Origin: Acidobacteriota bacterium
GTDB lineage: Bacteria; Acidobacteriota; Thermoanaerobaculia; Thermoanaerobaculales; Thermoanaerobaculaceae
Reading direction: 5' to 3'
Length of the DNA stretch: 58,690 bases
NCBI GenBank assembly: GCA_004298115.1
Contig: SCRJ01000191.1
Span: forward strand, 1 to 58,690
A program made the position numbers and the translations under genes. Within the stretch, counting starts at the first letter, position 1; every line of letters begins with the position of its first letter. Positions 1 to 58,690 of the stretch are shown one piece after another. The notes under the pieces are model-generated. The model was not told where the DNA came from. It saw only the letters and a list, made by a program, of their open reading frames with translations, and did not search any database.

Positions 1-1302
1 CGCCAGCCAGTACGGCTGCGCGTACGGCGCGTCGGCCGGCACCTTCGCCGCGATCACCCTGGTCTCCGGCACGTTCGGCTCGAGAGGCCGGAGTGGTCCG
101 ATCGCGTCGCCGCCCGAGAGCCGGACGCTCACCAGCGAGATCGGGACCCGGCTGCGGTCGAGCGCCATCGCGGTGACGTCGGCCGATCCCCCCGGCGTGA
201 CGGTGGAGGTCGCCGACATCGCCTCCAGCCACAGGCCGCTGCACGACGCGATCTGGTCGAGCAGCTCTTTCCGCTTCACGGGGATCCACGGGTCGGGCGC
301 GAGCCGGTCGAGCGCGGCGAGCGCCTGCAGCAGCGCCGGGACGGACGCCGCCGGGTCGGTGTCGCGGTACGCCGCGATCGCGCGGGCCAGGATGGCGCCG
401 ACCGCGCGGCCCCCGGGGATCCGGTTCCACGTCAGGTCGATCCCGTCGAAGAGGTCGGCCTTCGGCGGGTCGCCGGCCACGAACTGGAGAATGTTCGGCA
501 GCGGACCACGCCGGGGCGTCGAGCCGAACCCCTGGCTCTTGTGCATGCTGCGCGATGCGGCCGCGATCTCGGTGAACGACTCGCCGAGCACCGGGTCGTA
601 CGCCCCGAGGTCGACCGTCAGCTCCGGCGGACCGCCGGCCGGGGCGGTCTCGCCCGTCCGCCGCCAGGCGTTCCACATCAGGCGCTTGGCCTGCCACGGC
701 GTCACGTACCTGAGCTGCTCCGGGAACCTGGCCGGGTCGGCCGCGGCGGTGAACGCCTCCGCCGCGAGGATCGCCGAGGCGGTGTGGTGGCCGTGGCCGC
801 CGGAGGCGTTGGGCGGGAACCGCGTGACGATCACGTCGGGCCGGAACGAGCGGATCACCCAGACCACGTCGGAGAGCACCGCGTCGTGCCCCCAGAAGCG
901 CAGCGTCTCCTCGGGGTTCTTCGAGAAGCCGAAGTCGATCGCGCGGGTGAAGAACTGCTCGGCCCCGTCGATCTGCCGCGCCGCCAACAACTCCTCGGTG
1001 CGAACGACGCCGAGGAGGTCCCCCTGCTCGGTCCCGATCAGGTTCTGGCCGCCGTCCCCGCGCGTCAGCGAGAGGTACGCGGTGCGCACCTTCCGCCCCT
1101 GCGCCAGCCACGCGAGCATCGCGGTGTTCTCGTCGTCGGGGTGCGCCCCGATGTACAGCGCGCTGCCCACGACGGCGAGCTTCTCCATCGCGACGCGGCG
1201 GCGGGCGGCGTCCTCGACGGGAGGCTGGGCGACGACCCGTGCGGCGACGAGGAGGGCCAACGCGGAGGCGAACACGGATACCCGGCGGGCGGCAGTCGTC
1301 AT
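1..1302 (-). CDS. PIG-L family deacetylase (LmbE-like), exported, C-terminus cut by the window edge
   Basis: Partial gene: the frame is open from the ATG at 1302 to base 1 without a stop (434 codons seen). The start is preceded by GGAGAA at good spacing. The N-terminus is a signal peptide (MTTAARRVSVFASAL onward). It is followed by IGAHPDDEN around residues 52-60, the zinc-binding HPDDE motif of the PIG-L/LmbE superfamily, and by a later GGHGHHTAS motif supplying the third zinc His. Family members deacetylate N-acetylglucosaminyl substrates; the long C-terminal extension seen here is typical of exported members whose substrates are unknown. It diverges from the amidase gene across a 167-base gap, and TATAAC (minus strand, 1328-1333) is a plausible -10 box. 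Confidence 0.9.
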   Translation of the reverse strand, partial: MTTAARRVSVFASALALLVAARVVAQPPVEDAARRRVAMEKLAVVGSALYIGAHPDDENTAMLAWLAQGRKVRTAYLSLTRGDGGQNLIGTEQGDLLGVVRTEELLAARQIDGAEQFFTRAIDFGFSKNPEETLRFWGHDAVLSDVVWVIRSFRPDVIVTRFPPNASGGHGHHTASAILAAEAFTAAADPARFPEQLRYVTPWQAKRLMWNAWRRTGETAPAGGPPELTVDLGAYDPVLGESFTEIAAASRSMHKSQGFGSTPRRGPLPNILQFVAGDPPKADLFDGIDLTWNRIPGGRAVGAILARAIAAYRDTDPAASVPALLQALAALDRLAPDPWIPVKRKELLDQIASCSGLWLEAMSATSTVTPGGSADVTAMALDRSRVPISLVSVRLSGGDAIGPLRPLEPNVPETRVIAAKVPADAPYAQPYWLA

Positions 1303-1420
1303 CGATTCTCCTTACCCCGGCGTCCACGTTATACCCGAAACCCGGCGCGGCCGGCAGGGCTCCACGAACCCCAAGCCGGCGGCCGCCCCGCCCATTCCCG
1401 AGCGGCCCCCGGCGGCGGGG

Positions 1421-1426
1421 TACACT
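1421..1426 (+). promoter_or_regulatory. Putative -10 box TACACT upstream of the amidase gene
   Basis: GTACACT lies 43 bases before the GTG at 1470. The same G-TAC-N-N-T element sits shortly upstream of many genes in this window, which is the main reason for calling it. Confidence 0.4.
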
Positions 1427-1469
1427 GCTCCGAGCCGCACGACCGATCACCCTTCACAGGGAGGACACC

Positions 1470-3296
1470 GTGGAACCCGATGACCGGCCCATCACGCAGG
1501 CGCGCGAAACCCTCCCCGACGACGAGCCCGGTCGCGTCTGGACCAGACGCCGGATGATCGCCCGGGCGGCGGCGATCGGCGCCGGCTCGGCCGCGTTCGG
1601 CCGTGCCGTCGCCGCGCTGGCCGCGGGCGGCGGTCCGGTCACCGCCGCGATGATCCGCGAGGCGGAGTGGACGACCGGCCTCGACCTCCCGGAGGACCAG
1701 CGGGCGATGATGGTCGAGGGGGTCACCGCCCTCCTCGGCGACTTCGCGAAGGTCCGCGCCGTGCCGCTCGACAACGCGGTGCCGCCGGCGTGGCGGTTCG
1801 CCACGACGGCCGCGGACGACGAGCGCGCCGCGCGCCGCGACACCGTGGTCGAGTTCCAACCGGCCGGCCGAATCGCACGCCCCGCCGCAGCCGACGACCT
1901 CGCGTTCGCGCCGATCGCGACGCTCGCCGCGTTGCTGCGCGCCCGCCAGGTCTCCTCGGTCGAGCTCACCACGCTCTACCTCGACCGGTTGCGGCGCTTC
2001 GACCCGGTGCTCGAGTGCGTGGTGACGCTCACCGAGAAACTCGCCCTCGAGCAGGCGGAGAGCGCCGACCGGGAGATCGCGGCCGGGCGGTGGCGCGGCC
2101 CGCTGCACGGCGTGCCGTGGGGCGCCAAGGACCTGCTCGCGGTGGCCGGCTACCCGACCACCTGGGGGTCGAAACCGTACCAGGACCAGGTGCGCGCCGA
2201 GACCGCGACGGTGGCGCGCCGCCTCGCCGACGCCGGCGCCGTGCTCGTGGCCAAGCTCGCGCTCGGCGAGCTGGCGATGGGCGACGTCTGGTTCGGCGGC
2301 CAGACCAGGAACCCGTGGAACCCCGCGGAGGGCTCGTCCGGATCGTCGGCCGGGCCGGCGTCCGCGACGGCGGCCGGTCTGGTGGGCTTCGCGATCGGCT
2401 CCGAGACGCTGGGCAGCATCGTCTCTCCCTGCACGCGCTGCGGCGCCACCGGGCTGCGGCCGACGTTCGGTCGCGTCTCGAGGCACGGCGCGATGGCCTT
2501 GTCGTGGACGATGGACAAGCTCGGCCCGATCGCCCGGTCGGTCGAGGACTGCGCGCTGGCGTTCGCGGCGATCCACGGCGCGGACGGGATCGACCCGACC
2601 GCCGTGGACCGCCCGTTCCGCTGGCCGCTCGGGCGCGATCCGAAGACCCTGCGCGTCGGCTACGTCGAGGCGGCGTTCGAGGAGGACCGCGCCAAGGGCG
2701 TCGAGAAGGAGGAGGACCGGGCCCGGATACGCGAGTGGCAGGCGTTCGACCGCCGCACCCTCGCGACGCTGCGCGAGATGGGCTTCATGTTGGCGCCGGC
2801 CAAGCTTCCGGCCGAGCTGCCGCTCGAGTCGCTGCGCTTCATCCTGCAGGCCGAGGCCGCCGCCGCGTTCGACGAGCTGACCAGGAGCGGCCGCGACGCC
2901 CTCATGAAGCGGCAGACCGCCAACGCCTGGCCGAACCTCTTCCGCCGCGCGCAGCTCATCCCGGCGGTCGAGTACATCCGCGCCAACCGGATCCGCACGC
3001 TGTTGATGCAGGCGATGGACCGGCTCATGGCGGAGTTCGAGGTCTACGTCTGCCCGAGCTACGGCGGCGGCAACCTGCTGCTCACCAACCTCACGGGGCA
3101 CCCGGCCGTCGTGCTCCCCAACGGCTTCCGCGCCGCGGACGGCACGCCGACCAGCATCACGTTCACGGGCAGGCTCTTCGGCGAGGGTGAGCTGCTCGCG
3201 GTCGCGAACGCCTACCAGCAGGCGACCGCCTACCACACGCAGCGCCCGCCCCTGGAGGCGGCGCTCGAGGCCCGGAAATCACAGCGGACGAGTTGA
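1470..3296 (+). CDS. Amidase signature family hydrolase with Tat-like signal
   Basis: 608 residues starting at GTG 1470, chosen because AGGGAGGA lies just upstream and because it gives an N-terminus with TRRRMIAR followed by a hydrophobic stretch (residues about 24-48), a twin-arginine-type export signal. The amidase-signature core follows: catalytic Lys in WGAKDLL (about residue 220), the Gly/Ser-rich loop EGSSGSSAGP, and the nucleophile region SETLGSIVSP with the intact Ser-Ser-Lys triad. Length and the long N-terminal extension (NAVPPAWRF) fit exported amidases rather than GatA, and no gatB or gatC is nearby. It hydrolyses an amide bond; the substrate cannot be read from the sequence. It ends 22 bases before the convergent PilZ gene. 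Confidence 0.9.
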   Translation: MEPDDRPITQARETLPDDEPGRVWTRRRMIARAAAIGAGSAAFGRAVAALAAGGGPVTAAMIREAEWTTGLDLPEDQRAMMVEGVTALLGDFAKVRAVPLDNAVPPAWRFATTAADDERAARRDTVVEFQPAGRIARPAAADDLAFAPIATLAALLRARQVSSVELTTLYLDRLRRFDPVLECVVTLTEKLALEQAESADREIAAGRWRGPLHGVPWGAKDLLAVAGYPTTWGSKPYQDQVRAETATVARRLADAGAVLVAKLALGELAMGDVWFGGQTRNPWNPAEGSSGSSAGPASATAAGLVGFAIGSETLGSIVSPCTRCGATGLRPTFGRVSRHGAMALSWTMDKLGPIARSVEDCALAFAAIHGADGIDPTAVDRPFRWPLGRDPKTLRVGYVEAAFEEDRAKGVEKEEDRARIREWQAFDRRTLATLREMGFMLAPAKLPAELPLESLRFILQAEAAAAFDELTRSGRDALMKRQTANAWPNLFRRAQLIPAVEYIRANRIRTLLMQAMDRLMAEFEVYVCPSYGGGNLLLTNLTGHPAVVLPNGFRAADGTPTSITFTGRLFGEGELLAVANAYQQATAYHTQRPPLEAALEARKSQRTS

Positions 3297-3318
3297 TGGC
3301 GCGCGCCGCCCGGCGCCG

Positions 3319-4107
3319 CTAGCCGACCGGTCGCAGACGGCCGGCGCGGAACGCGGCGACGCGCGCTTTGAGGGCGTCCTCGCCACCCCAGGCGAAGCCC
3401 GTGAACTGCACCCCGATGCCGGGGTAGGTCTCGCTCCCCTGCACGGTCCGGCGCACCACGACGGCCTCTCCGCGCACCGGGCGCGGGATCTCCGGGAGGA
3501 ACAGCTCGAACCGCAGCTCGGTGCCCACCGCCAGGCTGTGCGGCGTGCGCAGGAGCGCGCCGTGCAGCGACACGTTCACGCTCTCGCACACGACGCGGCG
3601 CTGTAGGCCGTTCCCGAGCACCTGTACCCGTATCGGGAGGCGCAGCGGCAGCCGCACCGGAACCCGCAGCAGCGGCCGCAGGACCTCGGCGACTCCCCGT
3701 TCCACCTGCTCGACCGCCAGCACCCGGTTGGCGCCGCACCCGAGGTAGCCCTCGGCCTCGCGGCGCAGGCGCTCCTCCGCCACCAGCACCAGCCCCGAAC
3801 TCCTGCACGGCGACTCCGGGTGGCGGACCGCTTGCAGGAAGCCGCGCGTCGGGGCGCCGGCAAGCGGGTGCGACACGAGCAGCGCGTCGAAGCGACCTCC
3901 GGCCGCAGCGCGGAACGCCGCCGGCGCGTCGTCGGCGACTGTCACCCGATGCCCGGCCGCCGCAACCCCGGCGCGGACGCGGTCGCGCGTGCCCCCATCG
4001 CAACCGACCACGAGCAACTCGCGGCCCTCGGCCGGGAACCCCGTCGCTGGCGAGAGACTCACGGGTACAGCATCCTCCCGGACGCGCCGGGCCGGTGTGA
4101 GCGCCAT
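3319..4107 (-). CDS. Degenerate receiver-like domain fused to a PilZ domain
   Basis: 262 residues from the ATG at 4107 (MALTPARR). Residues about 28-145 have the layout of a response-regulator receiver (ELLVVGCDGG, then DALLVSHPLAG, then GLVLVAEE), but the position that should hold the phosphorylated Asp reads Ser/His. Residues about 150-255 form a PilZ domain with QRRVV and the N-x-S-x-x-G motif NVSLHG, the c-di-GMP contact pattern. A cytoplasmic c-di-GMP-responsive regulator is inferred. A paralogue of the same architecture lies at 29167-29850; both keep an SPCR(S/D)SG motif. The start is uncertain: a Val a few codons further in could also serve. It shares an 87-base divergent region with argS. 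Confidence 0.85.
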   Translation of the reverse strand: MALTPARRVREDAVPVSLSPATGFPAEGRELLVVGCDGGTRDRVRAGVAAAGHRVTVADDAPAAFRAAAGGRFDALLVSHPLAGAPTRGFLQAVRHPESPCRSSGLVLVAEERLRREAEGYLGCGANRVLAVEQVERGVAEVLRPLLRVPVRLPLRLPIRVQVLGNGLQRRVVCESVNVSLHGALLRTPHSLAVGTELRFELFLPEIPRPVRGEAVVVRRTVQGSETYPGIGVQFTGFAWGGEDALKARVAAFRAGRLRPVG

Positions 4108-4166
4108 CACACTGCGGCGCCGCCCTCTCGCCTCGCGCGCGCTCGGGTCGCGGACGGGTCGCGCGC

Positions 4167-4172
4167 TACAAT
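4167..4172 (+). promoter_or_regulatory. -10 box TACAAT of argS
   Basis: GCTACAAT is the best sigma-70-type -10 match in the 4108-4194 divergent gap and sits 22 bases before the argS ATG, leaving a short leader that contains the GGAGGG ribosome-binding site. Confidence 0.5.
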
Positions 4173-4194
4173 CGCGCGCCACGGAGGGAACCGG

Positions 4195-6486
4195 ATGCTC
4201 GAGATGATTCGCACGGAGCTGGCCGCAGCGATCGGGACCGCGCTTGCGGCGATGGGAGTGGAAGCGCCGCAGATCGTTGTCGACGTACCTCCCAGGCGGC
4301 CGCTCGGCGACCTCGCGTGGGCCGGCGCGCTTCCCCTTGCCAAGACGCTGCGGCGGGCGCCGCGCGCGATCGCCGAGGAAGTCGCCCGGCGGCTCGACGA
4401 GGCGCGGGCAACGCTTCCCGCCGAGCACCCGCTCGCCATGCTCGAGCCCGGGTGCGCCGTCGAGGGGCCGGGGTTCTTGAACTTCCGCCTGCGCCGCGGC
4501 GCGGCGCTCGCCCGCCTGCTGCGTGAGATGCGCGAGTCCCACCCCCGGCGGGACGAGCGCGGGGGGCCTGGGGGGGTCGCGGAGGCGGGCGGCTCGGGCG
4601 GGGGGCCGAAGTGCCCCCCCAAAGTGATAGTAGAGCATACGAACATCAACCCGAACAAAGCGGCGCACATCGGCCACCTGCGCAACGCCGTGCTCGGCGA
4701 CACGCTGGTGCGCTGCCTGCGCTACCTCGGGCACCCGGTCGAGGTCCAGGACTACATCGACGACACCGGCGTCCAGGTCGCCGACGTCGTCGTCGGGTTC
4801 CTCTTCCTGCCCGAGGAGCGGCTGCTGGCGGCCGTCGGCGCCGCGTGGCCCGGCCTCGCGCCGGCGCCGTCACGCTCCGGCGTGCTCGCGGCGTTCGCGG
4901 CGCGCGCGGCCGCCGGCACGCTGGTCAGCGACACCCTCGGCGAGGCCGACCTGGACGATTTGTGCTGGGACCTCTACCCGCGCGTCACCCGCTGGTACGA
5001 GGAGGACGAGAGCGCGGCCGCGCGGCGCGCCGAAGTGCTGCACGCCGTCGAGGCCGGCTTCCCCTCCGAGTTGTCGCTCGAGCAGGCCATCGAGGATCTT
5101 GCTTCCTCGGACCACGGACCACGGACCACGGACCACGCATCGATCGCCAGGCTCGCCGCCGCCGTCGCCGAGGCCAACGTGCGCTGCCACCTGGTCACGA
5201 TGGGCCGCCTCGGGATCGCCTACGACGTCCTCCCGCACGAGTCGGACATCCTCCACCGCGGCTTCTGGCAGCGGGCGTTCGAGCTGCTGCAGGCGACGGG
5301 CGCGATCCGGCTCGAGGAGGACGGCAAGAACGCCGGCTGCTGGGTGATGTCGCTCGCCGACTCGCCGGAGTTCGCGGGGATGGCCGACGCCGACAAGATC
5401 CTGCTGCGCTCCAGCGGCACCGTGACCTACACCGGGAAGGACATCGCCTATCAGCTGTGGAAGCTCGGCCTGTTGCGCGACGCCGGCGGCGCGCTGCACG
5501 ACTTCGGCTACCGGGCGTTCGTGCGTTTCGCGCGGGACGGCGCCGCCGGTCCCGTCCGCTACGGGCAGGGCGCGCGGGTGCTCTACCGCACCGCTTCCGA
5601 CCCGGCGGAGCGCCCGACAGGTGTGGCGTTCGGCGCCGGTGGCCGCGTCTACAACGTCATCGACGTGCGCCAGTCGTACCCGCAGAAGGTCGTCAAGGAG
5701 GCGATCCGCGTCCTCGGCCACCCGGAGGCGGCGGAGAACTCGATCCACTTCGCCTACGAGATGGTGGCGCTGACGCCGAAGGCGGTGCGCCGCCTCGAGG
5801 AGACGCACGGGCTCGACTTCGGCCTCACGGCCGAGGACATGGCCAAGCCGTTCCTCGAGATGTCCGGCCGGCGCGGCATCGGCGTCGCGGCCGACGCGCT
5901 GCTCGTCACGCTCATCCGCGAGGCGGAACGCGCGATCGCCGACCGCCAGGGCGAGGGCCCCGCCCTCGCGCCCGAGCTGGTCGCCGCGCGTGCGCGCGCC
6001 ATCGCGGTCGGGGCGCTCCGCTACCAGATGGCACGGCAGGGACGCAACCGGGTGCTCGCGTTCGACTTCGACGAGGCGCTCGCGTTCGAGGGCGACACGG
6101 GGCCGTACCTGCAGTACTCCGCGGTGCGGGCCGCCAAGGTCTTCGAGAAGCTGGCGGCGCAGGGCCTCGCCGGCTCGACGGAGACGGATGCCGGGGCGGC
6201 CGCCGCGGCGGCCGTGTCCGACGACCTGTGGGAGCTGGCGTTCGCCTGCGCGCGCACCCGGGAGGTGGTCGGCAAGGCCCTCGCCTCGCTCGAATTCTCC
6301 CTCCTGGCCGGGCACACGCGCGACCTGGCGCAGCTGTTCCACAAGCTCTACCACGAGCACTCGGTGCTGCACGCCGAGGACGAGGCGGTCCGTGCCCTGC
6401 GCCGCGGCGTCTTCCGCCTGTTCGGGGAGACGATTAGGGAGATCCTCGAAGAGCTCCTCGGCATCCCCGTCCCGCAGGAAATGTGA
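4195..6486 (+). CDS. argS: Arginyl-tRNA synthetase with two lineage-specific insertions
   Basis: 763 residues from ATG 4195 (GGAGGG upstream). Class Ia synthetase charging tRNA-Arg. The HIGH motif appears as NKAAHIGHLRN (about residues 151-161), VTYTGKDIAYQLWK belongs to the Rossmann fold, and the KMSKS position reads EMSGRRGIGV (about 556), as in many ArgRS. A DALR anticodon-binding domain ends the protein. It is longer than the usual 550-630 residues. Part of the excess is a Gly-rich stretch at about residues 122-143 encoded by G7/C7 runs (4555-4625), and part is SDHGPRTTDHAS around residues 305-316, encoded by four tandem GGACCAC heptamers (5109-5136). Both insertions keep frame and fall outside the catalytic motifs. 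Confidence 0.96.
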   Translation: MLEMIRTELAAAIGTALAAMGVEAPQIVVDVPPRRPLGDLAWAGALPLAKTLRRAPRAIAEEVARRLDEARATLPAEHPLAMLEPGCAVEGPGFLNFRLRRGAALARLLREMRESHPRRDERGGPGGVAEAGGSGGGPKCPPKVIVEHTNINPNKAAHIGHLRNAVLGDTLVRCLRYLGHPVEVQDYIDDTGVQVADVVVGFLFLPEERLLAAVGAAWPGLAPAPSRSGVLAAFAARAAAGTLVSDTLGEADLDDLCWDLYPRVTRWYEEDESAAARRAEVLHAVEAGFPSELSLEQAIEDLASSDHGPRTTDHASIARLAAAVAEANVRCHLVTMGRLGIAYDVLPHESDILHRGFWQRAFELLQATGAIRLEEDGKNAGCWVMSLADSPEFAGMADADKILLRSSGTVTYTGKDIAYQLWKLGLLRDAGGALHDFGYRAFVRFARDGAAGPVRYGQGARVLYRTASDPAERPTGVAFGAGGRVYNVIDVRQSYPQKVVKEAIRVLGHPEAAENSIHFAYEMVALTPKAVRRLEETHGLDFGLTAEDMAKPFLEMSGRRGIGVAADALLVTLIREAERAIADRQGEGPALAPELVAARARAIAVGALRYQMARQGRNRVLAFDFDEALAFEGDTGPYLQYSAVRAAKVFEKLAAQGLAGSTETDAGAAAAAAVSDDLWELAFACARTREVVGKALASLEFSLLAGHTRDLAQLFHKLYHEHSVLHAEDEAVRALRRGVFRLFGETIREILEELLGIPVPQEM
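4555..4625 (+). repeat. Poly-G/poly-C hairpin-forming insertion inside argS
   Basis: Seven G (4570-4576) and seven C (4614-4620) flank a G-rich core, and six further G lie at 4561-4566. The DNA could fold back on itself yet is read through in frame as a Gly/Ala-rich linker ahead of the catalytic domain. Similar G6/C6-rich sequence occurs in the gene-free block at 6530-6610. Confidence 0.5.
5109..5136 (+). repeat. Four perfect tandem GGACCAC heptamers inside argS
   Basis: Four uninterrupted copies of GGACCAC, followed by G. The same heptamer array (four copies, the third TGACCAC) recurs at 7003-7030, just upstream of the next gene. In argS it is translated as part of SDHGPRTTDHAS. Confidence 0.85.
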
Positions 6487-6704
6487 GCGATGGCCGAGCG
6501 TCTCGCCTGAGGCGTCGCCGATAGCGGACCGCAGTCCTGTCGGGGGGCCCGCGGCCGCTCCACCACCCGCCCGGCCGCTCTTGCCCCCCGAGCCCCCCGC
6601 GAGCCGCGGCGCAGCCGCGTCTCGCCTGGCGTTGCCCTTCGGCGGCTCGCATGCTCACGTAGCCTCCGGCTACGCTCCGCTGCGGCTGCCTCGGGCGCCT
6701 TGCC

Positions 6705-6816
6705 AGGGGCCGGGCATCACACTTTGTTTGGTGCTCGGCAGCGCCAGTTCGCCGGCCGAGCGATATGGGGACCCCCTGGCCAGGCCACCGGCAGCAAAGT
6801 GTGATCACCGGCCCCT
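6705..6816. repeat. 112-base element bounded by a 22-base inverted repeat
   Basis: The left arm 6705-6726 (AGGGGCCGG..ATCACACTTTG) and the reverse complement of the right arm 6795-6816 match at 20 of 22 positions, enclosing 68 bases. The layout resembles a miniature inverted-repeat element or a large hairpin. No target-site duplication or transposase was recognised. Confidence 0.7.
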
Positions 6817-6890
6817 ACCACTCTCGGCGACGCGGCTGCACGCCCCAAGCTCGATGGCGCTGCCTTACGTTGAGCGTCCGATCTCTCAGG

Positions 6891-6969
6891 TGTCATCCCC
6901 GCGAACGCGGGGATCCAGGCGGCCTCTGTGGAGCGGCGACTGGGTTCCCACTTGCGCGGGAACGACGAC
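6891..6969. repeat. Facing pair of REP-like palindromes (BIME-like)
   Basis: The left unit 6891-6919 contains CCCCGCGAACGCGGGG followed by ATCCAGG. The right unit 6940-6969 is a diverged copy in opposite orientation (CTGGGTTCCC..GCGGGAACGACG). This is the familiar 'tcat-cccgcgaa-cgcggg-atccag' type of extragenic palindrome. REP-like elements are often mobilised by tyrosine transposases of the REP-associated type; none is in this window. Confidence 0.75.
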
Positions 6970-7002
6970 AAATGGAGGCCGCGCGGCCGGCGCAGCCGGT
7001 TC

Positions 7003-7030
7003 GGACCACGGACCACTGACCACGGACCAC
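7003..7030 (+). repeat. Intergenic GGACCAC heptamer array
   Basis: Four heptamers (GGACCAC twice, TGACCAC, GGACCAC) directly upstream of the AlaX gene, the second occurrence of the array found inside argS. It overlaps the region where a -35 element for the TACGAT at 7049 would lie. Confidence 0.8.
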
Positions 7031-7048
7031 GACCCACGGCTCCTCGGG

Positions 7049-7054
7049 TACGAT
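7049..7054 (+). promoter_or_regulatory. Putative -10 box TACGAT, implying a leaderless mRNA
   Basis: Only six bases separate GTACGAT from the ATG at 7061, so transcription would begin at or within a few bases of the start codon. This fits the absence of a ribosome-binding site there. Confidence 0.4.
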
Positions 7055-7060
7055 GCCGCC

Positions 7061-8281
7061 ATGCACGAGCTGCCGGCGTACGAGCGTGATCCGTACATGA
7101 AGGAACTGACGACCCAGATCGTCGAGACGGGCGCGGAGGGCGGCCGGCCGTTCGCCGTCCTCGCCGACACGGTCCTCTATCCGGAGGGCGGCGGACAACC
7201 GGCCGACCTCGGATGGCTCGGTGAGGTGGAGGTCGTTGACGTCCAGAGGCGCGAGCGGACGGTCCGGCACGTCCTCGCCCGCCCGGTCGAGCCGGGACCG
7301 GTCACGGTGCGCCTGGACTGGGGGCGGCGTTTCGACCACATGCAGCAGCACACCGGCCAGCACCTCCTGACCGCGGTCGCCGCCGACCGGTTCGGCTGGC
7401 CGACGACCGCGTTCCACCTCGGCGAGCGGGTCTGCGACGTCGAGTTGGACGTCAGGCCGCCCGCGGCCGCGGCTCTCGCGGCGCTCGAGGAGGCCGTCGC
7501 CGAGAGGATCCGGGCCGCGCTGCCCGTCTCGACGCGACGTGTCAACCCGGCCGAGTTCGCCACCCTCGCCGTGCGCACCCGCGGTCTGCCCGCCGGTCAC
7601 GCGGGCGACGTGCGCCTGGTCGAGATCGCGGGCATCGACCTCAACACCTGCGGCGGCACGCACGTGCGCTCGACGGCCGAGATCGAAGCCATCAAGCTCC
7701 TCGGCGTCGAGCCGATGCGCGGCGGTACGCGCCTCGCCTTCGTGGCCGGCGGTCGGGTGCGTGCGCGCCTCGGCGCGCACGAGGCCCGCAACACCCGCCT
7801 GCGTGCGCTGTTCGGCGCCCCCGACGAGGAACTCGCCGCGGTGGCCGAGGCCAAGCTCGAGCAGCTGCAGGCGGCCGAGAAACGGAGCCGCGGCCTCGAG
7901 GAGGAGCTTGCCGGGGCGGTCGCGGCGACGCTGGCGGCGGAACGGGAAGGTGTCGTGAGCGCGCACTTCGAGGGCAGGGACGCGGCGTTCCTGCAGGCGC
8001 TTGCCCGCCGCTTCGTCGCGGGCGCGCCCGCGAAGGCCGCGCTGCTGACCGCGAGCGACGGCGACCGCTCGTCCTTCGCGCTCGCGTTCGGGGAGGACCT
8101 CCACCTCGACGTGCAGGCGGCCGGGCGCGAGGTCGCGGTGCTCCTTGACGGACGCGGCGGCGGCAGCGGCCGCATCTTCCAGGGCAAGGCCGGCAGCCTC
8201 GAGCGCCGCGCGGGGGCCGTCGCGCGGTTGCGCGAACTCGCCGCGAGCGGCGGAGTGAAGGAAGAGAAGAGAGAAGAGTAG
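7061..8281 (+). CDS. AlaX-type alanyl-tRNA editing protein (long form with DHHA1-like domain)
   Basis: 406 residues. A free-standing relative of the AlaRS editing domain that deacylates mischarged tRNA-Ala. LYPEGGGQPAD (about residues 41-51), the zinc ligands in HMQQHTGQH (about 92-100) and in NTCGGTHV (about 196-203) are all present. Residues about 245-300 are a helical linker, and the C-terminal part (about 305-395, ending GGGSGRIFQGKAG) is a DHHA1-like RNA-binding domain, so this is the long AlaX form. The start at 7061 is the first in-frame ATG giving the conserved N-terminus; there is no Shine-Dalgarno sequence. The last codons lie in a purine-rich tract (about 8254-8283). Confidence 0.93.
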   Translation: MHELPAYERDPYMKELTTQIVETGAEGGRPFAVLADTVLYPEGGGQPADLGWLGEVEVVDVQRRERTVRHVLARPVEPGPVTVRLDWGRRFDHMQQHTGQHLLTAVAADRFGWPTTAFHLGERVCDVELDVRPPAAAALAALEEAVAERIRAALPVSTRRVNPAEFATLAVRTRGLPAGHAGDVRLVEIAGIDLNTCGGTHVRSTAEIEAIKLLGVEPMRGGTRLAFVAGGRVRARLGAHEARNTRLRALFGAPDEELAAVAEAKLEQLQAAEKRSRGLEEELAGAVAATLAAEREGVVSAHFEGRDAAFLQALARRFVAGAPAKAALLTASDGDRSSFALAFGEDLHLDVQAAGREVAVLLDGRGGGSGRIFQGKAGSLERRAGAVARLRELAASGGVKEEKREE

Positions 8282-8290
8282 AGGTGCGCG

Positions 8291-8329
8291 GGCGAGGGCG
8301 CCCGCGCCCCGGGCGCTCGCCTTGATTTT
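8291..8329 (+). terminator. Probable Rho-independent terminator after the AlaX gene
   Basis: GGCGAG..CTCGCC arms (8291-8296 / 8316-8321) enclose a GC-rich core and are followed by TTGATTTT. The stem has internal mismatches, hence moderate confidence. Confidence 0.45.
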
Positions 8330-8419
8330 GCCCCGGCTTCCGCTTACCTTGCACGTTCCGACGGGATCGGAGATCGGCCGCGGGCCCTTCCGCCGCCCGG
8401 TCGCCACCAGGGAGACCGC

Positions 8420-9070
8420 ATGGGGCTCGTGAGCCAGCTGATCGACTTCATCCTCCACATCGACGCGCATCTCGACCTCATCATCCAGGACTACGGACTC
8501 GTCACCTACGTGCTGCTCTTCGTGATCGTCTTTTGCGAAACCGGCCTGGTCGTGACGCCGTTTTTACCCGGCGACTCGCTGCTGTTCGCGGTCGGAGCGT
8601 TCGCGGCACGCGGCTCGCTCAGCCTTCCCGTCGCGCTGGCCGTACTCGGTGCCGCGGCTGTGCTCGGCGACACCGCGAACTACTGGATCGGCGCCGTGGT
8701 CGGCCCGAAGGTGTTCCACCGCGAGAACGTGCGCTTCCTCAACCGCAAGCACCTCGAGCGCACCCACCAGTTCTACGAGCGCTACGGGGGCAAGACGATC
8801 GTCATCGCCCGCTTCGTCCCGATCGTGCGGACGTTCGCGCCGTTCGTCGCCGGCATCGGCAAGATGACGTACGGCCACTTCCTCTCCTACAACGTCGTCG
8901 GCGGCGCGGCGTGGGTGCTCGGCTTCGTCATGGCCGGCTTCTGGTTCGGCAACATCCCCGTGGTCAAGCGCAACTTCACGCTCGTGATCTTCGCGATCAT
9001 CGTCGTGTCGGTGCTCCCCGCCGTCATCGAGTTCTTCCGCCAGCGCGCCCGGGCCCGGGCGACCGACTGA
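8420..9070 (+). CDS. DedA family membrane protein (VTT/SNARE-associated domain)
   Basis: 216 residues with an AGGGAGA ribosome-binding site. Several hydrophobic segments (about residues 23-45, 55-80, 145-170, 180-200) and the DedA hallmarks are visible: [19 protein letters not shown] near the N-terminus, and [20 protein letters not shown] in the middle with the conserved Arg residues. DedA proteins act at the inner membrane as lipid or undecaprenyl-phosphate transporters and affect proton motive force and envelope integrity; the substrate here is not assignable. It stands alone, with 190 bases before the cytochrome gene. Confidence 0.93.
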
Positions 9071-9179
9071 GGCCAGCCTTCCAAGTCGTGCACGAGAGCG
9101 CCGCCCGGACCGATTCGTGGGCCAGCGCACTCGATCTTGACGCTCGGGGCGGCGCCCCTGGACCGGGGGGGGCGCATCC

Positions 9180-9195
9180 GGTGACCAAGGTCACA
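9180..9195. promoter_or_regulatory. CRP/FNR-family-like operator upstream of the nine-heme cytochrome
   Basis: GGTGA-CCAAGG-TCACA, with a perfect 14-base palindromic core apart from its central AA (GTGACC AA GGTCAC), matches the TGTGA-N6-TCACA pattern of CRP/FNR-type regulators. It lies 66 bases upstream of the cytochrome ATG and is followed by the only AT-rich stretch in this neighbourhood (9196-9230), which contains a second half-site (TGGTCACA at 9219-9226). Confidence 0.55.
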
Positions 9196-9260
9196 CACTA
9201 AATTACAAAATGGCAATATGGTCACATTGTACGACGATGTGAACCGGAAAGGGAGGCGCG

Positions 9261-12200
9261 ATGAGAAGGCATACCGTATTCACCGCAGCTTTGGTCCTGG
9301 CTCTGGGCATGGCCGCGGCGCTGCCGAGTTGGGCGGCCACGACCGGATGGACGATCACGGGCTGGAACAACCTGGGCATGCACTGCATGGACTCCGACTT
9401 CTCCGTGTTTGCGATCCTCCCCCCCTACAACACGATCCAGGCCCAGGTGGTGGACGCATCCGGCAACCTGGTGACCAGCGCTTCTGGAGTGACCGTCACC
9501 TACCAGGCGATCGCCGACCCGACGGGCTCGATCAACACGACGTCCGTCGGCAAGGACAACTTCTGGACGTACGCGGCGTCCCTGTTCGGGCTCGCCAAGC
9601 CCCTCCCTCCCGACGTCGGGCTCACCGGGCTCGCGATGCCGGGGATGATGAACCGGGCGCAGCCGATGACGTTCGACCCGGCCAACAACTGGTTCATCGC
9701 CGAAGGGATCCCGATCACGCCCTACGACGACGCCGGCCGCAAGAACAGCTACCCGATGATGCGCCTGGTCGCCAAGGACAGCGGCGGCAACGTGCTCGCC
9801 ACCACGGACATCGTGTTGCCGATCTCGGACGAGATGGACTGCAAGGCCTGCCACGCCTCCAACAGCGGCGCCGCGGCGCGGCCCAACGCCGGCTGGGTGA
9901 ACGACCCCAACGCGGACCGCGACTACAGGCTCAACGTCCTGCGCCTCCACGACGATAGGCAGGCCGGAAGCGCGAGCTACACCGCCGCGCTGTCGCAGGC
10001 GGGGTACTCCACAAGCGGGCTTTACGATACGGCGACGACCGGCGGCAAGCCGATCCTGTGCGCCGCCTGCCACGGCTCCAACGCCCTCGCCGGCACCGGC
10101 CAGGCGGGGATCCCGCCGCTCACCCAGGCGATCCACGGCTATCACGCCAGCGTCATGGACCCGCTCACGAACATGAGCCTGGACAGCAGCTCGAACCGCT
10201 CGGCCTGCTACCGCTGCCACCCCGGCTCCACGACCAAGTGCCTGCGCGGCGCGATGGGCAGCGCGGTCGCAGCCGACGGTTCGATGGAGATGCAGTGCCA
10301 GAACTGCCACGGCCCGATGCACTCGGTCGGAACCGCCGGACGGCAAGGTTGGCTCGACGAGCCCAACTGCCAGAGCTGCCACACCGGCACGGCCGTCGCC
10401 AACAGCGGCCAGATTCGCTACACCAGCGTGTTCGACGCGTCCGGCCAGCCGCGGGTCCCGGTGGATACGACGTTCGCCACGACCCCGAACACGCCGGCCG
10501 CAGGGTATTCCCTCTACCGCTTCTCCCAGGGGCACGGCGGCCTCGAGTGCGCGGCGTGCCACGGCTCCACGCACGCCGAGTACCCGACCTCGCACGTCAA
10601 CGACAACGTCCAGAGCGTCCAGCTCCAGGGGCACAAAGGGATGTTGGTGGACTGCACCACCTGCCACGGCTCGGCGTCGCTCGCGAGCACGGGCGGTCCT
10701 CACGGCATGCACCCGGTCGGCCAGAGCTGGGTCAGCAGCCACGGCGACGCCGCCGACGGCAACGGCGCGCAGTGCCAGACGTGCCACGGCACCGACTACC
10801 GCGGCACCGTGCTCTCGCGCGCCCAGGGCGACCGCACGATCTCGGCGTACGGCACCAAGCTCTTCTGGAAGGGCTACCAGATCGGCTGCTACACCTGCCA
10901 CAACGGGCCGGGAGGCGGCGACTCAGGAACCGCGAACCCGCCGGCCACGGTTGCCAACGCGGCGGCGGCCACGACCGCCGGGACGCCCGTGACGATCCCA
11001 CTGTCCGCCACCGACCCGCACGGCAACACGTTGACGTTGCGAGTCGTCTCGCAACCGGCCAACGGGACGGCCGGACTGACAGGCACCCAGGCCAAGTACT
11101 ACCCCGATGCCTCGTTCACCGGCACCGACACCTTCACCTTCGCCGCCTGGAACGGCTCCACCGACTCCAACCTCGGCACCGTCACGGTGACCGTGGGCGG
11201 TGGCACGACGTGCACGGTGGCCGCGCAGGCGATCGTTCCCTCCACCGCCACCGTCGGACAGTCCATCACGTTCCAGGGCTCGGCCACCTCGCAGGGCTGC
11301 AGCAACCCCGTGGCCTACGCCTGGACGTTCGGCGACGGCTCCGGCTCTTCGCAGCAGAACCCGACGCACGCCTATGCGGCCGCCAACACCTACAGCTGGA
11401 CGCTGACGGTCACCTCGGGCTCCAGCACCAGCTCCGCGAACGGGACCGTGACCGTGACCACCGCGCCCTCGTGCACGGTCACGGCCAACGCGGTCGTCCC
11501 GACCTCGACCGCGGCGGGCTCGGCGATCCAGTTCCAGGGCTCGGCGACCTCGCAGGGCTGCAGCAACCCGATCGCCTACGCCTGGACGTTCGGCGACGGC
11601 TCCAGCTCCTCGCAGCAAAACCCGACGCACGCGTACGCGACCGCCAACACCTACACCTGGACGCTGACCGTCTCTTCCGGCTCGAGCACCAACTCGACGA
11701 GCGGCACCGTAACCGTCACGGCATCGGCGTGCACCGTCACTGCCGCCGCCGTGGTTCCGTCCTCGGCCACCGTCGGCTCGGCGATCCAGTTCCAGGGATC
11801 GGCGACGACGCAGGGGTGCACCGGCACACCCGCCTACGCGTGGACGTTCGGCGACGGCGCCGGCTCGTCGCAGCAGAACCCGACGCACGCCTACGCCACC
11901 GCCAACACCTACACCTGGCGGCTGACGGCCTCGGTGGGCGGCAGCAGCAACACCGCAACCGGTACCATTACCGTGGCCAGCGCGCCGGCGTGCTCGCTGG
12001 TCATCACCGGGACGGCCCCGACCACCGCCTACGTTGGGCAGTCGGTGTCCTTCCCGCTCACGGTCAAGGCCAGCGGTTGCAGCGGCTCGATCAGCTACCG
12101 CTGGAACTTCGGCGACGGCTCGGACGGGTCGACGGCGGCGCAGCCGACCCACACGTACAGCTCGACCGGGACCTACTCGTGGCAGCTCAGGGCGAGCATC

Positions 12201-12266
12201 GGCTCGACCCTGGCCACCGCCACGGGCAAGATCGGCGTCTACCGTCGAGTGCGGCGCGAGTACTGA
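9261..12266 (+). CDS. Exported nine-heme cytochrome c with Ig-like and PKD domains
   Basis: 1001 residues from ATG 9261 (GGGAGG upstream). Signal peptide 1-26 (ending PSWAA). Residues 27-190 are a conserved heme-free N-terminal domain (NNLGMHCMDSD) seen in other multiheme cytochromes. Nine CxxCH motifs run from residue 194 (CKACH) to 543 (CYTCH): CKACH, CAACH, CYRCH, CQNCH, CQSCH, CAACH, CTTCH, CQTCH, CYTCH. Then come an Ig/cadherin-like domain (about 550-645) and four PKD repeats (about 650-1000) with WTFGDG cores. The cell-surface or periplasmic location and a role in long-range or extracellular electron transfer are inferred. No other cytochrome gene is adjacent. Codon use matches the surroundings. 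Confidence 0.93.
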   Translation: MRRHTVFTAALVLALGMAAALPSWAATTGWTITGWNNLGMHCMDSDFSVFAILPPYNTIQAQVVDASGNLVTSASGVTVTYQAIADPTGSINTTSVGKDNFWTYAASLFGLAKPLPPDVGLTGLAMPGMMNRAQPMTFDPANNWFIAEGIPITPYDDAGRKNSYPMMRLVAKDSGGNVLATTDIVLPISDEMDCKACHASNSGAAARPNAGWVNDPNADRDYRLNVLRLHDDRQAGSASYTAALSQAGYSTSGLYDTATTGGKPILCAACHGSNALAGTGQAGIPPLTQAIHGYHASVMDPLTNMSLDSSSNRSACYRCHPGSTTKCLRGAMGSAVAADGSMEMQCQNCHGPMHSVGTAGRQGWLDEPNCQSCHTGTAVANSGQIRYTSVFDASGQPRVPVDTTFATTPNTPAAGYSLYRFSQGHGGLECAACHGSTHAEYPTSHVNDNVQSVQLQGHKGMLVDCTTCHGSASLASTGGPHGMHPVGQSWVSSHGDAADGNGAQCQTCHGTDYRGTVLSRAQGDRTISAYGTKLFWKGYQIGCYTCHNGPGGGDSGTANPPATVANAAAATTAGTPVTIPLSATDPHGNTLTLRVVSQPANGTAGLTGTQAKYYPDASFTGTDTFTFAAWNGSTDSNLGTVTVTVGGGTTCTVAAQAIVPSTATVGQSITFQGSATSQGCSNPVAYAWTFGDGSGSSQQNPTHAYAAANTYSWTLTVTSGSSTSSANGTVTVTTAPSCTVTANAVVPTSTAAGSAIQFQGSATSQGCSNPIAYAWTFGDGSSSSQQNPTHAYATANTYTWTLTVSSGSSTNSTSGTVTVTASACTVTAAAVVPSSATVGSAIQFQGSATTQGCTGTPAYAWTFGDGAGSSQQNPTHAYATANTYTWRLTASVGGSSNTATGTITVASAPACSLVITGTAPTTAYVGQSVSFPLTVKASGCSGSISYRWNFGDGSDGSTAAQPTHTYSSTGTYSWQLRASIGSTLATATGKIGVYRRVRREY
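11211..12247 (+). repeat. Four tandem PKD-encoding repeats
   Basis: Repeats begin at Cys codons 11211, 11472, 11730 and 11991, giving periods of 261, 258 and 261 bases. The first three are nearly identical over long blocks (TSQGCSNP, AYAWTFGDG, SSQQNPTHAYA), while the fourth is diverged. The first three therefore look like recent duplications or are being homogenised. Confidence 0.9.
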
Positions 12267-12296
12267 TCGTCGCTGGGCGCAAAGGAATCACTTCAA

Positions 12297-12330
12297 GGAG
12301 GCCGGGTGGCCGGTTCGCCACCCGGCCTCC
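12297..12330. terminator. Bidirectional terminator between the cytochrome gene and malQ
   Basis: A perfect 14-base stem (GGAGGCCGGGTGGC) with a six-base loop lies between two convergent genes, flanked by AAG and CTT. It can serve transcripts from both sides. Confidence 0.8.
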
Positions 12331-12346
12331 CCTTCCGTCCGGCAGG

Positions 12347-13843
12347 CTATGCCGACCGCCCGTACACGCGGGCGAGGTCCGCGAGCCGGTCCGCGAGGGC
12401 GCTCCCCAACATCCAGTCGGTGAGCCGGAACCGCCAGTTCCCGTCGGGCGTCGAGGGCGTGTTCATGCGGCAGTCGGCCCCGAGACCGGCGATGTCCTGG
12501 TGCGGCACGACCGCCAGGTCGGCGACGGAGGCCAGCGCGAGGCGGATCATGTCCCAGTGGATCTCGCGGCCGTCCGTCGCGAGGTACCGGCGCACGAACT
12601 CCCTCTCGGCCGGCGAGGCGTCGGCGAGGAACCAGCCCAGCGTCGTGTTGTTGTCGTGGGTGCCGGTGTAGACGACCAGGTTGTTCCGATGCCGGTAGGG
12701 GAGGAACTCGCTGCGCTCGCCCGGGTCGAAGGCGAACTGGAGCACGGCCATCCCCGGCAGCCCTTCGGCGTCGCGCAGCGCAACCACGTCCCCGTCGATC
12801 ACGCCTAGGTCCTCGGCCACGAACGGCAGCGCGCCGAGCGCCGCCCGCAACGCCTGGAAGAGCCTCCGGCCCGGCCCCGGGACCCAGCGCCCGTTGATCG
12901 CCGTCCGCTCCCCCGCCGGCACCTCCCAGAACCCGGCGAAGCCGCGGAAGTGGTCGAGGCGCACCGCGTCGGCCAGGACGAGGGCCGCCCGCACCCTCGC
13001 CACCCACCACGCGTACCCGGAGCTCTCGGCCGCGTCCCACTCGTAGACCGGGTTGCCCCAGAGCTGGCCCGTTGGACTGAAGTAGTCGGGAGGCACGCCC
13101 GCCACCGCCAGCGGCCGGCCGTGCGCGTCGAGCCGGAACAGCCCGCGGTTGGTCCACACCTCCGCGCTGTCTCCGGCGACGTAGATCGGCAGGTCGCCCA
13201 GGATGCGCACGCCGAGCGCGCGCGCACGCTCGCGCAGCGCCCCCCACTGCGAGAAGAAGAGGAACTGAACGAACTCCTCGAACCTGACCGCGCGCTCGTG
13301 CGCAGCCAGCCAGCTCGCGACCGGGCCCGCCCGGCGCAGCGCCAGCTCCTCCGGCCACTCCCACCACGGCAACCCGCCGCTGGCGCGCTTGATCGCCGCG
13401 AACAGCGCCCAGTCGCGCAGCCAGTTGCCGCTCGCGGCCCGAAACGCCTCGAAGCGATCGCCGAGAGCGGCGGGCCGCCCGGCGGCGAAGCGCGCGAACG
13501 CGCGCTCGAGCAGCGCCAGCTTGTACGGGGCGACGCGGCCGAACTCGGCCGCGAAGGGCGAGAACTCCGGCACATCGGCGAGGTCCCCGGCCTGCAGCAG
13601 CCCCTCGGCGCGCAGGGCCTCGGGGCTGACCAGCAGGGGGTTGCCGGCGAACGTCGAGGCCGCGGCGTACGGCGACGCGCCGAGCCCGGCGGGGTGGAGC
13701 GGAAGCACCTGCCACCAGCGCGCGCCGGCACGGGCGAGCCACTCGAGGTAGCCGTGCGCGGCCGGCCCGAGGTCGCCGATCCCGAACCGGCCGGGAAGGC
13801 AGGTCGGGTGGAGGAGCACGCCGCAGGAGCGCGCGAAGGTCAT
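12347..13843 (-). CDS. malQ: 4-alpha-glucanotransferase (amylomaltase, GH77)
   Basis: 498 residues starting ATG 13843. Transfers alpha-1,4-glucan segments between maltodextrins in glycogen/maltose metabolism in the cytoplasm. GH77 features: N-terminal HPTCLPGRFGIGDLG, VLPLHPAG and SPYAAASTFAGNPLL, the nucleophile Asp in VRLDHFRGF, the acid/base Glu in FVAEDLG, and the transition-state Asp in GTHDNNTTLGW. Length is normal for the family. It converges on the cytochrome gene and lies downstream of the solute-binding lipoprotein gene on the same strand (88-base gap). No other glycogen gene is nearby. Confidence 0.96.
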   Translation of the reverse strand: MTFARSCGVLLHPTCLPGRFGIGDLGPAAHGYLEWLARAGARWWQVLPLHPAGLGASPYAAASTFAGNPLLVSPEALRAEGLLQAGDLADVPEFSPFAAEFGRVAPYKLALLERAFARFAAGRPAALGDRFEAFRAASGNWLRDWALFAAIKRASGGLPWWEWPEELALRRAGPVASWLAAHERAVRFEEFVQFLFFSQWGALRERARALGVRILGDLPIYVAGDSAEVWTNRGLFRLDAHGRPLAVAGVPPDYFSPTGQLWGNPVYEWDAAESSGYAWWVARVRAALVLADAVRLDHFRGFAGFWEVPAGERTAINGRWVPGPGRRLFQALRAALGALPFVAEDLGVIDGDVVALRDAEGLPGMAVLQFAFDPGERSEFLPYRHRNNLVVYTGTHDNNTTLGWFLADASPAEREFVRRYLATDGREIHWDMIRLALASVADLAVVPHQDIAGLGADCRMNTPSTPDGNWRFRLTDWMLGSALADRLADLARVYGRSA

Positions 13844-13931
13844 CGCTCGGATCGTCCCGGCCCCATCGTAGCGGACCCCGGCGCCGGCGACGAGACGTCG
13901 AGCGGGAACCCCTCGGTCGGGTCCCGGCGCG

Positions 13932-15476
13932 TCAGGACCGCCAGCGAAACCCCGCGACCCGCAACCAGCCGTCGTACCGCACGGGGACGTCCACTCGCGC
14001 CGTCAACCCGACGAACTCCGACCGCACGGTCAGGGGCAGGATCGGGAGCGCCGCGAGGACCCGCCGCTGGGCGCGCTGGAGCAGAGCGAGCCGGCGACCG
14101 GGCTCGAGCTCACGGTCGGCGGCCTCCAGCAGCGCGTCCGTGTCCGGGTCGGAGGCACCGCTGAAGTTCTCGAGGCCGAGGCCCCGCGCGGCGTCGCGCG
14201 TGTGCACGGAGCTGTCGAGGAACTCCGAGGCGTCGCCCGTGGTGCACGCCCGCCCGTACGTCAGCAGCGGCAGCTCGCCGGCGCGGGCCCGCCGCAGCAG
14301 CTCGCTCAAGGTGTATCGGTTGGGCCGTACGCGGATCCCCAGGCGGCCGAGATCGGCCGCGAGTCCTTGCACGTACGCCGGCGGCAGCGAGCCGTGGGCG
14401 AGCTCGACCTCGAACCCGGCGGCAAAACCCGCGGCCGCAAGCAGGCGGCGCGCTGCGGCCAGGTCGTACGGCGGCGCGAAGACATCCGCGTCGTAGCCGA
14501 ACACGACCGGGTGGACGTACTGCGACGCGACCGCGCCGTTGCCACGGAACACCCGCCCGACGAGACCCGCGCGGTCGATCGCCAGCAGCATGGCCCGCCT
14601 CACCCGGGGGTCCGCGAGCGCCCGGCGGAGCTCGCCGGTCGCCGCCTGCGGTGCGACCACGAGGAGCTGCACCACCAGGCTCGGTTGCGGCTCGACGCGG
14701 AGGCCCTGCCGGCGGTCGACGTCTCCGAGGGCGTCGTCGACCACCCGGGCCGAGACGTCCGCGCCGCCGGCCAGGAACCGGCTGCTGCGCTCCTCCTCGT
14801 TCTCCACGAACGAGAAGACGGCACTGGGAATGTCCGGAGTGCCGGCCCACCCCGGGCGACGCTCGGCGACGATCGAACCGTCGCCGCGCCGCTCCACGAA
14901 CCGGTACGCTCCGGTGCCGACCGGCCGCTCGATCTCGGCCTGCGCCGCTGCGGCGCGCGGCACGATGAACAGAAACGCCAGGCGGTTGACCAGGGTGGGC
15001 GCCGGAGAGGTCGTCTCGAACACGACGGCGGCATCCCCGTCCGCCATGACGCGGCGGACGCCGACGAGCTGATGCTTGATCGCGGATCGGGGATCGCGCA
15101 CCACGCGTTCGAAGCTCGCGACGACATCGGCGCTGGTGAACGGTGTGCCGTCGGAGAAGCGCACGTCGCGGCGGAGGGCGAAGCGGACACGGTCGCCGTC
15201 GAGAACGGACCACGACCGGGCGAGCGCCGGCTCGATCTTCATCTCGGGCGAGAAGCGCACGAGCGCATCGTAGAAGTTGCACAGCAGCGACCAGCCGACG
15301 ATCTCGTTGTGGTGGTGGGGGTCGAGCGTCGCCGGGACGCGGTCGAGCGTCACCCGCACCGGCGTCCGCTCGCCCGCCCCGCAGCCGGCGGCGACGAGTG
15401 CGGCCGACGCCAGCAACGCGCGCGCCCAGCGCCCGCCGCGGTTGCTTCCCGGTCCTCGCCGCCTCGCGCCACCCAT
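13932..15476 (-). CDS. Orphan family-5 solute-binding lipoprotein (peptide/nickel type)
   Basis: 514 residues from ATG 15476, preceded by GAGGGGGC. The signal ends in a lipobox (LVAAGCGAG), so it is predicted to be a membrane-anchored periplasmic lipoprotein. The rest is a bacterial extracellular solute-binding protein family 5 fold (VPATLDPHHHNE, FSDGTPFTSADVVASFERV, QYVHPVVFGYD). Family 5 proteins deliver peptides, nickel or other ligands to ABC permeases, but no permease or ATPase gene is adjacent. It is clearly paralogous to the protein at 45651-47165, with which it shares FRGNGAVASQYVHP and the same C-terminal layout. A -10-like TACAGT lies on this strand at 15514-15519. Confidence 0.88.
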   Translation of the reverse strand: MGGARRRGPGSNRGGRWARALLASAALVAAGCGAGERTPVRVTLDRVPATLDPHHHNEIVGWSLLCNFYDALVRFSPEMKIEPALARSWSVLDGDRVRFALRRDVRFSDGTPFTSADVVASFERVVRDPRSAIKHQLVGVRRVMADGDAAVVFETTSPAPTLVNRLAFLFIVPRAAAAQAEIERPVGTGAYRFVERRGDGSIVAERRPGWAGTPDIPSAVFSFVENEEERSSRFLAGGADVSARVVDDALGDVDRRQGLRVEPQPSLVVQLLVVAPQAATGELRRALADPRVRRAMLLAIDRAGLVGRVFRGNGAVASQYVHPVVFGYDADVFAPPYDLAAARRLLAAAGFAAGFEVELAHGSLPPAYVQGLAADLGRLGIRVRPNRYTLSELLRRARAGELPLLTYGRACTTGDASEFLDSSVHTRDAARGLGLENFSGASDPDTDALLEAADRELEPGRRLALLQRAQRRVLAALPILPLTVRSEFVGLTARVDVPVRYDGWLRVAGFRWRS

Positions 15477-15879
15477 CGGCGCCCCCTCGATTCCCCTCGC
15501 TTCCCCGACGTCCACTGTACGCCAGCCCCCGCCGCAACGCGCATCGCCCCGCACGGGATTCCGGACAAACGTCGCGGCTTCAAACGGAGAACGATTCGCA
15601 ACTCTATGCCTCCACGACCATTCGTTCGATTGAACGCTAATCCACATTTTCGGATACGTGTTCGCGGCGGCCGCTCCACGAACGCGTTGCAGGCTGGCAA
15701 AAAGCTTGCAAGTTGGTGAGAAAACGTCGTGTCCGCACGCCACGAGACGCGGGAAGGAGGAATCGCGGAGGGCAACCACCTCGAGAGCAACATCATCGGC
15801 TTCGTCGGCGATTTCTTGCGGTCAACCAGCGGTGAACCCTTCGAACACTTCTTTTTGGATGAGGGAAAGGAGAGCGTAT
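15477..15879. other. 403-base divergent regulatory region
   Basis: Lies between the solute-binding lipoprotein (-) and the TonB receptor (+). It is less GC-rich than its neighbours (about 15590-15720), contains a sigma-54 consensus match, and has no convincing gene. A GTG-initiated frame from 15729 overlaps the receptor start but has no homology-like content. Confidence 0.6.
15695..15710 (+). promoter_or_regulatory. Sigma-54 (-24/-12) promoter match for the TonB receptor
   Basis: TGGCAAAAAGCTTGCA places GG and GC exactly 12 bases apart, with TGGCA and TTGCA intact, against the consensus TGGCACG-N4-TTGCW. The start of transcription would fall near 15722, giving a leader of about 158 bases. 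No adjacent enhancer-binding-protein gene was found. Confidence 0.5.
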
Positions 15880-18858
15880 ATGAGGTTTGTCCGTCGTATC
15901 GTCTGTGCGGTCGCGATCGCGGTGCTGGCGCTGCCGGCGCTGGCGCAGGTGCCGACCGGAACACTCACCGGCCACGTGGACGACGGCAAGGTGGCGCTGC
16001 CCGGCGCCACCGTCACCGTCATGTCGCCCAACCTGCAGGGGGAACGGACCACGGTGACGTCGGTCAACGGCGACTACATCTTCGCCTTCCTACCCCCGGG
16101 CGACTACAAGATCAAGTTCGACCTGCAGGGGTTCCAGACCGTCGAGACCGGCGTCAGGATCTCGGCGGCCCAGCGGGCGACCGTGAACGCCACGATGCCG
16201 CAGACCAAGGTCGCCGAGGAGGTGACGGTCACCGGCAACTACGAGACGATCTCCACCGGCCAGCAGGCCGCCTCGACGATGACCCAGGAGATGCTCAACA
16301 AGCTCCCCATCGCCCAGAACTTCAATAACTACGCCTCCCTCGCGGCCGGCACCACGAGCACCGGGCCGAGCGGCAACCTCACCATTTCGGGCGCGCAGTC
16401 CTGGGAGAACCTCTTCATGGTCAACGGGGTGAGCATCCAGGACAACATCCGCAACACCCCGACGAACCTCTACATCGAGGACGCGATCCAGGAGACCACG
16501 ACGCAGACCGCGGCGATCTCCGCCGAGTACGGCCGCTTCGCCGGCGGCGTGGTCAACATGCTCACCAAGTCGGGCGGCAACGAGATGCACGGCTCGGTGC
16601 GCCTGAACCTCGACAGCAGCAGGTGGTCCAACAAGGCGCCGAAGCAGACCGGCATCCTCGACGACACGATCAACCGGACCTGGATGGCGACGCTCGGCGG
16701 CTTCGTCCTCAAGGACAAGCTCTGGTACTTCCTCGGCTATCGCAGCCGCGTCACCGAAACCTCGACGCAAACCTACATCACCAACCTGCCGTACACGCTG
16801 CCCACCGACGAGAAGCGGTACGAGGGCAAGCTGACGTTCTCGCTGACCGCCAACCACCGCATCATCGGGTCGTACATCAAGAACGACCAGACGCAGGGGA
16901 ACAACTCGTTCGGCTACCCGATGGACTTCGCGTCGCTGTACGACCGCAAGCTGCCGACCGACCTGGTGTCCGGCAACTACACCGGCATCCTCACCGACAA
17001 CTTCTTCGTCGAGGCGCAGTACTCGCGCAAGAAGTTCGCGTTCGTCGGTTCGGGCTCGCGATACACCGACCCGATCAAGGGCACGCTGCTCATCGACCTC
17101 GCGCTCGGCAACAGCTACCGCTACTGGTCGCCGACGTTCTGCGGCGTGTGCGGCCCCGAGACGCGCGACAACAAGGAGTACGTCGGCAAGGCGTCCTACT
17201 TCCTCTCCACCTCCTCGTTCGGCACCCACGACCTCGTCGTCGGCTACGACTCGTTCGACGACCAGCGCAAGGTCAACAACCACCAGTCGGGGAGCGACTT
17301 CCGCATCCGCGGCTCGAACGTCATCATCCGTGGCGGCGTCATCTACCCGCAGTGGTTCAACAGCGACACCGTCGTGCGCTGGACGCCGATCTTCGCCAGC
17401 TCGGTCGGCACCAACTTCTGGACGAACGCCGTGTTCCTTAACGACAAGTGGCGCCTCAACAACAACTTCAGCTTCAACGTCGGGGTGCGCTACGACAAGA
17501 ACGACGGCAAGGACTCGGACGGCAAGCTGGTCGCCAAGGACAGCAAGGTCAGCCCCCGCCTCGGCGCCACCTGGGACCCCAAGGGCGACGGCGACCTGCT
17601 CCTCAACGCTAGTTACGGCAAGTACGTGATGGCGATCGCCAACGGTATCGCCGACGGCAGCGCGGTCGGCGGCCAGCCCGGCACGATCGACTTCAAGTAC
17701 GCGGGTCCCGAGATCAACACCGACCCGAACGCGGCGACGCTGCTCGACTCCGCCGCGGCGCTGACGATCCTCTGGAACTGGTTCAACGCGAACGTCGACC
17801 TCAACAACTTCGGCACCAACCAGTACCTCCTGGGCGCCGACATCCCCGGCGCCACCGCGGTGATCAAGGATTCCCTCAACTCGACCAACGCGGACGAGTA
17901 CACGATCGGCGCCACCAAGCGCCTCGGCTCCCGCGGCCTGGTCCGGATGGACTACATCAAGCGCACCTTCCACAACTTCTACGACCTCAAGCGGGACCTG
18001 ACCACCGGCACGGTGACGACCCCGAACGGGACGTTCGACAAGGGGTACTACGTCAACAACGACTCGACGCTCGAGCGCACCTACGACGCGGTCCAGCTGC
18101 AGGCGTCGTACCGCTTCTACGACCGCCTCAACGTCGGCGGCAACTACACGTACTCCAAGGCCTGGGGCAACGTGGACGGCGAGAACACGGTCTCCGGCCC
18201 GATCACCGCCGGCGCGCTCTCCTACCCCGAGTACCAGCAGCTGCGCTGGACGTTCCCCAAGGGGTACCTGTCGATCGACCAGCGCCACAAGGCGCGCGTG
18301 TGGGCGGTGTGGGACCTCATCAACAGCAAACACCACTCGCTGTCGGTCAGCGTGCTGCAGAGCTACTTCTCCGGCACGCCGTACGGCGCCGCCGGGACGA
18401 TCGCCATGTCCGGCCTCGACAAGAAGCCGTACGTGACCAACCCCGGCTACAAGACCCCGCCCACGACCCAGACCTACTGGTTCACCAACCGGGACGCGTT
18501 CCGCACCGACGACGAGACGCGCACCGACCTCTCGTTCAACTACAACTTCAAGATGCCGGCGCTCGGCGCCCTCTTCGAGTTCTTCGTCGAGCCGCGCATC
18601 ACCAACGTCTTCAACGAGAAGGCGCTTGAGGCCCCGAACACGAGCGTGTATACGTCGCGCACGTCGGGCAAGGGGTTGACGCCGTTCAACCCGTTCACCA
18701 CCGCCAAACCCGTCGAGTGCCCGCAAGGCTCCAACGCGGCGACCTGCACCCAGCTCGGCGCCAACTGGATGAAGGCGCCGACGTTCGGCAACGCGACCAG
18801 CTATCTGAACTACCAGACCCCGCGGACCTTCACGCTTTCCGTCGGCGTCCGCTTCTAA
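15880..18858 (+). CDS. TonB-dependent receptor, Oar-like, with carboxypeptidase-regulatory-like domain
   Basis: 992 residues from ATG 15880 (AAAGGAGA upstream). Signal peptide about 1-23 (ALPALAQ). Residues about 25-110 form a carboxypeptidase-D-regulatory-like beta-sandwich (GTLTGHVDDGKVALPGATV), followed by a plug domain (about 115-230, with VTVTGNYE and EYGRFAGGVVNMLTKSGG) and a large beta-barrel ending in the outer-membrane signature SVGVRF. Receptors of this build are expanded in Acidobacteriota and Bacteroidota and import or sense large ligands; the ligand here is unknown. There is no SusD partner or adjacent TonB/ExbB. A clear terminator follows. Confidence 0.93.
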   Translation: MRFVRRIVCAVAIAVLALPALAQVPTGTLTGHVDDGKVALPGATVTVMSPNLQGERTTVTSVNGDYIFAFLPPGDYKIKFDLQGFQTVETGVRISAAQRATVNATMPQTKVAEEVTVTGNYETISTGQQAASTMTQEMLNKLPIAQNFNNYASLAAGTTSTGPSGNLTISGAQSWENLFMVNGVSIQDNIRNTPTNLYIEDAIQETTTQTAAISAEYGRFAGGVVNMLTKSGGNEMHGSVRLNLDSSRWSNKAPKQTGILDDTINRTWMATLGGFVLKDKLWYFLGYRSRVTETSTQTYITNLPYTLPTDEKRYEGKLTFSLTANHRIIGSYIKNDQTQGNNSFGYPMDFASLYDRKLPTDLVSGNYTGILTDNFFVEAQYSRKKFAFVGSGSRYTDPIKGTLLIDLALGNSYRYWSPTFCGVCGPETRDNKEYVGKASYFLSTSSFGTHDLVVGYDSFDDQRKVNNHQSGSDFRIRGSNVIIRGGVIYPQWFNSDTVVRWTPIFASSVGTNFWTNAVFLNDKWRLNNNFSFNVGVRYDKNDGKDSDGKLVAKDSKVSPRLGATWDPKGDGDLLLNASYGKYVMAIANGIADGSAVGGQPGTIDFKYAGPEINTDPNAATLLDSAAALTILWNWFNANVDLNNFGTNQYLLGADIPGATAVIKDSLNSTNADEYTIGATKRLGSRGLVRMDYIKRTFHNFYDLKRDLTTGTVTTPNGTFDKGYYVNNDSTLERTYDAVQLQASYRFYDRLNVGGNYTYSKAWGNVDGENTVSGPITAGALSYPEYQQLRWTFPKGYLSIDQRHKARVWAVWDLINSKHHSLSVSVLQSYFSGTPYGAAGTIAMSGLDKKPYVTNPGYKTPPTTQTYWFTNRDAFRTDDETRTDLSFNYNFKMPALGALFEFFVEPRITNVFNEKALEAPNTSVYTSRTSGKGLTPFNPFTTAKPVECPQGSNAATCTQLGANWMKAPTFGNATSYLNYQTPRTFTLSVGVRF

Positions 18859-18882
18859 CGCAGCTTCCCGTCGTCGTGAACC

Positions 18883-18920
18883 GGCCCCGGTCCTCGCGAC
18901 CGGGGCCTTTTCTTTCTCTT
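18883..18920 (+). terminator. Rho-independent terminator after the TonB receptor gene
   Basis: The perfect 10-base stem GGCCCCGGTC (18883-18892 / 18898-18907) with loop CTCGC is followed by TTTTCTTTCTCTT. Confidence 0.92.
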
Positions 18921-18956
18921 CCGCCGGCAGCCGGCAACCTCGGGGCCGCCGCCGCG

Positions 18957-18962
18957 TATCAT
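18957..18962 (+). promoter_or_regulatory. Putative -10 box TATCAT upstream of the SpoIIE phosphatase
   Basis: GTATCAT predicts transcription from about 18969-18971. That is downstream of every upstream in-frame canonical start and just ahead of the GGGGGG at 18972-18977 and the proposed ACG start at 18983. Confidence 0.4.
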
Positions 18963-18982
18963 CGTTCGATCGGGGGGCCGCC

Positions 18983-20134
18983 ACGGGACGCCTCAAGAGG
19001 TTCGCCAGGGAGTTCACCGCGGGACTCACCACCGCCGAGCTGCGCCGCACCGTCGGACGCGACGCCCGCCAGGCGTATCGCGTGATCACCCGCGAGCAGG
19101 ACCTCTCGGCCGAACCCCGAGGGTGGCTGCGGCGCGGCCTCTTCCGCGCCAAGGTCTTGTTCCTCGGGCTGTCCTACAAGCTCACCCCGGCGCGCCGCGT
19201 GCTCTTCGCCGCGGCGATCGTCGCCGCCATCTTCGGCCTGTTCAAGTTCAACGCGGTGATCGACACGACGCGGGTGAACATCGACTTCTCGTCGCTCTGG
19301 CTGCTCGTCAGCGTCGTGCTCCTGGTCTTCCTGCTCGCGCTGGAGCTGGTGGACCGGGTGCTCGTCCGCGACGAGCTCGAGGTCGCCCGCCAGCTGCAGC
19401 GCGACCTGCTGCCGGCCGCGGCGCCGGATATCCCCGGCTACGCCGTGGCCCACTCGTACCGCACCGCCAACGAGGTGGGCGGCGACTACTACGATTTCCT
19501 CCCGCTCGCGGACGGGCGGGTCGCCCTCGTGATCGGCGACGCCAGCGGCCACGGCATGGCGGCCGGCCTGTTGATGGCGATCGCCAACGCCGCCCTCAAG
19601 CTCGCGGTCGAGGTCGACCCGGCGCCTGCGCGCGTCGCGACGCTGCTCAACCGCGTCCTGTTCCGTACCGGCGACCGGCGGGCCTTCATGAGCCTGTTCT
19701 ACGGCGTCCTCGAACCCGCGAGCGGACGGCTCGCGTTCGTGTGCGCGGGGCACCCGTTCCCCCTCCTCCGCACGGCCGCGGGGGAGATCCGCGAACTCGG
19801 CTCCGGCAGCTACCCGCTCGGGATCCGCCCCGAGGTCGACGCGCGCTCCTCGGAGGTCACCATCTCTCCGGGAGACCTGCTCGCGCTCTACAGCGATGGA
19901 CTACCGGAGGCCGCCAACGCGGCGGGCGAGGCGATCGGCTACGACGCGCTGCGCGCCCTGCTGCAGGAGCCGGGCGGTCCGCAGGAGATTCACGACCGCC
20001 TGCGGCGGGCGCTCGACACCCACGTGGGCGGCGAGCCGCTCAGGGACGACGTCACGACGGTCGTGATCGCTCGGCTCGCGGTCGCGGCGCCGGGCGCGAA
20101 CCCGGGGACGCCAGGCCGCGACGCGCTCCGGTAG
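18983..20134 (+). CDS. SpoIIE/RsbU-type PP2C serine phosphatase, membrane-anchored
   Basis: 383 residues if started at ACG 18983; the first canonical start in frame is GTG 19082 (350 residues). I favour the longer form because coding-like sequence with a natural N-terminus (GRLKRFAREFTAGL) precedes 19082, and GGGGGG sits five bases before the ACG. Two hydrophobic segments (about residues 73-91 and 100-122 of the longer form) anchor it. The C-terminal PP2C domain has NEVGGDYYDFL, IGDASGHGMAAGLL, the CAGHPFPLL region and DGLPEA, with metal-binding Asp residues intact. Such phosphatases dephosphorylate anti-sigma-factor antagonists in partner-switching; no partner gene is adjacent. The exact start is unresolved. 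Confidence 0.88.
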   Translation, partial: TGRLKRFAREFTAGLTTAELRRTVGRDARQAYRVITREQDLSAEPRGWLRRGLFRAKVLFLGLSYKLTPARRVLFAAAIVAAIFGLFKFNAVIDTTRVNIDFSSLWLLVSVVLLVFLLALELVDRVLVRDELEVARQLQRDLLPAAAPDIPGYAVAHSYRTANEVGGDYYDFLPLADGRVALVIGDASGHGMAAGLLMAIANAALKLAVEVDPAPARVATLLNRVLFRTGDRRAFMSLFYGVLEPASGRLAFVCAGHPFPLLRTAAGEIRELGSGSYPLGIRPEVDARSSEVTISPGDLLALYSDGLPEAANAAGEAIGYDALRALLQEPGGPQEIHDRLRRALDTHVGGEPLRDDVTTVVIARLAVAAPGANPGTPGRDALR

Positions 20135-20244
20135 CGGAAGGGTCCGCGTCGACGCCGACGACGCAGGCGAACCGAACCGCCTTGGCCTTGACGTGGTCGA
20201 ACCGGTCGGACGGCAACGATCGCCCGCCGTCCCCCGGACGGGGG

Positions 20245-20580
20245 TCAGTCCTTGCGCGGCGACGGCAGCCTGTTGAGCAGCTCCAGCAGCGTCGTCGCCG
20301 CGCGCCGGCCCGGGGCCGCGTCGGCGGGGCGCTTCTGGAGTTCGTCGACCGCTTCCTGGAGAACGAGCAGCCGGCACGGCTCGCAAGGAAGGGGGTGCCC
20401 GCCGAGGAAACCCCATGAGCACGCCGCGCAATCCTCCCCGCAACCCAGGTCCCTCTGCGCCTGCGCCATGTCGATCCGCGTCATGTGGTCCCCGAGGGAC
20501 TTGGCCAGGCCGCGGCCGCCCCAGCGCGCCGCCTTCAGGTACTTCCGCGCCTGGTCGATCCACAGTTCGGTTTCATTCAT
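20245..20580 (-). CDS. Small cytoplasmic Cys-rich protein of unknown function
   Basis: 111 residues, ATG 20580 with a strong AGGAGG six bases upstream. Not recognised. The middle contains five or more Cys in LGCGEDCAACSW and LPCEPCRLL, spaced like a metal-binding or redox site (C-x3-C-x2-C, then C-x2-C). The flanks are helical and charged, and the C-terminus (TTLLELLNRLPSPRKD) is basic. No signal peptide is seen. It lies 185 bases downstream of panE on the same strand, behind a hairpin, so it is probably transcribed separately. Confidence 0.7.
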   Translation of the reverse strand: MNETELWIDQARKYLKAARWGGRGLAKSLGDHMTRIDMAQAQRDLGCGEDCAACSWGFLGGHPLPCEPCRLLVLQEAVDELQKRPADAAPGRRAATTLLELLNRLPSPRKD

Positions 20581-20656
20581 GTGCGCCTCCTGCCGAGGTC
20601 ATGGGGTGCACCTCGAGCCTGGAGTCCCAATAACGCCCTCCGCGACCGGCTCATTC

Positions 20657-20692
20657 CCTCCGGTCCCGACGTCGGTCGACGAGGACCGGAGG
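20657..20692. terminator. Hairpin between panE and the small Cys-rich gene
   Basis: The ten-base perfect arms CCTCCGGTCC (20657-20666) and GGACCGGAGG (20683-20692) lie downstream of panE (-). There is no strong T-tract, so termination is tentative. Confidence 0.45.
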
Positions 20693-20765
20693 CGCCGGCA
20701 GCGCCCATCTCGTCCGCCACGGCGAACGGTGCCTCGCCGCCCGCCCCGGTCGCAGGCGCGGCCGA

Positions 20766-21698
20766 TCAGGCGGCCGACGCGCGCGCCGCGCGCTCCTGGG
20801 GCAGCAGAGCGGCGTAGATGAACGCGGCCACCGGCGTCGGCACGCCGGCCGCCGCACCGAGGCGGACGACCGCGCCGTTCTGGGCCTCCAGCTCAGAGGG
20901 GCGGCCCGCGATGATGTCGCGCTGCATCGACGCGGTGGCGTCGGCGGGGAGCGCGTCGATGAACGCCATCGTCCGCGCCACGGCGTCGGCCGGGAGGCGC
21001 ACCCGGTGCGCCCGCGCCACCGCCGCGATCTCCTCGAGTGCCTGCGCCGTCATCGCCCGCGTCTCGGGCAACGCCCGCACGACGCCGGCGGGCGCGCGGG
21101 TGACGGCGCCGAGGCCGCTCAGCGAGGCGATGAAGAGGAACTTCTCCCAAATCGCGACGGTGATGTCGGGCGCCACCGCCGCCTTGACCCCCGCCGCCGC
21201 GAACGCCTGCTGCAGCCGCTCCAGGCGCTCGCTCCTCCGCCCGTCCAGCTCGCCGAACGCGACCGTCGGCTCGAGACCGGGGTGGCGGATCCGCCCAGGC
21301 GCCGTCTGGAACGCCACGATATGGCAGACGCCGCCCGCGACCGATCCGGGCCCGAGCGCCGCCGCGAGCTGACCCGGCGCCTCGACGCCGTTCTCGAGCG
21401 GGACGACGACCGTGTCCGGCCCGAGGAGCGGGCGGATCGCGCCGGCGGCGGCGGGCACCTGCCACGCCTTGACCGCGACGATCACCGCATCCACCGCACC
21501 GACCTCGGACGGGTCGTCCGTCGCCGGCGCGGGGCTGACCTCGAACCCCCCGTTGACGCTCTCCACGACCAGGCCGCGCCCGCGCAGCGCCGCGAGCGTC
21601 GCTCCACGCGCGATGAACGTGACGCCCTGACCGGAAGCCGCCAGCCGCCCACCGAAGTACCCACCGACGCCGCCCGCGCCGAAGATCGCGATCCGCAT
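20766..21698 (-). CDS. panE: 2-dehydropantoate 2-reductase
   Basis: 310 residues. NADPH-dependent reduction of ketopantoate to pantoate in pantothenate/CoA synthesis. The N-terminal Rossmann motif GAGGVGGYFGG (about residues 7-17), the VKAWQ loop (about 77-81), PLENGVE (about 99-105) and the C-terminal IWEKFLF with the catalytic Lys (about 186) are all in place, and the length is typical. The family also contains paralogues acting on other keto acids, and no panB/panC/panD gene is nearby, so pathway assignment rests on similarity alone. Confidence 0.88.
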   Translation of the reverse strand: MRIAIFGAGGVGGYFGGRLAASGQGVTFIARGATLAALRGRGLVVESVNGGFEVSPAPATDDPSEVGAVDAVIVAVKAWQVPAAAGAIRPLLGPDTVVVPLENGVEAPGQLAAALGPGSVAGGVCHIVAFQTAPGRIRHPGLEPTVAFGELDGRRSERLERLQQAFAAAGVKAAVAPDITVAIWEKFLFIASLSGLGAVTRAPAGVVRALPETRAMTAQALEEIAAVARAHRVRLPADAVARTMAFIDALPADATASMQRDIIAGRPSELEAQNGAVVRLGAAAGVPTPVAAFIYAALLPQERAARASAA

Positions 21699-21824
21699 GC
21701 GCCCCCCTTGGCGGCGCGCCGGCGCCGACCGCCACCACTATCGCACGCCCTGCCGCGACGGCACGCGTCTGGCGGGCGGCCGGGCCCGCGTCCGCCGACG
21801 CACCGCCGTCCGCGAACGCCGCGC

Positions 21825-21830
21825 TACACT
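21825..21830 (+). promoter_or_regulatory. Putative -10 box TACACT of the dehydratase gene
   Basis: GCTACACT lies 21 bases before GTG 21852, with GGAGGCGGG between them. Confidence 0.4.
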
Positions 21831-21851
21831 GCCGCGCGGAGGCGGGTCGAC

Positions 21852-22811
21852 GTGAACGACGTTCTCCCCACGATCGCCGAGGTCATGGCCGCGGCGCAGC
21901 GGATCCGGCCGTACGCGCACCGCACCCCGGTCCTCACCTGTTCGGGCCTCGACGCGATGACGGGTGCGGTGCTGTTCTTCAAGTGCGAAAACTTCCAGCG
22001 CGTCGGGGCGTTCAAGTTCCGCGGCGCGGCGAACGCGGTGTTCTCGCTCAGCGACGAGGAGGCGCGGCGCGGCGTCGCCACCCACTCCTCGGGCAACCAC
22101 GCGGCGGCGCTCGCCCTCGCGGCGCGCCTGCGCGGGGTCAGCGCCCACGTCGTGATGCCGCGCACGGCCCGCACGGTCAAGCGCGCCGCGGTCGCGGGGT
22201 ACGGCGCCCGCATCGTGCTCTGCGAGCCGACGCTCGCGGCGCGGGAGGCGACGCTCGCGGACGTGGTCGCCGACACCGGCGCCACGGTCGTCCACCCCTA
22301 CAACGACGCGCGGGTGATCGCGGGACAGGGGACCGCCGCGCTCGAGCTGGTCGGCGAGGTCCCGAGCCTCGACGTGGTGCTGGCGCCGGTGGGCGGCGGC
22401 GGGCTGCTCTCCGGCACCGCGATCGCCGTGGCCGGCGCCTCGCCGGGCACCCGGGTCGTCGGCGCCGAGCCGGCCGCGGCGGACGACGCCTTCCGCTCGC
22501 TCCGGGAGGGCCGCATCGTGCCCGCAGTGGCGCCCGCGACCATCGCCGACGGCCTGCTCACCTCGCTCGGCACGCTCACGTTCGCCGTCATCCGCGAGTG
22601 CGTCGCCGAGATCGTGACCGTGAGCGAGGATGCGATCGTCGCGGCGATGCGCCACACCTGGGAGCGCATGAAGATCGTGATCGAACCGTCCTCGGCGGTA
22701 CCCCTCGGCGCCATGCTGGAGGGGAAGCTCCCTGCCGCGGGGCGGCGGATCGGCGTCATCGTCTCCGGGGGCAACGTCGACCTCGCGGACCTGCCCTGGA
22801 GCCGGGGGTAG
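21852..22811 (+). CDS. Threonine/serine dehydratase family PLP enzyme
   Basis: 319 residues from GTG 21852 with GGAGG upstream. Fold-type II PLP enzyme: the Schiff-base Lys lies in GAFKFRGAAN (about residue 55), SSGNHAAALA binds the substrate carboxylate, and GGGGLLSG (about 180-187) holds the PLP phosphate. The length and absence of a C-terminal ACT domain match the short catabolic threonine/serine dehydratases or serine racemases rather than the biosynthetic IlvA; these cannot be told apart here. It is followed after six bases by the VWFA protein, probably co-transcribed, with no obvious functional link. Confidence 0.9.
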   Translation: MNDVLPTIAEVMAAAQRIRPYAHRTPVLTCSGLDAMTGAVLFFKCENFQRVGAFKFRGAANAVFSLSDEEARRGVATHSSGNHAAALALAARLRGVSAHVVMPRTARTVKRAAVAGYGARIVLCEPTLAAREATLADVVADTGATVVHPYNDARVIAGQGTAALELVGEVPSLDVVLAPVGGGGLLSGTAIAVAGASPGTRVVGAEPAAADDAFRSLREGRIVPAVAPATIADGLLTSLGTLTFAVIRECVAEIVTVSEDAIVAAMRHTWERMKIVIEPSSAVPLGAMLEGKLPAAGRRIGVIVSGGNVDLADLPWSRG

Positions 22812-22817
22812 GACGCC

Positions 22818-23879
22818 ATGGCGGGGCGGGTCGCGACCCGTTTCCCCTGCCGCAGCGCCGCGCTGGCCGTCCTGACGGCCGGGATCGCGATCGCCGGCGC
22901 GCCGCACCCGGCGGCCGCGCAGGCGATGCGGGTCCGCGAGCACGTCGAGGTCCCGCGCGTCGTGGTGGACGTCCGCGTCGTGGACCGCCGCGGCGACCCG
23001 GTGATGGGCCTGGCGCCGGCCGACTTCCGCGCGCTCGTGGACGGGGCGCCGGCGGCGGTCGAGTCCGCCGAGTGGGTGGCGGGGACCGCGCCGTACGCCG
23101 AGGGGCTGACGCCCGAGCAGGCCGTCGCGGCGGGCGCCCAGGCGGCGCCCCCGGGGCGCCTCGTCGTGCTCTTCTTCCAGTCCGATTTCGCGCAGGTGCG
23201 GCTTGCTGGCCTGATGCAGATGAAGTTCCGGGCGATCGAGCTGCTCGCGAAACTGCAACCCGCCGACCGCGTCGCGGTGGTGTCGTTCGATTCGCACCTC
23301 CGGCTGCGGCTCGACTTCACGAGCGACCGCGCCAGCATCACGGCGGCGATCCACCGGGCGATCCTGTTCGGCGGCGAGCCCGGGATCGCCCCCGGGCCGT
23401 TTCCCTCCCTCGCGGCCTCGTTCGACGCCGCGGCCGCGGCGCGCGCCGCCTCGCCGGAAGCGGGCCTGCTGGTGACGGCGCGGGCGCTCGAGGCGCTTCC
23501 CGGCGCGAAGTCGCTGGTGTTCTTCGGGTGGGGCCTGGGAACGAAGATGGGGCCGTGGATCTGGATGGGACACAGCTACGGCCTCGCGCGCGAGGCGCTG
23601 CTCCGGGCGCGGGTGTCGGTGTTCGCCATCGACGTCACCGACGCCGACTACCACGACCTCGAGGTCGGACTGCAGCAGGTGGCGGCGGACACGGGCGGCT
23701 TCTACGCCAAGACCAACCTCTTCCCGGGCCAGGCGATCACGCGACTCGAAGGCGCGCTCGCGGGGCACTACGTGCTCGTGCTCGTGCGCCCCGAGGGGCC
23801 GCGCGGGTGGCACGCGCTGACCATCGCGCTGCCGGGGCGGACGGCCACGGTGCTGGCCAAGCCGACATTCCGGGACTGA
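22818..23879 (+). CDS. Exported VWFA-related protein of the acidobacterial type
   Basis: 353 residues from ATG 22818, six bases after the dehydratase gene. Signal peptide ending around AHPAAAQA (residue 36). The core matches the 'VWFA-related' domain expanded in Acidobacteriota: VVVDVRVVDRRGDPVMGLAPADF, a Rossmann-like strand RLVVLFFQSDF, DRVAVVSFDSHLRLRLDF, and VFAIDVTDADYHDL. The MIDAS DxSxS motif of true von Willebrand A domains is not preserved (FFQSDF). Periplasmic or surface location is inferred and function is unknown. Confidence 0.85.
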   Translation: MAGRVATRFPCRSAALAVLTAGIAIAGAPHPAAAQAMRVREHVEVPRVVVDVRVVDRRGDPVMGLAPADFRALVDGAPAAVESAEWVAGTAPYAEGLTPEQAVAAGAQAAPPGRLVVLFFQSDFAQVRLAGLMQMKFRAIELLAKLQPADRVAVVSFDSHLRLRLDFTSDRASITAAIHRAILFGGEPGIAPGPFPSLAASFDAAAAARAASPEAGLLVTARALEALPGAKSLVFFGWGLGTKMGPWIWMGHSYGLAREALLRARVSVFAIDVTDADYHDLEVGLQQVAADTGGFYAKTNLFPGQAITRLEGALAGHYVLVLVRPEGPRGWHALTIALPGRTATVLAKPTFRD

Positions 23880-23904
23880 CGGCGACGCCGTCGCCGGAAC
23901 GGCA

Positions 23905-23936
23905 AGGGCCGCCGCGAGCTTCCCCGCGGCGGCCCT
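23905..23936. terminator. Bidirectional terminator between the VWFA and FKBP genes
   Basis: A perfect 12-base stem (AGGGCCGCCGCG / CGCGGCGGCCCT) with an eight-base loop between two convergent genes. Confidence 0.75.
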
Positions 23937-23956
23937 CACGACGACGGACGCCTGCG

Positions 23957-24418
23957 CTACTTCACGCCCAACAGCTCGACGTCGAAGAGCAGCGTCGCGT
24001 TCGGCGGGATCACGCCCGGGTAGCCGCGATCCCCGTACGCGAGCTTGCCGGGGATGATGAGCTTGCGCTTGCCGCCGACCTTCATCCCGGCCACGCCCTC
24101 GTCCCAACCCTTGATCACGCGGCCGGCCCCGAGCGGGAACTCGAACGGGCGCTTGCCGACGCTGGAGTCGAACACCTTGCCGTCCTCGAACCTACCGGTG
24201 TAGTTGACCGTCACCGTCTGTCCGGCCTTGGCCTCGGCGCCGTCACCCACTTTGACATCGACGTACTGCAGCCCCGACGCCGTCGTGATCACCTTTTCGT
24301 CCACCGTGCCCGCCTTTTCCGGCTGCCCGCCGCGCGCGACCGCCGGAAGCGCCAGCGTGATCCCGGCCGCCAGTACCGCAACCCAGAGAACTCCGAACCG
24401 GACCGCATGCTTCGTCAT
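23957..24418 (-). CDS. FKBP-type peptidyl-prolyl isomerase, exported
   Basis: 153 residues from ATG 24418 (AAAGGAG upstream); the longer frame reaching 24487 lacks a ribosome-binding site. Signal peptide about 1-30 (VARGGQ). The rest is a single FKBP domain: [48 protein letters not shown], and [14 protein letters not shown], with the active-site aromatic and acidic residues retained. It catalyses proline cis-trans isomerisation during folding of exported proteins. TATCAT (minus strand, 24476-24481) is a likely -10 box. Confidence 0.94.
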
Positions 24419-24512
24419 CGCTACGACTCCTTTCGGACCCGTGGCCGAACCCTCCGGCCGGACGGGCATCGTGGGATGATACTGCACATTCCAGACCCGA
24501 CCCCGCGATGCG

Positions 24513-24716
24513 CTACGCCGCGCGGCCGCCGCCCGGCAGCCTGCACGTCGAGACGCCGAGCAGCGTGTACAGCGGGCAGAACCGGACGCCGGCCGTCGCC
24601 AACGGAACGATGCCGACCGCCCCCCACCAGCTCTTGAACGCGATCCCGGCGCCGATGATGACGAGGCCGGCGACGATCCTCACGACCCTGTCGACAGAAC
24701 CGATGTTGACCTGCAT
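24513..24716 (-). CDS. DUF2892 small membrane protein
   Basis: 67 residues from ATG 24716 (GGGGAGG upstream); the longer frame to 24752 is not needed. [21 protein letters not shown] and [23 protein letters not shown] form two membrane segments, followed by the conserved LLGVSTC. This is the DUF2892 family, also found as the membrane tail of rhodanese YgaP. The two Cys ([12 protein letters not shown]) are typical. Cellular role unknown. Confidence 0.88.
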
Positions 24717-24801
24717 GTTGCCTCCCCTTTCCCGGTACCAACCCGGACCCACGCCTCACGAGCCAACGCCCGCCGCGCCCACCGCGGCCGCGGCGCCGAC
24801 A

Positions 24802-25518
24802 TCACGACAAGCCGAACACCGGCACCGAGGCGCCGACCACGGCTCGCGCCGCGTCGGACGCCAGAAAGAGAATCACGTCGGCGATGGCGCTCGGCGGGAC
24901 CCACTTCGCATGATCCGCGCCGGGACGTTCCTGCCGGTTCTGCGCCGTGTCGATCGTTCCCGGCAGCACGCAGTTGACGTTGATCCCGTCCCCCTTCAGC
25001 TCCGCCGCCATGCTCTCGGTCAGGCGCACCACCGCGGCCTTGGCCGCGGAGTACGCCGCCAGGTTGGCGGCGCCGGCGCCGGCGGCGCGGGCCGCGACCA
25101 GGACGATCTTCCCGTACCGCTGCCGGAGCATCGCCGGGATCACCGCCCGCGCCGCCACCACGCTGGTGCGCAGGTTGAGGTCGAGGAGCACGTCCCAGGT
25201 CTCGAGCGGAGTCTCGTGCACCGGAGCGCCGCCCCGGAACCCCCCGACCGCGTTCACCAGGATGTCCACCCGCCCGAACAGCTCGACCGCCCGCGTGACG
25301 ACGCCGTCGAGGGCCCCCGGCGCCTTCAGGTCCACCCCCTCGACCAGCAGGTGCTCGCGCGCCCCCAAGAGCTCGGGAAATACCTGCTGCAGCCTGCTCG
25401 CGTCCCGGTCGACCAGGACCGTGCGCGCGCCGGCGTCCTGGAACGCGCGGGCAACCGTCGTCCCGAGGTTGCCCGCCGCCCCCGTCACGAACGCCACTCG
25501 TCCGGAGAAGTCACGCAT
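24802..25518 (-). CDS. Short-chain dehydrogenase/reductase
   Basis: 238 residues. Classical SDR: cofactor motif TGAAGNLG (residues 12-19), NAVGG in place of NNAG (about 88-92), and the active-site YSAAK (about 155-159); the catalytic Ser is replaced or shifted (the segment reads VAARAAGAGAANLAAYSAAK, with Ala where Ser is usual), which deserves attention. VDRD after beta-2 suggests NAD preference. The substrate is unknown. It follows the rhomboid gene on the same strand. Confidence 0.85.
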   Translation of the reverse strand: MRDFSGRVAFVTGAAGNLGTTVARAFQDAGARTVLVDRDASRLQQVFPELLGAREHLLVEGVDLKAPGALDGVVTRAVELFGRVDILVNAVGGFRGGAPVHETPLETWDVLLDLNLRTSVVAARAVIPAMLRQRYGKIVLVAARAAGAGAANLAAYSAAKAAVVRLTESMAAELKGDGINVNCVLPGTIDTAQNRQERPGADHAKWVPPSAIADVILFLASDAARAVVGASVPVFGLS

Positions 25519-25653
25519 CGCCGCCGCCCTCCTCCCGATCGTTCACCCTCGCGCCGATTCGGGGACAGGATAGCAAGGCCGCCTCGGTGCGGGCGCGTCG
25601 CGCCGGCGCCCCGGGCGCGACGTCCGCGACGGACCCGGCGCCGAGAACGCCCA

Positions 25654-26517
25654 CTACCGTCCGCCGAGCGCCGGGAACCCGGTCAACACCGACGCGAGAA
25701 TGGCCGCCGCGCTCGCAGCCAGGCACACGAAGGCCGCGACCACGTGGTCCGCGCGCTCCTCCTTCCACGGGTCGAGGACGCGCGCCATGCCGTAGCCGCC
25801 GGCGAAGCCGCCGAGGTGCGCCCAGTTGTCGATCCCCGGCATCACGAACCCGAACAGCCCCAGGACGACCGCCCAGACCAGGGCCTCGCGGCCGACGGCG
25901 CTCGAGCCGCGCCGGCGCCCGTAGTGCACGGTCGCCCCCAGCAGGCCGAAGATCGACGCCGAGGCGCCGATCGTGAAGCGGGCGCCGCCGAGAAAACTCG
26001 GCAGGAAGAAGAGGTAATGCCCCACCAGCGAGCTCGCGAGGAAACCGGTCGCCCCGGCCACCGTGTAGATGATGACCATGCGCGCGGGGCCGTACGCCTC
26101 GGCCGTCGCCGGCGCCAGCTGCCGCACCCACATCATGTTGAAGAGGATGTGCAGCAGGCTGCCGTGCAGCCACGACGCCGAGAGCACCGTCCACCAACGC
26201 CCGAGGTCGAAGACCGGAACGGCGCCGCTGGCGCCGAGCACGAACAGGCTCCTCGTCGAGGGGGCGAGCAACGACATGATGCCCCCTCCCCGGGCTCCGC
26301 TCGGGTCCAACAGGAGCGAAACCACGTACAACACGACGCACCCACCGATCACCGCAGGCGTGAAGCCGAAGTCCTGTCCGAGGCGCCGGAACGCCGCGGC
26401 GAAACCCCACATCCCGGGGTTGCGCCGCCCGCAGGAGAGGCAGCGCTCGTCGTTGACGCCGACGAGCTTCCCGCACGACGGGCACACGACCGACCCGGTC
26501 CGCTGCCGTTTCAGCAT
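25654..26517 (-). CDS. Rhomboid family intramembrane serine protease with N-terminal zinc ribbon
   Basis: 287 residues. Cys pairs at 12/15 and 26/29 (CPSCG, CLSCG) form a predicted zinc ribbon. Six or so membrane helices follow, with WLHGSLLHILFNMMW (the rhomboid His/Asn region), the catalytic Ser in GASASIFGLLG (about 187) and the catalytic His in NWAHLGGFAGG (about 231). It cleaves membrane proteins within or near the bilayer. It lies 25 bases downstream of the Old Yellow Enzyme gene, likely in one transcript; no substrate is suggested by the context. Confidence 0.93.
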   Translation of the reverse strand: MLKRQRTGSVVCPSCGKLVGVNDERCLSCGRRNPGMWGFAAAFRRLGQDFGFTPAVIGGCVVLYVVSLLLDPSGARGGGIMSLLAPSTRSLFVLGASGAVPVFDLGRWWTVLSASWLHGSLLHILFNMMWVRQLAPATAEAYGPARMVIIYTVAGATGFLASSLVGHYLFFLPSFLGGARFTIGASASIFGLLGATVHYGRRRGSSAVGREALVWAVVLGLFGFVMPGIDNWAHLGGFAGGYGMARVLDPWKEERADHVVAAFVCLAASAAAILASVLTGFPALGGR

Positions 26518-26542
26518 CCCGTCCCCCTTCCCATCGCCCGCC

Positions 26543-27610
26543 TCAGTGCGGCCGCGCCCGCAGGTACTGGTCCGGCCACGCGCCCTCCGCGCCGAGCGCG
26601 TGCGCCGCGCGCAGCGGCCAGTAGGGATCGCGCAGCAGCGCGCGGGCGAGCAGCACCGCGTCGGCCTCGCCGGTCGCCACGATCTGCTCGGCCTGCGCCG
26701 GCTCGGTGATCATCCCGACCGCCCCGGACGCGACCCCGGCCTCGCGCCGGATCCGCGCCGCGAACGGCGTCTGATACCCGGGTCCGACCGGGACACGGGC
26801 GTTCGCGACGAGCCCGCCGCTGGAGCAGTCCACGAGATCGACCCCGGCCTCCTTGAGCCTGCGGGCGAACTGCACCGCCTCGTCCGCGTCCCAGCCGCCG
26901 GCCGCCCAGTCGGTGGCCGAGATCCGCACGAACAGCGGCCGCTCCTCGGGCCACGCCGCGCGGACCGCGGCCGCGACCTCGAGGGGAAAGCGCATCCTCC
27001 CCTCCAGGCTGCCGCCGTAGCCGTCGTCCCGGCGGTTCGACAACGGGGAGAGGAACTCGTGCAACAAGTACCCGTGCGCCGCGTGCAGCTCGACGACCTG
27101 GAACCCCACGGCCGCCGCGCGCCGGGCCGCGGCGACGAACTGCGCCCGCACGGCCTCCAGGTCGGCCGCGGTCATCGCGGCCGGGGCCGGGTCGCCGTCG
27201 GCGAACGGCACGGCGCTCGGCGCCAGCGGTCGCCAGCCGCCCGCGGCTGGCGGCAGCGTCCCGCCGCCCAGCCACGGCGCCGCGGTCGACGCCTTCCGGC
27301 CCGCGTGCGCGAGCTGCACACCGGCTGCGGCCCCCTGCTTCCGGATGAACGCCACGATCGGGGCGAAGCGCTCGGCCAGCCCGTCCGACCAGATGCCGGC
27401 GTCGCCCGGCGAGATCCGCCCTTCCGGGGACACCGCGGTGGCTTCGGTCAGGACGAGCCCGGCGCCGCCCACGGCGCGGCTGCCGAGGTGGACGAGGTGC
27501 CAGTCGGTGACGCCGCCGTCGGGGCTGGAGTACTGACACATCGGCGACACGAAGACCCGGTTGCGGAACGTCGCGCCCCGCAACGTCAGAGGCGAGAAGA
27601 GCACGCTCAT
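26543..27610 (-). CDS. NADH:flavin oxidoreductase / Old Yellow Enzyme, YqjM class
   Basis: 355 residues. FMN-dependent TIM barrel reducing activated C=C bonds. The YqjM-class pair Cys25/Tyr27 is in SPMCQYS, the substrate-binding His pair in [16 protein letters not shown] (about 173 and 176), and [18 protein letters not shown] is the family signature. It sits between the 5'-nucleotidase (38-base gap) and the rhomboid gene (25-base gap) in an apparent operon of unrelated functions. The physiological electrophile is unknown. Confidence 0.94.
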
Positions 27611-27648
27611 TGCGTCACCTTTCCCCTCGGCCGCCTACGCCGCAACCG

Positions 27649-29097
27649 TCACTCGAGCGCCGGTGCATCGTCGTGCGGCAGGCTCCCGCGCGGCGCCCGC
27701 AAGTAGGTGAACGGCGTCTCGTACAGAAAATTGCTCACCCGCGAGGTGTAGATGTCGGCGTAGCGCTCGACCTGGCGCGCCAGATGGCTCTTGTCGTTGC
27801 CGGCTCGCATCAGCAGTCCCCAGCGGCGGTTGAGGATTTCTCCGCTCGCCCTGGCGATCGGCGCGATGCGCTCGTCGAGGGCGACGAGACGGGCGCGCAG
27901 CTCCGCCATCGTCTCGCGCAACTTCTGGGGGGCCGCGTCGACCTGGGGGCCGTACCCGTTCTGGCGCCGCTGCAGCTGGAGCCGGGCCTGCGAATAGGCG
28001 AACTCGAGGCGGACCTTCTCCTCCATCATGCGGGCCAGCTCGACCTGATGCGGGCGGAACGCCTCGAGCGCCGCCATCTCGCTCTCGAGCTCGCGCAGGA
28101 CGAGCGCGGTGCGCCAGCGCAGGACCGCCTTCGACACGTGCACGTCCACGAAGATGTGGTCGCCGACGTACAGGATCTCCTCGCCCGCGACGCCCAGGTA
28201 CTGCTCGACCTGAGCCGCGTCGCCGCCGACGTACACGCCGGGCTTCTTGATGCCGGCGGGGCAGGGCCGCAGGAGCCCGTCCGCCGTCGCCAGCTCGAAC
28301 GCCGGCATGCGCTGGGTGAAGAACTCCGGCTTGCGCGCCGAGACGATCACCAGCTCGAAGAGGTCGCGCCAGCCCATGCCGGCCGGGAGGAACGGGCCGA
28401 GCGCGTGGGTCATCATGCGGTCGGTGTACGCCCAGTCGGAGTTCGTGATGATCATCAGGCGCTTGCCGGCCTCGCGCTGGTCGAGCAGGGCGAGGACAAG
28501 CTCCGGGTCGCTCTCGATGTAGGTGTCCGGAGCCGCGGTGATGTCGGCCTTCAACTCGCCCTCGAGGTGGGCCTCGTCGATCCCCCGCCGCACCAGGCGG
28601 TGGAGATCGGCGTAGCCGAGCGCGCCCGAGACCCCGCGCTCGTCGAGCCGGTCGACGAGCTGGGCGTACATGCACGCCTCGGAGAGCGAGAACAGGGTGT
28701 TGAGGAACGCGTAGCGCGCCTCCGACAGATAGACGAGCGTGCGTCCGTAGATCGCGCGCTGGCGGTCGAACTCGATCGGGACGGTGCCGTGGCACGCCCG
28801 CGTCACGTACCCGAAGCGGTTGGCCTTGACGAGGTTCCCGAGTTCCGCGTCGATGATCAGGCCGCGCGTGACGAGCGCCGGGTCGAATTCGAGGTCGGCG
28901 GCGGGCAATCCGAGATCCGCGAGCTTCCCTCTGAGGTGGTGGTACGCCTTCCGTTCCCAGGGCTCGACGTGGTAGTGCACCAGGGTGTAGTCCATGTCGT
29001 AGCCGATGGCGCGGATCGCCCGCATGTTCAACGTGCGGTTGCAGTAGATCCGGCGTCCCGGCGGCGGCAGCTGGAAGTGGTCGGTTTGCCCCGTCAT
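27649..29097 (-). CDS. HAD superfamily 5'-nucleotidase (HAD-IG / cN-II-like)
   Basis: 482 residues. HAD motif I is GYDMDYTLVHY with nucleophile Asp34 and acid Asp36, motif II is IITNSDW, and motif III/IV is ILYVGDHIFVDV. The large cap and the long C-terminal helical part (about 350-450) match the HAD-IG 5'-nucleotidase family related to eukaryotic cytosolic nucleotidase II, which dephosphorylates purine nucleoside monophosphates. Cytoplasmic. It lies between the PilZ paralogue (69-base gap) and the Old Yellow Enzyme gene. Confidence 0.93.
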   Translation of the reverse strand: MTGQTDHFQLPPPGRRIYCNRTLNMRAIRAIGYDMDYTLVHYHVEPWERKAYHHLRGKLADLGLPAADLEFDPALVTRGLIIDAELGNLVKANRFGYVTRACHGTVPIEFDRQRAIYGRTLVYLSEARYAFLNTLFSLSEACMYAQLVDRLDERGVSGALGYADLHRLVRRGIDEAHLEGELKADITAAPDTYIESDPELVLALLDQREAGKRLMIITNSDWAYTDRMMTHALGPFLPAGMGWRDLFELVIVSARKPEFFTQRMPAFELATADGLLRPCPAGIKKPGVYVGGDAAQVEQYLGVAGEEILYVGDHIFVDVHVSKAVLRWRTALVLRELESEMAALEAFRPHQVELARMMEEKVRLEFAYSQARLQLQRRQNGYGPQVDAAPQKLRETMAELRARLVALDERIAPIARASGEILNRRWGLLMRAGNDKSHLARQVERYADIYTSRVSNFLYETPFTYLRAPRGSLPHDDAPALE

Positions 29098-29166
29098 TCG
29101 TCGTCCCCCGGCCCCAGGCGGCCGAACCCGATCGCCCTTCCAGCCTAGCAGACGCCGCCGCGGCCG

Positions 29167-29850
29167 CTACCTCGAGGCGAACAGCGACTGCAGGCGCGCT
29201 TGCCCGTCGCCGACGAACGAGACGATCCTGCCGCCGAACCCCTCGAGCCGCTCGCGCAGGTGGTCGGTGTGACGTGCCACCTCGACCTCGCCGAGAATCG
29301 GCGGGGCGAGGCCCGGCACCAGCAGCTCGAAACGGAGGTGCGAGCCGACCGGGAACTCGGTGGCGCCGCGCACCAGCATGCCGGTGGCCGAGAGGTTCTC
29401 GGTCACGGTGAGCTGGCGGCGCACGCCCTGCGCGAGCCACAGCTCCAGCTGCACGACGGCCCGCATGCTGCGGCGAGGCGCCGTGCCCAGCAGATCCGCG
29501 ATCGCGTCGAGCATCTTGTCGCACGGCGCATCGGCCGCGACGATCCGGTTGACGCCCTGCCGCAGGAGCGGGCCCACCTCGTCGAAGGCCGCGGCATCCA
29601 CCAGGACCAGCACGCCGGAATCGCGGCACGGCGATCCCTCGCTGCGGACGGCGGCGACGAAGTCGTCGAGGGCCATCCCCTCGAACGGGTGGTGTGCCAC
29701 GACGATGTCGAAGCGGGTCCCCTGCAACAACTCGACCGCCGCGTCGGCGCGGTCGAGCCGGTGCACGTTGCAGCCCGCCTGGCGCAGGACCGGCGTCACC
29801 TGGCGGAGCGCCGGGGTCCCGGCGCCGACGACGAGCAGCTCGTGAGCCAC
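29167..29850 (-). CDS. Degenerate receiver-like domain fused to a PilZ domain (second copy)
   Basis: 227 residues from GTG 29850, preceded by GGGAG. Same architecture as the protein at 3319-4107: an N-terminal receiver-like half (HELLVVGAGTP, FDIVVAHHPFEG, SGVLVLVDAA) with His/Ala where the phospho-acceptor Asp belongs, and a C-terminal PilZ domain with VRRQL and NLSATG, the c-di-GMP-binding motifs. SPCRDSG is shared with the first copy. It diverges from the hybrid kinase gene by 114 bases; TATGAT (minus strand, 29872-29877) is a likely -10. An unphosphorylated c-di-GMP effector is inferred. Confidence 0.87.
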   Translation of the reverse strand: MAHELLVVGAGTPALRQVTPVLRQAGCNVHRLDRADAAVELLQGTRFDIVVAHHPFEGMALDDFVAAVRSEGSPCRDSGVLVLVDAAAFDEVGPLLRQGVNRIVAADAPCDKMLDAIADLLGTAPRRSMRAVVQLELWLAQGVRRQLTVTENLSATGMLVRGATEFPVGSHLRFELLVPGLAPPILGEVEVARHTDHLRERLEGFGGRIVSFVGDGQARLQSLFASR

Positions 29851-29948
29851 GCAGCTCCCTTCAGCGCGGCCATCATAACGCAGTGACGCGTTGAGAGTTG
29901 AGCGCGTCGAGTTGAGGATGAGGCGTGAACCGCGCCGGGCCGGTGTGC

Positions 29949-29954
29949 TAACGT
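29949..29954 (+). promoter_or_regulatory. Putative -10 box TAACGT of the hybrid kinase gene
   Basis: GCTAACGT ends ten bases before the ATG at 29965, predicting a leader of only a few bases. Confidence 0.35.
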
Positions 29955-29964
29955 AACCGCGGAC

Positions 29965-32900
29965 ATGTGCTTGCAACTCTCGAGGCGGCTGCGGCGGTGG
30001 GCGGGCCTCGTGCTCCTGGCCGGGTCGGCCGCCGGAGCGGCGGGCGGCGCGGGACCGGCCGCTCCCTCCCTCACCGTCGGGTTCGACCGCGACTTCCCCC
30101 CGTACGAGTACCTCGACGACGAAGGCCTGCCCGCCGGGTTCGACATCGACCTGATGCGCGAGGTCGCAGCCGCAGCCGGTCTTGCCGTCGACTTCCGGCC
30201 GGGGCATGGCCCGGACCTCGTCGCGGCGCTCGCGGCCGGGCGCGTGCAGGCGCTCGCCGGCGTGTTCCGCTTCGCGAAGTACGAGCGCACCCTGGCCTTC
30301 GGCGCGTTCCCCTCCGAGGTCGAGTTCGCCATCGTCACGCGCGCCGGGGCGCCAGCGATTCAATCGCCCGACGCGATGGCCGGGAAGGACGTCCTCGTCG
30401 TCCGCGGGGACGCCGTGGACGAGTGGCTTCAGGCCCGGGCCCTCCCGTTCCGGGCGACCGCGGTGGGGTCGCCCGCCGAGGCTCTGCGCCGCCTCGCCGC
30501 CGGCGAAGCCGACTGCACCATGATGGCGCGCGCGGAAGCGGCGTACCTGATCGGCAAGCTCACGATCCCGGGCCTGGCCGTCTCGAGAGTGCCGATCTAC
30601 CTGCGGCCCTTCGGCCCGGCCGTCAGGGCCGGCGACACGGAGCTGCTCGCGCGTCTCGACCGGGGCGTCGCCGACCTCAAGGCCTCGGGGGAGTACCAGC
30701 GCCTGCACGCCAAGTGGTTCGCGCTGCTCGAGCCCCGGCGCACCATGCTGGCGTGGGTGTTTCGCCACGGCGTGCTCTTCGTCGCCCCACTGTTCGTGCT
30801 GCTGCTCGCCGCCGTCGCGTGGTCGCGGACGCTCGCGCGGCGGGTGGAGGAACGCACGCGCAGGCTGCGCGCGGAACTCTCCGAGCGGGCCCGGGTCGAG
30901 GAAGCGCTGCGCGAGAGCGAGCAGCGGTTTCGAGCGCTGGCGGACATCGTGCCGTTCGGCATCCTGATCGTCCAGGACGAGACCATCGTCTACGCCAACC
31001 GCGCAGCGGCCCAGATCCTCGGCGCTACCGCCGACGAAATCACCGGCGGCTCCCCGTGGCCGTTCGTCCACCCCGACTTCGTCGAGCTGGTCAAGGCCCG
31101 GGCGGCGGACCGCCTCGCCGGAGACAAGTCCCTACCCGACCGCTACGAGATCAAGATCGTGAACCGGGCGGGCGCCGAGCGTTGGATCGAGATGGCGGTC
31201 ACGCTGACGAATTTCGCGGGCCGGCCGGCGACGGTCATGGCCATCACGGACGTGCACGAGCGCCGCCGCGCTCAGGAGGTCGAGGCCGCCATCTACGAGA
31301 TCTCCCGTGCCGCCGGCGCCTCCGAGAACCTGCAAGAGCTGTTTGCGTCGCTGCACCGCACCGTGGCGCGGTTGATGCCCGCGACCAACTTCTACATCGC
31401 CCTGTACGACGCCGCACGCGACCTTCTCGCCTTCCCGTACTTCGTGGACGAGGTGGACGCCAAGCCCGAGCCGCTCAAGCCGGGCCGGGGCCTGACCGGC
31501 TACGTCCTGCGCACCGGCGAACCGCTGCTCGCGACCGACGAGGCCGTCGCGGCGCTCGAGCAAGGCGGCGAGATGGAGTCGCTCGGGGCGCCGTCGGTGG
31601 ATTGGCTCGGGGTGCCGCTCAAGGCCGGTGGCGTCACGATCGGCGTCCTCGCGGTCCAGAGCTACACGGGCACGGTGCGGTACACCGAGGCCGACCGCCA
31701 GATCTTGAGCTACGTCTCGATCCAGGCGGCCCACGCGATCGAGCGTCGGCGCGCCGAGGACGAGCTGCAGGAGAGCCAACGCCAGCTCTCGACCCTGATG
31801 AGCAACCTGCCGGGGATGGCGTACCGCTGTGCCGACAGCTCCCACCGGACGATGGAATTCGTCAGCGAGGGGTGCGCCGCGCTCACCGGCTACCAGCCGG
31901 CCGACCTCGTCGCCGACCGGGTCACGAGCTACGAGGAGCTGATCGTGCCCGCCGACCGCGACCTCGTCCGCCGCGCGGTGGACGAGGCGACCGCCGCCCG
32001 CCGCCCGTTCGAGGTCAGCTACCGCATCCGCACCGCCGCCGGGGAGGAGCGCTGGGTCTGGGAACGGGGTCAGGGGGTCTGGTCCGACTCGGGCGAGCTG
32101 ACGGCTCTGGAAGGGTTCGTCGCCGACCTCACCGAGCGCAGAGGCCTCGAGGACCAGCTTCGCCAGGCCCAGAAGATCGAGGCCGTCGGCCGTCTGGCCG
32201 GCGGGATCGCCCACGATTTCAACAATCTGCTCACCGCCGTGCTGGGGTCGACGGAGCTTCTCCAGCGCCGTCTCGCGGGCGACGACGGGGCGCAACACGA
32301 GCTGGCGACGATCCACCGCGCCGCGCTGCGGGCGGCCGAGTTCACCACCGGGTTGCTGGCGTTCGCCCGGCGGCAGGTGCTCGAACCGGTGCGCCTCGAC
32401 CTCAACGCGTTCGTCGCCGAGGCGCTCCCGATGCTGCGGCACCTGATCCCCGAGAACATCCGCATCGACTTCCGGCCTGCAACGGAAACGGATGTGGTGC
32501 AGGCGGACCAGGGCCAGCTGACGCAGATCCTCATGAACCTGTGCGTCAACGCTCGTGACGCGATGCCCGGCGGAGGCACCATCGCCATCGAAACCTGCAA
32601 CGCCGTCATGGATGCCGCGTTCGTCGCCGCACACCTCGGCGCCCGGGAGGGCCGCTACGTGTGCCTCCGCGTCGCCGACACCGGCGTCGGCATCGCGGAA
32701 GAGAACCTCGCGCGGATCTTCGAGCCGTTCTTCACGACGAAAGGGCCCGGCAAGGGAACCGGCCTCGGGCTTTCGACCGTGTACGGCATCGTCAAGCAGC
32801 ATGAGGGCTTCATCCTCGCGGGCAGCGGTCCCGGCCGCGGCTCGTCCTTCACCGTCTACCTGCCCGCGGCGGCCGGCCATGGCGTGCCCCCGCCGCCGCG

Positions 32901-33309
32901 CCGACAGGCGGCGGTCCGCGGCGGGAGCGAGGTGATCCTCGTCGTCGAGGACGAGCCCGAGGTGCGCCAAGTCCTCGTGGAAGCGCTCACCGGCCTCGGC
33001 TACCAGGTTCACGAAGCGGCCGACGGGGCCGCGGCGCTCGACATGCTGCGGCGCGGGCTGGCGGTGGGCCTCGTGCTCACGGACGTCGTGATGCCGCACA
33101 TGGGCGGCATGGAGCTTTGCGAGGCCGCGCGCGCGGCGACGCCCGGCCTTCGGTTCCTGTTCTCGTCGGGCTACGCGGAGGACGCGGTTCACGTCGGCTT
33201 CGTCAAGAAGGAAGGCATCTTCTTCCTGGCCAAGCCGTACGGCATCGATGCGCTGGCGCGCAAGGTGCGCGAGGCTCTGGACGCGCCGACCGCGACACCC
33301 GCGTCGTGA
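29965..33309 (+). CDS. Hybrid histidine kinase with periplasmic binding-protein sensor
   Basis: 1114 residues. Order: signal sequence (1-30), family-3 solute-binding sensor domain (about 36-255, [17 protein letters not shown]), transmembrane helix (about 263-286), PAS (about 310-425), GAF (about 440-590), PAS/PAC (about 605-730), HisKA with the phospho-His in [15 protein letters not shown] (about 750), HATPase ([19 protein letters not shown] and [13 protein letters not shown]), and a C-terminal receiver with LVVEDEPE and the phospho-Asp in LTDVVMP (about 1039). It senses a small ligand in the periplasm and autophosphorylates. No output regulator is adjacent, so its target is open. It diverges from a PilZ gene, hinting at a shared locus for signalling. 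Confidence 0.94.
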
Positions 33310-33351
33310 GCGCGGCCAGACGCCCATCTCGCGGCCTTGCCTGAGATCACG

Positions 33352-33357
33352 TACGAT
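33352..33357 (+). promoter_or_regulatory. Putative -10 box TACGAT upstream of the transglutaminase pair
   Basis: GTACGAT lies 16 bases before ATG 33374 with GGAGG in between. Confidence 0.4.
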
Positions 33358-33373
33358 GCCCCCGGAGGCCGTC

Positions 33374-35398
33374 ATGCGACGAATCCATCGTGCCGTCGTC
33401 CTGATGCTGGCCGGCGCCTTCGTCTTCGCCGTCGCGAGCGCCGGGGCGCAGGATTGGAGCGTCACCGCCGAAGCGTTGCGCGCCGCGGCGGCGAGCGCGG
33501 GCGGCGCCGCCGCCCATCCCGGGGCGGATGCCGTCGTCGTCTTCGACCGCAGGGACGTCGAGGTCGAGGCCTCGGGCCTGTCGCGCACGGTCCGGCACAC
33601 GCTCACGCGGGCGCTCACCCGCGCCGGCGCCCGCGCCCTGGCCGTGGACCTGCTTCCCTACGACCCCCTCTCCGCCGACGTCGTGGTGCTGCGCTGCCGC
33701 GTCATCGCCGCGGACGGAACGGTGCGCGAGGTCGATCCCAAGGACGTGGCGGACGCCCCCGACCCGCAAAACCTGATCTTCTGGAACGCGCGCCACAAGA
33801 CCGTGCCGGTCGGACGACTCGAACCCGACGACGCGGTCGAACTGGTGACGCGGCGCGTCGGTTTCACGTACGCACTCCTGCTCGCCGGCGACGGGAGCCC
33901 GGACGAGTCCCGCTTCGTCCCGCCGATGAAGGGGCAGTTCTACGACATCGTGCCGTTCTGGTCGGCATGGCCGGTGGTCGAGCAGCGCTACCGGGTTTCG
34001 ATCCCGCTCGACAAGCACCTGCAGTACCAGCTCTTCGACGGCGCCGCCGAGGTCTCCGACCGCGTCGTCGAAGGGCGCCGCGTCGTCACCGTCACCGCGC
34101 GGGGGTTCCAGCCGATCGTCAAGGAGCCGGGCATGGTGGCGCTCTCCGACGTCGCCCCCAAGCTCATCCTCACCACGGCGGCGGACTGGAAGGCGAAGTC
34201 CGTGTGGTTTCACGACGTCCAGGAGAAGGCGAATTGCTTCGCCGTGACGCCGGAGCTCAAGCGGCTCGCCGGCGAGATCACCGCCTCCTTGAGGACCGAC
34301 GAGGAGAAGGTCGCCGCGCTCGACCACTGGGTCGCCGAGAACATTCGGTACGTGGGCCTGCACATGGGCGCCGGCGAGGGGTACACGCTGCACCCCGCGG
34401 CGATGACGTTGCGCGATCGCGGCGGCGTCTGCAAGGACAAGGCGGGGATCCTGGTGGCGCTGCTGCGCGCCGCCGGTTTCGAGTCGTACCCCGCGATGAC
34501 GATGGCCGGCGAGCGCATCGAGGCGATCGCGGCCGACCAGTTCAATCACTGCGTCACGGTGTGGCGCAAGCCAGACGGCACCACCGCGCTGCTCGACCCG
34601 ACGTGGGTCCCCGGCGTGCGCGAGTTGTGGTCCTCGCGCGAGCAGCAGCAGGAGGTCCTGATGGGGTTGCCGGAGGGCGCCGACCTGCTGACCACGCCGG
34701 TGTCGCCGCCCGAGAACCACCCGCTCGAGGTCACCATCCGTTCGGCGCTCGCCCCCGACGGCACCCTCACCGGAACCATGAAGGTCGTCGGCGACGGGCA
34801 GTCCGACGCGGCGCTGCGGCGGCTGTACCGCGGCCGCCTGCGCTGCGACTGGCCGGCCGTCGACGACGCGATGCTCTCCGGCACGGACCCGCGGGTGGAG
34901 GTCCTCAAGGTGGCACGCCTCGACCCGGATGACCTCACACGGCCGTTCACGATCGAGATTGCCTTCCGGATCCCCGGCTACGCCCTGCGGCTCGATGACG
35001 GCTCCCTGCTCCTGACCCCGCTCGCGGCCCGCGACCCGGTCGGGCAGGCGTTGCACGCCGAGGAGCTCACGCTGGGTCTCGACCCTGCCGCGCGGCGGTA
35101 CCCGGTGCGGATCGGCTGCTCGAAGCTGGTGACGCTGCGCGAACGCATGACGCTGCCGCCGGGCGCGACCGTCAAGGGGCTTCCCGCCGCCGTCGCCCTC
35201 ACCGGCAGCGGCCGTCTGACCGCGACGTGGCGGGTGAGCGGCGACGCGCTCGAGCTCGAGGAAACGCTGACCTTGACCCGCCGCATCTTCACCCCCGAGG
35301 AGTGGCCCTCGCTGCGCGCCGCCCTGGCGGCGTTCCGCTCGCTGGCCAACACGCCGCTCGCCCTCGCGACCGGTGGTCGCGGAAAGGAAGGCGCGTGA
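33374..35398 (+). CDS. DUF3857 / transglutaminase-like exported protein (active form)
   Basis: 674 residues from ATG 33374 (GGAGG six bases upstream). Signal peptide ends near ASAGAQD (residue 27). Residues about 50-260 are a DUF3857 domain, and about 290-420 a transglutaminase-like domain with an apparently intact triad: Cys in RGGVCKDKAG (about 352), His in FNHCVTVW (about 392), Asp in LLDPTWVPG (about 407). The rest is a C-terminal DUF3858-like beta domain. A periplasmic or surface protease/transamidase-like role is inferred; the physiological reaction of this family is not established. It overlaps the next gene by one base. Confidence 0.88.
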   Translation: MRRIHRAVVLMLAGAFVFAVASAGAQDWSVTAEALRAAAASAGGAAAHPGADAVVVFDRRDVEVEASGLSRTVRHTLTRALTRAGARALAVDLLPYDPLSADVVVLRCRVIAADGTVREVDPKDVADAPDPQNLIFWNARHKTVPVGRLEPDDAVELVTRRVGFTYALLLAGDGSPDESRFVPPMKGQFYDIVPFWSAWPVVEQRYRVSIPLDKHLQYQLFDGAAEVSDRVVEGRRVVTVTARGFQPIVKEPGMVALSDVAPKLILTTAADWKAKSVWFHDVQEKANCFAVTPELKRLAGEITASLRTDEEKVAALDHWVAENIRYVGLHMGAGEGYTLHPAAMTLRDRGGVCKDKAGILVALLRAAGFESYPAMTMAGERIEAIAADQFNHCVTVWRKPDGTTALLDPTWVPGVRELWSSREQQQEVLMGLPEGADLLTTPVSPPENHPLEVTIRSALAPDGTLTGTMKVVGDGQSDAALRRLYRGRLRCDWPAVDDAMLSGTDPRVEVLKVARLDPDDLTRPFTIEIAFRIPGYALRLDDGSLLLTPLAARDPVGQALHAEELTLGLDPAARRYPVRIGCSKLVTLRERMTLPPGATVKGLPAAVALTGSGRLTATWRVSGDALELEETLTLTRRIFTPEEWPSLRAALAAFRSLANTPLALATGGRGKEGA

Positions 35399-37314
35399 TG
35401 AGCGTCCGACCCTCCTGGCCGCGCGCGTTCCTCCTTGCGGGCACGGCCGCCGCCGCAGCCGCCGCAGTACCGGGATGGGCCGCGAACGCGGGCTCGGCGG
35501 CGCCGGCCGTCGCGCCGCGCCCGGCGTTCGCAGGCGTTCCCGGCCCCGACGCCGAATACCTGTCGGTCACCGACCGCTACACCGTGCGGGCGGACGGCGC
35601 CGTCGTTCACGAGCGCGAATCGCGGCTGCAGGTGAACTCGTTCCTCGCGATCAGCCGCACGTACGGCGAGACGAAGGTCGGGTGGAACCCCGAGACCGAG
35701 ACGTGCGAGGTTGTCGCCGATCGCACCGTGCTCCCGTCCGGAGCGGTGGTCGAGGCGCCGGCCAACGCGGTCGTCGATGACCAGCCTCCGGAGGCCGAGC
35801 GCGACCCGCTGTGGAGCGGGTTGCGGCGCAAGGTGATCGTCCACACCGGCCTCGAGCCCGGCGCCGTGATCGAGGAGTCCTGGCGTATCACCCGCGCCCA
35901 CGGGGCGACCCCCTGGTTCGAGTTCTCCGAGCCGATCGCCTTCGGGCCGCCGGTACGGGTCCGCGTCGTCGAGGTCGAGCTGCCTCCCGGGACGCGGTTC
36001 GTCTGGGAGACGGTCGCGTGGCCGGCCGTCGAGCCCACCCGCGAGAGCCGCGAAGGGCAAGAGGTGTGGCGCTGGCGCTTCGAGAACGTGCCGGCCCGAC
36101 CCGCGCAACCCGGAGCGCCCGCCCAGGGACCGGTGATCGTCGGCAGTGCGTGCTCGAGCGCGCAGGCGCTGCGCGCGGAACTCGACGCCCGGATCGCCAA
36201 GGCCGGCGAAGCGCCGGAGGAGGTCCTCGCCGCGGCGCGCACCGCCGGCGCCGCGAGCCCCGGCGACGAGACCAGGTTGCTCGCCGTGCTCGACGCGGTG
36301 GCCGGCCGGCTCGCCGTGGCGCCGATCGTCCCGTCGGTGCAGCACTGGCGGCCGCGCCCGCTCGCCGAGGTGTGGCGCGCGGGCGTCGCCACCCCGCTCG
36401 AGCTCGCCGCCGTCGCGGCGGCGGCGCTGCGTGGCGTCGGGTTCGCCGCCACGGCCGCCGTCGTCGCGCCCGAGGGTTACTCGCTCGAGCACTGCCCGGC
36501 GCTGGCCGGGCTCGACCGCGCCGTGGTCGCGGTCACCTGGGGCGACGACGGCGTTCGCCTCTACGACCCTGCTGCCCCGCTCGAGGGGGGGCCGCTCGAG
36601 GCCGCCGTGAACCGGCTGGCGCTGACGGCGCCCGGCCCGTTGCCGGCCGCGCCTCCCGCCCGTCCGACGGCGCTGAGGATCGTCGGGACGGTCGCGTCCG
36701 ACGGCGCGATCAAGGCGACCCTCGAGTTCGAGGCCGGCGGCGCCGGCACGCCGCACGCGGCCCTCGTCCGCGATCCGGACAGGGTCGCCGCCGACATCGC
36801 CCGCGCCGCGGTGCCAGGGGGGAAGGTGACACGTCTCCGCGTCACCGGCCTGGGACGCACCCACGCCTCCTTCACGGCCTCCGTGGAGGGCGCGCTCCCG
36901 GCCGCCGACGTCCTCGGCCTGGTGCGCTGGGAGGTGGCCGGCGTTCCCGCCGCGTTGCCGCCGCCGCCGGTCGCCTCCGGCCGGCTCTCGCCGATCGCCG
37001 TCCCCGCGATCGACGCCGCGATCGAGCTGACGGTGACGCTCGCACCGGGATGGTCCGTGGCGGCGTTTCCGGCCGCAACGAGGGTGAGCAACGAGATCGG
37101 CACGGTCGTGGCCGGAGGGAGGCGGCTCGCGGACGGCCGGCTCGAGATCGGTCGGAGGATCGAGATGCGGCCGCGGGTCCTCCCGGCCGAGGCGTCGGCC
37201 CCGATGCGCGCGTTGCTGGCGCCGTGGCTGGCCCCGGCAGGGCGCGAGCTGGTGCTGCGTCCCCCTACCGCCGCCCCCGCCCGGGTGACGCCTGGGGCGC
37301 GGACGTCGACGTAG
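35398..37314 (+). CDS. DUF3857-like exported protein with degenerate transglutaminase domain
   Basis: 638 residues; its ATG shares one base with the upstream TGA, so translation is coupled. Signal peptide about 1-29 (VPGWAANA). The DUF3857 part (YTVRADGAVVHERESRLQV onward) is recognisable. In the transglutaminase region the segment GVATPLELAAVAAAALRGVGF aligns with GVCKDKAG..LLRAAGF of the upstream protein, but Ala replaces the catalytic Cys, and the His position is also lost (DRAVVAVTW), while the Asp (LYDPAAP) remains. It is probably non-catalytic, acting as a partner or regulator of the upstream protein; that is inference. Confidence 0.82.
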   Translation: MSVRPSWPRAFLLAGTAAAAAAAVPGWAANAGSAAPAVAPRPAFAGVPGPDAEYLSVTDRYTVRADGAVVHERESRLQVNSFLAISRTYGETKVGWNPETETCEVVADRTVLPSGAVVEAPANAVVDDQPPEAERDPLWSGLRRKVIVHTGLEPGAVIEESWRITRAHGATPWFEFSEPIAFGPPVRVRVVEVELPPGTRFVWETVAWPAVEPTRESREGQEVWRWRFENVPARPAQPGAPAQGPVIVGSACSSAQALRAELDARIAKAGEAPEEVLAAARTAGAASPGDETRLLAVLDAVAGRLAVAPIVPSVQHWRPRPLAEVWRAGVATPLELAAVAAAALRGVGFAATAAVVAPEGYSLEHCPALAGLDRAVVAVTWGDDGVRLYDPAAPLEGGPLEAAVNRLALTAPGPLPAAPPARPTALRIVGTVASDGAIKATLEFEAGGAGTPHAALVRDPDRVAADIARAAVPGGKVTRLRVTGLGRTHASFTASVEGALPAADVLGLVRWEVAGVPAALPPPPVASGRLSPIAVPAIDAAIELTVTLAPGWSVAAFPAATRVSNEIGTVVAGGRRLADGRLEIGRRIEMRPRVLPAEASAPMRALLAPWLAPAGRELVLRPPTAAPARVTPGARTST

Positions 37315-37316
37315 AT

Positions 37317-37346
37317 GGGAGCGCCCCGCGTGGGCGGGGCGCTCCC
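37317..37346. terminator. Bidirectional terminator between the DUF3857 pair and the DUF5666 gene
   Basis: A perfect 13-base stem (GGGAGCGCCCCGC / GCGGGGCGCTCCC) with a four-base loop right after the stop of the + gene and before the end of the convergent - gene. Confidence 0.8.
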
Positions 37347-37368
37347 GGTCCTGCGGCGAGGATCCTGC

Positions 37369-38754
37369 TCAGTGGCCGAACTTGCGCTTGACGGCCTTGC
37401 CGACCGCCACGCCGCCGGTGGTGCCGGTCACGTTGCGGAAATCGCCCGATGCGACCACGGCAGCGGTCTGGTCGAGCAGATCGACGTGCAACAGCGCGCT
37501 GACCGGGAGGAACCCGTTCGGCAGCGCCGCCTCACCCTCGTCGGGGGAGGTCGAGAACTCCGCGTGGAGACGGCCACCCTCCGACGCCGTCAGGGTTGAC
37601 AACGTCGTCCCGTCGATCACCACGTCATAGCTGGCGCCGGGCGTCAGCCCCCAGACCCCGATCGCCACCGTCTGCACGCCGCCGTTGATGCTCGCGCTCA
37701 CGATCCCGACCACGCCGGGCATACCGCTCGTCAGCACCGCCGCCGCCAGGTAGTCGGGGGCCGGGCTGTCGTGGCTGTTGACACGCGCGTTGGCGAAGTC
37801 CCCGGTGAGAACTGCCACCCCGGAGGGCGAATTGACGCTGATCGTCTTGAGATCCTCCACCGGCTGGAGCGCCGCGGGCAGCGGCTCGGCGCCCGGCATC
37901 CCGGCGGTCGAGAGGAACAGGTTCCCCTCCCCGTCTTCGCCGGTCGTGATCACCCCTGCGGACGCCCCGTCCACGACGACCGCATACTCGGTCTGGGGAA
38001 GGAGGCCCTCGACCCCGACCTTGAAGTCCTGGCGGTCCGTGCCGTCGGAGAACGTGAAGTGGCGGGTGACGACCACGCCCTCCGCTCCCGCCGGCGCATC
38101 GGGGGTCGCGGTGAGGTGGAGCACGGCGAACAGCGACGACGCGAGGCCGCCGGGATCCCCGCACCCTCCGGCCAGCGTCTTGACCGAAACGGCGGTCATC
38201 GAGCCGTCGCTCTCGACCTGGCCCCTCACGAGGACGGTCACCCCGATTGCGAACGACCCCTGCTGCTCGTCGAGGACCGTCGCCGCGTCCACGTGGACGG
38301 TGGTGCTCCCCACCACCCAGTCGCCGGCCGTCCCCGAGGTGGGGAGCGTCGTGATCGCCCCGCACAGGGCGGTCGTCCCACGCGCGCCTTGCGGCGGCGC
38401 CATCACCTCGATCGACGTCGCGGCGACGGAGCCGTCGGCGCCGAGTTGGCCTTCGACGCGGACCGTCGCGCCGACCGCGACCGCACCGGCCTCCTGGTCG
38501 ATCTCGGTGGCTGCCGTCACGTGCACGGTGGTCGTCCCGACCGTCCAGTCGCCGATCCACCCGGTCGTCGCCGGCAGCACCGCGATCGTCCCCTTGAACA
38601 TCACCTCGTCCGCCCCTGGACGCCCCTTGGCTGCTGCCGGCGCCGCCGGGAGCACCGAGGTCGCAGCCGCCAGAAGGAGGGTCAGAGCGGCCAGGCCCGC
38701 GCGCCTGGGCGGGCGCGGCGCCTGCGCAGATTTCAACCCGTTTTTCGTGGTCAT
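37369..38754 (-). CDS. Exported protein with two DUF5666-like domains
   Basis: 461 residues. Signal peptide about 1-42 (LPAAPAAAKG). Two repeats of a DUF5666-like beta module (about 52-118 and 128-195), each with a GDWTVG/GDWVVG motif, TTTVHV/STTVHV, a conserved V-x-G-Q and ADGS/ESDGS. The remainder (about 205-455) is beta-rich with repeated ALPNGFLPVSALLHVDL-type and LPAALQPVEDLKTISV-type segments, which look like surface-protein repeats. No catalytic motif. A CRP/FNR-like palindrome (38806-38819) lies about 50 bases upstream of the start. Confidence 0.75.
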   Translation of the reverse strand: MTTKNGLKSAQAPRPPRRAGLAALTLLLAAATSVLPAAPAAAKGRPGADEVMFKGTIAVLPATTGWIGDWTVGTTTVHVTAATEIDQEAGAVAVGATVRVEGQLGADGSVAATSIEVMAPPQGARGTTALCGAITTLPTSGTAGDWVVGSTTVHVDAATVLDEQQGSFAIGVTVLVRGQVESDGSMTAVSVKTLAGGCGDPGGLASSLFAVLHLTATPDAPAGAEGVVVTRHFTFSDGTDRQDFKVGVEGLLPQTEYAVVVDGASAGVITTGEDGEGNLFLSTAGMPGAEPLPAALQPVEDLKTISVNSPSGVAVLTGDFANARVNSHDSPAPDYLAAAVLTSGMPGVVGIVSASINGGVQTVAIGVWGLTPGASYDVVIDGTTLSTLTASEGGRLHAEFSTSPDEGEAALPNGFLPVSALLHVDLLDQTAAVVASGDFRNVTGTTGGVAVGKAVKRKFGH

Positions 38755-38805
38755 CGTCGTTGACCTCCCGTGCCGCCATGCTGGTGTGCGGCCTGCGGGA
38801 TTTCA

Positions 38806-38819
38806 GTGACCGCCGTCAC
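38806..38819. promoter_or_regulatory. CRP/FNR-like palindrome upstream of the DUF5666 gene
   Basis: GTGA-CCGCCG-TCAC has the same half-site and spacing as the element before the nine-heme cytochrome (9180-9195). It lies in the 173-base gap upstream of the DUF5666 gene on the minus strand. Confidence 0.4.
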
Positions 38820-38927
38820 CGAAGAGTGGCACGCGACGCAGTCTCGCCTCGCGCGTCCCGCGCCGTTCGGGAGGAGCGCCGGACGCTCCCGAGCCCTTGC
38901 GCTCGCGGTCGCCCGCGGCGGGGCGGC

Positions 38928-39290
38928 TCACTCCTCCTTGACGAACACCGAGAGGACCCAGGTGACGATGCTGACGATGAGCGAGCCCAGGAATGCAGGC
39001 AAGAAGCCGTCGACGTGGAAACCGACGCCCATCGCGGACGCGATCTTCGCGGCGAGCAGCAGCATCAGGGCGTTGACCACCAACAGGAAGAGCCCGAGCG
39101 TGAGCAGGATCAACGGGCAGGTGAGGATCTTGAGGAGCGGCCTGACCACCGCGTTGACGAGACCCAGGATCAGGGCCATCCCCGCGTACGCGACCCAGGC
39201 GTTGCCCTCCACCCTGATCCCCGGAACCAGCCATGCAGCCGCCACCAGCGCGAGCGCCGCGATGAACCAGCGCACCAAGAGTTTGCCCAT
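38928..39290 (-). CDS. Phage-holin-4-like four-helix membrane protein
   Basis: 120 residues from ATG 39290 (GGAGG seven bases upstream). Four hydrophobic segments (about 5-25, 33-52, 58-80, 95-115), and GLVNAVVRPLLKILTCPLILLTLG is the signature of the mycobacterial-type phage-holin-4 superfamily. Despite the name, these are widespread chromosomal membrane proteins; no phage genes are nearby. Function unknown. Confidence 0.9.
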   Translation of the reverse strand: MGKLLVRWFIAALALVAAAWLVPGIRVEGNAWVAYAGMALILGLVNAVVRPLLKILTCPLILLTLGLFLLVVNALMLLLAAKIASAMGVGFHVDGFLPAFLGSLIVSIVTWVLSVFVKEE

Positions 39291-39414
39291 GCGATCGCCC
39301 TCCAGTCCTTGCGTCAAGGATACCGCCTGCGCCGTGGCCGACGCGGGCGGCGAAGGCTTGCCTTCCGCGCCGGGGGGTGCTACCTGTCGGCATGACGTTT
39401 CACCGGAGCGCGCG

Positions 39415-39480
39415 ATGACGGACCTGAAGCCATTCGGGACCCTGGCGGACCGCGGCAGACGATGGACGGGGGCGCGGTAG
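39415..39480 (+). CDS. 21-residue leader ORF overlapping the cbiM start
   Basis: ATG 39415 has GGAG seven bases upstream. The 21 codons (MTDLKPFGTLADRGRRWTGAR) end in TAG at 39478-39480, whose G is the first base of the cbiM GTG. A -10-like TACCTG at 39381-39386 puts it first on the mRNA. The one-base stop/start overlap is typical of translational coupling, and a coupling or sensing leader is inferred. It could also be fortuitous, since the peptide resembles nothing known. Confidence 0.5.
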   Translation: MTDLKPFGTLADRGRRWTGAR

Positions 39481-40517
39481 TGCACATCCCCGACGGCTAC
39501 CTCGGCCCGCAGACGTACCTTCCCGCCTGGGGCGTGATGGCCCCGGCGTGGGCGTGGGCCGCGGCCCGTCTCAAGCGCACCCTGCGGCGGCGCCAGCTGC
39601 CGCTGATGGCGCTCGCCGCCGCGTTCACCTTCGTGGTGATGATGTTCAACGTGCCGCTGCCTGGAGGCACGAGCGGGCACGCCGTCGGTTCCGTTTTGGT
39701 GGCGGTGCTCCTCGGGCCGTGGGCGGCGGTCGTCGCGGTGTCGCTGGCGCTGGGGGTGCAAGCGCTGCTGTTCGGCGACGGCGGGATCACCGCCCTCGCC
39801 GCCAACTGCCTGACGATGGCGGTGATCATGCCGTTCGCCGGCTGGTGGACCTACCGGCTTCTGGCGGGACGCGCCGGCTCCGTCCCGCGGCGGCGGGCGC
39901 TGGCGGCCGGGGTCGGAGGGTACGTCGGCGTCAACGCCGCGGCCCTCGCCACCGGGCTCCTCCTCGGCATCCAGCCGCTCGCCGCCCATGACGCCCTGGG
40001 GCGGGCGCTGTACTGCCCGTTCGGTCTGGCCGTCGCGGTCCCGGCGATGGTCATCCCCCACCTCCTCGCCATCGGTTTCGTCGAGGCGGCGGTCACCGGC
40101 CTCGGCCTCGGCTACCTGATGCGCACCGACCCCGAGATCTCGATCGCGGCGACGCCGGGCCCAGGGGACCGGCCGCTGCGCCGGCTCGCGGCGGCCGTCG
40201 CGGTGCTGCTGCTCCTGGCGCCGCTCGGTCTGATCGCCGCCGCCCGCCTCGGCGCCGGCACCGCGTGGGGGGAGTGGAGCGCCGGCGAGCTCGAGGTGAT
40301 CGCCGGCCGCCTGCCGGCGGGTTTCGACCGCCTCGCCTCGCTCTGGCGGGCGCCGCTGCCCGACTACGGTTTGCCCGGGACCGAGAACTCGCCGACGGCA
40401 TCGCAGGCCATCTGGTACGGCGTCTCGGCGGCGCTCGGCGTTGCCGTCATCGTGGCCGCCGTGCTCGCGTTGCGCCGTCTCGCCGCCGGGAAGGGGTCCG
40501 GTGACGCCGCTCCCTGA
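39480..40517 (+). CDS. cbiM: ECF-type nickel/cobalt transporter S component CbiM/NikM with fused CbiN-like domain
   Basis: 345 residues from GTG 39480. This start is preferred over ATG 39462 because it gives the family's (M/V)HIPDGYL terminus, in which residue 2 is His, and places GGTSGHAVG so that its His is exactly residue 67. His2, His67 and the free N-terminus are the known metal ligands of NikM. About seven membrane helices follow. The C-terminal part (about 265-345) has LPAGFDRLASL and APLPDYGLPG, the PDGLE/NikN-like module, then a final helix, so the small subunit is fused. It overlaps cbiQ by 17 bases. It binds Ni2+ or Co2+ at the membrane. Confidence 0.92.
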   Translation: MHIPDGYLGPQTYLPAWGVMAPAWAWAAARLKRTLRRRQLPLMALAAAFTFVVMMFNVPLPGGTSGHAVGSVLVAVLLGPWAAVVAVSLALGVQALLFGDGGITALAANCLTMAVIMPFAGWWTYRLLAGRAGSVPRRRALAAGVGGYVGVNAAALATGLLLGIQPLAAHDALGRALYCPFGLAVAVPAMVIPHLLAIGFVEAAVTGLGLGYLMRTDPEISIAATPGPGDRPLRRLAAAVAVLLLLAPLGLIAAARLGAGTAWGEWSAGELEVIAGRLPAGFDRLASLWRAPLPDYGLPGTENSPTASQAIWYGVSAALGVAVIVAAVLALRRLAAGKGSGDAAP

Positions 40518-41433
40518 GTGGCTGCGCCCCGGCTTCGCGCCCGGCGCCGTGAAACCGCGCGGGCGGCGGGGGTCGCTCCGCCCGCTCCGGCGCGGCCTCG
40601 CGACGCTCGAGGCAGTCCTCGGCACCCTCGTCTCGGCAGGGCCGGACGACCGCCGTGACGGCTTCCTGCGCAACGCGGACCCGCGCGCAAAGCTCCTCGC
40701 GGGCGTCGCGCTGATCGTCGTCGCGACGTTGCTGCACGGGGTGGCCGCCCTCGGCGCGAGCCTCGCCCTCGCCCTCGCCCTCGCTGCGGCCGGGCGGGTG
40801 CGGGCCGTCAGGATCGCCGCCGCGCTCGGCGCCTCGCTGGCGCTGACGACCCTCGTCATGGCGCCGGCGACGCTCGACGTGGTGACCCCGGGAACGCCCG
40901 TCCTCACGCTGGCGCGCCCCGGCGGCGGATCGCTGGGCCCGTTCCGGCTCCCCGCGACCGTGGCCGTCACCGGCGCCGGCCTCGCGGTCGCGGCGCGGAT
41001 GATCCTGCGCACCTCGGCCTGTGTCACGCTCGCCCTCGTGCTCGCGGCGACCTCGCGGCCGCAGGAGCTGCTCGCGGGGCTGCGCGCCCTGGGCGTGCCG
41101 CAGGCGTTCGTGATGGTGTTGACGATGACCGAGCGCTACCTCGCGGTGCTCCTCCGCGCCGCCCAGGAGCTCCACCTCGCGCGGCTCGCCCGCACCATCG
41201 GCGGGATCGGGTTCCGCCGCGAGGAGGCGTGGGCGGCGGCGGGGATCGGCGCGGTCTTCCGCCGCACCAGGACGCTGGCGGACAACGTGACCCTGGCGAT
41301 GATCGCGCGCGGCTTCACCGGCGAGGTCCGCCTGCTGCGGCCGCCGCGCTGGCGCCGCCGGGAGTGGCTGCTCGTCGCCGCGGCGGCGCTGGCTGCGGCC
41401 GCATTGCTGGCCGCGGACCGGGGGCTCGCATGA
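40501..41433 (+). CDS. cbiQ: ECF transporter T component CbiQ
   Basis: 310 residues from GTG 40501 (GGAAGGGG upstream), inside the end of cbiM. Transmembrane coupling protein: DPRAKLLAGVALIVVATLL, several helices, and the Ala-Arg motifs ILAATSRPQELLAGLRALGVP and AAQELHLARLARTIGG, which contact the ATPase. The N-terminal 60 residues are a basic extension longer than usual. The last bases overlap cbiO as ATGA. Confidence 0.93.
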   Translation: MTPLPEWLRPGFAPGAVKPRGRRGSLRPLRRGLATLEAVLGTLVSAGPDDRRDGFLRNADPRAKLLAGVALIVVATLLHGVAALGASLALALALAAAGRVRAVRIAAALGASLALTTLVMAPATLDVVTPGTPVLTLARPGGGSLGPFRLPATVAVTGAGLAVAARMILRTSACVTLALVLAATSRPQELLAGLRALGVPQAFVMVLTMTERYLAVLLRAAQELHLARLARTIGGIGFRREEAWAAAGIGAVFRRTRTLADNVTLAMIARGFTGEVRLLRPPRWRRREWLLVAAAALAAAALLAADRGLA

Positions 41434-42317
41434 GCGGGTCGGCCGGCGCAGCGGTCTTCACCGTCGCCGACGCGAGTTTCGCCTACCCGGCGCACGCGCC
41501 GTGCCTGGACGGCGTGTCGTTCGCGGTCGGGCGCGGCGAACGTCTCGCCCTCGTCGGGGCCAACGGCAGCGGCAAGTCGACGCTGCTCCACCTGCTCGAC
41601 GGCCTGTACTTTCCGAGCTCGGGCTCGGTGTCGTACCTGGGCCGGCCGCTCACCGAGGCGGCCCTGGAGGCGGCGCCGTTCGGCCCCCGCTTCCGCGCCG
41701 ACGTCGGCTTCCTCTTCCAGAACTCGGACGCGCAGCTCTTTTGTCCCACCGTCGAGGATGAGCTGGCGTTCGGCCCCCTCCAGATGGGATGGCGGCAGGA
41801 CGACGTCGAGCGGCGGATCGCCGACACGCTTGCCCTGCTCGAGATCGGCCGGCTGCGCGCCCGGGCGCCGGCCAGCCTCTCGGCCGGGGAACAGAAGCGC
41901 GTCGCGCTCGCCTCCCTGCTCGTGCTCGCCCCATCCGTACTGCTGCTCGACGAGCCCACCGGCGGCCTCGACCCGCGCAGCCAGTCGCTGCTCCTCGAAA
42001 TCCTCGACGGTTTGCACGGCCGCGGCATCACCCTGATCGCGGCGACGCACGACCTTACCCTGCTGCCGCACATCGCCGACCGCGTCCTGGTGCTCTCGGA
42101 GGAGCACCGTCTGGTCGCGGACGGCACCCCGGGGAACGTCCTCGCGGACACCAGCCTGCTCCTGGCCGTCAACCTCATCCACGCCCACGCCCACCGCCAC
42201 GGGCAGCTCGTCCACACCCATCCGCACCAGCACGTCGTCGCGCACGAGCACGCGCACGGCGATCCGGCCGGGCACGGCCACGGCGACCCCCGGGGCGGGG
42301 GGGAGCCGGAGCCCTAG
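41430..42317 (+). CDS. cbiO: ECF transporter ATPase CbiO with His-rich tail
   Basis: 295 residues, with ATGA overlapping the cbiQ stop. ABC ATPase: Walker A GANGSGKST (about 43-51), Q-loop FQNSDAQLF, signature LSAGEQKRVALAS, Walker B VLLLDEPTGG, and switch His in ATHD. It powers uptake with CbiM and CbiQ. After the ATPase domain (about residue 245) comes a tail with 13 His in under 40 residues (HAHAHRHG, HTHPHQH, HEHAHG, HGHG), which fits metal storage or handling and favours nickel as substrate. The tail is unusual for this subunit. Confidence 0.93.
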   Translation: MSGSAGAAVFTVADASFAYPAHAPCLDGVSFAVGRGERLALVGANGSGKSTLLHLLDGLYFPSSGSVSYLGRPLTEAALEAAPFGPRFRADVGFLFQNSDAQLFCPTVEDELAFGPLQMGWRQDDVERRIADTLALLEIGRLRARAPASLSAGEQKRVALASLLVLAPSVLLLDEPTGGLDPRSQSLLLEILDGLHGRGITLIAATHDLTLLPHIADRVLVLSEEHRLVADGTPGNVLADTSLLLAVNLIHAHAHRHGQLVHTHPHQHVVAHEHAHGDPAGHGHGDPRGGGEPEP

Positions 42318-42351
42318 GGCCGCACGACTGGATGCCGGCCGCCGGCTCCGG

Positions 42352-42357
42352 TACACT
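42352..42357 (+). promoter_or_regulatory. Putative -10 box TACACT, implying a leaderless GMC oxidoreductase mRNA
   Basis: GGTACACT ends seven bases before ATG 42365, so transcription would start at about the ATG itself. Confidence 0.4.
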
Positions 42358-42364
42358 CGCGAGG

Positions 42365-44041
42365 ATGATCCAGGGGGAGACGCGGCGACCGCCCAGGGGC
42401 GCCCCCACCGGGGGGGCCTACGATTTCATCGTCGTCGGCTCCGGCTTCGGCGGCAGCGTCTCCGCCCTGCGCCTCGCCGAGAAGGGCTACCGCGTCCTCG
42501 TCGTCGAGGCCGGCAAGCGCTTCCGCGCCGAGGAGTTCGCCAAGACCAACTGGAACCTGCGCCGGTACCTCTGGCTGCCGGCGCTCGGGTGCCACGGCAT
42601 TCAGCGCCTGACCCTGCTGAAGGACGTCCTCGTGCTCTCCGGCGCCGGCGTCGGCGGCGGCTCGCTGGTCTACGCCAACACCCTGCTCGCCCCCCACGAC
42701 GAGGTGTTCTCCAGCGGCGCCTGGCCGCGCGGCGCCGACTGGAAGGCTCGCCTCGCCCCCCATTACGCAACCGCGCGCCGCCTGCTCGGGGTGGTGAGCA
42801 CGCCGCGGATTTGGGCCGGCGACGAGGCGCTCGCGGCGTTCGCCGCCGCCACCGGCCGTGCCGGTTCGTTCACCCGCACCGACGTCGCCGTGCTGTTCGG
42901 GGAGCACCCCGGCGAGGACGTCGGCGACCCGTACTTCGGCGGCGAGGGACCGCCGCGCTCCACGTGCACCACCTGCGGCGGCTGCATGGTGGGTTGCCGG
43001 TTCAACGCCAAGAACACGCTGGACAAGAACTACCTCTACTTCGCGGAGAAGCTCGGGGCCGAGGTCCTGCCCGAGACCGTCGTCACGCTGATCGAACCCG
43101 ACGGCGAGGGGGGCTACGTCCTGCACACCCGCCGCTCCACCCGGGTGCTGCGGCGCGGGCGGCGCACGCTGCGTGCGCGCGGCGTCGTGCTCGCGGCCGG
43201 CGCGCTCGGCACCACCGACCTGCTGCTGCGCTGCCGCGAGGCCGGGACGCTGCCCGAGCTTGCCCCCGCCCTCGGGCGGCGGGTGCGCACCAACAGCGAG
43301 GTGCTCTGCGGCGCCACCGCACGGGGCGGCGACGTCGACTACGCCGAGGGTATCGCCATCGCGAGCTCCCTCTACGCCTCCGACAACACGCACCTCGAGG
43401 TCGTCCGCTACTCCAAGGGCTCCGACTTCATGTCGTTCCTGGCGACGCTGCAGGTCGGGCCCGGCACGCGCCTGACGCGACCCCTCAAGTGGGTGTGGGC
43501 GTGCCTTTGCCACCCGCTCGACTTCCTGCGCTCGCTCAACCCGTTCGGCTGGGCGCAACGGAGCGTGATCCTGCTCGTGATGCAGACGGTGGAGAACTCG
43601 ATCCGGCTCGTGCGCCGGCGGCACTGGTACTGGCCGTTCACCCGCCGCCTCGGCAGCCGGCGCGACCCGGGCCAGCCGCCGATCCCGAGCTACATCCCGG
43701 TGGCCAACGAGGCCGGACGCGCCGTGGCGAAGGCGATCGGCGGCTACCCGGAGAGCGCGCTCAACGAGGCGCTGCTCGACATCCCGTTGACGGCCCACAT
43801 CCTCGGCGGCGCGTGCATGGGATCGGGTCCGGCGGACGGCGTCGTGGACGAGTGCAACCGCGTGTTCGGGCACCCCGGCCTGTGGGTTGTGGACGGCGCC
43901 TCCGTCCCCGCCAACCTGGGCGTCAACCCGAGCCTCACGATCACCGCGATCGCCGAGCACGCGATGAGCGCAATTCCGCCGAAGGACCCCGCGGCGGGCC
44001 TGCGCCCCCTACCGCCGCAGGCCCGCGCCGCCGCAAGCTGA
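42365..44041 (+). CDS. GMC family FAD-dependent oxidoreductase with four-Cys motif
   Basis: 558 residues. The FAD-binding motif is DFIVVGSGFGGSVSALRLAEKG (about residues 20-41), AGVGGGSLVYAN marks the GMC/cholesterol-oxidase branch, and HILGGACMG plus GVNPSLTITAIAEHA end the FAD domain with the catalytic His region. STCTTCGGCMVGCRFNAKN (about 200-218) gives C-x2-C-x2-C-x3-C, a possible Fe-S or zinc site seen in one subgroup of the family. It oxidises an alcohol or sterol-like substrate; the substrate is not known. It lies 47 bases after cbiO but has its own promoter-like box. Confidence 0.9.
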   Translation: MIQGETRRPPRGAPTGGAYDFIVVGSGFGGSVSALRLAEKGYRVLVVEAGKRFRAEEFAKTNWNLRRYLWLPALGCHGIQRLTLLKDVLVLSGAGVGGGSLVYANTLLAPHDEVFSSGAWPRGADWKARLAPHYATARRLLGVVSTPRIWAGDEALAAFAAATGRAGSFTRTDVAVLFGEHPGEDVGDPYFGGEGPPRSTCTTCGGCMVGCRFNAKNTLDKNYLYFAEKLGAEVLPETVVTLIEPDGEGGYVLHTRRSTRVLRRGRRTLRARGVVLAAGALGTTDLLLRCREAGTLPELAPALGRRVRTNSEVLCGATARGGDVDYAEGIAIASSLYASDNTHLEVVRYSKGSDFMSFLATLQVGPGTRLTRPLKWVWACLCHPLDFLRSLNPFGWAQRSVILLVMQTVENSIRLVRRRHWYWPFTRRLGSRRDPGQPPIPSYIPVANEAGRAVAKAIGGYPESALNEALLDIPLTAHILGGACMGSGPADGVVDECNRVFGHPGLWVVDGASVPANLGVNPSLTITAIAEHAMSAIPPKDPAAGLRPLPPQARAAAS

Positions 44042-44152
44042 AAAGGAAGAGGAAAGGCGGAAGAAGAAAGAAGGGGCAGGAACGACACCGTCTCTGCGTT
44101 CGTCCTTCTTCTTCCTTCTGCCTTCTCCCTTCGCGTCTCAGGGGCCGGACGA
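44042..44152. terminator. Purine/pyrimidine-rich imperfect hairpin between convergent genes
   Basis: A purine-only run (about 44041-44080) is followed by a pyrimidine run (about 44100-44136) that is roughly its reverse complement. The two could pair into a long imperfect stem. The position between convergent ends suggests termination; composition is unlike the neighbours. Confidence 0.5.
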
Positions 44153-45007
44153 TCACTCGGCGGGCGGCCGGACCGGCCCCTTGGCGAGCGTCACGCGCAG
44201 CCAGACGTCGATCGGCGCCGGCGTCGCCCCGCCGCGCATGCCGCCGCCGCGCATCCCCTCACCCATCCCACCGCGGCCCCCGTACCCGCCGCGACCGCGC
44301 CCCATCCCACCCTCGTCCCCCGGCCCACCCTCCCCCGGCTCGCCGCCGCCGCCGAGGTGGAGGCGGCCCCGGCCGCCCCCCTTCGGCCTCTCGGTCGCGA
44401 GGCCGAGGGCGATCGCCGCGCCGGGCGCGGCCCCGACCGCCAGCGGGTGCGCCTCCGAGGGCTGCAGCGGGACCCTCATTTCCAGGACCAGCACGCCGGA
44501 GTCGTCGCCGAGCGCGGCCTGAACCGGGTCGTCCGGAGCGAGATGAAGCCGCTCCCGGTCGTCCTTGGTGGGGCCGATGAGCTCGACCTCCTGCGCCGCC
44601 CGGTCGAAGCTCGGGGCGTGGCTCCCGCCCTCGGGCGGCTCGCCCTGTTCCGGTTGCCGCCGCGCCGCTTGCGGCCCCGCTGCGACCGGGAAGCGCACGC
44701 CGAACGTCTTGCTGTCCTTCCCGTCCCCGTTGAGCCACACCGTGAGACCGAGCCGCACGAGCTGCCTCTTGACGATCGGGTCCGACGTCCTGAGGCACAG
44801 GTAGAGATAACGCGCGTCGTTCTGCAGCCCGATCACGAGCGGAGGGTCGCCGAGCGGCCGGAGGAGCGGCGCCCACTCCCCTGGGCCACCGTCCACGGGG
44901 ACGGCGGCCCCGGCCCACGCGCTCGCGATCTCGAGGTCCTTGCCGCGCGCGGCGACCGCCGCCGCCGCGACCGCCAACGCCATCACGACCGCCCTCGATG
45001 TCTTCAC
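44153..45007 (-). CDS. Exported CBM9-like beta-sandwich protein with Gly-rich insert
   Basis: 284 residues from GTG 45007 with GGGAGGG upstream. Signal peptide about 1-22. Residues about 25-195 look like the carbohydrate-binding-module-9-like domain often found alone in exported proteins (DGGPGEWAPL, LQNDARYLYLCLRTSD, LTVWLNGDGKDSKTFGVRFP). Residues about 215-262 are low-complexity Gly/Arg (GMGRGRGGYGGRGG, GMRGGGMRGG), ahead of a final strand. Not recognised further. Confidence 0.75.
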   Translation of the reverse strand: MKTSRAVVMALAVAAAAVAARGKDLEIASAWAGAAVPVDGGPGEWAPLLRPLGDPPLVIGLQNDARYLYLCLRTSDPIVKRQLVRLGLTVWLNGDGKDSKTFGVRFPVAAGPQAARRQPEQGEPPEGGSHAPSFDRAAQEVELIGPTKDDRERLHLAPDDPVQAALGDDSGVLVLEMRVPLQPSEAHPLAVGAAPGAAIALGLATERPKGGGRGRLHLGGGGEPGEGGPGDEGGMGRGRGGYGGRGGMGEGMRGGGMRGGATPAPIDVWLRVTLAKGPVRPPAE

Positions 45008-45108
45008 GGCGCACCCTCCCGCGCGGTCCAGCGCAGAAACCGACACGATGTTGACGGTCACGACCTGTCCCCGGTTACACCCCGGCGGGTGTGGGGACGA
45101 CCGGCGAG

Positions 45109-45510
45109 TCAGGGAGTGGGCTTGAGGCCAAGGAACTCGGGGAAGTGACGGCCGATGGCGGCGACGAGGGTCTCGGGCTCGATCGGCTTCTCCAGGTACT
45201 CCTCCACCTGGTACTGCTGCCGCGCCTCCGCCTCCCAGCGCCGGCTCTTGAACACCGCGGTCACGATGAAGATGACGGGCCGGTACTCGGGAGCAACCTC
45301 GCGCAGCTTGGCGATGACCTCGAACCCGGAGACCAACGGCATGAGGGCATCGATGATCGCGAGCTCGGGGCGCTTCGCCAGCAACACCTCCACGGCCTCG
45401 CGTCCGTCCGCGGCCTCGAACACCTCCAGACCGTGCTCCCGCAACAGCTCCGCCGTCACCACTCGGAAGATCCGGCTGTCGTCCGCGACCAGAGCCCCCT
45501 GCAGAGGCAT
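45109..45510 (-). CDS. Single-domain response regulator (CheY-like receiver)
   Basis: 133 residues from ATG 45510, chosen over the ATG six bases upstream because AAAGGGG is then at proper distance. Complete receiver: acidic pair VADDSR (Asp10/11), phospho-Asp54 in IIDALMP, Thr in IVTAVF (about 86), Lys in LEKPIEP (about 105). No output domain, so it acts by protein contact. No kinase gene is adjacent. It diverges from the second solute-binding lipoprotein. Confidence 0.94.
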   Translation of the reverse strand: MPLQGALVADDSRIFRVVTAELLREHGLEVFEAADGREAVEVLLAKRPELAIIDALMPLVSGFEVIAKLREVAPEYRPVIFIVTAVFKSRRWEAEARQQYQVEEYLEKPIEPETLVAAIGRHFPEFLGLKPTP

Positions 45511-45638
45511 CGTCATCCCCTTTCGGACTACCACTTTATGCTACCACCGCCGGGGCATCGCACCTCGCCGGTCGGCCGCGGGCGCGCCGACGACGCCCCG
45601 GCCGCGTGCCCGGTTCACCGGGGGCCGGCGGATCAGTG

Positions 45639-45644
45639 TATCGT
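45639..45644 (+). promoter_or_regulatory. Putative -10 box TATCGT, implying a leaderless lipoprotein mRNA
   Basis: GTATCGT ends six bases before GTG 45651. This is the main support for that start, since no ribosome-binding site is present. Confidence 0.35.
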
Positions 45645-45650
45645 TGCTGC

Positions 45651-47165
45651 GTGCCCGCACGAGGGGTTTTGTCGCCGCGCACGGTGCGAGCCGCGCGGGG
45701 GCCGCACCCGAGAGGCCGATCGCTCGGTTCGGCGCTCCTGGCGGTCGCGTCGGTGTTGGCGGTCTGCGGCTGCGCCCGCGAGCCGTCCCGGCCCCTGACC
45801 GTCGCCTTCGGCGACGCCCCGGTCACTCTCGACCCCCACACCAGCAACCGCAACGTCGCGTGGTCCGTCCTGTCGAGCTTCTACGACCCGCTGGTCTCGC
45901 TCTCGCCGGAGATGAGACCGCAGCCCGCGCTCGCGGTCAGCTGGGAGCACAACGATGCGACGCACTGGCGCTTCCGGCTGCGGCCGGGGGTCAAGTTCTG
46001 CAACGGGGATGCGCTCACGGCCGATGACGTCGTGGCCAGCTTCGAGCGCGCACGCCACCTTCCCGCGTCGGCGGTTTCACAGTACCTCGTGGGGGTGCGG
46101 TCGATCACCAGCGACGGCGAATCGACGGTGGTCATCGAGACCGACGGGGACCAGGCCGACCTCCTCAACCGCCTCTCGTTCATCCTCGTGGTCCGCGCCG
46201 CTGACGCCGGCCCGGGCCCGATCACCGCGCCGATCGGCACCGCGTCGTACCGCTTCGCCGGCGTGCGGAAAGACGGCTCGGTGCTCGCCACGGCATGGGC
46301 GGGCTGGCGCGGGCGCCCCGACTGCCGGGACGTCGTCTTCGAGTTCTGCCGCACCGGCGCGGAGGCGGCCGGACAGCTGCTCGCCGGCAAGGTCGACGTT
46401 TGCCACCTGATCCCCGACGACTGGATCCCTGAGGTCGCCCGCGCCGCGGGCGTGCGCCTCGAACAGCAGCCGCGGCTCGCGGTGCAGCTCCTCGGCGTCG
46501 ACGCCAACGAGGCCCAGGGTGAGGCCCGGCGGGCGCTGGCCGACCCTCGGGTCCGGCGGGCGCTGCTGCTGGCCCTCGACCGCGGCTCATGGGTGGCGCG
46601 CTTGTTCCGGGGCAACGGCGCGGTGGCGTCGCAGTACGTCCACCCGGCCGTGTTCGGGTACGACCCGGCGCTTTCCCCGTCGCCCTACGATCCGAAGGCG
46701 GCGCGGCGGCTGCTCGCCGAGGCCGGTTTTGCCGACGGCTTCACGGTCACGCTCCGGTACGACGCCGCGAGCGCCGCGGTGGCGGACGCGATCGCGTCGG
46801 ACCTCGAGAAGGTCGGTGTGAGGGTCGAGCTGCGGCCCGGCGCCCGCCGTGCGGCCCTCGTGTACTTCGCGTGGGCGTGCAGCACGGGCGACGCGTCGGA
46901 CTTCTTCGAGAGCCTCATCCGCGGCGCCGCCAACCCGGCGCTCGCCGACGAGCCGACCGGCGCTCTCCTCGACGCCGCCGGGCGCGAGGCCGACCCGGCC
47001 AAGCGCCTCGCCCTGCTGCAGCGCGCCCAGAGGAGGACGCTCGAGTTCCTGCCGATCCTGCCGCTGACGATCCGTTGGGGGACCAAGGGGTTGTCGCCGC
47101 GGGTGGACGTCGTCATCCGCTACGACGAGCGCGAGGACGTGGCCGCCTTTCGCTGGCGCCGATAG
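45651..47165 (+). CDS. Second orphan family-5 solute-binding lipoprotein
   Basis: 504 residues from GTG 45651; an internal GTG at 45684 would also leave a signal sequence. Lipobox around LAVCGCAREP. Family-5 periplasmic binding protein: APVTLDPHTSNRN, NGDALTADDVVASFERA, LFRGNGAVASQYVHPAVFGYDP, and C-terminal LPILPLTIRW. It is paralogous to 13932-15476 along the whole length, including the rare VASQYVHP block. There is no permease or ATPase in the vicinity. The ligand is unknown. Confidence 0.88.
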   Translation: MPARGVLSPRTVRAARGPHPRGRSLGSALLAVASVLAVCGCAREPSRPLTVAFGDAPVTLDPHTSNRNVAWSVLSSFYDPLVSLSPEMRPQPALAVSWEHNDATHWRFRLRPGVKFCNGDALTADDVVASFERARHLPASAVSQYLVGVRSITSDGESTVVIETDGDQADLLNRLSFILVVRAADAGPGPITAPIGTASYRFAGVRKDGSVLATAWAGWRGRPDCRDVVFEFCRTGAEAAGQLLAGKVDVCHLIPDDWIPEVARAAGVRLEQQPRLAVQLLGVDANEAQGEARRALADPRVRRALLLALDRGSWVARLFRGNGAVASQYVHPAVFGYDPALSPSPYDPKAARRLLAEAGFADGFTVTLRYDAASAAVADAIASDLEKVGVRVELRPGARRAALVYFAWACSTGDASDFFESLIRGAANPALADEPTGALLDAAGREADPAKRLALLQRAQRRTLEFLPILPLTIRWGTKGLSPRVDVVIRYDEREDVAAFRWRR

Positions 47166-47212
47166 CGCGACCGTTTCCGGCCCTGCGGCGCGAGCCGAAC
47201 CCGGGCGCGCCC

Positions 47213-47533
47213 TCAGCGGCCGCGGTCGGTGCGGGGCGCGGCTGGCGTCGCCCGGTGCTGCGCCTCGGACTCGCACTTCGCCCGCACCCATCCGCCACGG
47301 ATCGTGGTGCTGTCGCAGTACGCCTTGCCGCTGCTGGCCGGGTTGTTGAGGTACCCGAGGATGCTGGCGCAGGTCTCGTCCGGCGCCGGGATCACCCGGC
47401 AAACCCCCGCAAACTGGTCGTTGGTAAAACAGCACGGCTCGGGCGCCTCGGCGCTGCGGCCGGCCCCGGTTGCGGCCAACGCGACGACCGCAACGGCCAA
47501 CCCTCGAATCGTTCCCCACGGGTGGTCACGCAT
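47213..47533 (-). CDS. Small exported six-Cys protein of unknown function
   Basis: 106 residues from ATG 47533 with GGAGG six bases upstream. Signal peptide about 1-28 (GAGRSAEA). The mature part has six Cys (EPCCFTND, GVCRV, ETCAS, AYCDS, AKCES), enough for three disulfides, and the conserved-looking motifs LGYLNNPASSGKAYC and IRGGW. No family name known to me. Periplasmic or secreted. Confidence 0.75.
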   Translation of the reverse strand: MRDHPWGTIRGLAVAVVALAATGAGRSAEAPEPCCFTNDQFAGVCRVIPAPDETCASILGYLNNPASSGKAYCDSTTIRGGWVRAKCESEAQHRATPAAPRTDRGR

Positions 47534-47621
47534 TCGACACCTCCAACATTCCCCGTCCGAACATGATTCAGACTACCACTCGCCACCCCCGGCGTGCGGC
47601 GCCGCCGGGCCCCCGGTCCGG

Positions 47622-48854
47622 TCAGGCGGTCCCGGCCATCGCCCGCCCGGCGATCCAGCCCGTGGTCCACGCGGCCTGGAAGTTGAAGCCGCCGGTGAGT
47701 CCGTCGATGTCGAGCAGCTCGCCGGCGAGGAAGAGACCGGGGCAGACGCGGCTCTCCATCGTCTTGAACCCGACCTCGGCGAGGCGCACGCCGCCGCAGG
47801 TGACGAACTCGTCCTTGTTCCGGCTCGTGCCGGTCACCTCCAGCTCGGTCCGAGCGAGCTGCCGGACGAGCCGCTGCTGCCCGGCGCGGGTCAGCTCCGC
47901 CCAGCGCGTGCCGCGCTCGATCCCGGCGGCGAGCACGAGACCTTCCCACAGACGCGCGGCCAGCGGCGCGAACGGCGTGTTGGCCACCAGGCGGGCGGGC
48001 TGGTCGCGCCGGCGGAGCCGGCACGCCGCGGCGATCTCGTCCTCGCGGAGGTGAGGCAACCAGTTGACGCGCAGAGCGAACCCGTAGCCGAGGGCGTGTA
48101 GCGCCCGAGCCCCCCACGCCGACGCCCGGAGCACCGCCGGCCCGGAGACGCCTTCGTGCGTCAGCAGGAGCGGGCCGCGCTCGCGCAGCCCCGCGGCCGG
48201 CACCGCGACCTCCGCCGCCTCGACCGCGACCCCCGCCAGTTCCCGCACCCACGGCGCTTCGACCCGGAACGCGAACAACGACGGCACCGGCGGTTCGAGG
48301 GTGTGCCCGAGCGTGACCGCCAGCCCCCCCGCGGCCGCCGTTCGGCACCCCCCGGTGGCCAGCAGCAGGCGGTCGCAGACCGGAGTCTCGCCTCGGGCGA
48401 GGTTCAGCTCGAACCCTCCGGCCGCCCGCCGGCTCGCCCGCTCGACGGCGCAACCGGTGCGCAGCGTCACCCCCGCCTCCGCGGCCGCCCGTACGAGGCA
48501 GTCGACCACCGTCGCGGACGAGTCGCTGACCGGGAAGACGCGGCCGTCGGGCTCGGTCTTGAGCACGACGCCCCGCGCCTCGAACCATGCCATGGTGTCG
48601 CGCGGCTGGAAGACGCCGAACGGACCGAGCAGCGCTCGCCCGCCGCGCGGGTACGCGCCGGCGAGTTCGCGCGCGTCGAAGCACGCGTGCGTGACGTTGC
48701 AGCGCCCTCCCCCCGAGATGCGGACCTTGGCGAGGGGAGTCGCGCCCTTCTCGATGACGGTGACCTCGGATGCTGGCGCCGCCTCGGCGCACGCGATCGC
48801 GGCAAAAACCCCGGCCGCCCCTCCCCCGACCACGACGACACGCCGCCCGCGCAT
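47622..48854 (-). CDS. BaiN/HI0933-like NAD(P)/FAD-dependent oxidoreductase
   Basis: 410 residues from ATG 48854. FAD-binding GGGAAGVFAAIACAE (about 9-23), the family signature LAKVRISGGGRCNVTHAC (about 42-59), an inserted beta domain (about 190-330), and the C-terminal CPGLFLAGELLDIDGLTGGFNFQ. These flavoproteins are widespread and mostly uncharacterised; one member, BaiN, acts in bile-acid dehydroxylation, which should not be assumed here. A hairpin separates it from the upstream peroxiredoxin gene. Confidence 0.92.
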   Translation of the reverse strand: MRGRRVVVVGGGAAGVFAAIACAEAAPASEVTVIEKGATPLAKVRISGGGRCNVTHACFDARELAGAYPRGGRALLGPFGVFQPRDTMAWFEARGVVLKTEPDGRVFPVSDSSATVVDCLVRAAAEAGVTLRTGCAVERASRRAAGGFELNLARGETPVCDRLLLATGGCRTAAAGGLAVTLGHTLEPPVPSLFAFRVEAPWVRELAGVAVEAAEVAVPAAGLRERGPLLLTHEGVSGPAVLRASAWGARALHALGYGFALRVNWLPHLREDEIAAACRLRRRDQPARLVANTPFAPLAARLWEGLVLAAGIERGTRWAELTRAGQQRLVRQLARTELEVTGTSRNKDEFVTCGGVRLAEVGFKTMESRVCPGLFLAGELLDIDGLTGGFNFQAAWTTGWIAGRAMAGTA

Positions 48855-48950
48855 GGCGGCGACTGTACCGCAAACCCGGCGAGCGGAGCGGCGCGCCCTC
48901 GCGAGCGCCCCGGAGGAGGGAGGGTGGGGCGGGCGGCCGGAGACGAACAA

Positions 48951-48980
48951 GTCCCCGGGGGCTGCGACGCCCCCGGGGAC
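48951..48980 (-). terminator. Terminator hairpin after the peroxiredoxin gene
   Basis: A perfect 12-base stem (GTCCCCGGGGGC / GCCCCCGGGGAC) with loop TGCGAC, 23 bases past the peroxiredoxin stop. The T-tract is weak (TTGTTCGTCT on the minus strand). Confidence 0.7.
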
Positions 48981-49003
48981 CCGGTGCGACGTGGGACGAC
49001 GGC

Positions 49004-49720
49004 CTACTTCTCCATCTTCGGGTTCCAGACCTTCCACACGTTGCCGACGAGGTCGGGGCCGGGCTTGAGCGTCGCCTGGCCGGGCTGCCAGCCCGCCGGG
49101 GTCGCCTCGGCACCCTTGCTGGCGCGCACGAGCTGGAACGCCTGCACCTGGCGCACCGTCTCCGCGAACATGCGCCCGACCGGCGGCGTGAGCACCTCCA
49201 TCGCCTGGACAACGCCGTCAGGATCGATGATGAACCGGCCGCGCATCTCGATGCCCATGGTCTCGTCGTAGACGCCGTACGCGCGGCCGATGTTGCCGGC
49301 CTGGTCGGAAACCATGTGGAAGGGAACGCCGCCGTCGACCATCTTGGTGAGCTCGTTGTCGTTCCACATCTTGTGGACGAAGTGGCTGTCGACGCTGACG
49401 GAGAGGACCTCGACGCCGAGTGCCTGCAGCTGCGGATATTTGTCGGCGACCGCCGACACTTCAGTCGCTCAAACGAAGGTGAAGTCGCCCGGGTAGAAGC
49501 AGAGCAGCGTCCACTTCCCCAGGTAATCCGAGAGCTTTACGTTGGTGAAGCCGCCTTTGAAGTAGGCGGGCGCCTGGAAATCCGGGGCCTTCTGCCCCAC
49601 GCGTGCGGTCACGGCCGTCTCCTTTCTCGTCTCGGGGACCGGGGATGCCGGCGCGGCGGGCGGGCTTTCGCCGACCACGCTCCCGGTGACGCGGGCGCAC
49701 CCTTTGGGCTCGTCTGCCAT
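49004..49720 (-). CDS. Selenocysteine-containing peroxiredoxin (in-frame TGA at the peroxidatic position)
   Basis: 238 residues if the TGA at 49469-49471 is read as selenocysteine (residue 84); ATG 49720 has AGGAGG four bases upstream. A thiol-peroxidase fold: [28 protein letters not shown], then [22 protein letters not shown], where the usual motif is FTFVCPTE. The downstream half ([28 protein letters not shown]) continues in the same frame with no other defect. It reduces hydrogen and organic peroxides in the cytoplasm. The C-terminal resolving Cys (normally VCPAGW) is Thr here (ATPAGW, about 207); the only Cys are 8 and 74. A decayed gene is unlikely because everything downstream is conserved and a hairpin follows the TGA. 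A standard gene caller would split it. Confidence 0.9.
49441..49458 (-). promoter_or_regulatory. Candidate bacterial SECIS hairpin
   Basis: Counting U of UGA as 1, bases 14-20 (UGUCGGC) pair perfectly with 25-31 (GCCGACA), leaving the loop GGUC. A short stem starting 11 bases after UGA with G and U in the apical loop is what SelB recognises in bacterial SECIS elements (the E. coli fdhF loop also carries GGUC). Confidence 0.65.
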
Positions 49721-49811
49721 CAGGCCTCCTCTCGCCGTTCTTCGACCACGGTACCCGCCCTGCGGAGCGACCGTCAAGGCTCGGTCCGGGCACCGGACCA
49801 GCCGCGCCCGG

Positions 49812-50615
49812 TCACTCGAGCGCGAGCACGACGTCCTGCACCTGACCCGTCGCGACCTCGACCCGCACGCTCTTCCCGGTGTGGCCCGGCGCCACGACAT
49901 CGATCCGGTGATCGCCCGGAGCCACCGCGACGCCCCGCTGCAGGCGCGCCAGCTCGTCCCCGCTTCCGGTGAACACCCCGTCGATGTACACGGCGGCGTT
50001 GCCCGGCGACACCCGCAACCTGAGCGCGGCTGTCTCCTGTCCGGGACCCGCCGTCGGAGCCGCGAGCTGCACCGCCGCGCCAGCCGATCCCGAAGATGCG
50101 TCGCTTCCGCCCGGCGCCACGTCGATCGCTTCCGGGTCGTACGGCCCGACCGCGCCGTACGAGCCATACCACCATCCGTCGTACGGCCAGCCCCAGCCCC
50201 CGTTCCACCCGTACGGGAAGCCAAGGTACAGGCCGGGCCAGCCGTACCCCCCACTCCAACCGTACGACCCACGCCAGCCGTAGGATCCGCGCCAACCGGG
50301 ACGTCCTCTCCAGGCGTGGCCCCCGCCACCCCAGTGCGGCACGCCGCCATGCAACCCGCCGTCCGGGTGACCGGTCAACCCGCGGCGAACGCCGCCGCCC
50401 CCGTGGGCCCCGAAGCCGACCCGCCCGCCCGAACCGACGTGGCTGCCGGAACCGACGCGACCGCCGGCGCCGAAGTGACCTCCCGAGCCGAAATGGCCTC
50501 CGCCCGACGGGCGGCCTCCCCCCCCGCGCCCACCACCCCGTGACTGGCTCCACGCCGGCGCCGCCACGGCGACCACCCCGGCCAGAACGAGCGTCGCAAC
50601 GTTCCGTGCTCTCAT
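49812..50615 (-). CDS. Exported Gly-rich protein with C-terminal PEGA domain
   Basis: 267 residues from ATG 50615 (GGAGGG upstream). Signal peptide about 1-23 (APAWSQ). Residues about 24-105 are Gly/His/Ser-rich repeats ([17 protein letters not shown]), about 106-150 are Gly/Trp/Tyr-rich ([27 protein letters not shown]), and about 195-267 form a PEGA-type beta domain ([34 protein letters not shown]). PEGA domains are found in surface-layer and cell-envelope proteins. A structural surface role is inferred. The minus frame stays open far beyond the start (to 54587), but that is high-GC shadow. Confidence 0.82.
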
Positions 50616-50711
50616 CGCGCCCTCCGGTTCGCCGGCGGCCAAGGGCGCCGCGACCCGTATCCCACATCCATTATCAGTTCCGCCGGCGCGCGGCGCCAGC
50701 GCCGGTCGGCG

Positions 50712-50717
50712 TAGACT
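50712..50717 (+). promoter_or_regulatory. Putative -10 box TAGACT of the permease gene
   Basis: GTAGACT ends nine bases before ATG 50727; a very short leader is predicted. Confidence 0.3.
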
Positions 50718-50726
50718 GCGCGCCGG

Positions 50727-52019
50727 ATGGAACGTTCGTCCGTCATCGGCGGGCCCGCCACCGAGCCCCATCGGCGCCGGTCCGCGGCTGCGGCGACCGC
50801 GGCAACCCTCTTCTTCCGCGAGGCGGTGCGGGCGCTCTCCCGGCACAAGACGCGCAGCGGGCTCACCACGCTCGGGATCGCGATCGGCATCGCCGCGGTC
50901 GTCCTCGTGGTCGCGATCGGCAAGGCCGGCTCCGAACGCGCGCTGCAGGCGCTGGCGAACCTGGGGGAGAACTTCGTCTGGATCGAGGCCGGCTCGCGCA
51001 ACGTCAACGGCGTGCGCAGCGGCACCCTCGGCATGAACACGCTCACGGTCGCCGACGCCGAAGCGATTCGCAGCGAGGTGCCGCAAATCGCCCTGGTGTC
51101 GCCGCAGGTGGATGGACACGTCCAGATCATCGCCGGCAACCGCAACTGGGCCACGCATTTCCGCGGCGAGACCCCGGATTATCTGGCGATCAAGCGGTGG
51201 CCGGTGGCGATCGGCTCCTCGTTCTCGCACGACGACGTGGTGCGGGCGGCGGCCAAGGTCCTGCTCGGCGAGACCGTTCGCGAGCAGCTCTTCGGCGAGG
51301 AGAACCCGGTGGGGAAGATCGTCCGCATGCAGGGACAGCTCTTCGAGGTCACCGGCGTGCTCGCGGCCAGGGGCCAGACGCCCCAGGGGTGGGACCAGGA
51401 CGACTGGGTCTTCCTCCCGTACACGGCCGCGCAGCGCCGGCTCCTGCCCCACTTCCAGACCTGGCTCGACGACATCCTCTGCTCGGCGGTGTCGCCCGCG
51501 GCCGTCGAGCCCGCCATCCACCAGGTGCGCGGGCTGCTCCGGGAACGCCACCACATCCGCCAGGGGGCGGACGACGACTTCAACATCCGCCGCCCCGACG
51601 AGATGCTCCAGGCCCAGGTCGCAGCGAGCGACACGCTCGCCAACCTGCTCCTGGCCGTGGCGGCGGTGTCGCTGCTGGTGGGCGGCATCGGCATCATGAA
51701 CGTGATGCTCGCCTCCGTCACGCAACGCACACGCGAGATCGGGGTGCGCCTGGCGGTCGGGGCGCGCGAGTCGGCGATCCGCGTCCAGTTCCTCGGCGAG
51801 GCCGTCGTCTTGAGCCTCATCGGCGGCGTGTTCGGGGTCGCCCTCAGCTTCGTCGGCAAGATCGGCTTCGAGCGCACCTTGGGGTGGCCGATCGCGATCC
51901 CGCCATCCTCGCTGCTCGCCGCCACGCTGGCCGCCGTGACCGTCGGCGTCGTCTTCGGCTACTTCCCGGCCTGGAAGGCCTCGCGGCTCGACCCCATCGC
52001 AGCCCTCCACCACGAGTAG
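50727..52019 (+). CDS. MacB/FtsX-type ABC transporter permease, orphan
   Basis: 430 residues. First membrane helix (LTTLGIAIGIAAVVLVVAIG, about 49-70), a large periplasmic MacB_PCD domain (about 75-290), then three C-terminal helices with the FtsX signature VSLLVGGIGIMNVMLASVTQRTREIGVRLAVGAR. Such permeases work with a MacB/LolD-type ATPase and usually an MFP adaptor, pumping or extracting macrolides, lipoproteins or peptides. Neither partner is adjacent. The N-terminal 30 residues are basic and lack a signal peptide. Confidence 0.92.
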   Translation: MERSSVIGGPATEPHRRRSAAAATAATLFFREAVRALSRHKTRSGLTTLGIAIGIAAVVLVVAIGKAGSERALQALANLGENFVWIEAGSRNVNGVRSGTLGMNTLTVADAEAIRSEVPQIALVSPQVDGHVQIIAGNRNWATHFRGETPDYLAIKRWPVAIGSSFSHDDVVRAAAKVLLGETVREQLFGEENPVGKIVRMQGQLFEVTGVLAARGQTPQGWDQDDWVFLPYTAAQRRLLPHFQTWLDDILCSAVSPAAVEPAIHQVRGLLRERHHIRQGADDDFNIRRPDEMLQAQVAASDTLANLLLAVAAVSLLVGGIGIMNVMLASVTQRTREIGVRLAVGARESAIRVQFLGEAVVLSLIGGVFGVALSFVGKIGFERTLGWPIAIPPSSLLAATLAAVTVGVVFGYFPAWKASRLDPIAALHHE

Positions 52020-52193
52020 ACGGCCGGTAGACCTCCCGGAGCGTGCGGGCGCGCCTCGCCAGGCGGCCTTGACGCCTCCGGCCTCGGCCGGGGTACCATC
52101 GAGGACGCTACGATCACGACCGTTCTGCCCGGCCGCCGGACCTGCGGGCGCTGGCCTCGGCAAGCGCGGGACGGGCATTGAAAGGGAGTCGAA

Positions 52194-54497
52194 ATGGCCA
52201 AGCGTGAGCTGACGATCGGGGCGATTGCCGCAACGGCGCCGGCCGAGAAGGTGACCATCCCGGCCGATGTCCTGACCACCCACGGCGTGATCGTCGGCAT
52301 GACGGGCTCCGGCAAGACGGGCCTGGCCATCGTCATGCTCGAGGAGCTCGCCCGCCAGAAGGTCCCGCTCGTGATCTGCGACCTCAAGGGCGATCTCGCC
52401 GACCTCCTGCTGGCGTTTCCCCACCTGGCGCCGGCCGACTTCGCGCCCTACCTGCCCGCCTCCACCCCGGCCGAGCAGCGCGAGGCCGCCGCGCAGGAGG
52501 CCGCGACGCGCTGGCGCGACGGCTTGACCACGTGGGGGCTCGGCGAGGCCGACATCGCCGCGCTGCGCCGCGCGCTCTCCTGGCAGCTCCTCACGCCCGG
52601 CTCGGGGCTCGCGCCCGTCAACCTGCTGCCTGCTCTCGCGCCGCCGGCCGGGTACGACCCCGATCTCGACCCCGACGCCGCGCGCAATCGGCTCGAAGGC
52701 ACGGCGGCCGGCCTGCTCGCGCTCGTCGATCGCGGCGGCGACCCGCTCTCGAACCGCGACCACGTCCTGGTCACGACCCTGCTCGACGCGGCCTGGCGTG
52801 CCGGCCAGGCCCTCGACCTGCCCGAGCTGATCCGCCGGATCGTCGACCCGCCGGTCGCTCAGTTCGGGGTGCTCGACGCCGAGACGTTCTACCCCCACAA
52901 GGAGCGGCAGGAGCTGGTCCTCGCCTTCAACACCGTGCTCGCGAGCCCGTCGTTCTCGGTCTGGACGCGCGGCGTGCCGCTCGCCGCCGAGCAGCTCATC
53001 GGCCCGCCCGAGGCGCCGAAGGGCACGATCCTCGCCCTCGCTCACCTCGCCGAACGCGAACGGATGTCCTTCCTCACCCTGCTCTTCTCGACGATCCTCT
53101 CGTGGGCGCGCAGCCAGCCCGGCTCGGAGAGCCTGCGCGTCCTGCTCTACCTCGACGAGGTCCAGGGGATCGTGCCGCCGTCCGCGCTGCCGCCGACCAA
53201 GCCGCCGCTGCTCACCTTGCTCAAGCAGGGGCGGGCGTTCGGCGCCGGCGTCCTGCTCGCAACCCAGAACCCCGTCGACCTCGACTACAAGGCGCTGGGC
53301 AACATGGGCCTCAAGCTGATCGGCCGCCTCGACACCGAGAACGACCGCAAGCACGCCCTGCAGGGTCTCGACCTCGGGGAGGGAGATCTCGACGGCACCG
53401 TCGCCGGCCTCAAGCAGCGCGAGTTCCTGCTCGCCGGCGCGCGGGTCGGCGCGCCGCGGGTGATCACCTCGCGCTGGGCGATGTCCTACCTGCGCGGGCC
53501 GCTGACGCTGGCCGAGCTCAAGCCGCTGCTCGCGGCCACCGGCGCGCCGCCGGCACCCCCCGCCGCGGCCCCGGCGGCGAAGGGCGCCGTGTCGCCGGTT
53601 CTTCCCGGCATCGACCAGCTCTTCGGCGCCGGCGAGGGGCTGCGCCCGGCGGTCCTCGTCGAGGCGCGCGTGCTCTACCGCAAGGCCGCGCCCGCGCTGC
53701 AGCGCGAGGTCGACGGCGCCTGGCTCGTTCCGATCACGGACGAGCGCGTCGACTGGCCGCACCTGGCCCAGAAGGAGCTGCCGGCGCTCGACGACGCGCT
53801 GCCCCCGGGATCGACGCTCGCGCCGTTGCCGGGCAACGCGGCCGAGCTGGTGCGCGCCGCGTCGAAGGACTTCGTCCGCGAGATCGCCGCACGGCCGCTC
53901 GGCATCAACTGGCACCGCGCGCTCAAGCTCGTCCAGGAGACCGGAGAAGACGACGTGCAGTTTCGCGAGCGCTGCCTGGAGGCGGCCAAGGCCGATACCC
54001 AGGACAAGGCCGGCCAGGTGCGCGCCCGCTACGAGACGAAGCTCCGCCAGATCGACCAGAAGCTCGGGCGCGAGGAGCTCGAGCTGTCCCGCGACCAGCA
54101 GGAGGTCGCCAACCGCGAGCGCCAGCAGACCGTGACCATGGCGGCCGGCGTCGGTGACGCGCTGTTGCAGGGGCTCGGCGCGCTGCTCGGCGGGCGGCGC
54201 TCGGGGCTGGGAGGCGCCGTGCGCAAGGGCGCGAGCACCTACCGGCAGACCACGGAGAAGGCGCGCATGGCCGACCGCGCCCGCGCCGAGGTCACCGAGT
54301 CCGAGCAACAGATCGCGGCGTTCGAGGCGGAGAAGCAGAACCTCGCGCAAGCGATGCAGCAGGAGATCGACCTTTTGGACGAGCAGGCCAAGCGGCTCGC
54401 CGATCAGATCGAGCCGCTGCCGCTGACCCCCGGCTCGCGCGACATCACCGTCCGCCGCGTTGCCCTCGCCTGGCTGCCGGACGGCGACCTCGCATGA
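52194..54497 (+). CDS. HerA-like DUF87 ATPase with C-terminal coiled coils
   Basis: 767 residues. The N-terminal beta strand region leads into Walker A GMTGSGKT (35-42), then ICDLKGDLADLL (a HerA/DUF87 feature), Walker B LLYLDEVQG (about 315-323), a long loop and the LATQNPVDLDYKALGN motif. The RecA-like core is interrupted by a helical insertion (about 75-250). Residues about 595-640 and 700-745 are charged coiled coils (KLRQIDQKLGREELELS, ESEQQIAAFEAEKQN). HerA-type ATPases translocate DNA with NurA in repair or in defence systems, but there is no NurA or nuclease here. It overlaps the hydrolase gene as ATGA. Predicted promoter boxes TACCAT (52094-52099) and TACGAT (52109-52114) lie upstream. 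Confidence 0.85.
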   Translation: MAKRELTIGAIAATAPAEKVTIPADVLTTHGVIVGMTGSGKTGLAIVMLEELARQKVPLVICDLKGDLADLLLAFPHLAPADFAPYLPASTPAEQREAAAQEAATRWRDGLTTWGLGEADIAALRRALSWQLLTPGSGLAPVNLLPALAPPAGYDPDLDPDAARNRLEGTAAGLLALVDRGGDPLSNRDHVLVTTLLDAAWRAGQALDLPELIRRIVDPPVAQFGVLDAETFYPHKERQELVLAFNTVLASPSFSVWTRGVPLAAEQLIGPPEAPKGTILALAHLAERERMSFLTLLFSTILSWARSQPGSESLRVLLYLDEVQGIVPPSALPPTKPPLLTLLKQGRAFGAGVLLATQNPVDLDYKALGNMGLKLIGRLDTENDRKHALQGLDLGEGDLDGTVAGLKQREFLLAGARVGAPRVITSRWAMSYLRGPLTLAELKPLLAATGAPPAPPAAAPAAKGAVSPVLPGIDQLFGAGEGLRPAVLVEARVLYRKAAPALQREVDGAWLVPITDERVDWPHLAQKELPALDDALPPGSTLAPLPGNAAELVRAASKDFVREIAARPLGINWHRALKLVQETGEDDVQFRERCLEAAKADTQDKAGQVRARYETKLRQIDQKLGREELELSRDQQEVANRERQQTVTMAAGVGDALLQGLGALLGGRRSGLGGAVRKGASTYRQTTEKARMADRARAEVTESEQQIAAFEAEKQNLAQAMQQEIDLLDEQAKRLADQIEPLPLTPGSRDITVRRVALAWLPDGDLA

Positions 54498-55585
54498 GCC
54501 GACCGCGCGCCACGTGTGCGGCCCTCGTCGCCGCGGCGGCGGCGCTCGCTCTGGCCGCGGTCGCGCGCGCCGCCGAGTATCCGGCACCGGTGGCCGGCGA
54601 TTGCGTCCTGCGCGATTTCCACTTCCGCTCCGGCGCGGTCCTGCCCGAGCTGCGCATGCACTACCTGACGCTGGGCACGCCGCGGCGCGACGCGGGCGGC
54701 GGCGTCCGCAACGCCGTGCTGATCCTGCACGGCACCACCGGCAGCAGCGCGCAGTTCCTGCAGCCGATCTTCGCGGGCGAGCTGTTCGGTAAAGGCCAGC
54801 CGCTCGACGCGACCCGGTACTACGTGGTCATCCCCGACAACCTCGGCCACGGCCGCTCGAGCAAACCGAGCGACGGCCTGCGCGCGCGCTTCCCGGAGTA
54901 CGGCTACCTCGACATGGTCGAGGCGCAGTACCGCCTGCTGACCGAGGGCCTGCACGTGAACCACCTGCGCCTGGTGATGGGCACCTCGATGGGCGGGATG
55001 CACACCTGGCTGTGGGGCGAACTCCACCCGCAGTTCATGGACGCGCTCATGCCACTCGCGAGCCTGCCGGCGCAGATCTCGGGGCGCAACCGCGTCTGGC
55101 GGCGCGTCATCGTCGACGCGATCCGCGGCTGCCCGGACTGGGACGACGGCAACTACAGGACCCAGCCGGCCGGGTTGCGGGTCGCGGCCGAGATGCTCTA
55201 CCTCGTGAGCAGCAACTCGGTGCTGCGCATGCGCGAGGCGCCCACCCTGGCCCAGACCGACGAGCTGCTCGACCGCTACGTCGCGCACGCGATGACGACG
55301 CTCGACGCCAACGACGTCCTCTACGCCGTCGCGGCGTCCCGCGACTACGACCCCGGGCCGGAGCTGGGGAAGATCGCGGCGCCGCTGCTCGCCGTCAACT
55401 CCGCCGACGACCTGATCAACCCGCCGGAGCTGGGCGTCCTCGAGCGCCAGATCAAGCGGGTGAAGCGCGGCCAGGCGGTCGTGATCCCCGCCGGCGAGCA
55501 GACCGTCGGCCACGGCAGCCACACCAAGGCGACGCTATGGAAACAGTACCTGGTCCGTTTGCTCCGTGAATCGGACCGGGACTGA
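54494..55585 (+). CDS. Exported alpha/beta hydrolase of the MetX-like class
   Basis: 363 residues; the ATG overlaps the HerA-like gene stop by four bases. Signal peptide about 1-26 (VARAAEYP). Alpha/beta fold with LHGTTGSSAQF (oxyanion strand), the nucleophile Ser in GTSMGGMHTWLW (about 163), the acid Asp in NSADDLINPP (about 302), and the His in TVGHGSHT (about 341). It resembles homoserine O-acetyltransferase-like hydrolases, but the signal peptide argues against a methionine-synthesis role. It acts in the periplasm on an ester of unknown nature. Coupling to a cytoplasmic ATPase is curious. Confidence 0.88.
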   Translation: MSRPRATCAALVAAAAALALAAVARAAEYPAPVAGDCVLRDFHFRSGAVLPELRMHYLTLGTPRRDAGGGVRNAVLILHGTTGSSAQFLQPIFAGELFGKGQPLDATRYYVVIPDNLGHGRSSKPSDGLRARFPEYGYLDMVEAQYRLLTEGLHVNHLRLVMGTSMGGMHTWLWGELHPQFMDALMPLASLPAQISGRNRVWRRVIVDAIRGCPDWDDGNYRTQPAGLRVAAEMLYLVSSNSVLRMREAPTLAQTDELLDRYVAHAMTTLDANDVLYAVAASRDYDPGPELGKIAAPLLAVNSADDLINPPELGVLERQIKRVKRGQAVVIPAGEQTVGHGSHTKATLWKQYLVRLLRESDRD

Positions 55586-55590
55586 GGCGG

Positions 55591-57858
55591 CTACGGCGCC
55601 GCCTTCTCCAGTGCCGCCGTCGCCCGGTCGATCGCCGCGGCCGACGCGGTGAGCGCCTTCGCGGTGCGCGCGATCCCCTCGTCCGCCTCCGGCCAGCGCC
55701 GCAGCTCGATCGCCTCGCGCACCATCGGCACGGTCTTGACGCCGTAGCCGGTGTACATGCCCGGCGCATAGAGGGCGTTCTCGAACCACGGCCGCCCCGG
55801 CAACCCGGCCGGGTCGAGCAGCGCGCGCTCGACGCCCATCAGCGCGGCGTCCACGGTCTCGAAGCCGGCGCCGGCCAGCGCCGCGCCGCCGTTGGCGCGC
55901 GCCTTGGCGACCGCCGCGTCGTAGCGCTCGGCGCTGCCCGCCAGCGTCTCGGCGGCGTTCTCGAGGGGCGCGAAGTTGAGGTGCGGCGGCACCGCCTCGG
56001 CCGGCGGCGGCAGCAGCGGCGCCCTCGGGTCCACGGTCGCCGCGAAGACGCCTTCTTTGAGCTCGAGCTTGCGCTCGCGAGCCTCGTCCCGCTCCTCCTT
56101 CAGCAGCTTCTTGAGCTGATCGAGGTAGCGCGCGACGGTGTCGGCGAGGTTCGTGAACCGGTACGGCAGCAGCTCGGCGTCCGCCAGGCGCATCACCGCG
56201 GTGCCGGTGGTCTGCGCCAGCGCGCGGCCGTAGACGAACGTGGTGTCGCCGAAGTGGGTGTACCAGTAGAAGTCGTCGTAGATCGAGTGGTAGATCCCGC
56301 CCTCGTCCTCGCCGCCGAACCCGAGGGACAGCGACGGGATCCCGAGGTGGTCGAGGAACACCGTGTAGTCGGAGCCGAACCCCAGGGCGCGGAGGCGCAG
56401 GTCGGGGCGCTCCCGGATCTCCTTGCGCTCCTCCGCCGTCTTCGCCTCCGCGATGCGGTGGAGCCGGAGCCGCTGCCACACCGACACCCCCGACTCGGGG
56501 TCGGCGACGTCGCGGGCCACGTCGTTGTAGAACGCCTCGAGCGTGTGTGAGCCCTCCATCTCGAGGTAGCCGCGGCCGTTCGAGTCGGAGTTGAGGTAGG
56601 CAACCGCGTGCTGCGCGAGCTCGGCTGCGTGCGTCTCGGCCCACTCGGTCGAGCCGAGCAGGCCGGGCTCCTCGCCGTCCCAGGCGCAGTAGACGATCGT
56701 GCGCCGCGGCCGCCAACCCTGCTTGAGCAGCTCGCCGAACGCGCGCGCCTCCTCGAGCAGCGCGGCCTGGCCGGAGACCGGGTCCTCGGCGCCGTTGACC
56801 CACGCGTCGTGGTGGTTGCCGCGGATCACCCACTCGTCGGGGGAGGTCGAGCCGGGGATGGTGGCGATGACGTCGTAGACCGGTTTGATGTCCCAGTTCG
56901 ACTTCACCACGAGGTGAACCTGCGCCGCGCCCGGGCCGACGTGGTAGGCGAACGGCAGGGCGCCGCGCCAAGCCTCCGGCGCCATCGGGCCCGCGAGCGC
57001 CGCCAGCAGCGGCCGGGCGTCGCCGTACGAGATCGGCAGCACCGGGATCTTCGTGATCACCGTGACGTCCTTGAGCGGCAGGCGCTTGGCGTCCTTGGTG
57101 GCGCCCACCCCGGGGGTCAGCGGGTCGCCGACGTAGTAGGTGTCCATCACGCTGCCGCGCTGCACCCCCTCGTCCGGACGGAACGGGCCGGCGGGGAACG
57201 CCTCCCCCTCGAAGTAGCCGTCGTCGCGCGGGTCGGAGTAGATCAGGCACCCCACCGCGCCGTGCTCGGCGGCGACCTTCGGCTTGATCCCGCGCCACGA
57301 GTGGCCGTACCGCGCGATCACCACCGCGCCCTTGACCGAGACCCCGAGGCGATCGAGGCGGTCGTAGTCCTCGGGGAGGCCGTAGTTGACGTAGACGAGC
57401 GGGCCGGTCACGTCGCCGTCCGCCGAGTAGGCGTTGTACGTCGGGAGCTGCTCGCCCGTCTGCGCCGAGGTCGGGTCCGCCGCGACCGGCGGCTCCTGCA
57501 ACGTCGCGACGAACTTCGTCGGCGCGGTCATCTCCAGGCGGCGCTCGAGCGGCGTCGGGAACAGCACCTCGAACGTCTCGATCTTGGCCGCGAGCCCGGC
57601 CGCCTTGAACTGCGCCAGGATCCACTCGGCGTTGTCCTTGTCGTACGCCGAGCCGACGGCGTGCGGCCGGGCCGAGAGCCGCTGCACGTCCCCGCGCAGC
57701 CTCGCCGGGTCCGGGATCGCGCGGAACTTCGCCTCCCACTCGCGCTCCACTCGAGCCGCCGCGTCGGAGAACCCAGCCAACCCGGGCTCGCTCACCGGAC
57801 CCGCGCCGAGGGCGACCACGGCCGCCGCCACCACCCCGAACAGCCTCGATCCTCGCAT
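55591..57858 (-). CDS. M28 family metallopeptidase (glutamate carboxypeptidase II-like), exported
   Basis: 755 residues from ATG 57858 (AGGGAGG upstream). Signal peptide about 1-22. A PA domain (about 120-270, with YVNYGLPEDYDRL) precedes the M28 catalytic domain. Di-zinc ligands: His in GNHHDAW, bridging Asp in GAEDPVSG, catalytic Glu pair in WDGEEPGLLGS, Asp in NSDSNGRG and His in YHSIYDDF. A transferrin-receptor-like dimerisation domain ends the protein (about 610-750). It removes acidic or other C-terminal residues from peptides in the periplasm. It converges on the hydrolase gene with a five-base gap. Confidence 0.94.
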   Translation of the reverse strand: MRGSRLFGVVAAAVVALGAGPVSEPGLAGFSDAAARVEREWEAKFRAIPDPARLRGDVQRLSARPHAVGSAYDKDNAEWILAQFKAAGLAAKIETFEVLFPTPLERRLEMTAPTKFVATLQEPPVAADPTSAQTGEQLPTYNAYSADGDVTGPLVYVNYGLPEDYDRLDRLGVSVKGAVVIARYGHSWRGIKPKVAAEHGAVGCLIYSDPRDDGYFEGEAFPAGPFRPDEGVQRGSVMDTYYVGDPLTPGVGATKDAKRLPLKDVTVITKIPVLPISYGDARPLLAALAGPMAPEAWRGALPFAYHVGPGAAQVHLVVKSNWDIKPVYDVIATIPGSTSPDEWVIRGNHHDAWVNGAEDPVSGQAALLEEARAFGELLKQGWRPRRTIVYCAWDGEEPGLLGSTEWAETHAAELAQHAVAYLNSDSNGRGYLEMEGSHTLEAFYNDVARDVADPESGVSVWQRLRLHRIAEAKTAEERKEIRERPDLRLRALGFGSDYTVFLDHLGIPSLSLGFGGEDEGGIYHSIYDDFYWYTHFGDTTFVYGRALAQTTGTAVMRLADAELLPYRFTNLADTVARYLDQLKKLLKEERDEARERKLELKEGVFAATVDPRAPLLPPPAEAVPPHLNFAPLENAAETLAGSAERYDAAVAKARANGGAALAGAGFETVDAALMGVERALLDPAGLPGRPWFENALYAPGMYTGYGVKTVPMVREAIELRRWPEADEGIARTAKALTASAAAIDRATAALEKAAP

Positions 57859-58018
57859 CGGAGCCTCCCTTTCGCGAATGACGGGGGGAAGTATATCGGC
57901 GCTCGGCCGGGGGAGACAGACCTCGTCCTGGGGACCGCCCCACCTGTGGCCGGGCCGACGCCGGAGGCGCGAGGAGCGTGCTCGATGGCTTCAGGCCGCA
58001 TCGGCGCCGGGCGCCGCG

Positions 58019-58677
58019 TCAGCCGCCGGTTGCCGAGCGCCGCAGCAGACGGGGAGCGAGGATGAGCGCCGCGCCGTACGCGGCGAACGAGAGCACGAGC
58101 GTGGCGGGGCGCCCCTGCGGCAGGTCCTGGGCCAGCAGCTTGAGACCGCCGAGCGCGAGCACCGGGTAGACGAGCCAGACCAGCTCGACCCGGCCGGTCC
58201 GCCGGCCCGCCGCGGCGAGTCCGAGGGCCGTGACGGCGAGCACCGCGCTGCGCAGCGTGGCGACCGCGCCCGCGTCCGGCGCGCCGCCGTGCGCGGGGAG
58301 CAGACGGACGCCCGCCAGCACGAGCGCCCCGCCGATCCCGAGCGCCGCCACAACCGCCGCGGCCAGCTCCGGGAGGCGGGCCGGCCACGGGACCTCGCCG
58401 TGCGGCCCGAGCGCCGCGAGCGCCGCGTAGCCGGCGATGGCCGCCGCGAGCGCAACCCAGGCGGGAGGCGGCAACGCCCCCGCGCCCGTCCCCGCCGCCG
58501 CCGCGAACGCCCCCACGGCCGCGCCGAGCAGGCCGGACACCGCGCCCGCCGCGACGAGGTAGACGGCCGCATGCACGCGCATCACCAAGCGCTCGAGCCT
58601 GCACCCGAGCACCGCGCCGGCGACCGCCAGCGCGCCCCACGCCGCGGCGAGCGCCGCCGCTGGCGCCAGCAGCCCGC
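58019..58677 (-). CDS. Polytopic membrane protein (DUF2339-like), N-terminus cut off
   Basis: The frame is open from its stop at 58019 to the right end of the genuine sequence; the N-terminus lies outside the contig. About 219 residues are visible, nearly all Ala/Leu/Gly/Val-rich helices (six or so), with short loops such as LERLVMRVHAAVYLV and HGEVPWPARLPEL. Spacing and the ending LSFAAYGAALILAPRLLRR resemble the C-terminal region of large DUF2339-type membrane proteins. Function unknown. The frame continuing to 58690 includes adapter bases and should not be used. Confidence 0.7.
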
Positions 58678-58690
58678 AGATCGGAAGAGC
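58678..58690 (+). other. Illumina adapter read-through at the contig end
   Basis: The final 13 bases are AGATCGGAAGAGC, identical to the universal TruSeq adapter start. They are not genomic. Confidence 0.95.

Follow-up and report, generated by a model that had tools for sequence, protein, structure and literature searches.

A stretch of 58,690 nucleotides from an Acidobacteriota bacterium (hereafter the window, meaning the whole of the DNA analyzed) includes an uninterrupted open reading frame (positions 9261-12266, forward strand, ATG start) for a 1001 amino acid (aa) protein in which a multiheme cytochrome is followed by an immunoglobulin (Ig)-like domain and PKD repeats. The question raised by this locus is what such a protein does: carries electrons out of the cell on its own, catalyzes a reaction, forms a filament, or assists another electron transfer system. 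The protein represents an undescribed type of secreted electron carrier with nine hemes, has relatives in several bacterial phyla, and consists of a signal peptide, an N-terminal domain, nine CxxCH motifs, a Big_9 domain, four PKD repeats, and a short C-terminus, in this order.

The signal peptide, read from the sequence (aa 1-25, MRRHTVFTAALVLALGMAAALPSWA; 9261..9335, forward strand), contains no lipobox and has its hydrophobic maximum at aa 5; the cleavage site is the one that we take to follow from the A-x-A rule. Export of the cytochrome and its extracytoplasmic location are thus supported at the level of sequence. A frameshift fusion of a cytochrome with a PKD part, confined to this assembly, was rejected because the frame is open and because Big_9 and PKD domains follow the hemes also in a paralogue from the same genome (L013) and in relatives L001, L004, L020, L024, and L025; the search for the same N-terminal, heme, and PKD architecture proposed in the earlier note found it in these proteins. 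Just 5' of the start codon, there is an inverted repeat, TCACATTGT / ACGATGTGA (window 9222-9242), and a GTGACC / GGTCAC pair lies at window 9181-9194; both are candidate regulator sites.

The nine-heme domain (9840..10901, forward strand) was delineated by a CxxCH scan and is conserved in relatives. The motifs are located at aa 194, 267, 316, 346, 370, 430, 465, 505, and 543 and span 354 residues, in agreement with the nine motifs in about 350 residues originally counted. Chance occurrence was rejected by shuffling of residues 26-560 (2000 shuffles; mean of 0.028 CxxCH motifs, maximum of 2), and no other open frame of the window longer than 100 aa, in any of the six reading frames, contains a CxxCH. 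Pfam searches detected Cytochrome_C7 (45 bits) and the MtrC/MtrF II-IV domain (PF22113; 40.5 bits, cut-off 30) in this protein, the latter match not being specific because PF22113 also matches an MtrA-like protein (35.4 bits) and E. coli proteins. Profile searches identified no relatives of the cytochrome family in the PDB.

The heme domain is preceded by a heme-free N-terminal domain (aa 26-192; 9336..9836, forward strand) with the motif WNNLGMHCMD...ILPPYN, and its conservation, asserted in the earlier note, is borne out by the relatives. Pfam yielded no match over aa 1-190 of the window protein and no gathering-level match to this domain in any of the 11 members searched, and no PDB sequence is related to it at a meaningful level. 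The AF2 model of the domain, built from 11 sequences (pLDDT 72), consists of seven strands and one helix, a predicted beta-sandwich, for which Foldseek returned no target at E <= 0.001, only weak Ig-like folds. In the window's phylum, a profile of the domain had matches in 46 of 396 genomes. Of two weak extra places hit by this profile, one is a heme protein, and the other, L087, is a 321-aa frame that covers the domain in part and lacks hemes, possibly a broken gene; heme-free use of the domain was rejected after this search of 396 genomes.

What is new here is that this heme-free domain appears to be tied to the hemes. His41 (9381..9383, forward strand), in the LGMHC motif, is present in all 37 aligned cores (31/31 nine-heme and 6/6 seven- or eight-heme rows); L081 and L082, with eight hemes, and L088, with seven, retain it as well. 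The adjacent Cys42 (9384..9386) and Cys327 of the heme domain (10239..10241, both on the forward strand) are kept or lost jointly in 53 of 54 rows, four of which were completed by eye: both are present in 50 rows and neither in three, namely, L081 and L082, which belong to one genus, and L095, from another phylum, whereas the remote row L088 has Cys42 alone. From this conservation and co-occurrence, we infer that His41 is an axial heme ligand and that Cys42 and Cys327 form a disulfide.

Along with His41, seven histidines outside the CxxCH motifs (230, 292, 295, 425, 438, 481, and 494) are invariant in all 31 nine-heme rows, and H484 is present in 28 of these, the other three having one shifted by two or three residues, which amounts to nine conserved histidines for nine hemes. 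In the four seven-heme rows, the segment that bears hemes 8 and 9 is missing, six of the nine histidines (41 to 438) are retained, and a PH follows near the end, giving seven for seven; the eight-heme forms match the count less exactly. That conserved histidines decrease in step with the hemes, from nine to seven, is as expected if all these histidines are ligands. Neither the ligand pairs nor the disulfide can be seen directly because the AF2 model of the core with Big_9 (pLDDT 56.5) is too poor to read heme ligands; the Foldseek search with this model retrieved mainly Ig-like targets, with MtrC at a probability of 0.25-0.30 over the whole chain. Taken together, the conserved histidine pattern and the cysteine pair suggest electron transfer through exclusively bis-His hemes, along with a disulfide, rather than an enzyme.

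The alternative that survives best, albeit an unlikely one, is a periplasmic or secreted multiheme enzyme of the NrfA, HAO, octaheme, or OcwA kind, in which the N-terminal beta domain would be part of the active site. Counting histidines is no proof because OcwA of Thermincola, as described in the accessible part of its report, has enough histidines for nine bis-His hemes, yet two of its hemes are open and one is His-Met coordinated (PMC6703420), and Met332 is invariant in 31 of the 31 nine-heme rows, which also counts in favor of the enzyme. Against it stands the fall in conserved histidines along with the hemes; furthermore, no NCBIfam octaheme or NrfA model reached its cut-off (those for NrfA and octaheme tetrathionate reductase were unlisted or far below), and a PDB search with the family profile (E <= 1) retrieved none of these enzymes. 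OcwA, a nonaheme surface reductase with an extra beta domain, resembles the window family in these features, including the predicted surface role, but has open hemes, whereas the matched histidine set of the window family argues against open distal sites; the 12-row family profile matched no OcwA chain in the PDB at E <= 1.

C-terminal to the hemes, Pfam detects, as the earlier note had it, one Ig-like domain and four PKD repeats, all on the forward strand: Big_9 (aa 560-644; 10938..11192; PF17963, 43.5 bits, cut-off 23.6, E 6e-11) and PKD repeats 1 (aa 649-735; 11205..11465), 2 (aa 736-821; 11466..11723), 3 (aa 822-908; 11724..11984), and the divergent 4 (aa 909-993; 11985..12239). The PKD models PF18911 (PKD_4) and PF00801 scored above cut-off (190.2 and 107.8 bits, respectively, four stretches each), and each repeat contains two cysteines exactly 29 residues apart. 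To call three of the repeats near-identical was too strong because protein identity among repeats 1-3 is 67-75% (DNA identity, 76-79%), and repeat 4 is 36-40% identical to the others. Directly after repeat 4, the protein closes with eight basic-aromatic residues, YRRVRREY, and the stop codon (12240..12266, forward strand), where no anchor or sorting motif was seen and no hydrophobic segment is present (maximum hydropathy of 0.61 over the last 60 aa). The far end of the tail has no visible anchor, given that there is no lipobox, no hydrophobic C-terminal segment, and nothing but this short end beyond repeat 4, and the original picture of a heme wire held off the envelope by a stalk is accordingly unsupported. 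A stalk is possible; the Ig/PKD tail may instead bind the matrix or the cell surface.

The relatives suggest what the tail replaces. In a set of 35 rows, with tailed proteins defined as those extending more than 60 residues past the last heme, a lipobox was found in none of the 15 tailed rows (0/17 with the window protein and L025, added by eye) and in 10 of the 20 tail-less rows, and seven of the seven further Campylobacterota copies are tail-less, all seven with a lipobox-like signal at the start. In L018, the tail consists of Big_9 followed by SLH repeats (SLH, 62 bits). The tailed and tail-less kinds require two changes on the tree, and the split follows clades, so that it represents few events rather than many independent ones. 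At the sequence level, the tail appears to be one of several attachment modules, exchanged with a lipid anchor or SLH repeats.

The paralogue L013, on contig 19 of the same genome, is 73% identical to the window protein over the core, and the two are sisters on the tree (support 93/87); past the PKD part, L013 continues with an Ig-like domain and a C-terminal part of about 220 residues. Three nine-heme relatives, L036, L038, and L041, carry additional N-terminal sequence (AFNFGTYN...WKGLAVAN) ahead of the core that, by eye, recalls the C-terminal part of L013, a possible domain shuffle. An exact-peptide scan of 84,980 species genomes yielded 11 loci, with five named phyla among them; the core occurs in Acidobacteriota, Myxococcota, Verrucomicrobiota, Campylobacterota, and Pseudomonadota. 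Profile search at E <= 1e-30 detected the family in 44 of the 396 sampled genomes of the window's phylum, and profile search of 200 sampled genomes from the phylum of a Sulfurimonas genome detected it in seven. The distribution is patchy, since the gene is missing from four further genomes sampled within the window's bacterial family.

Among characterized proteins, members of the MtrC/OmcA/UndA family (TIGR03507, PF22113) are similarly exported multiheme proteins with a beta domain before the hemes, but have ten or eleven hemes, whereas the window protein has nine and no lipid anchor; in OmcA and MtrC, ten hemes are divided between two pentaheme domains, with two beta domains, in contrast to nine CxxCH motifs in one run. 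TIGR03507 did not match the window protein at E <= 1 (cut-off of 209.3 bits). Cytochromes with an adhesive beta domain are already in print: in the accessible parts of the respective reports, OmcZ, Gmet_0930, and OmcN of Geobacter are extracellular multiheme cytochromes with putative Ig-like domains (PMC10989804), and OetF is one with a fibronectin domain (PMC10553843). Unlike the window family, these proteins have eight or 34 hemes and other folds. Multiheme cytochrome clusters with beta-barrels have also been published for marine Acidobacteriota (PMC8528874, accessible part). By sequence, the family belongs to none of the known kinds compared, OmcX (PMC10553843, as far as accessible) lying outside this comparison. 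The PKD repeats match PKD chains of the collagenase ColH, where the tail serves a hydrolase. The papers searched yielded no case of PKD and Big_9 joined to this N-terminal domain, and in the open PMC library covered, none combines 'multiheme', 'c-type cytochromes', and 'PKD domain', although names may exist in paywalled papers.

A filament-forming nanowire cytochrome similar to OmcS, OmcE, or OmcZ, with an Ig/PKD part that caps or bundles the polymer or is cleaved from it, appears improbable. An orphan gene position is common for filament-forming cytochromes, which counts in its favor, as do the putative Ig-like domains of OmcZ and Gmet_0930; however, there is no profile relation to the OmcS, OmcE, or OmcZ chains, and the histidine count gives no hint of a ligand from a neighbor subunit.

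The neighbors of the window gene are, upstream, an alanyl-tRNA editing-type protein and a VTT/DedA-type membrane protein and, downstream on the opposite strand, a 4-alpha-glucanotransferase, a family 5 solute-binding protein, and then a TonB-type receptor. No MtrA-like cytochrome or porin is encoded at the locus, and no viral contigs or plasmids were encountered in the searches on the family. Of the claim that this is a conduit encoded without partner genes, the absence of adjacent partners holds, whereas the stand-alone conduit does not: the look for porin-cytochrome genes elsewhere in the genome, which the earlier note advised, revealed an MtrA/MtrC-type cluster on contig 88 (L045 4811-14687). 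The gene order in this cluster is barrel-like protein, ten-heme MtrA/DmsE-like cytochrome, seven-heme cytochrome, OmcA/MtrC ten-heme cytochrome (TIGR03507; 455 bits, cut-off 209), second ten-heme MtrA/DmsE-like cytochrome (198 bits, cut-off 192), which adjoins the OmcA/MtrC gene, and barrel-like protein. The two barrel-like proteins are related to each other and belong to no Pfam family, and their porin assignment relies on position, signal peptide, and, for one of them, a weak match to NF041027; in BLASTP, the latter is weakly similar to the GSU2204-type barrel of L051. MtrB/PioB (PF11854) had no match in the genome. Judging from these genes, the organism very likely possesses an outer-membrane conduit, and because this cluster is in the same genome, the window cytochrome need not be the conduit itself; more likely, it acts downstream of the contig 88 conduit. 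The self-sufficient surface conduit on a PKD stalk of the first reading, although in line with nine hemes, four PKD repeats, and no adjacent partner, is highly improbable given the missing stalk anchor, no porin alongside, and the MtrA/MtrC cluster elsewhere in the genome.

In raw counts over the phylum sample that ignore kinship, an MtrC- or MtrA-like gene is present in 37 of 44 genomes that carry the family compared with 182 of 352 non-carriers, and an MtrC-like gene alone in 18/44 versus 45/352; MtrA-like genes alone are not enriched (25/44 versus 163/352, p = 0.20, kinship likewise ignored), and seven of the 44 carriers have neither conduit cytochrome at the threshold used. Conduit cytochromes rarely neighbor the family: with the own genome's proteins as queries, which would miss divergent barrels, one was found nearby in 1 of 48 neighborhoods (L051) and in none of five further Campylobacterota loci. 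In L051 (G374), a shortened copy is located one methyltransferase gene beyond a GSU2203/GSU2204 conduit module and an octaheme cytochrome. A 19-CxxCH protein with a weak cytochrome b561 match is encoded in one frame on G000 contig 36 (45320-46978; L046).

Ten Campylobacterota loci (L005-L009, L097-L101) were compared, and five of them share what looks like a conserved regulatory neighborhood. A related OmpR-type response regulator is encoded next to the cytochrome gene in L006, L007, L097, L098, and L099 (L005 and L008 have weaker ones), a related sensor kinase in L007, L097, L098, and L099, and a porin-like protein together with a small exported protein without Pfam match in L007, L098, and L099. 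These gene arrangements suggest that the Campylobacterota cytochrome is regulated by an external signal; at the window locus, there is neither a two-component system nor a porin-like neighbor. L097 (G591 contig 1, 2364000-2383900) has three cytochrome copies in about 10 kb, two of which flank small genes that, as named from their first residues, resemble ribosomal protein and RNA polymerase alpha genes; L100 also adjoins genes of such appearance.

The best reading of the window protein is an accessory extracellular cytochrome of an uncharacterized family, the function of which we infer from sequence. Specifically, it would be a nine-heme c-type cytochrome that is secreted and associated with the outer surface or the matrix, an electron relay rather than an enzyme, anchored by its Ig/PKD tail (probability of roughly 0.55). 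The location outside the cell is presumed, and the exported protein could stay in the periplasm. The sequence supports the first steps of this reading: the protein is exported and carries nine hemes, each of which can be bis-His, with the N-terminal beta domain contributing one ligand, His41, and being fastened to the heme domain by the Cys42-Cys327 disulfide. Electrons would cross the outer membrane through the MtrA/MtrC-type conduit of contig 88 and pass outside to the window cytochrome, whose onward acceptor would be a mineral, another cell, or an additional cytochrome. Retention at the cell surface or within the matrix would fall to the Ig/PKD tail, a role for which other members would use a lipid anchor or SLH repeats.

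Thus, the tailed cytochrome probably helps the cell pass electrons to the outside. More tentatively, the family might constitute a new class of outer-surface cytochromes beside MtrC/OmcA and OcwA, with a nine-heme core, a disulfide-locked beta domain that donates a ligand, and attachment modules (lipid anchor, SLH, Ig/PKD) that are swapped among members. If so, a widespread cytochrome family unnamed in curated models would gain recognition, and annotating its heme-free part separately would miss a heme ligand. If this class is real, the same wire could be placed on the membrane, the S-layer, or the biofilm matrix; these would be natural swaps of the anchoring part in an extracellular cytochrome and would allow one to ask how the site of attachment of such a protein decides the fate of electrons, be it minerals, partners, or the matrix.
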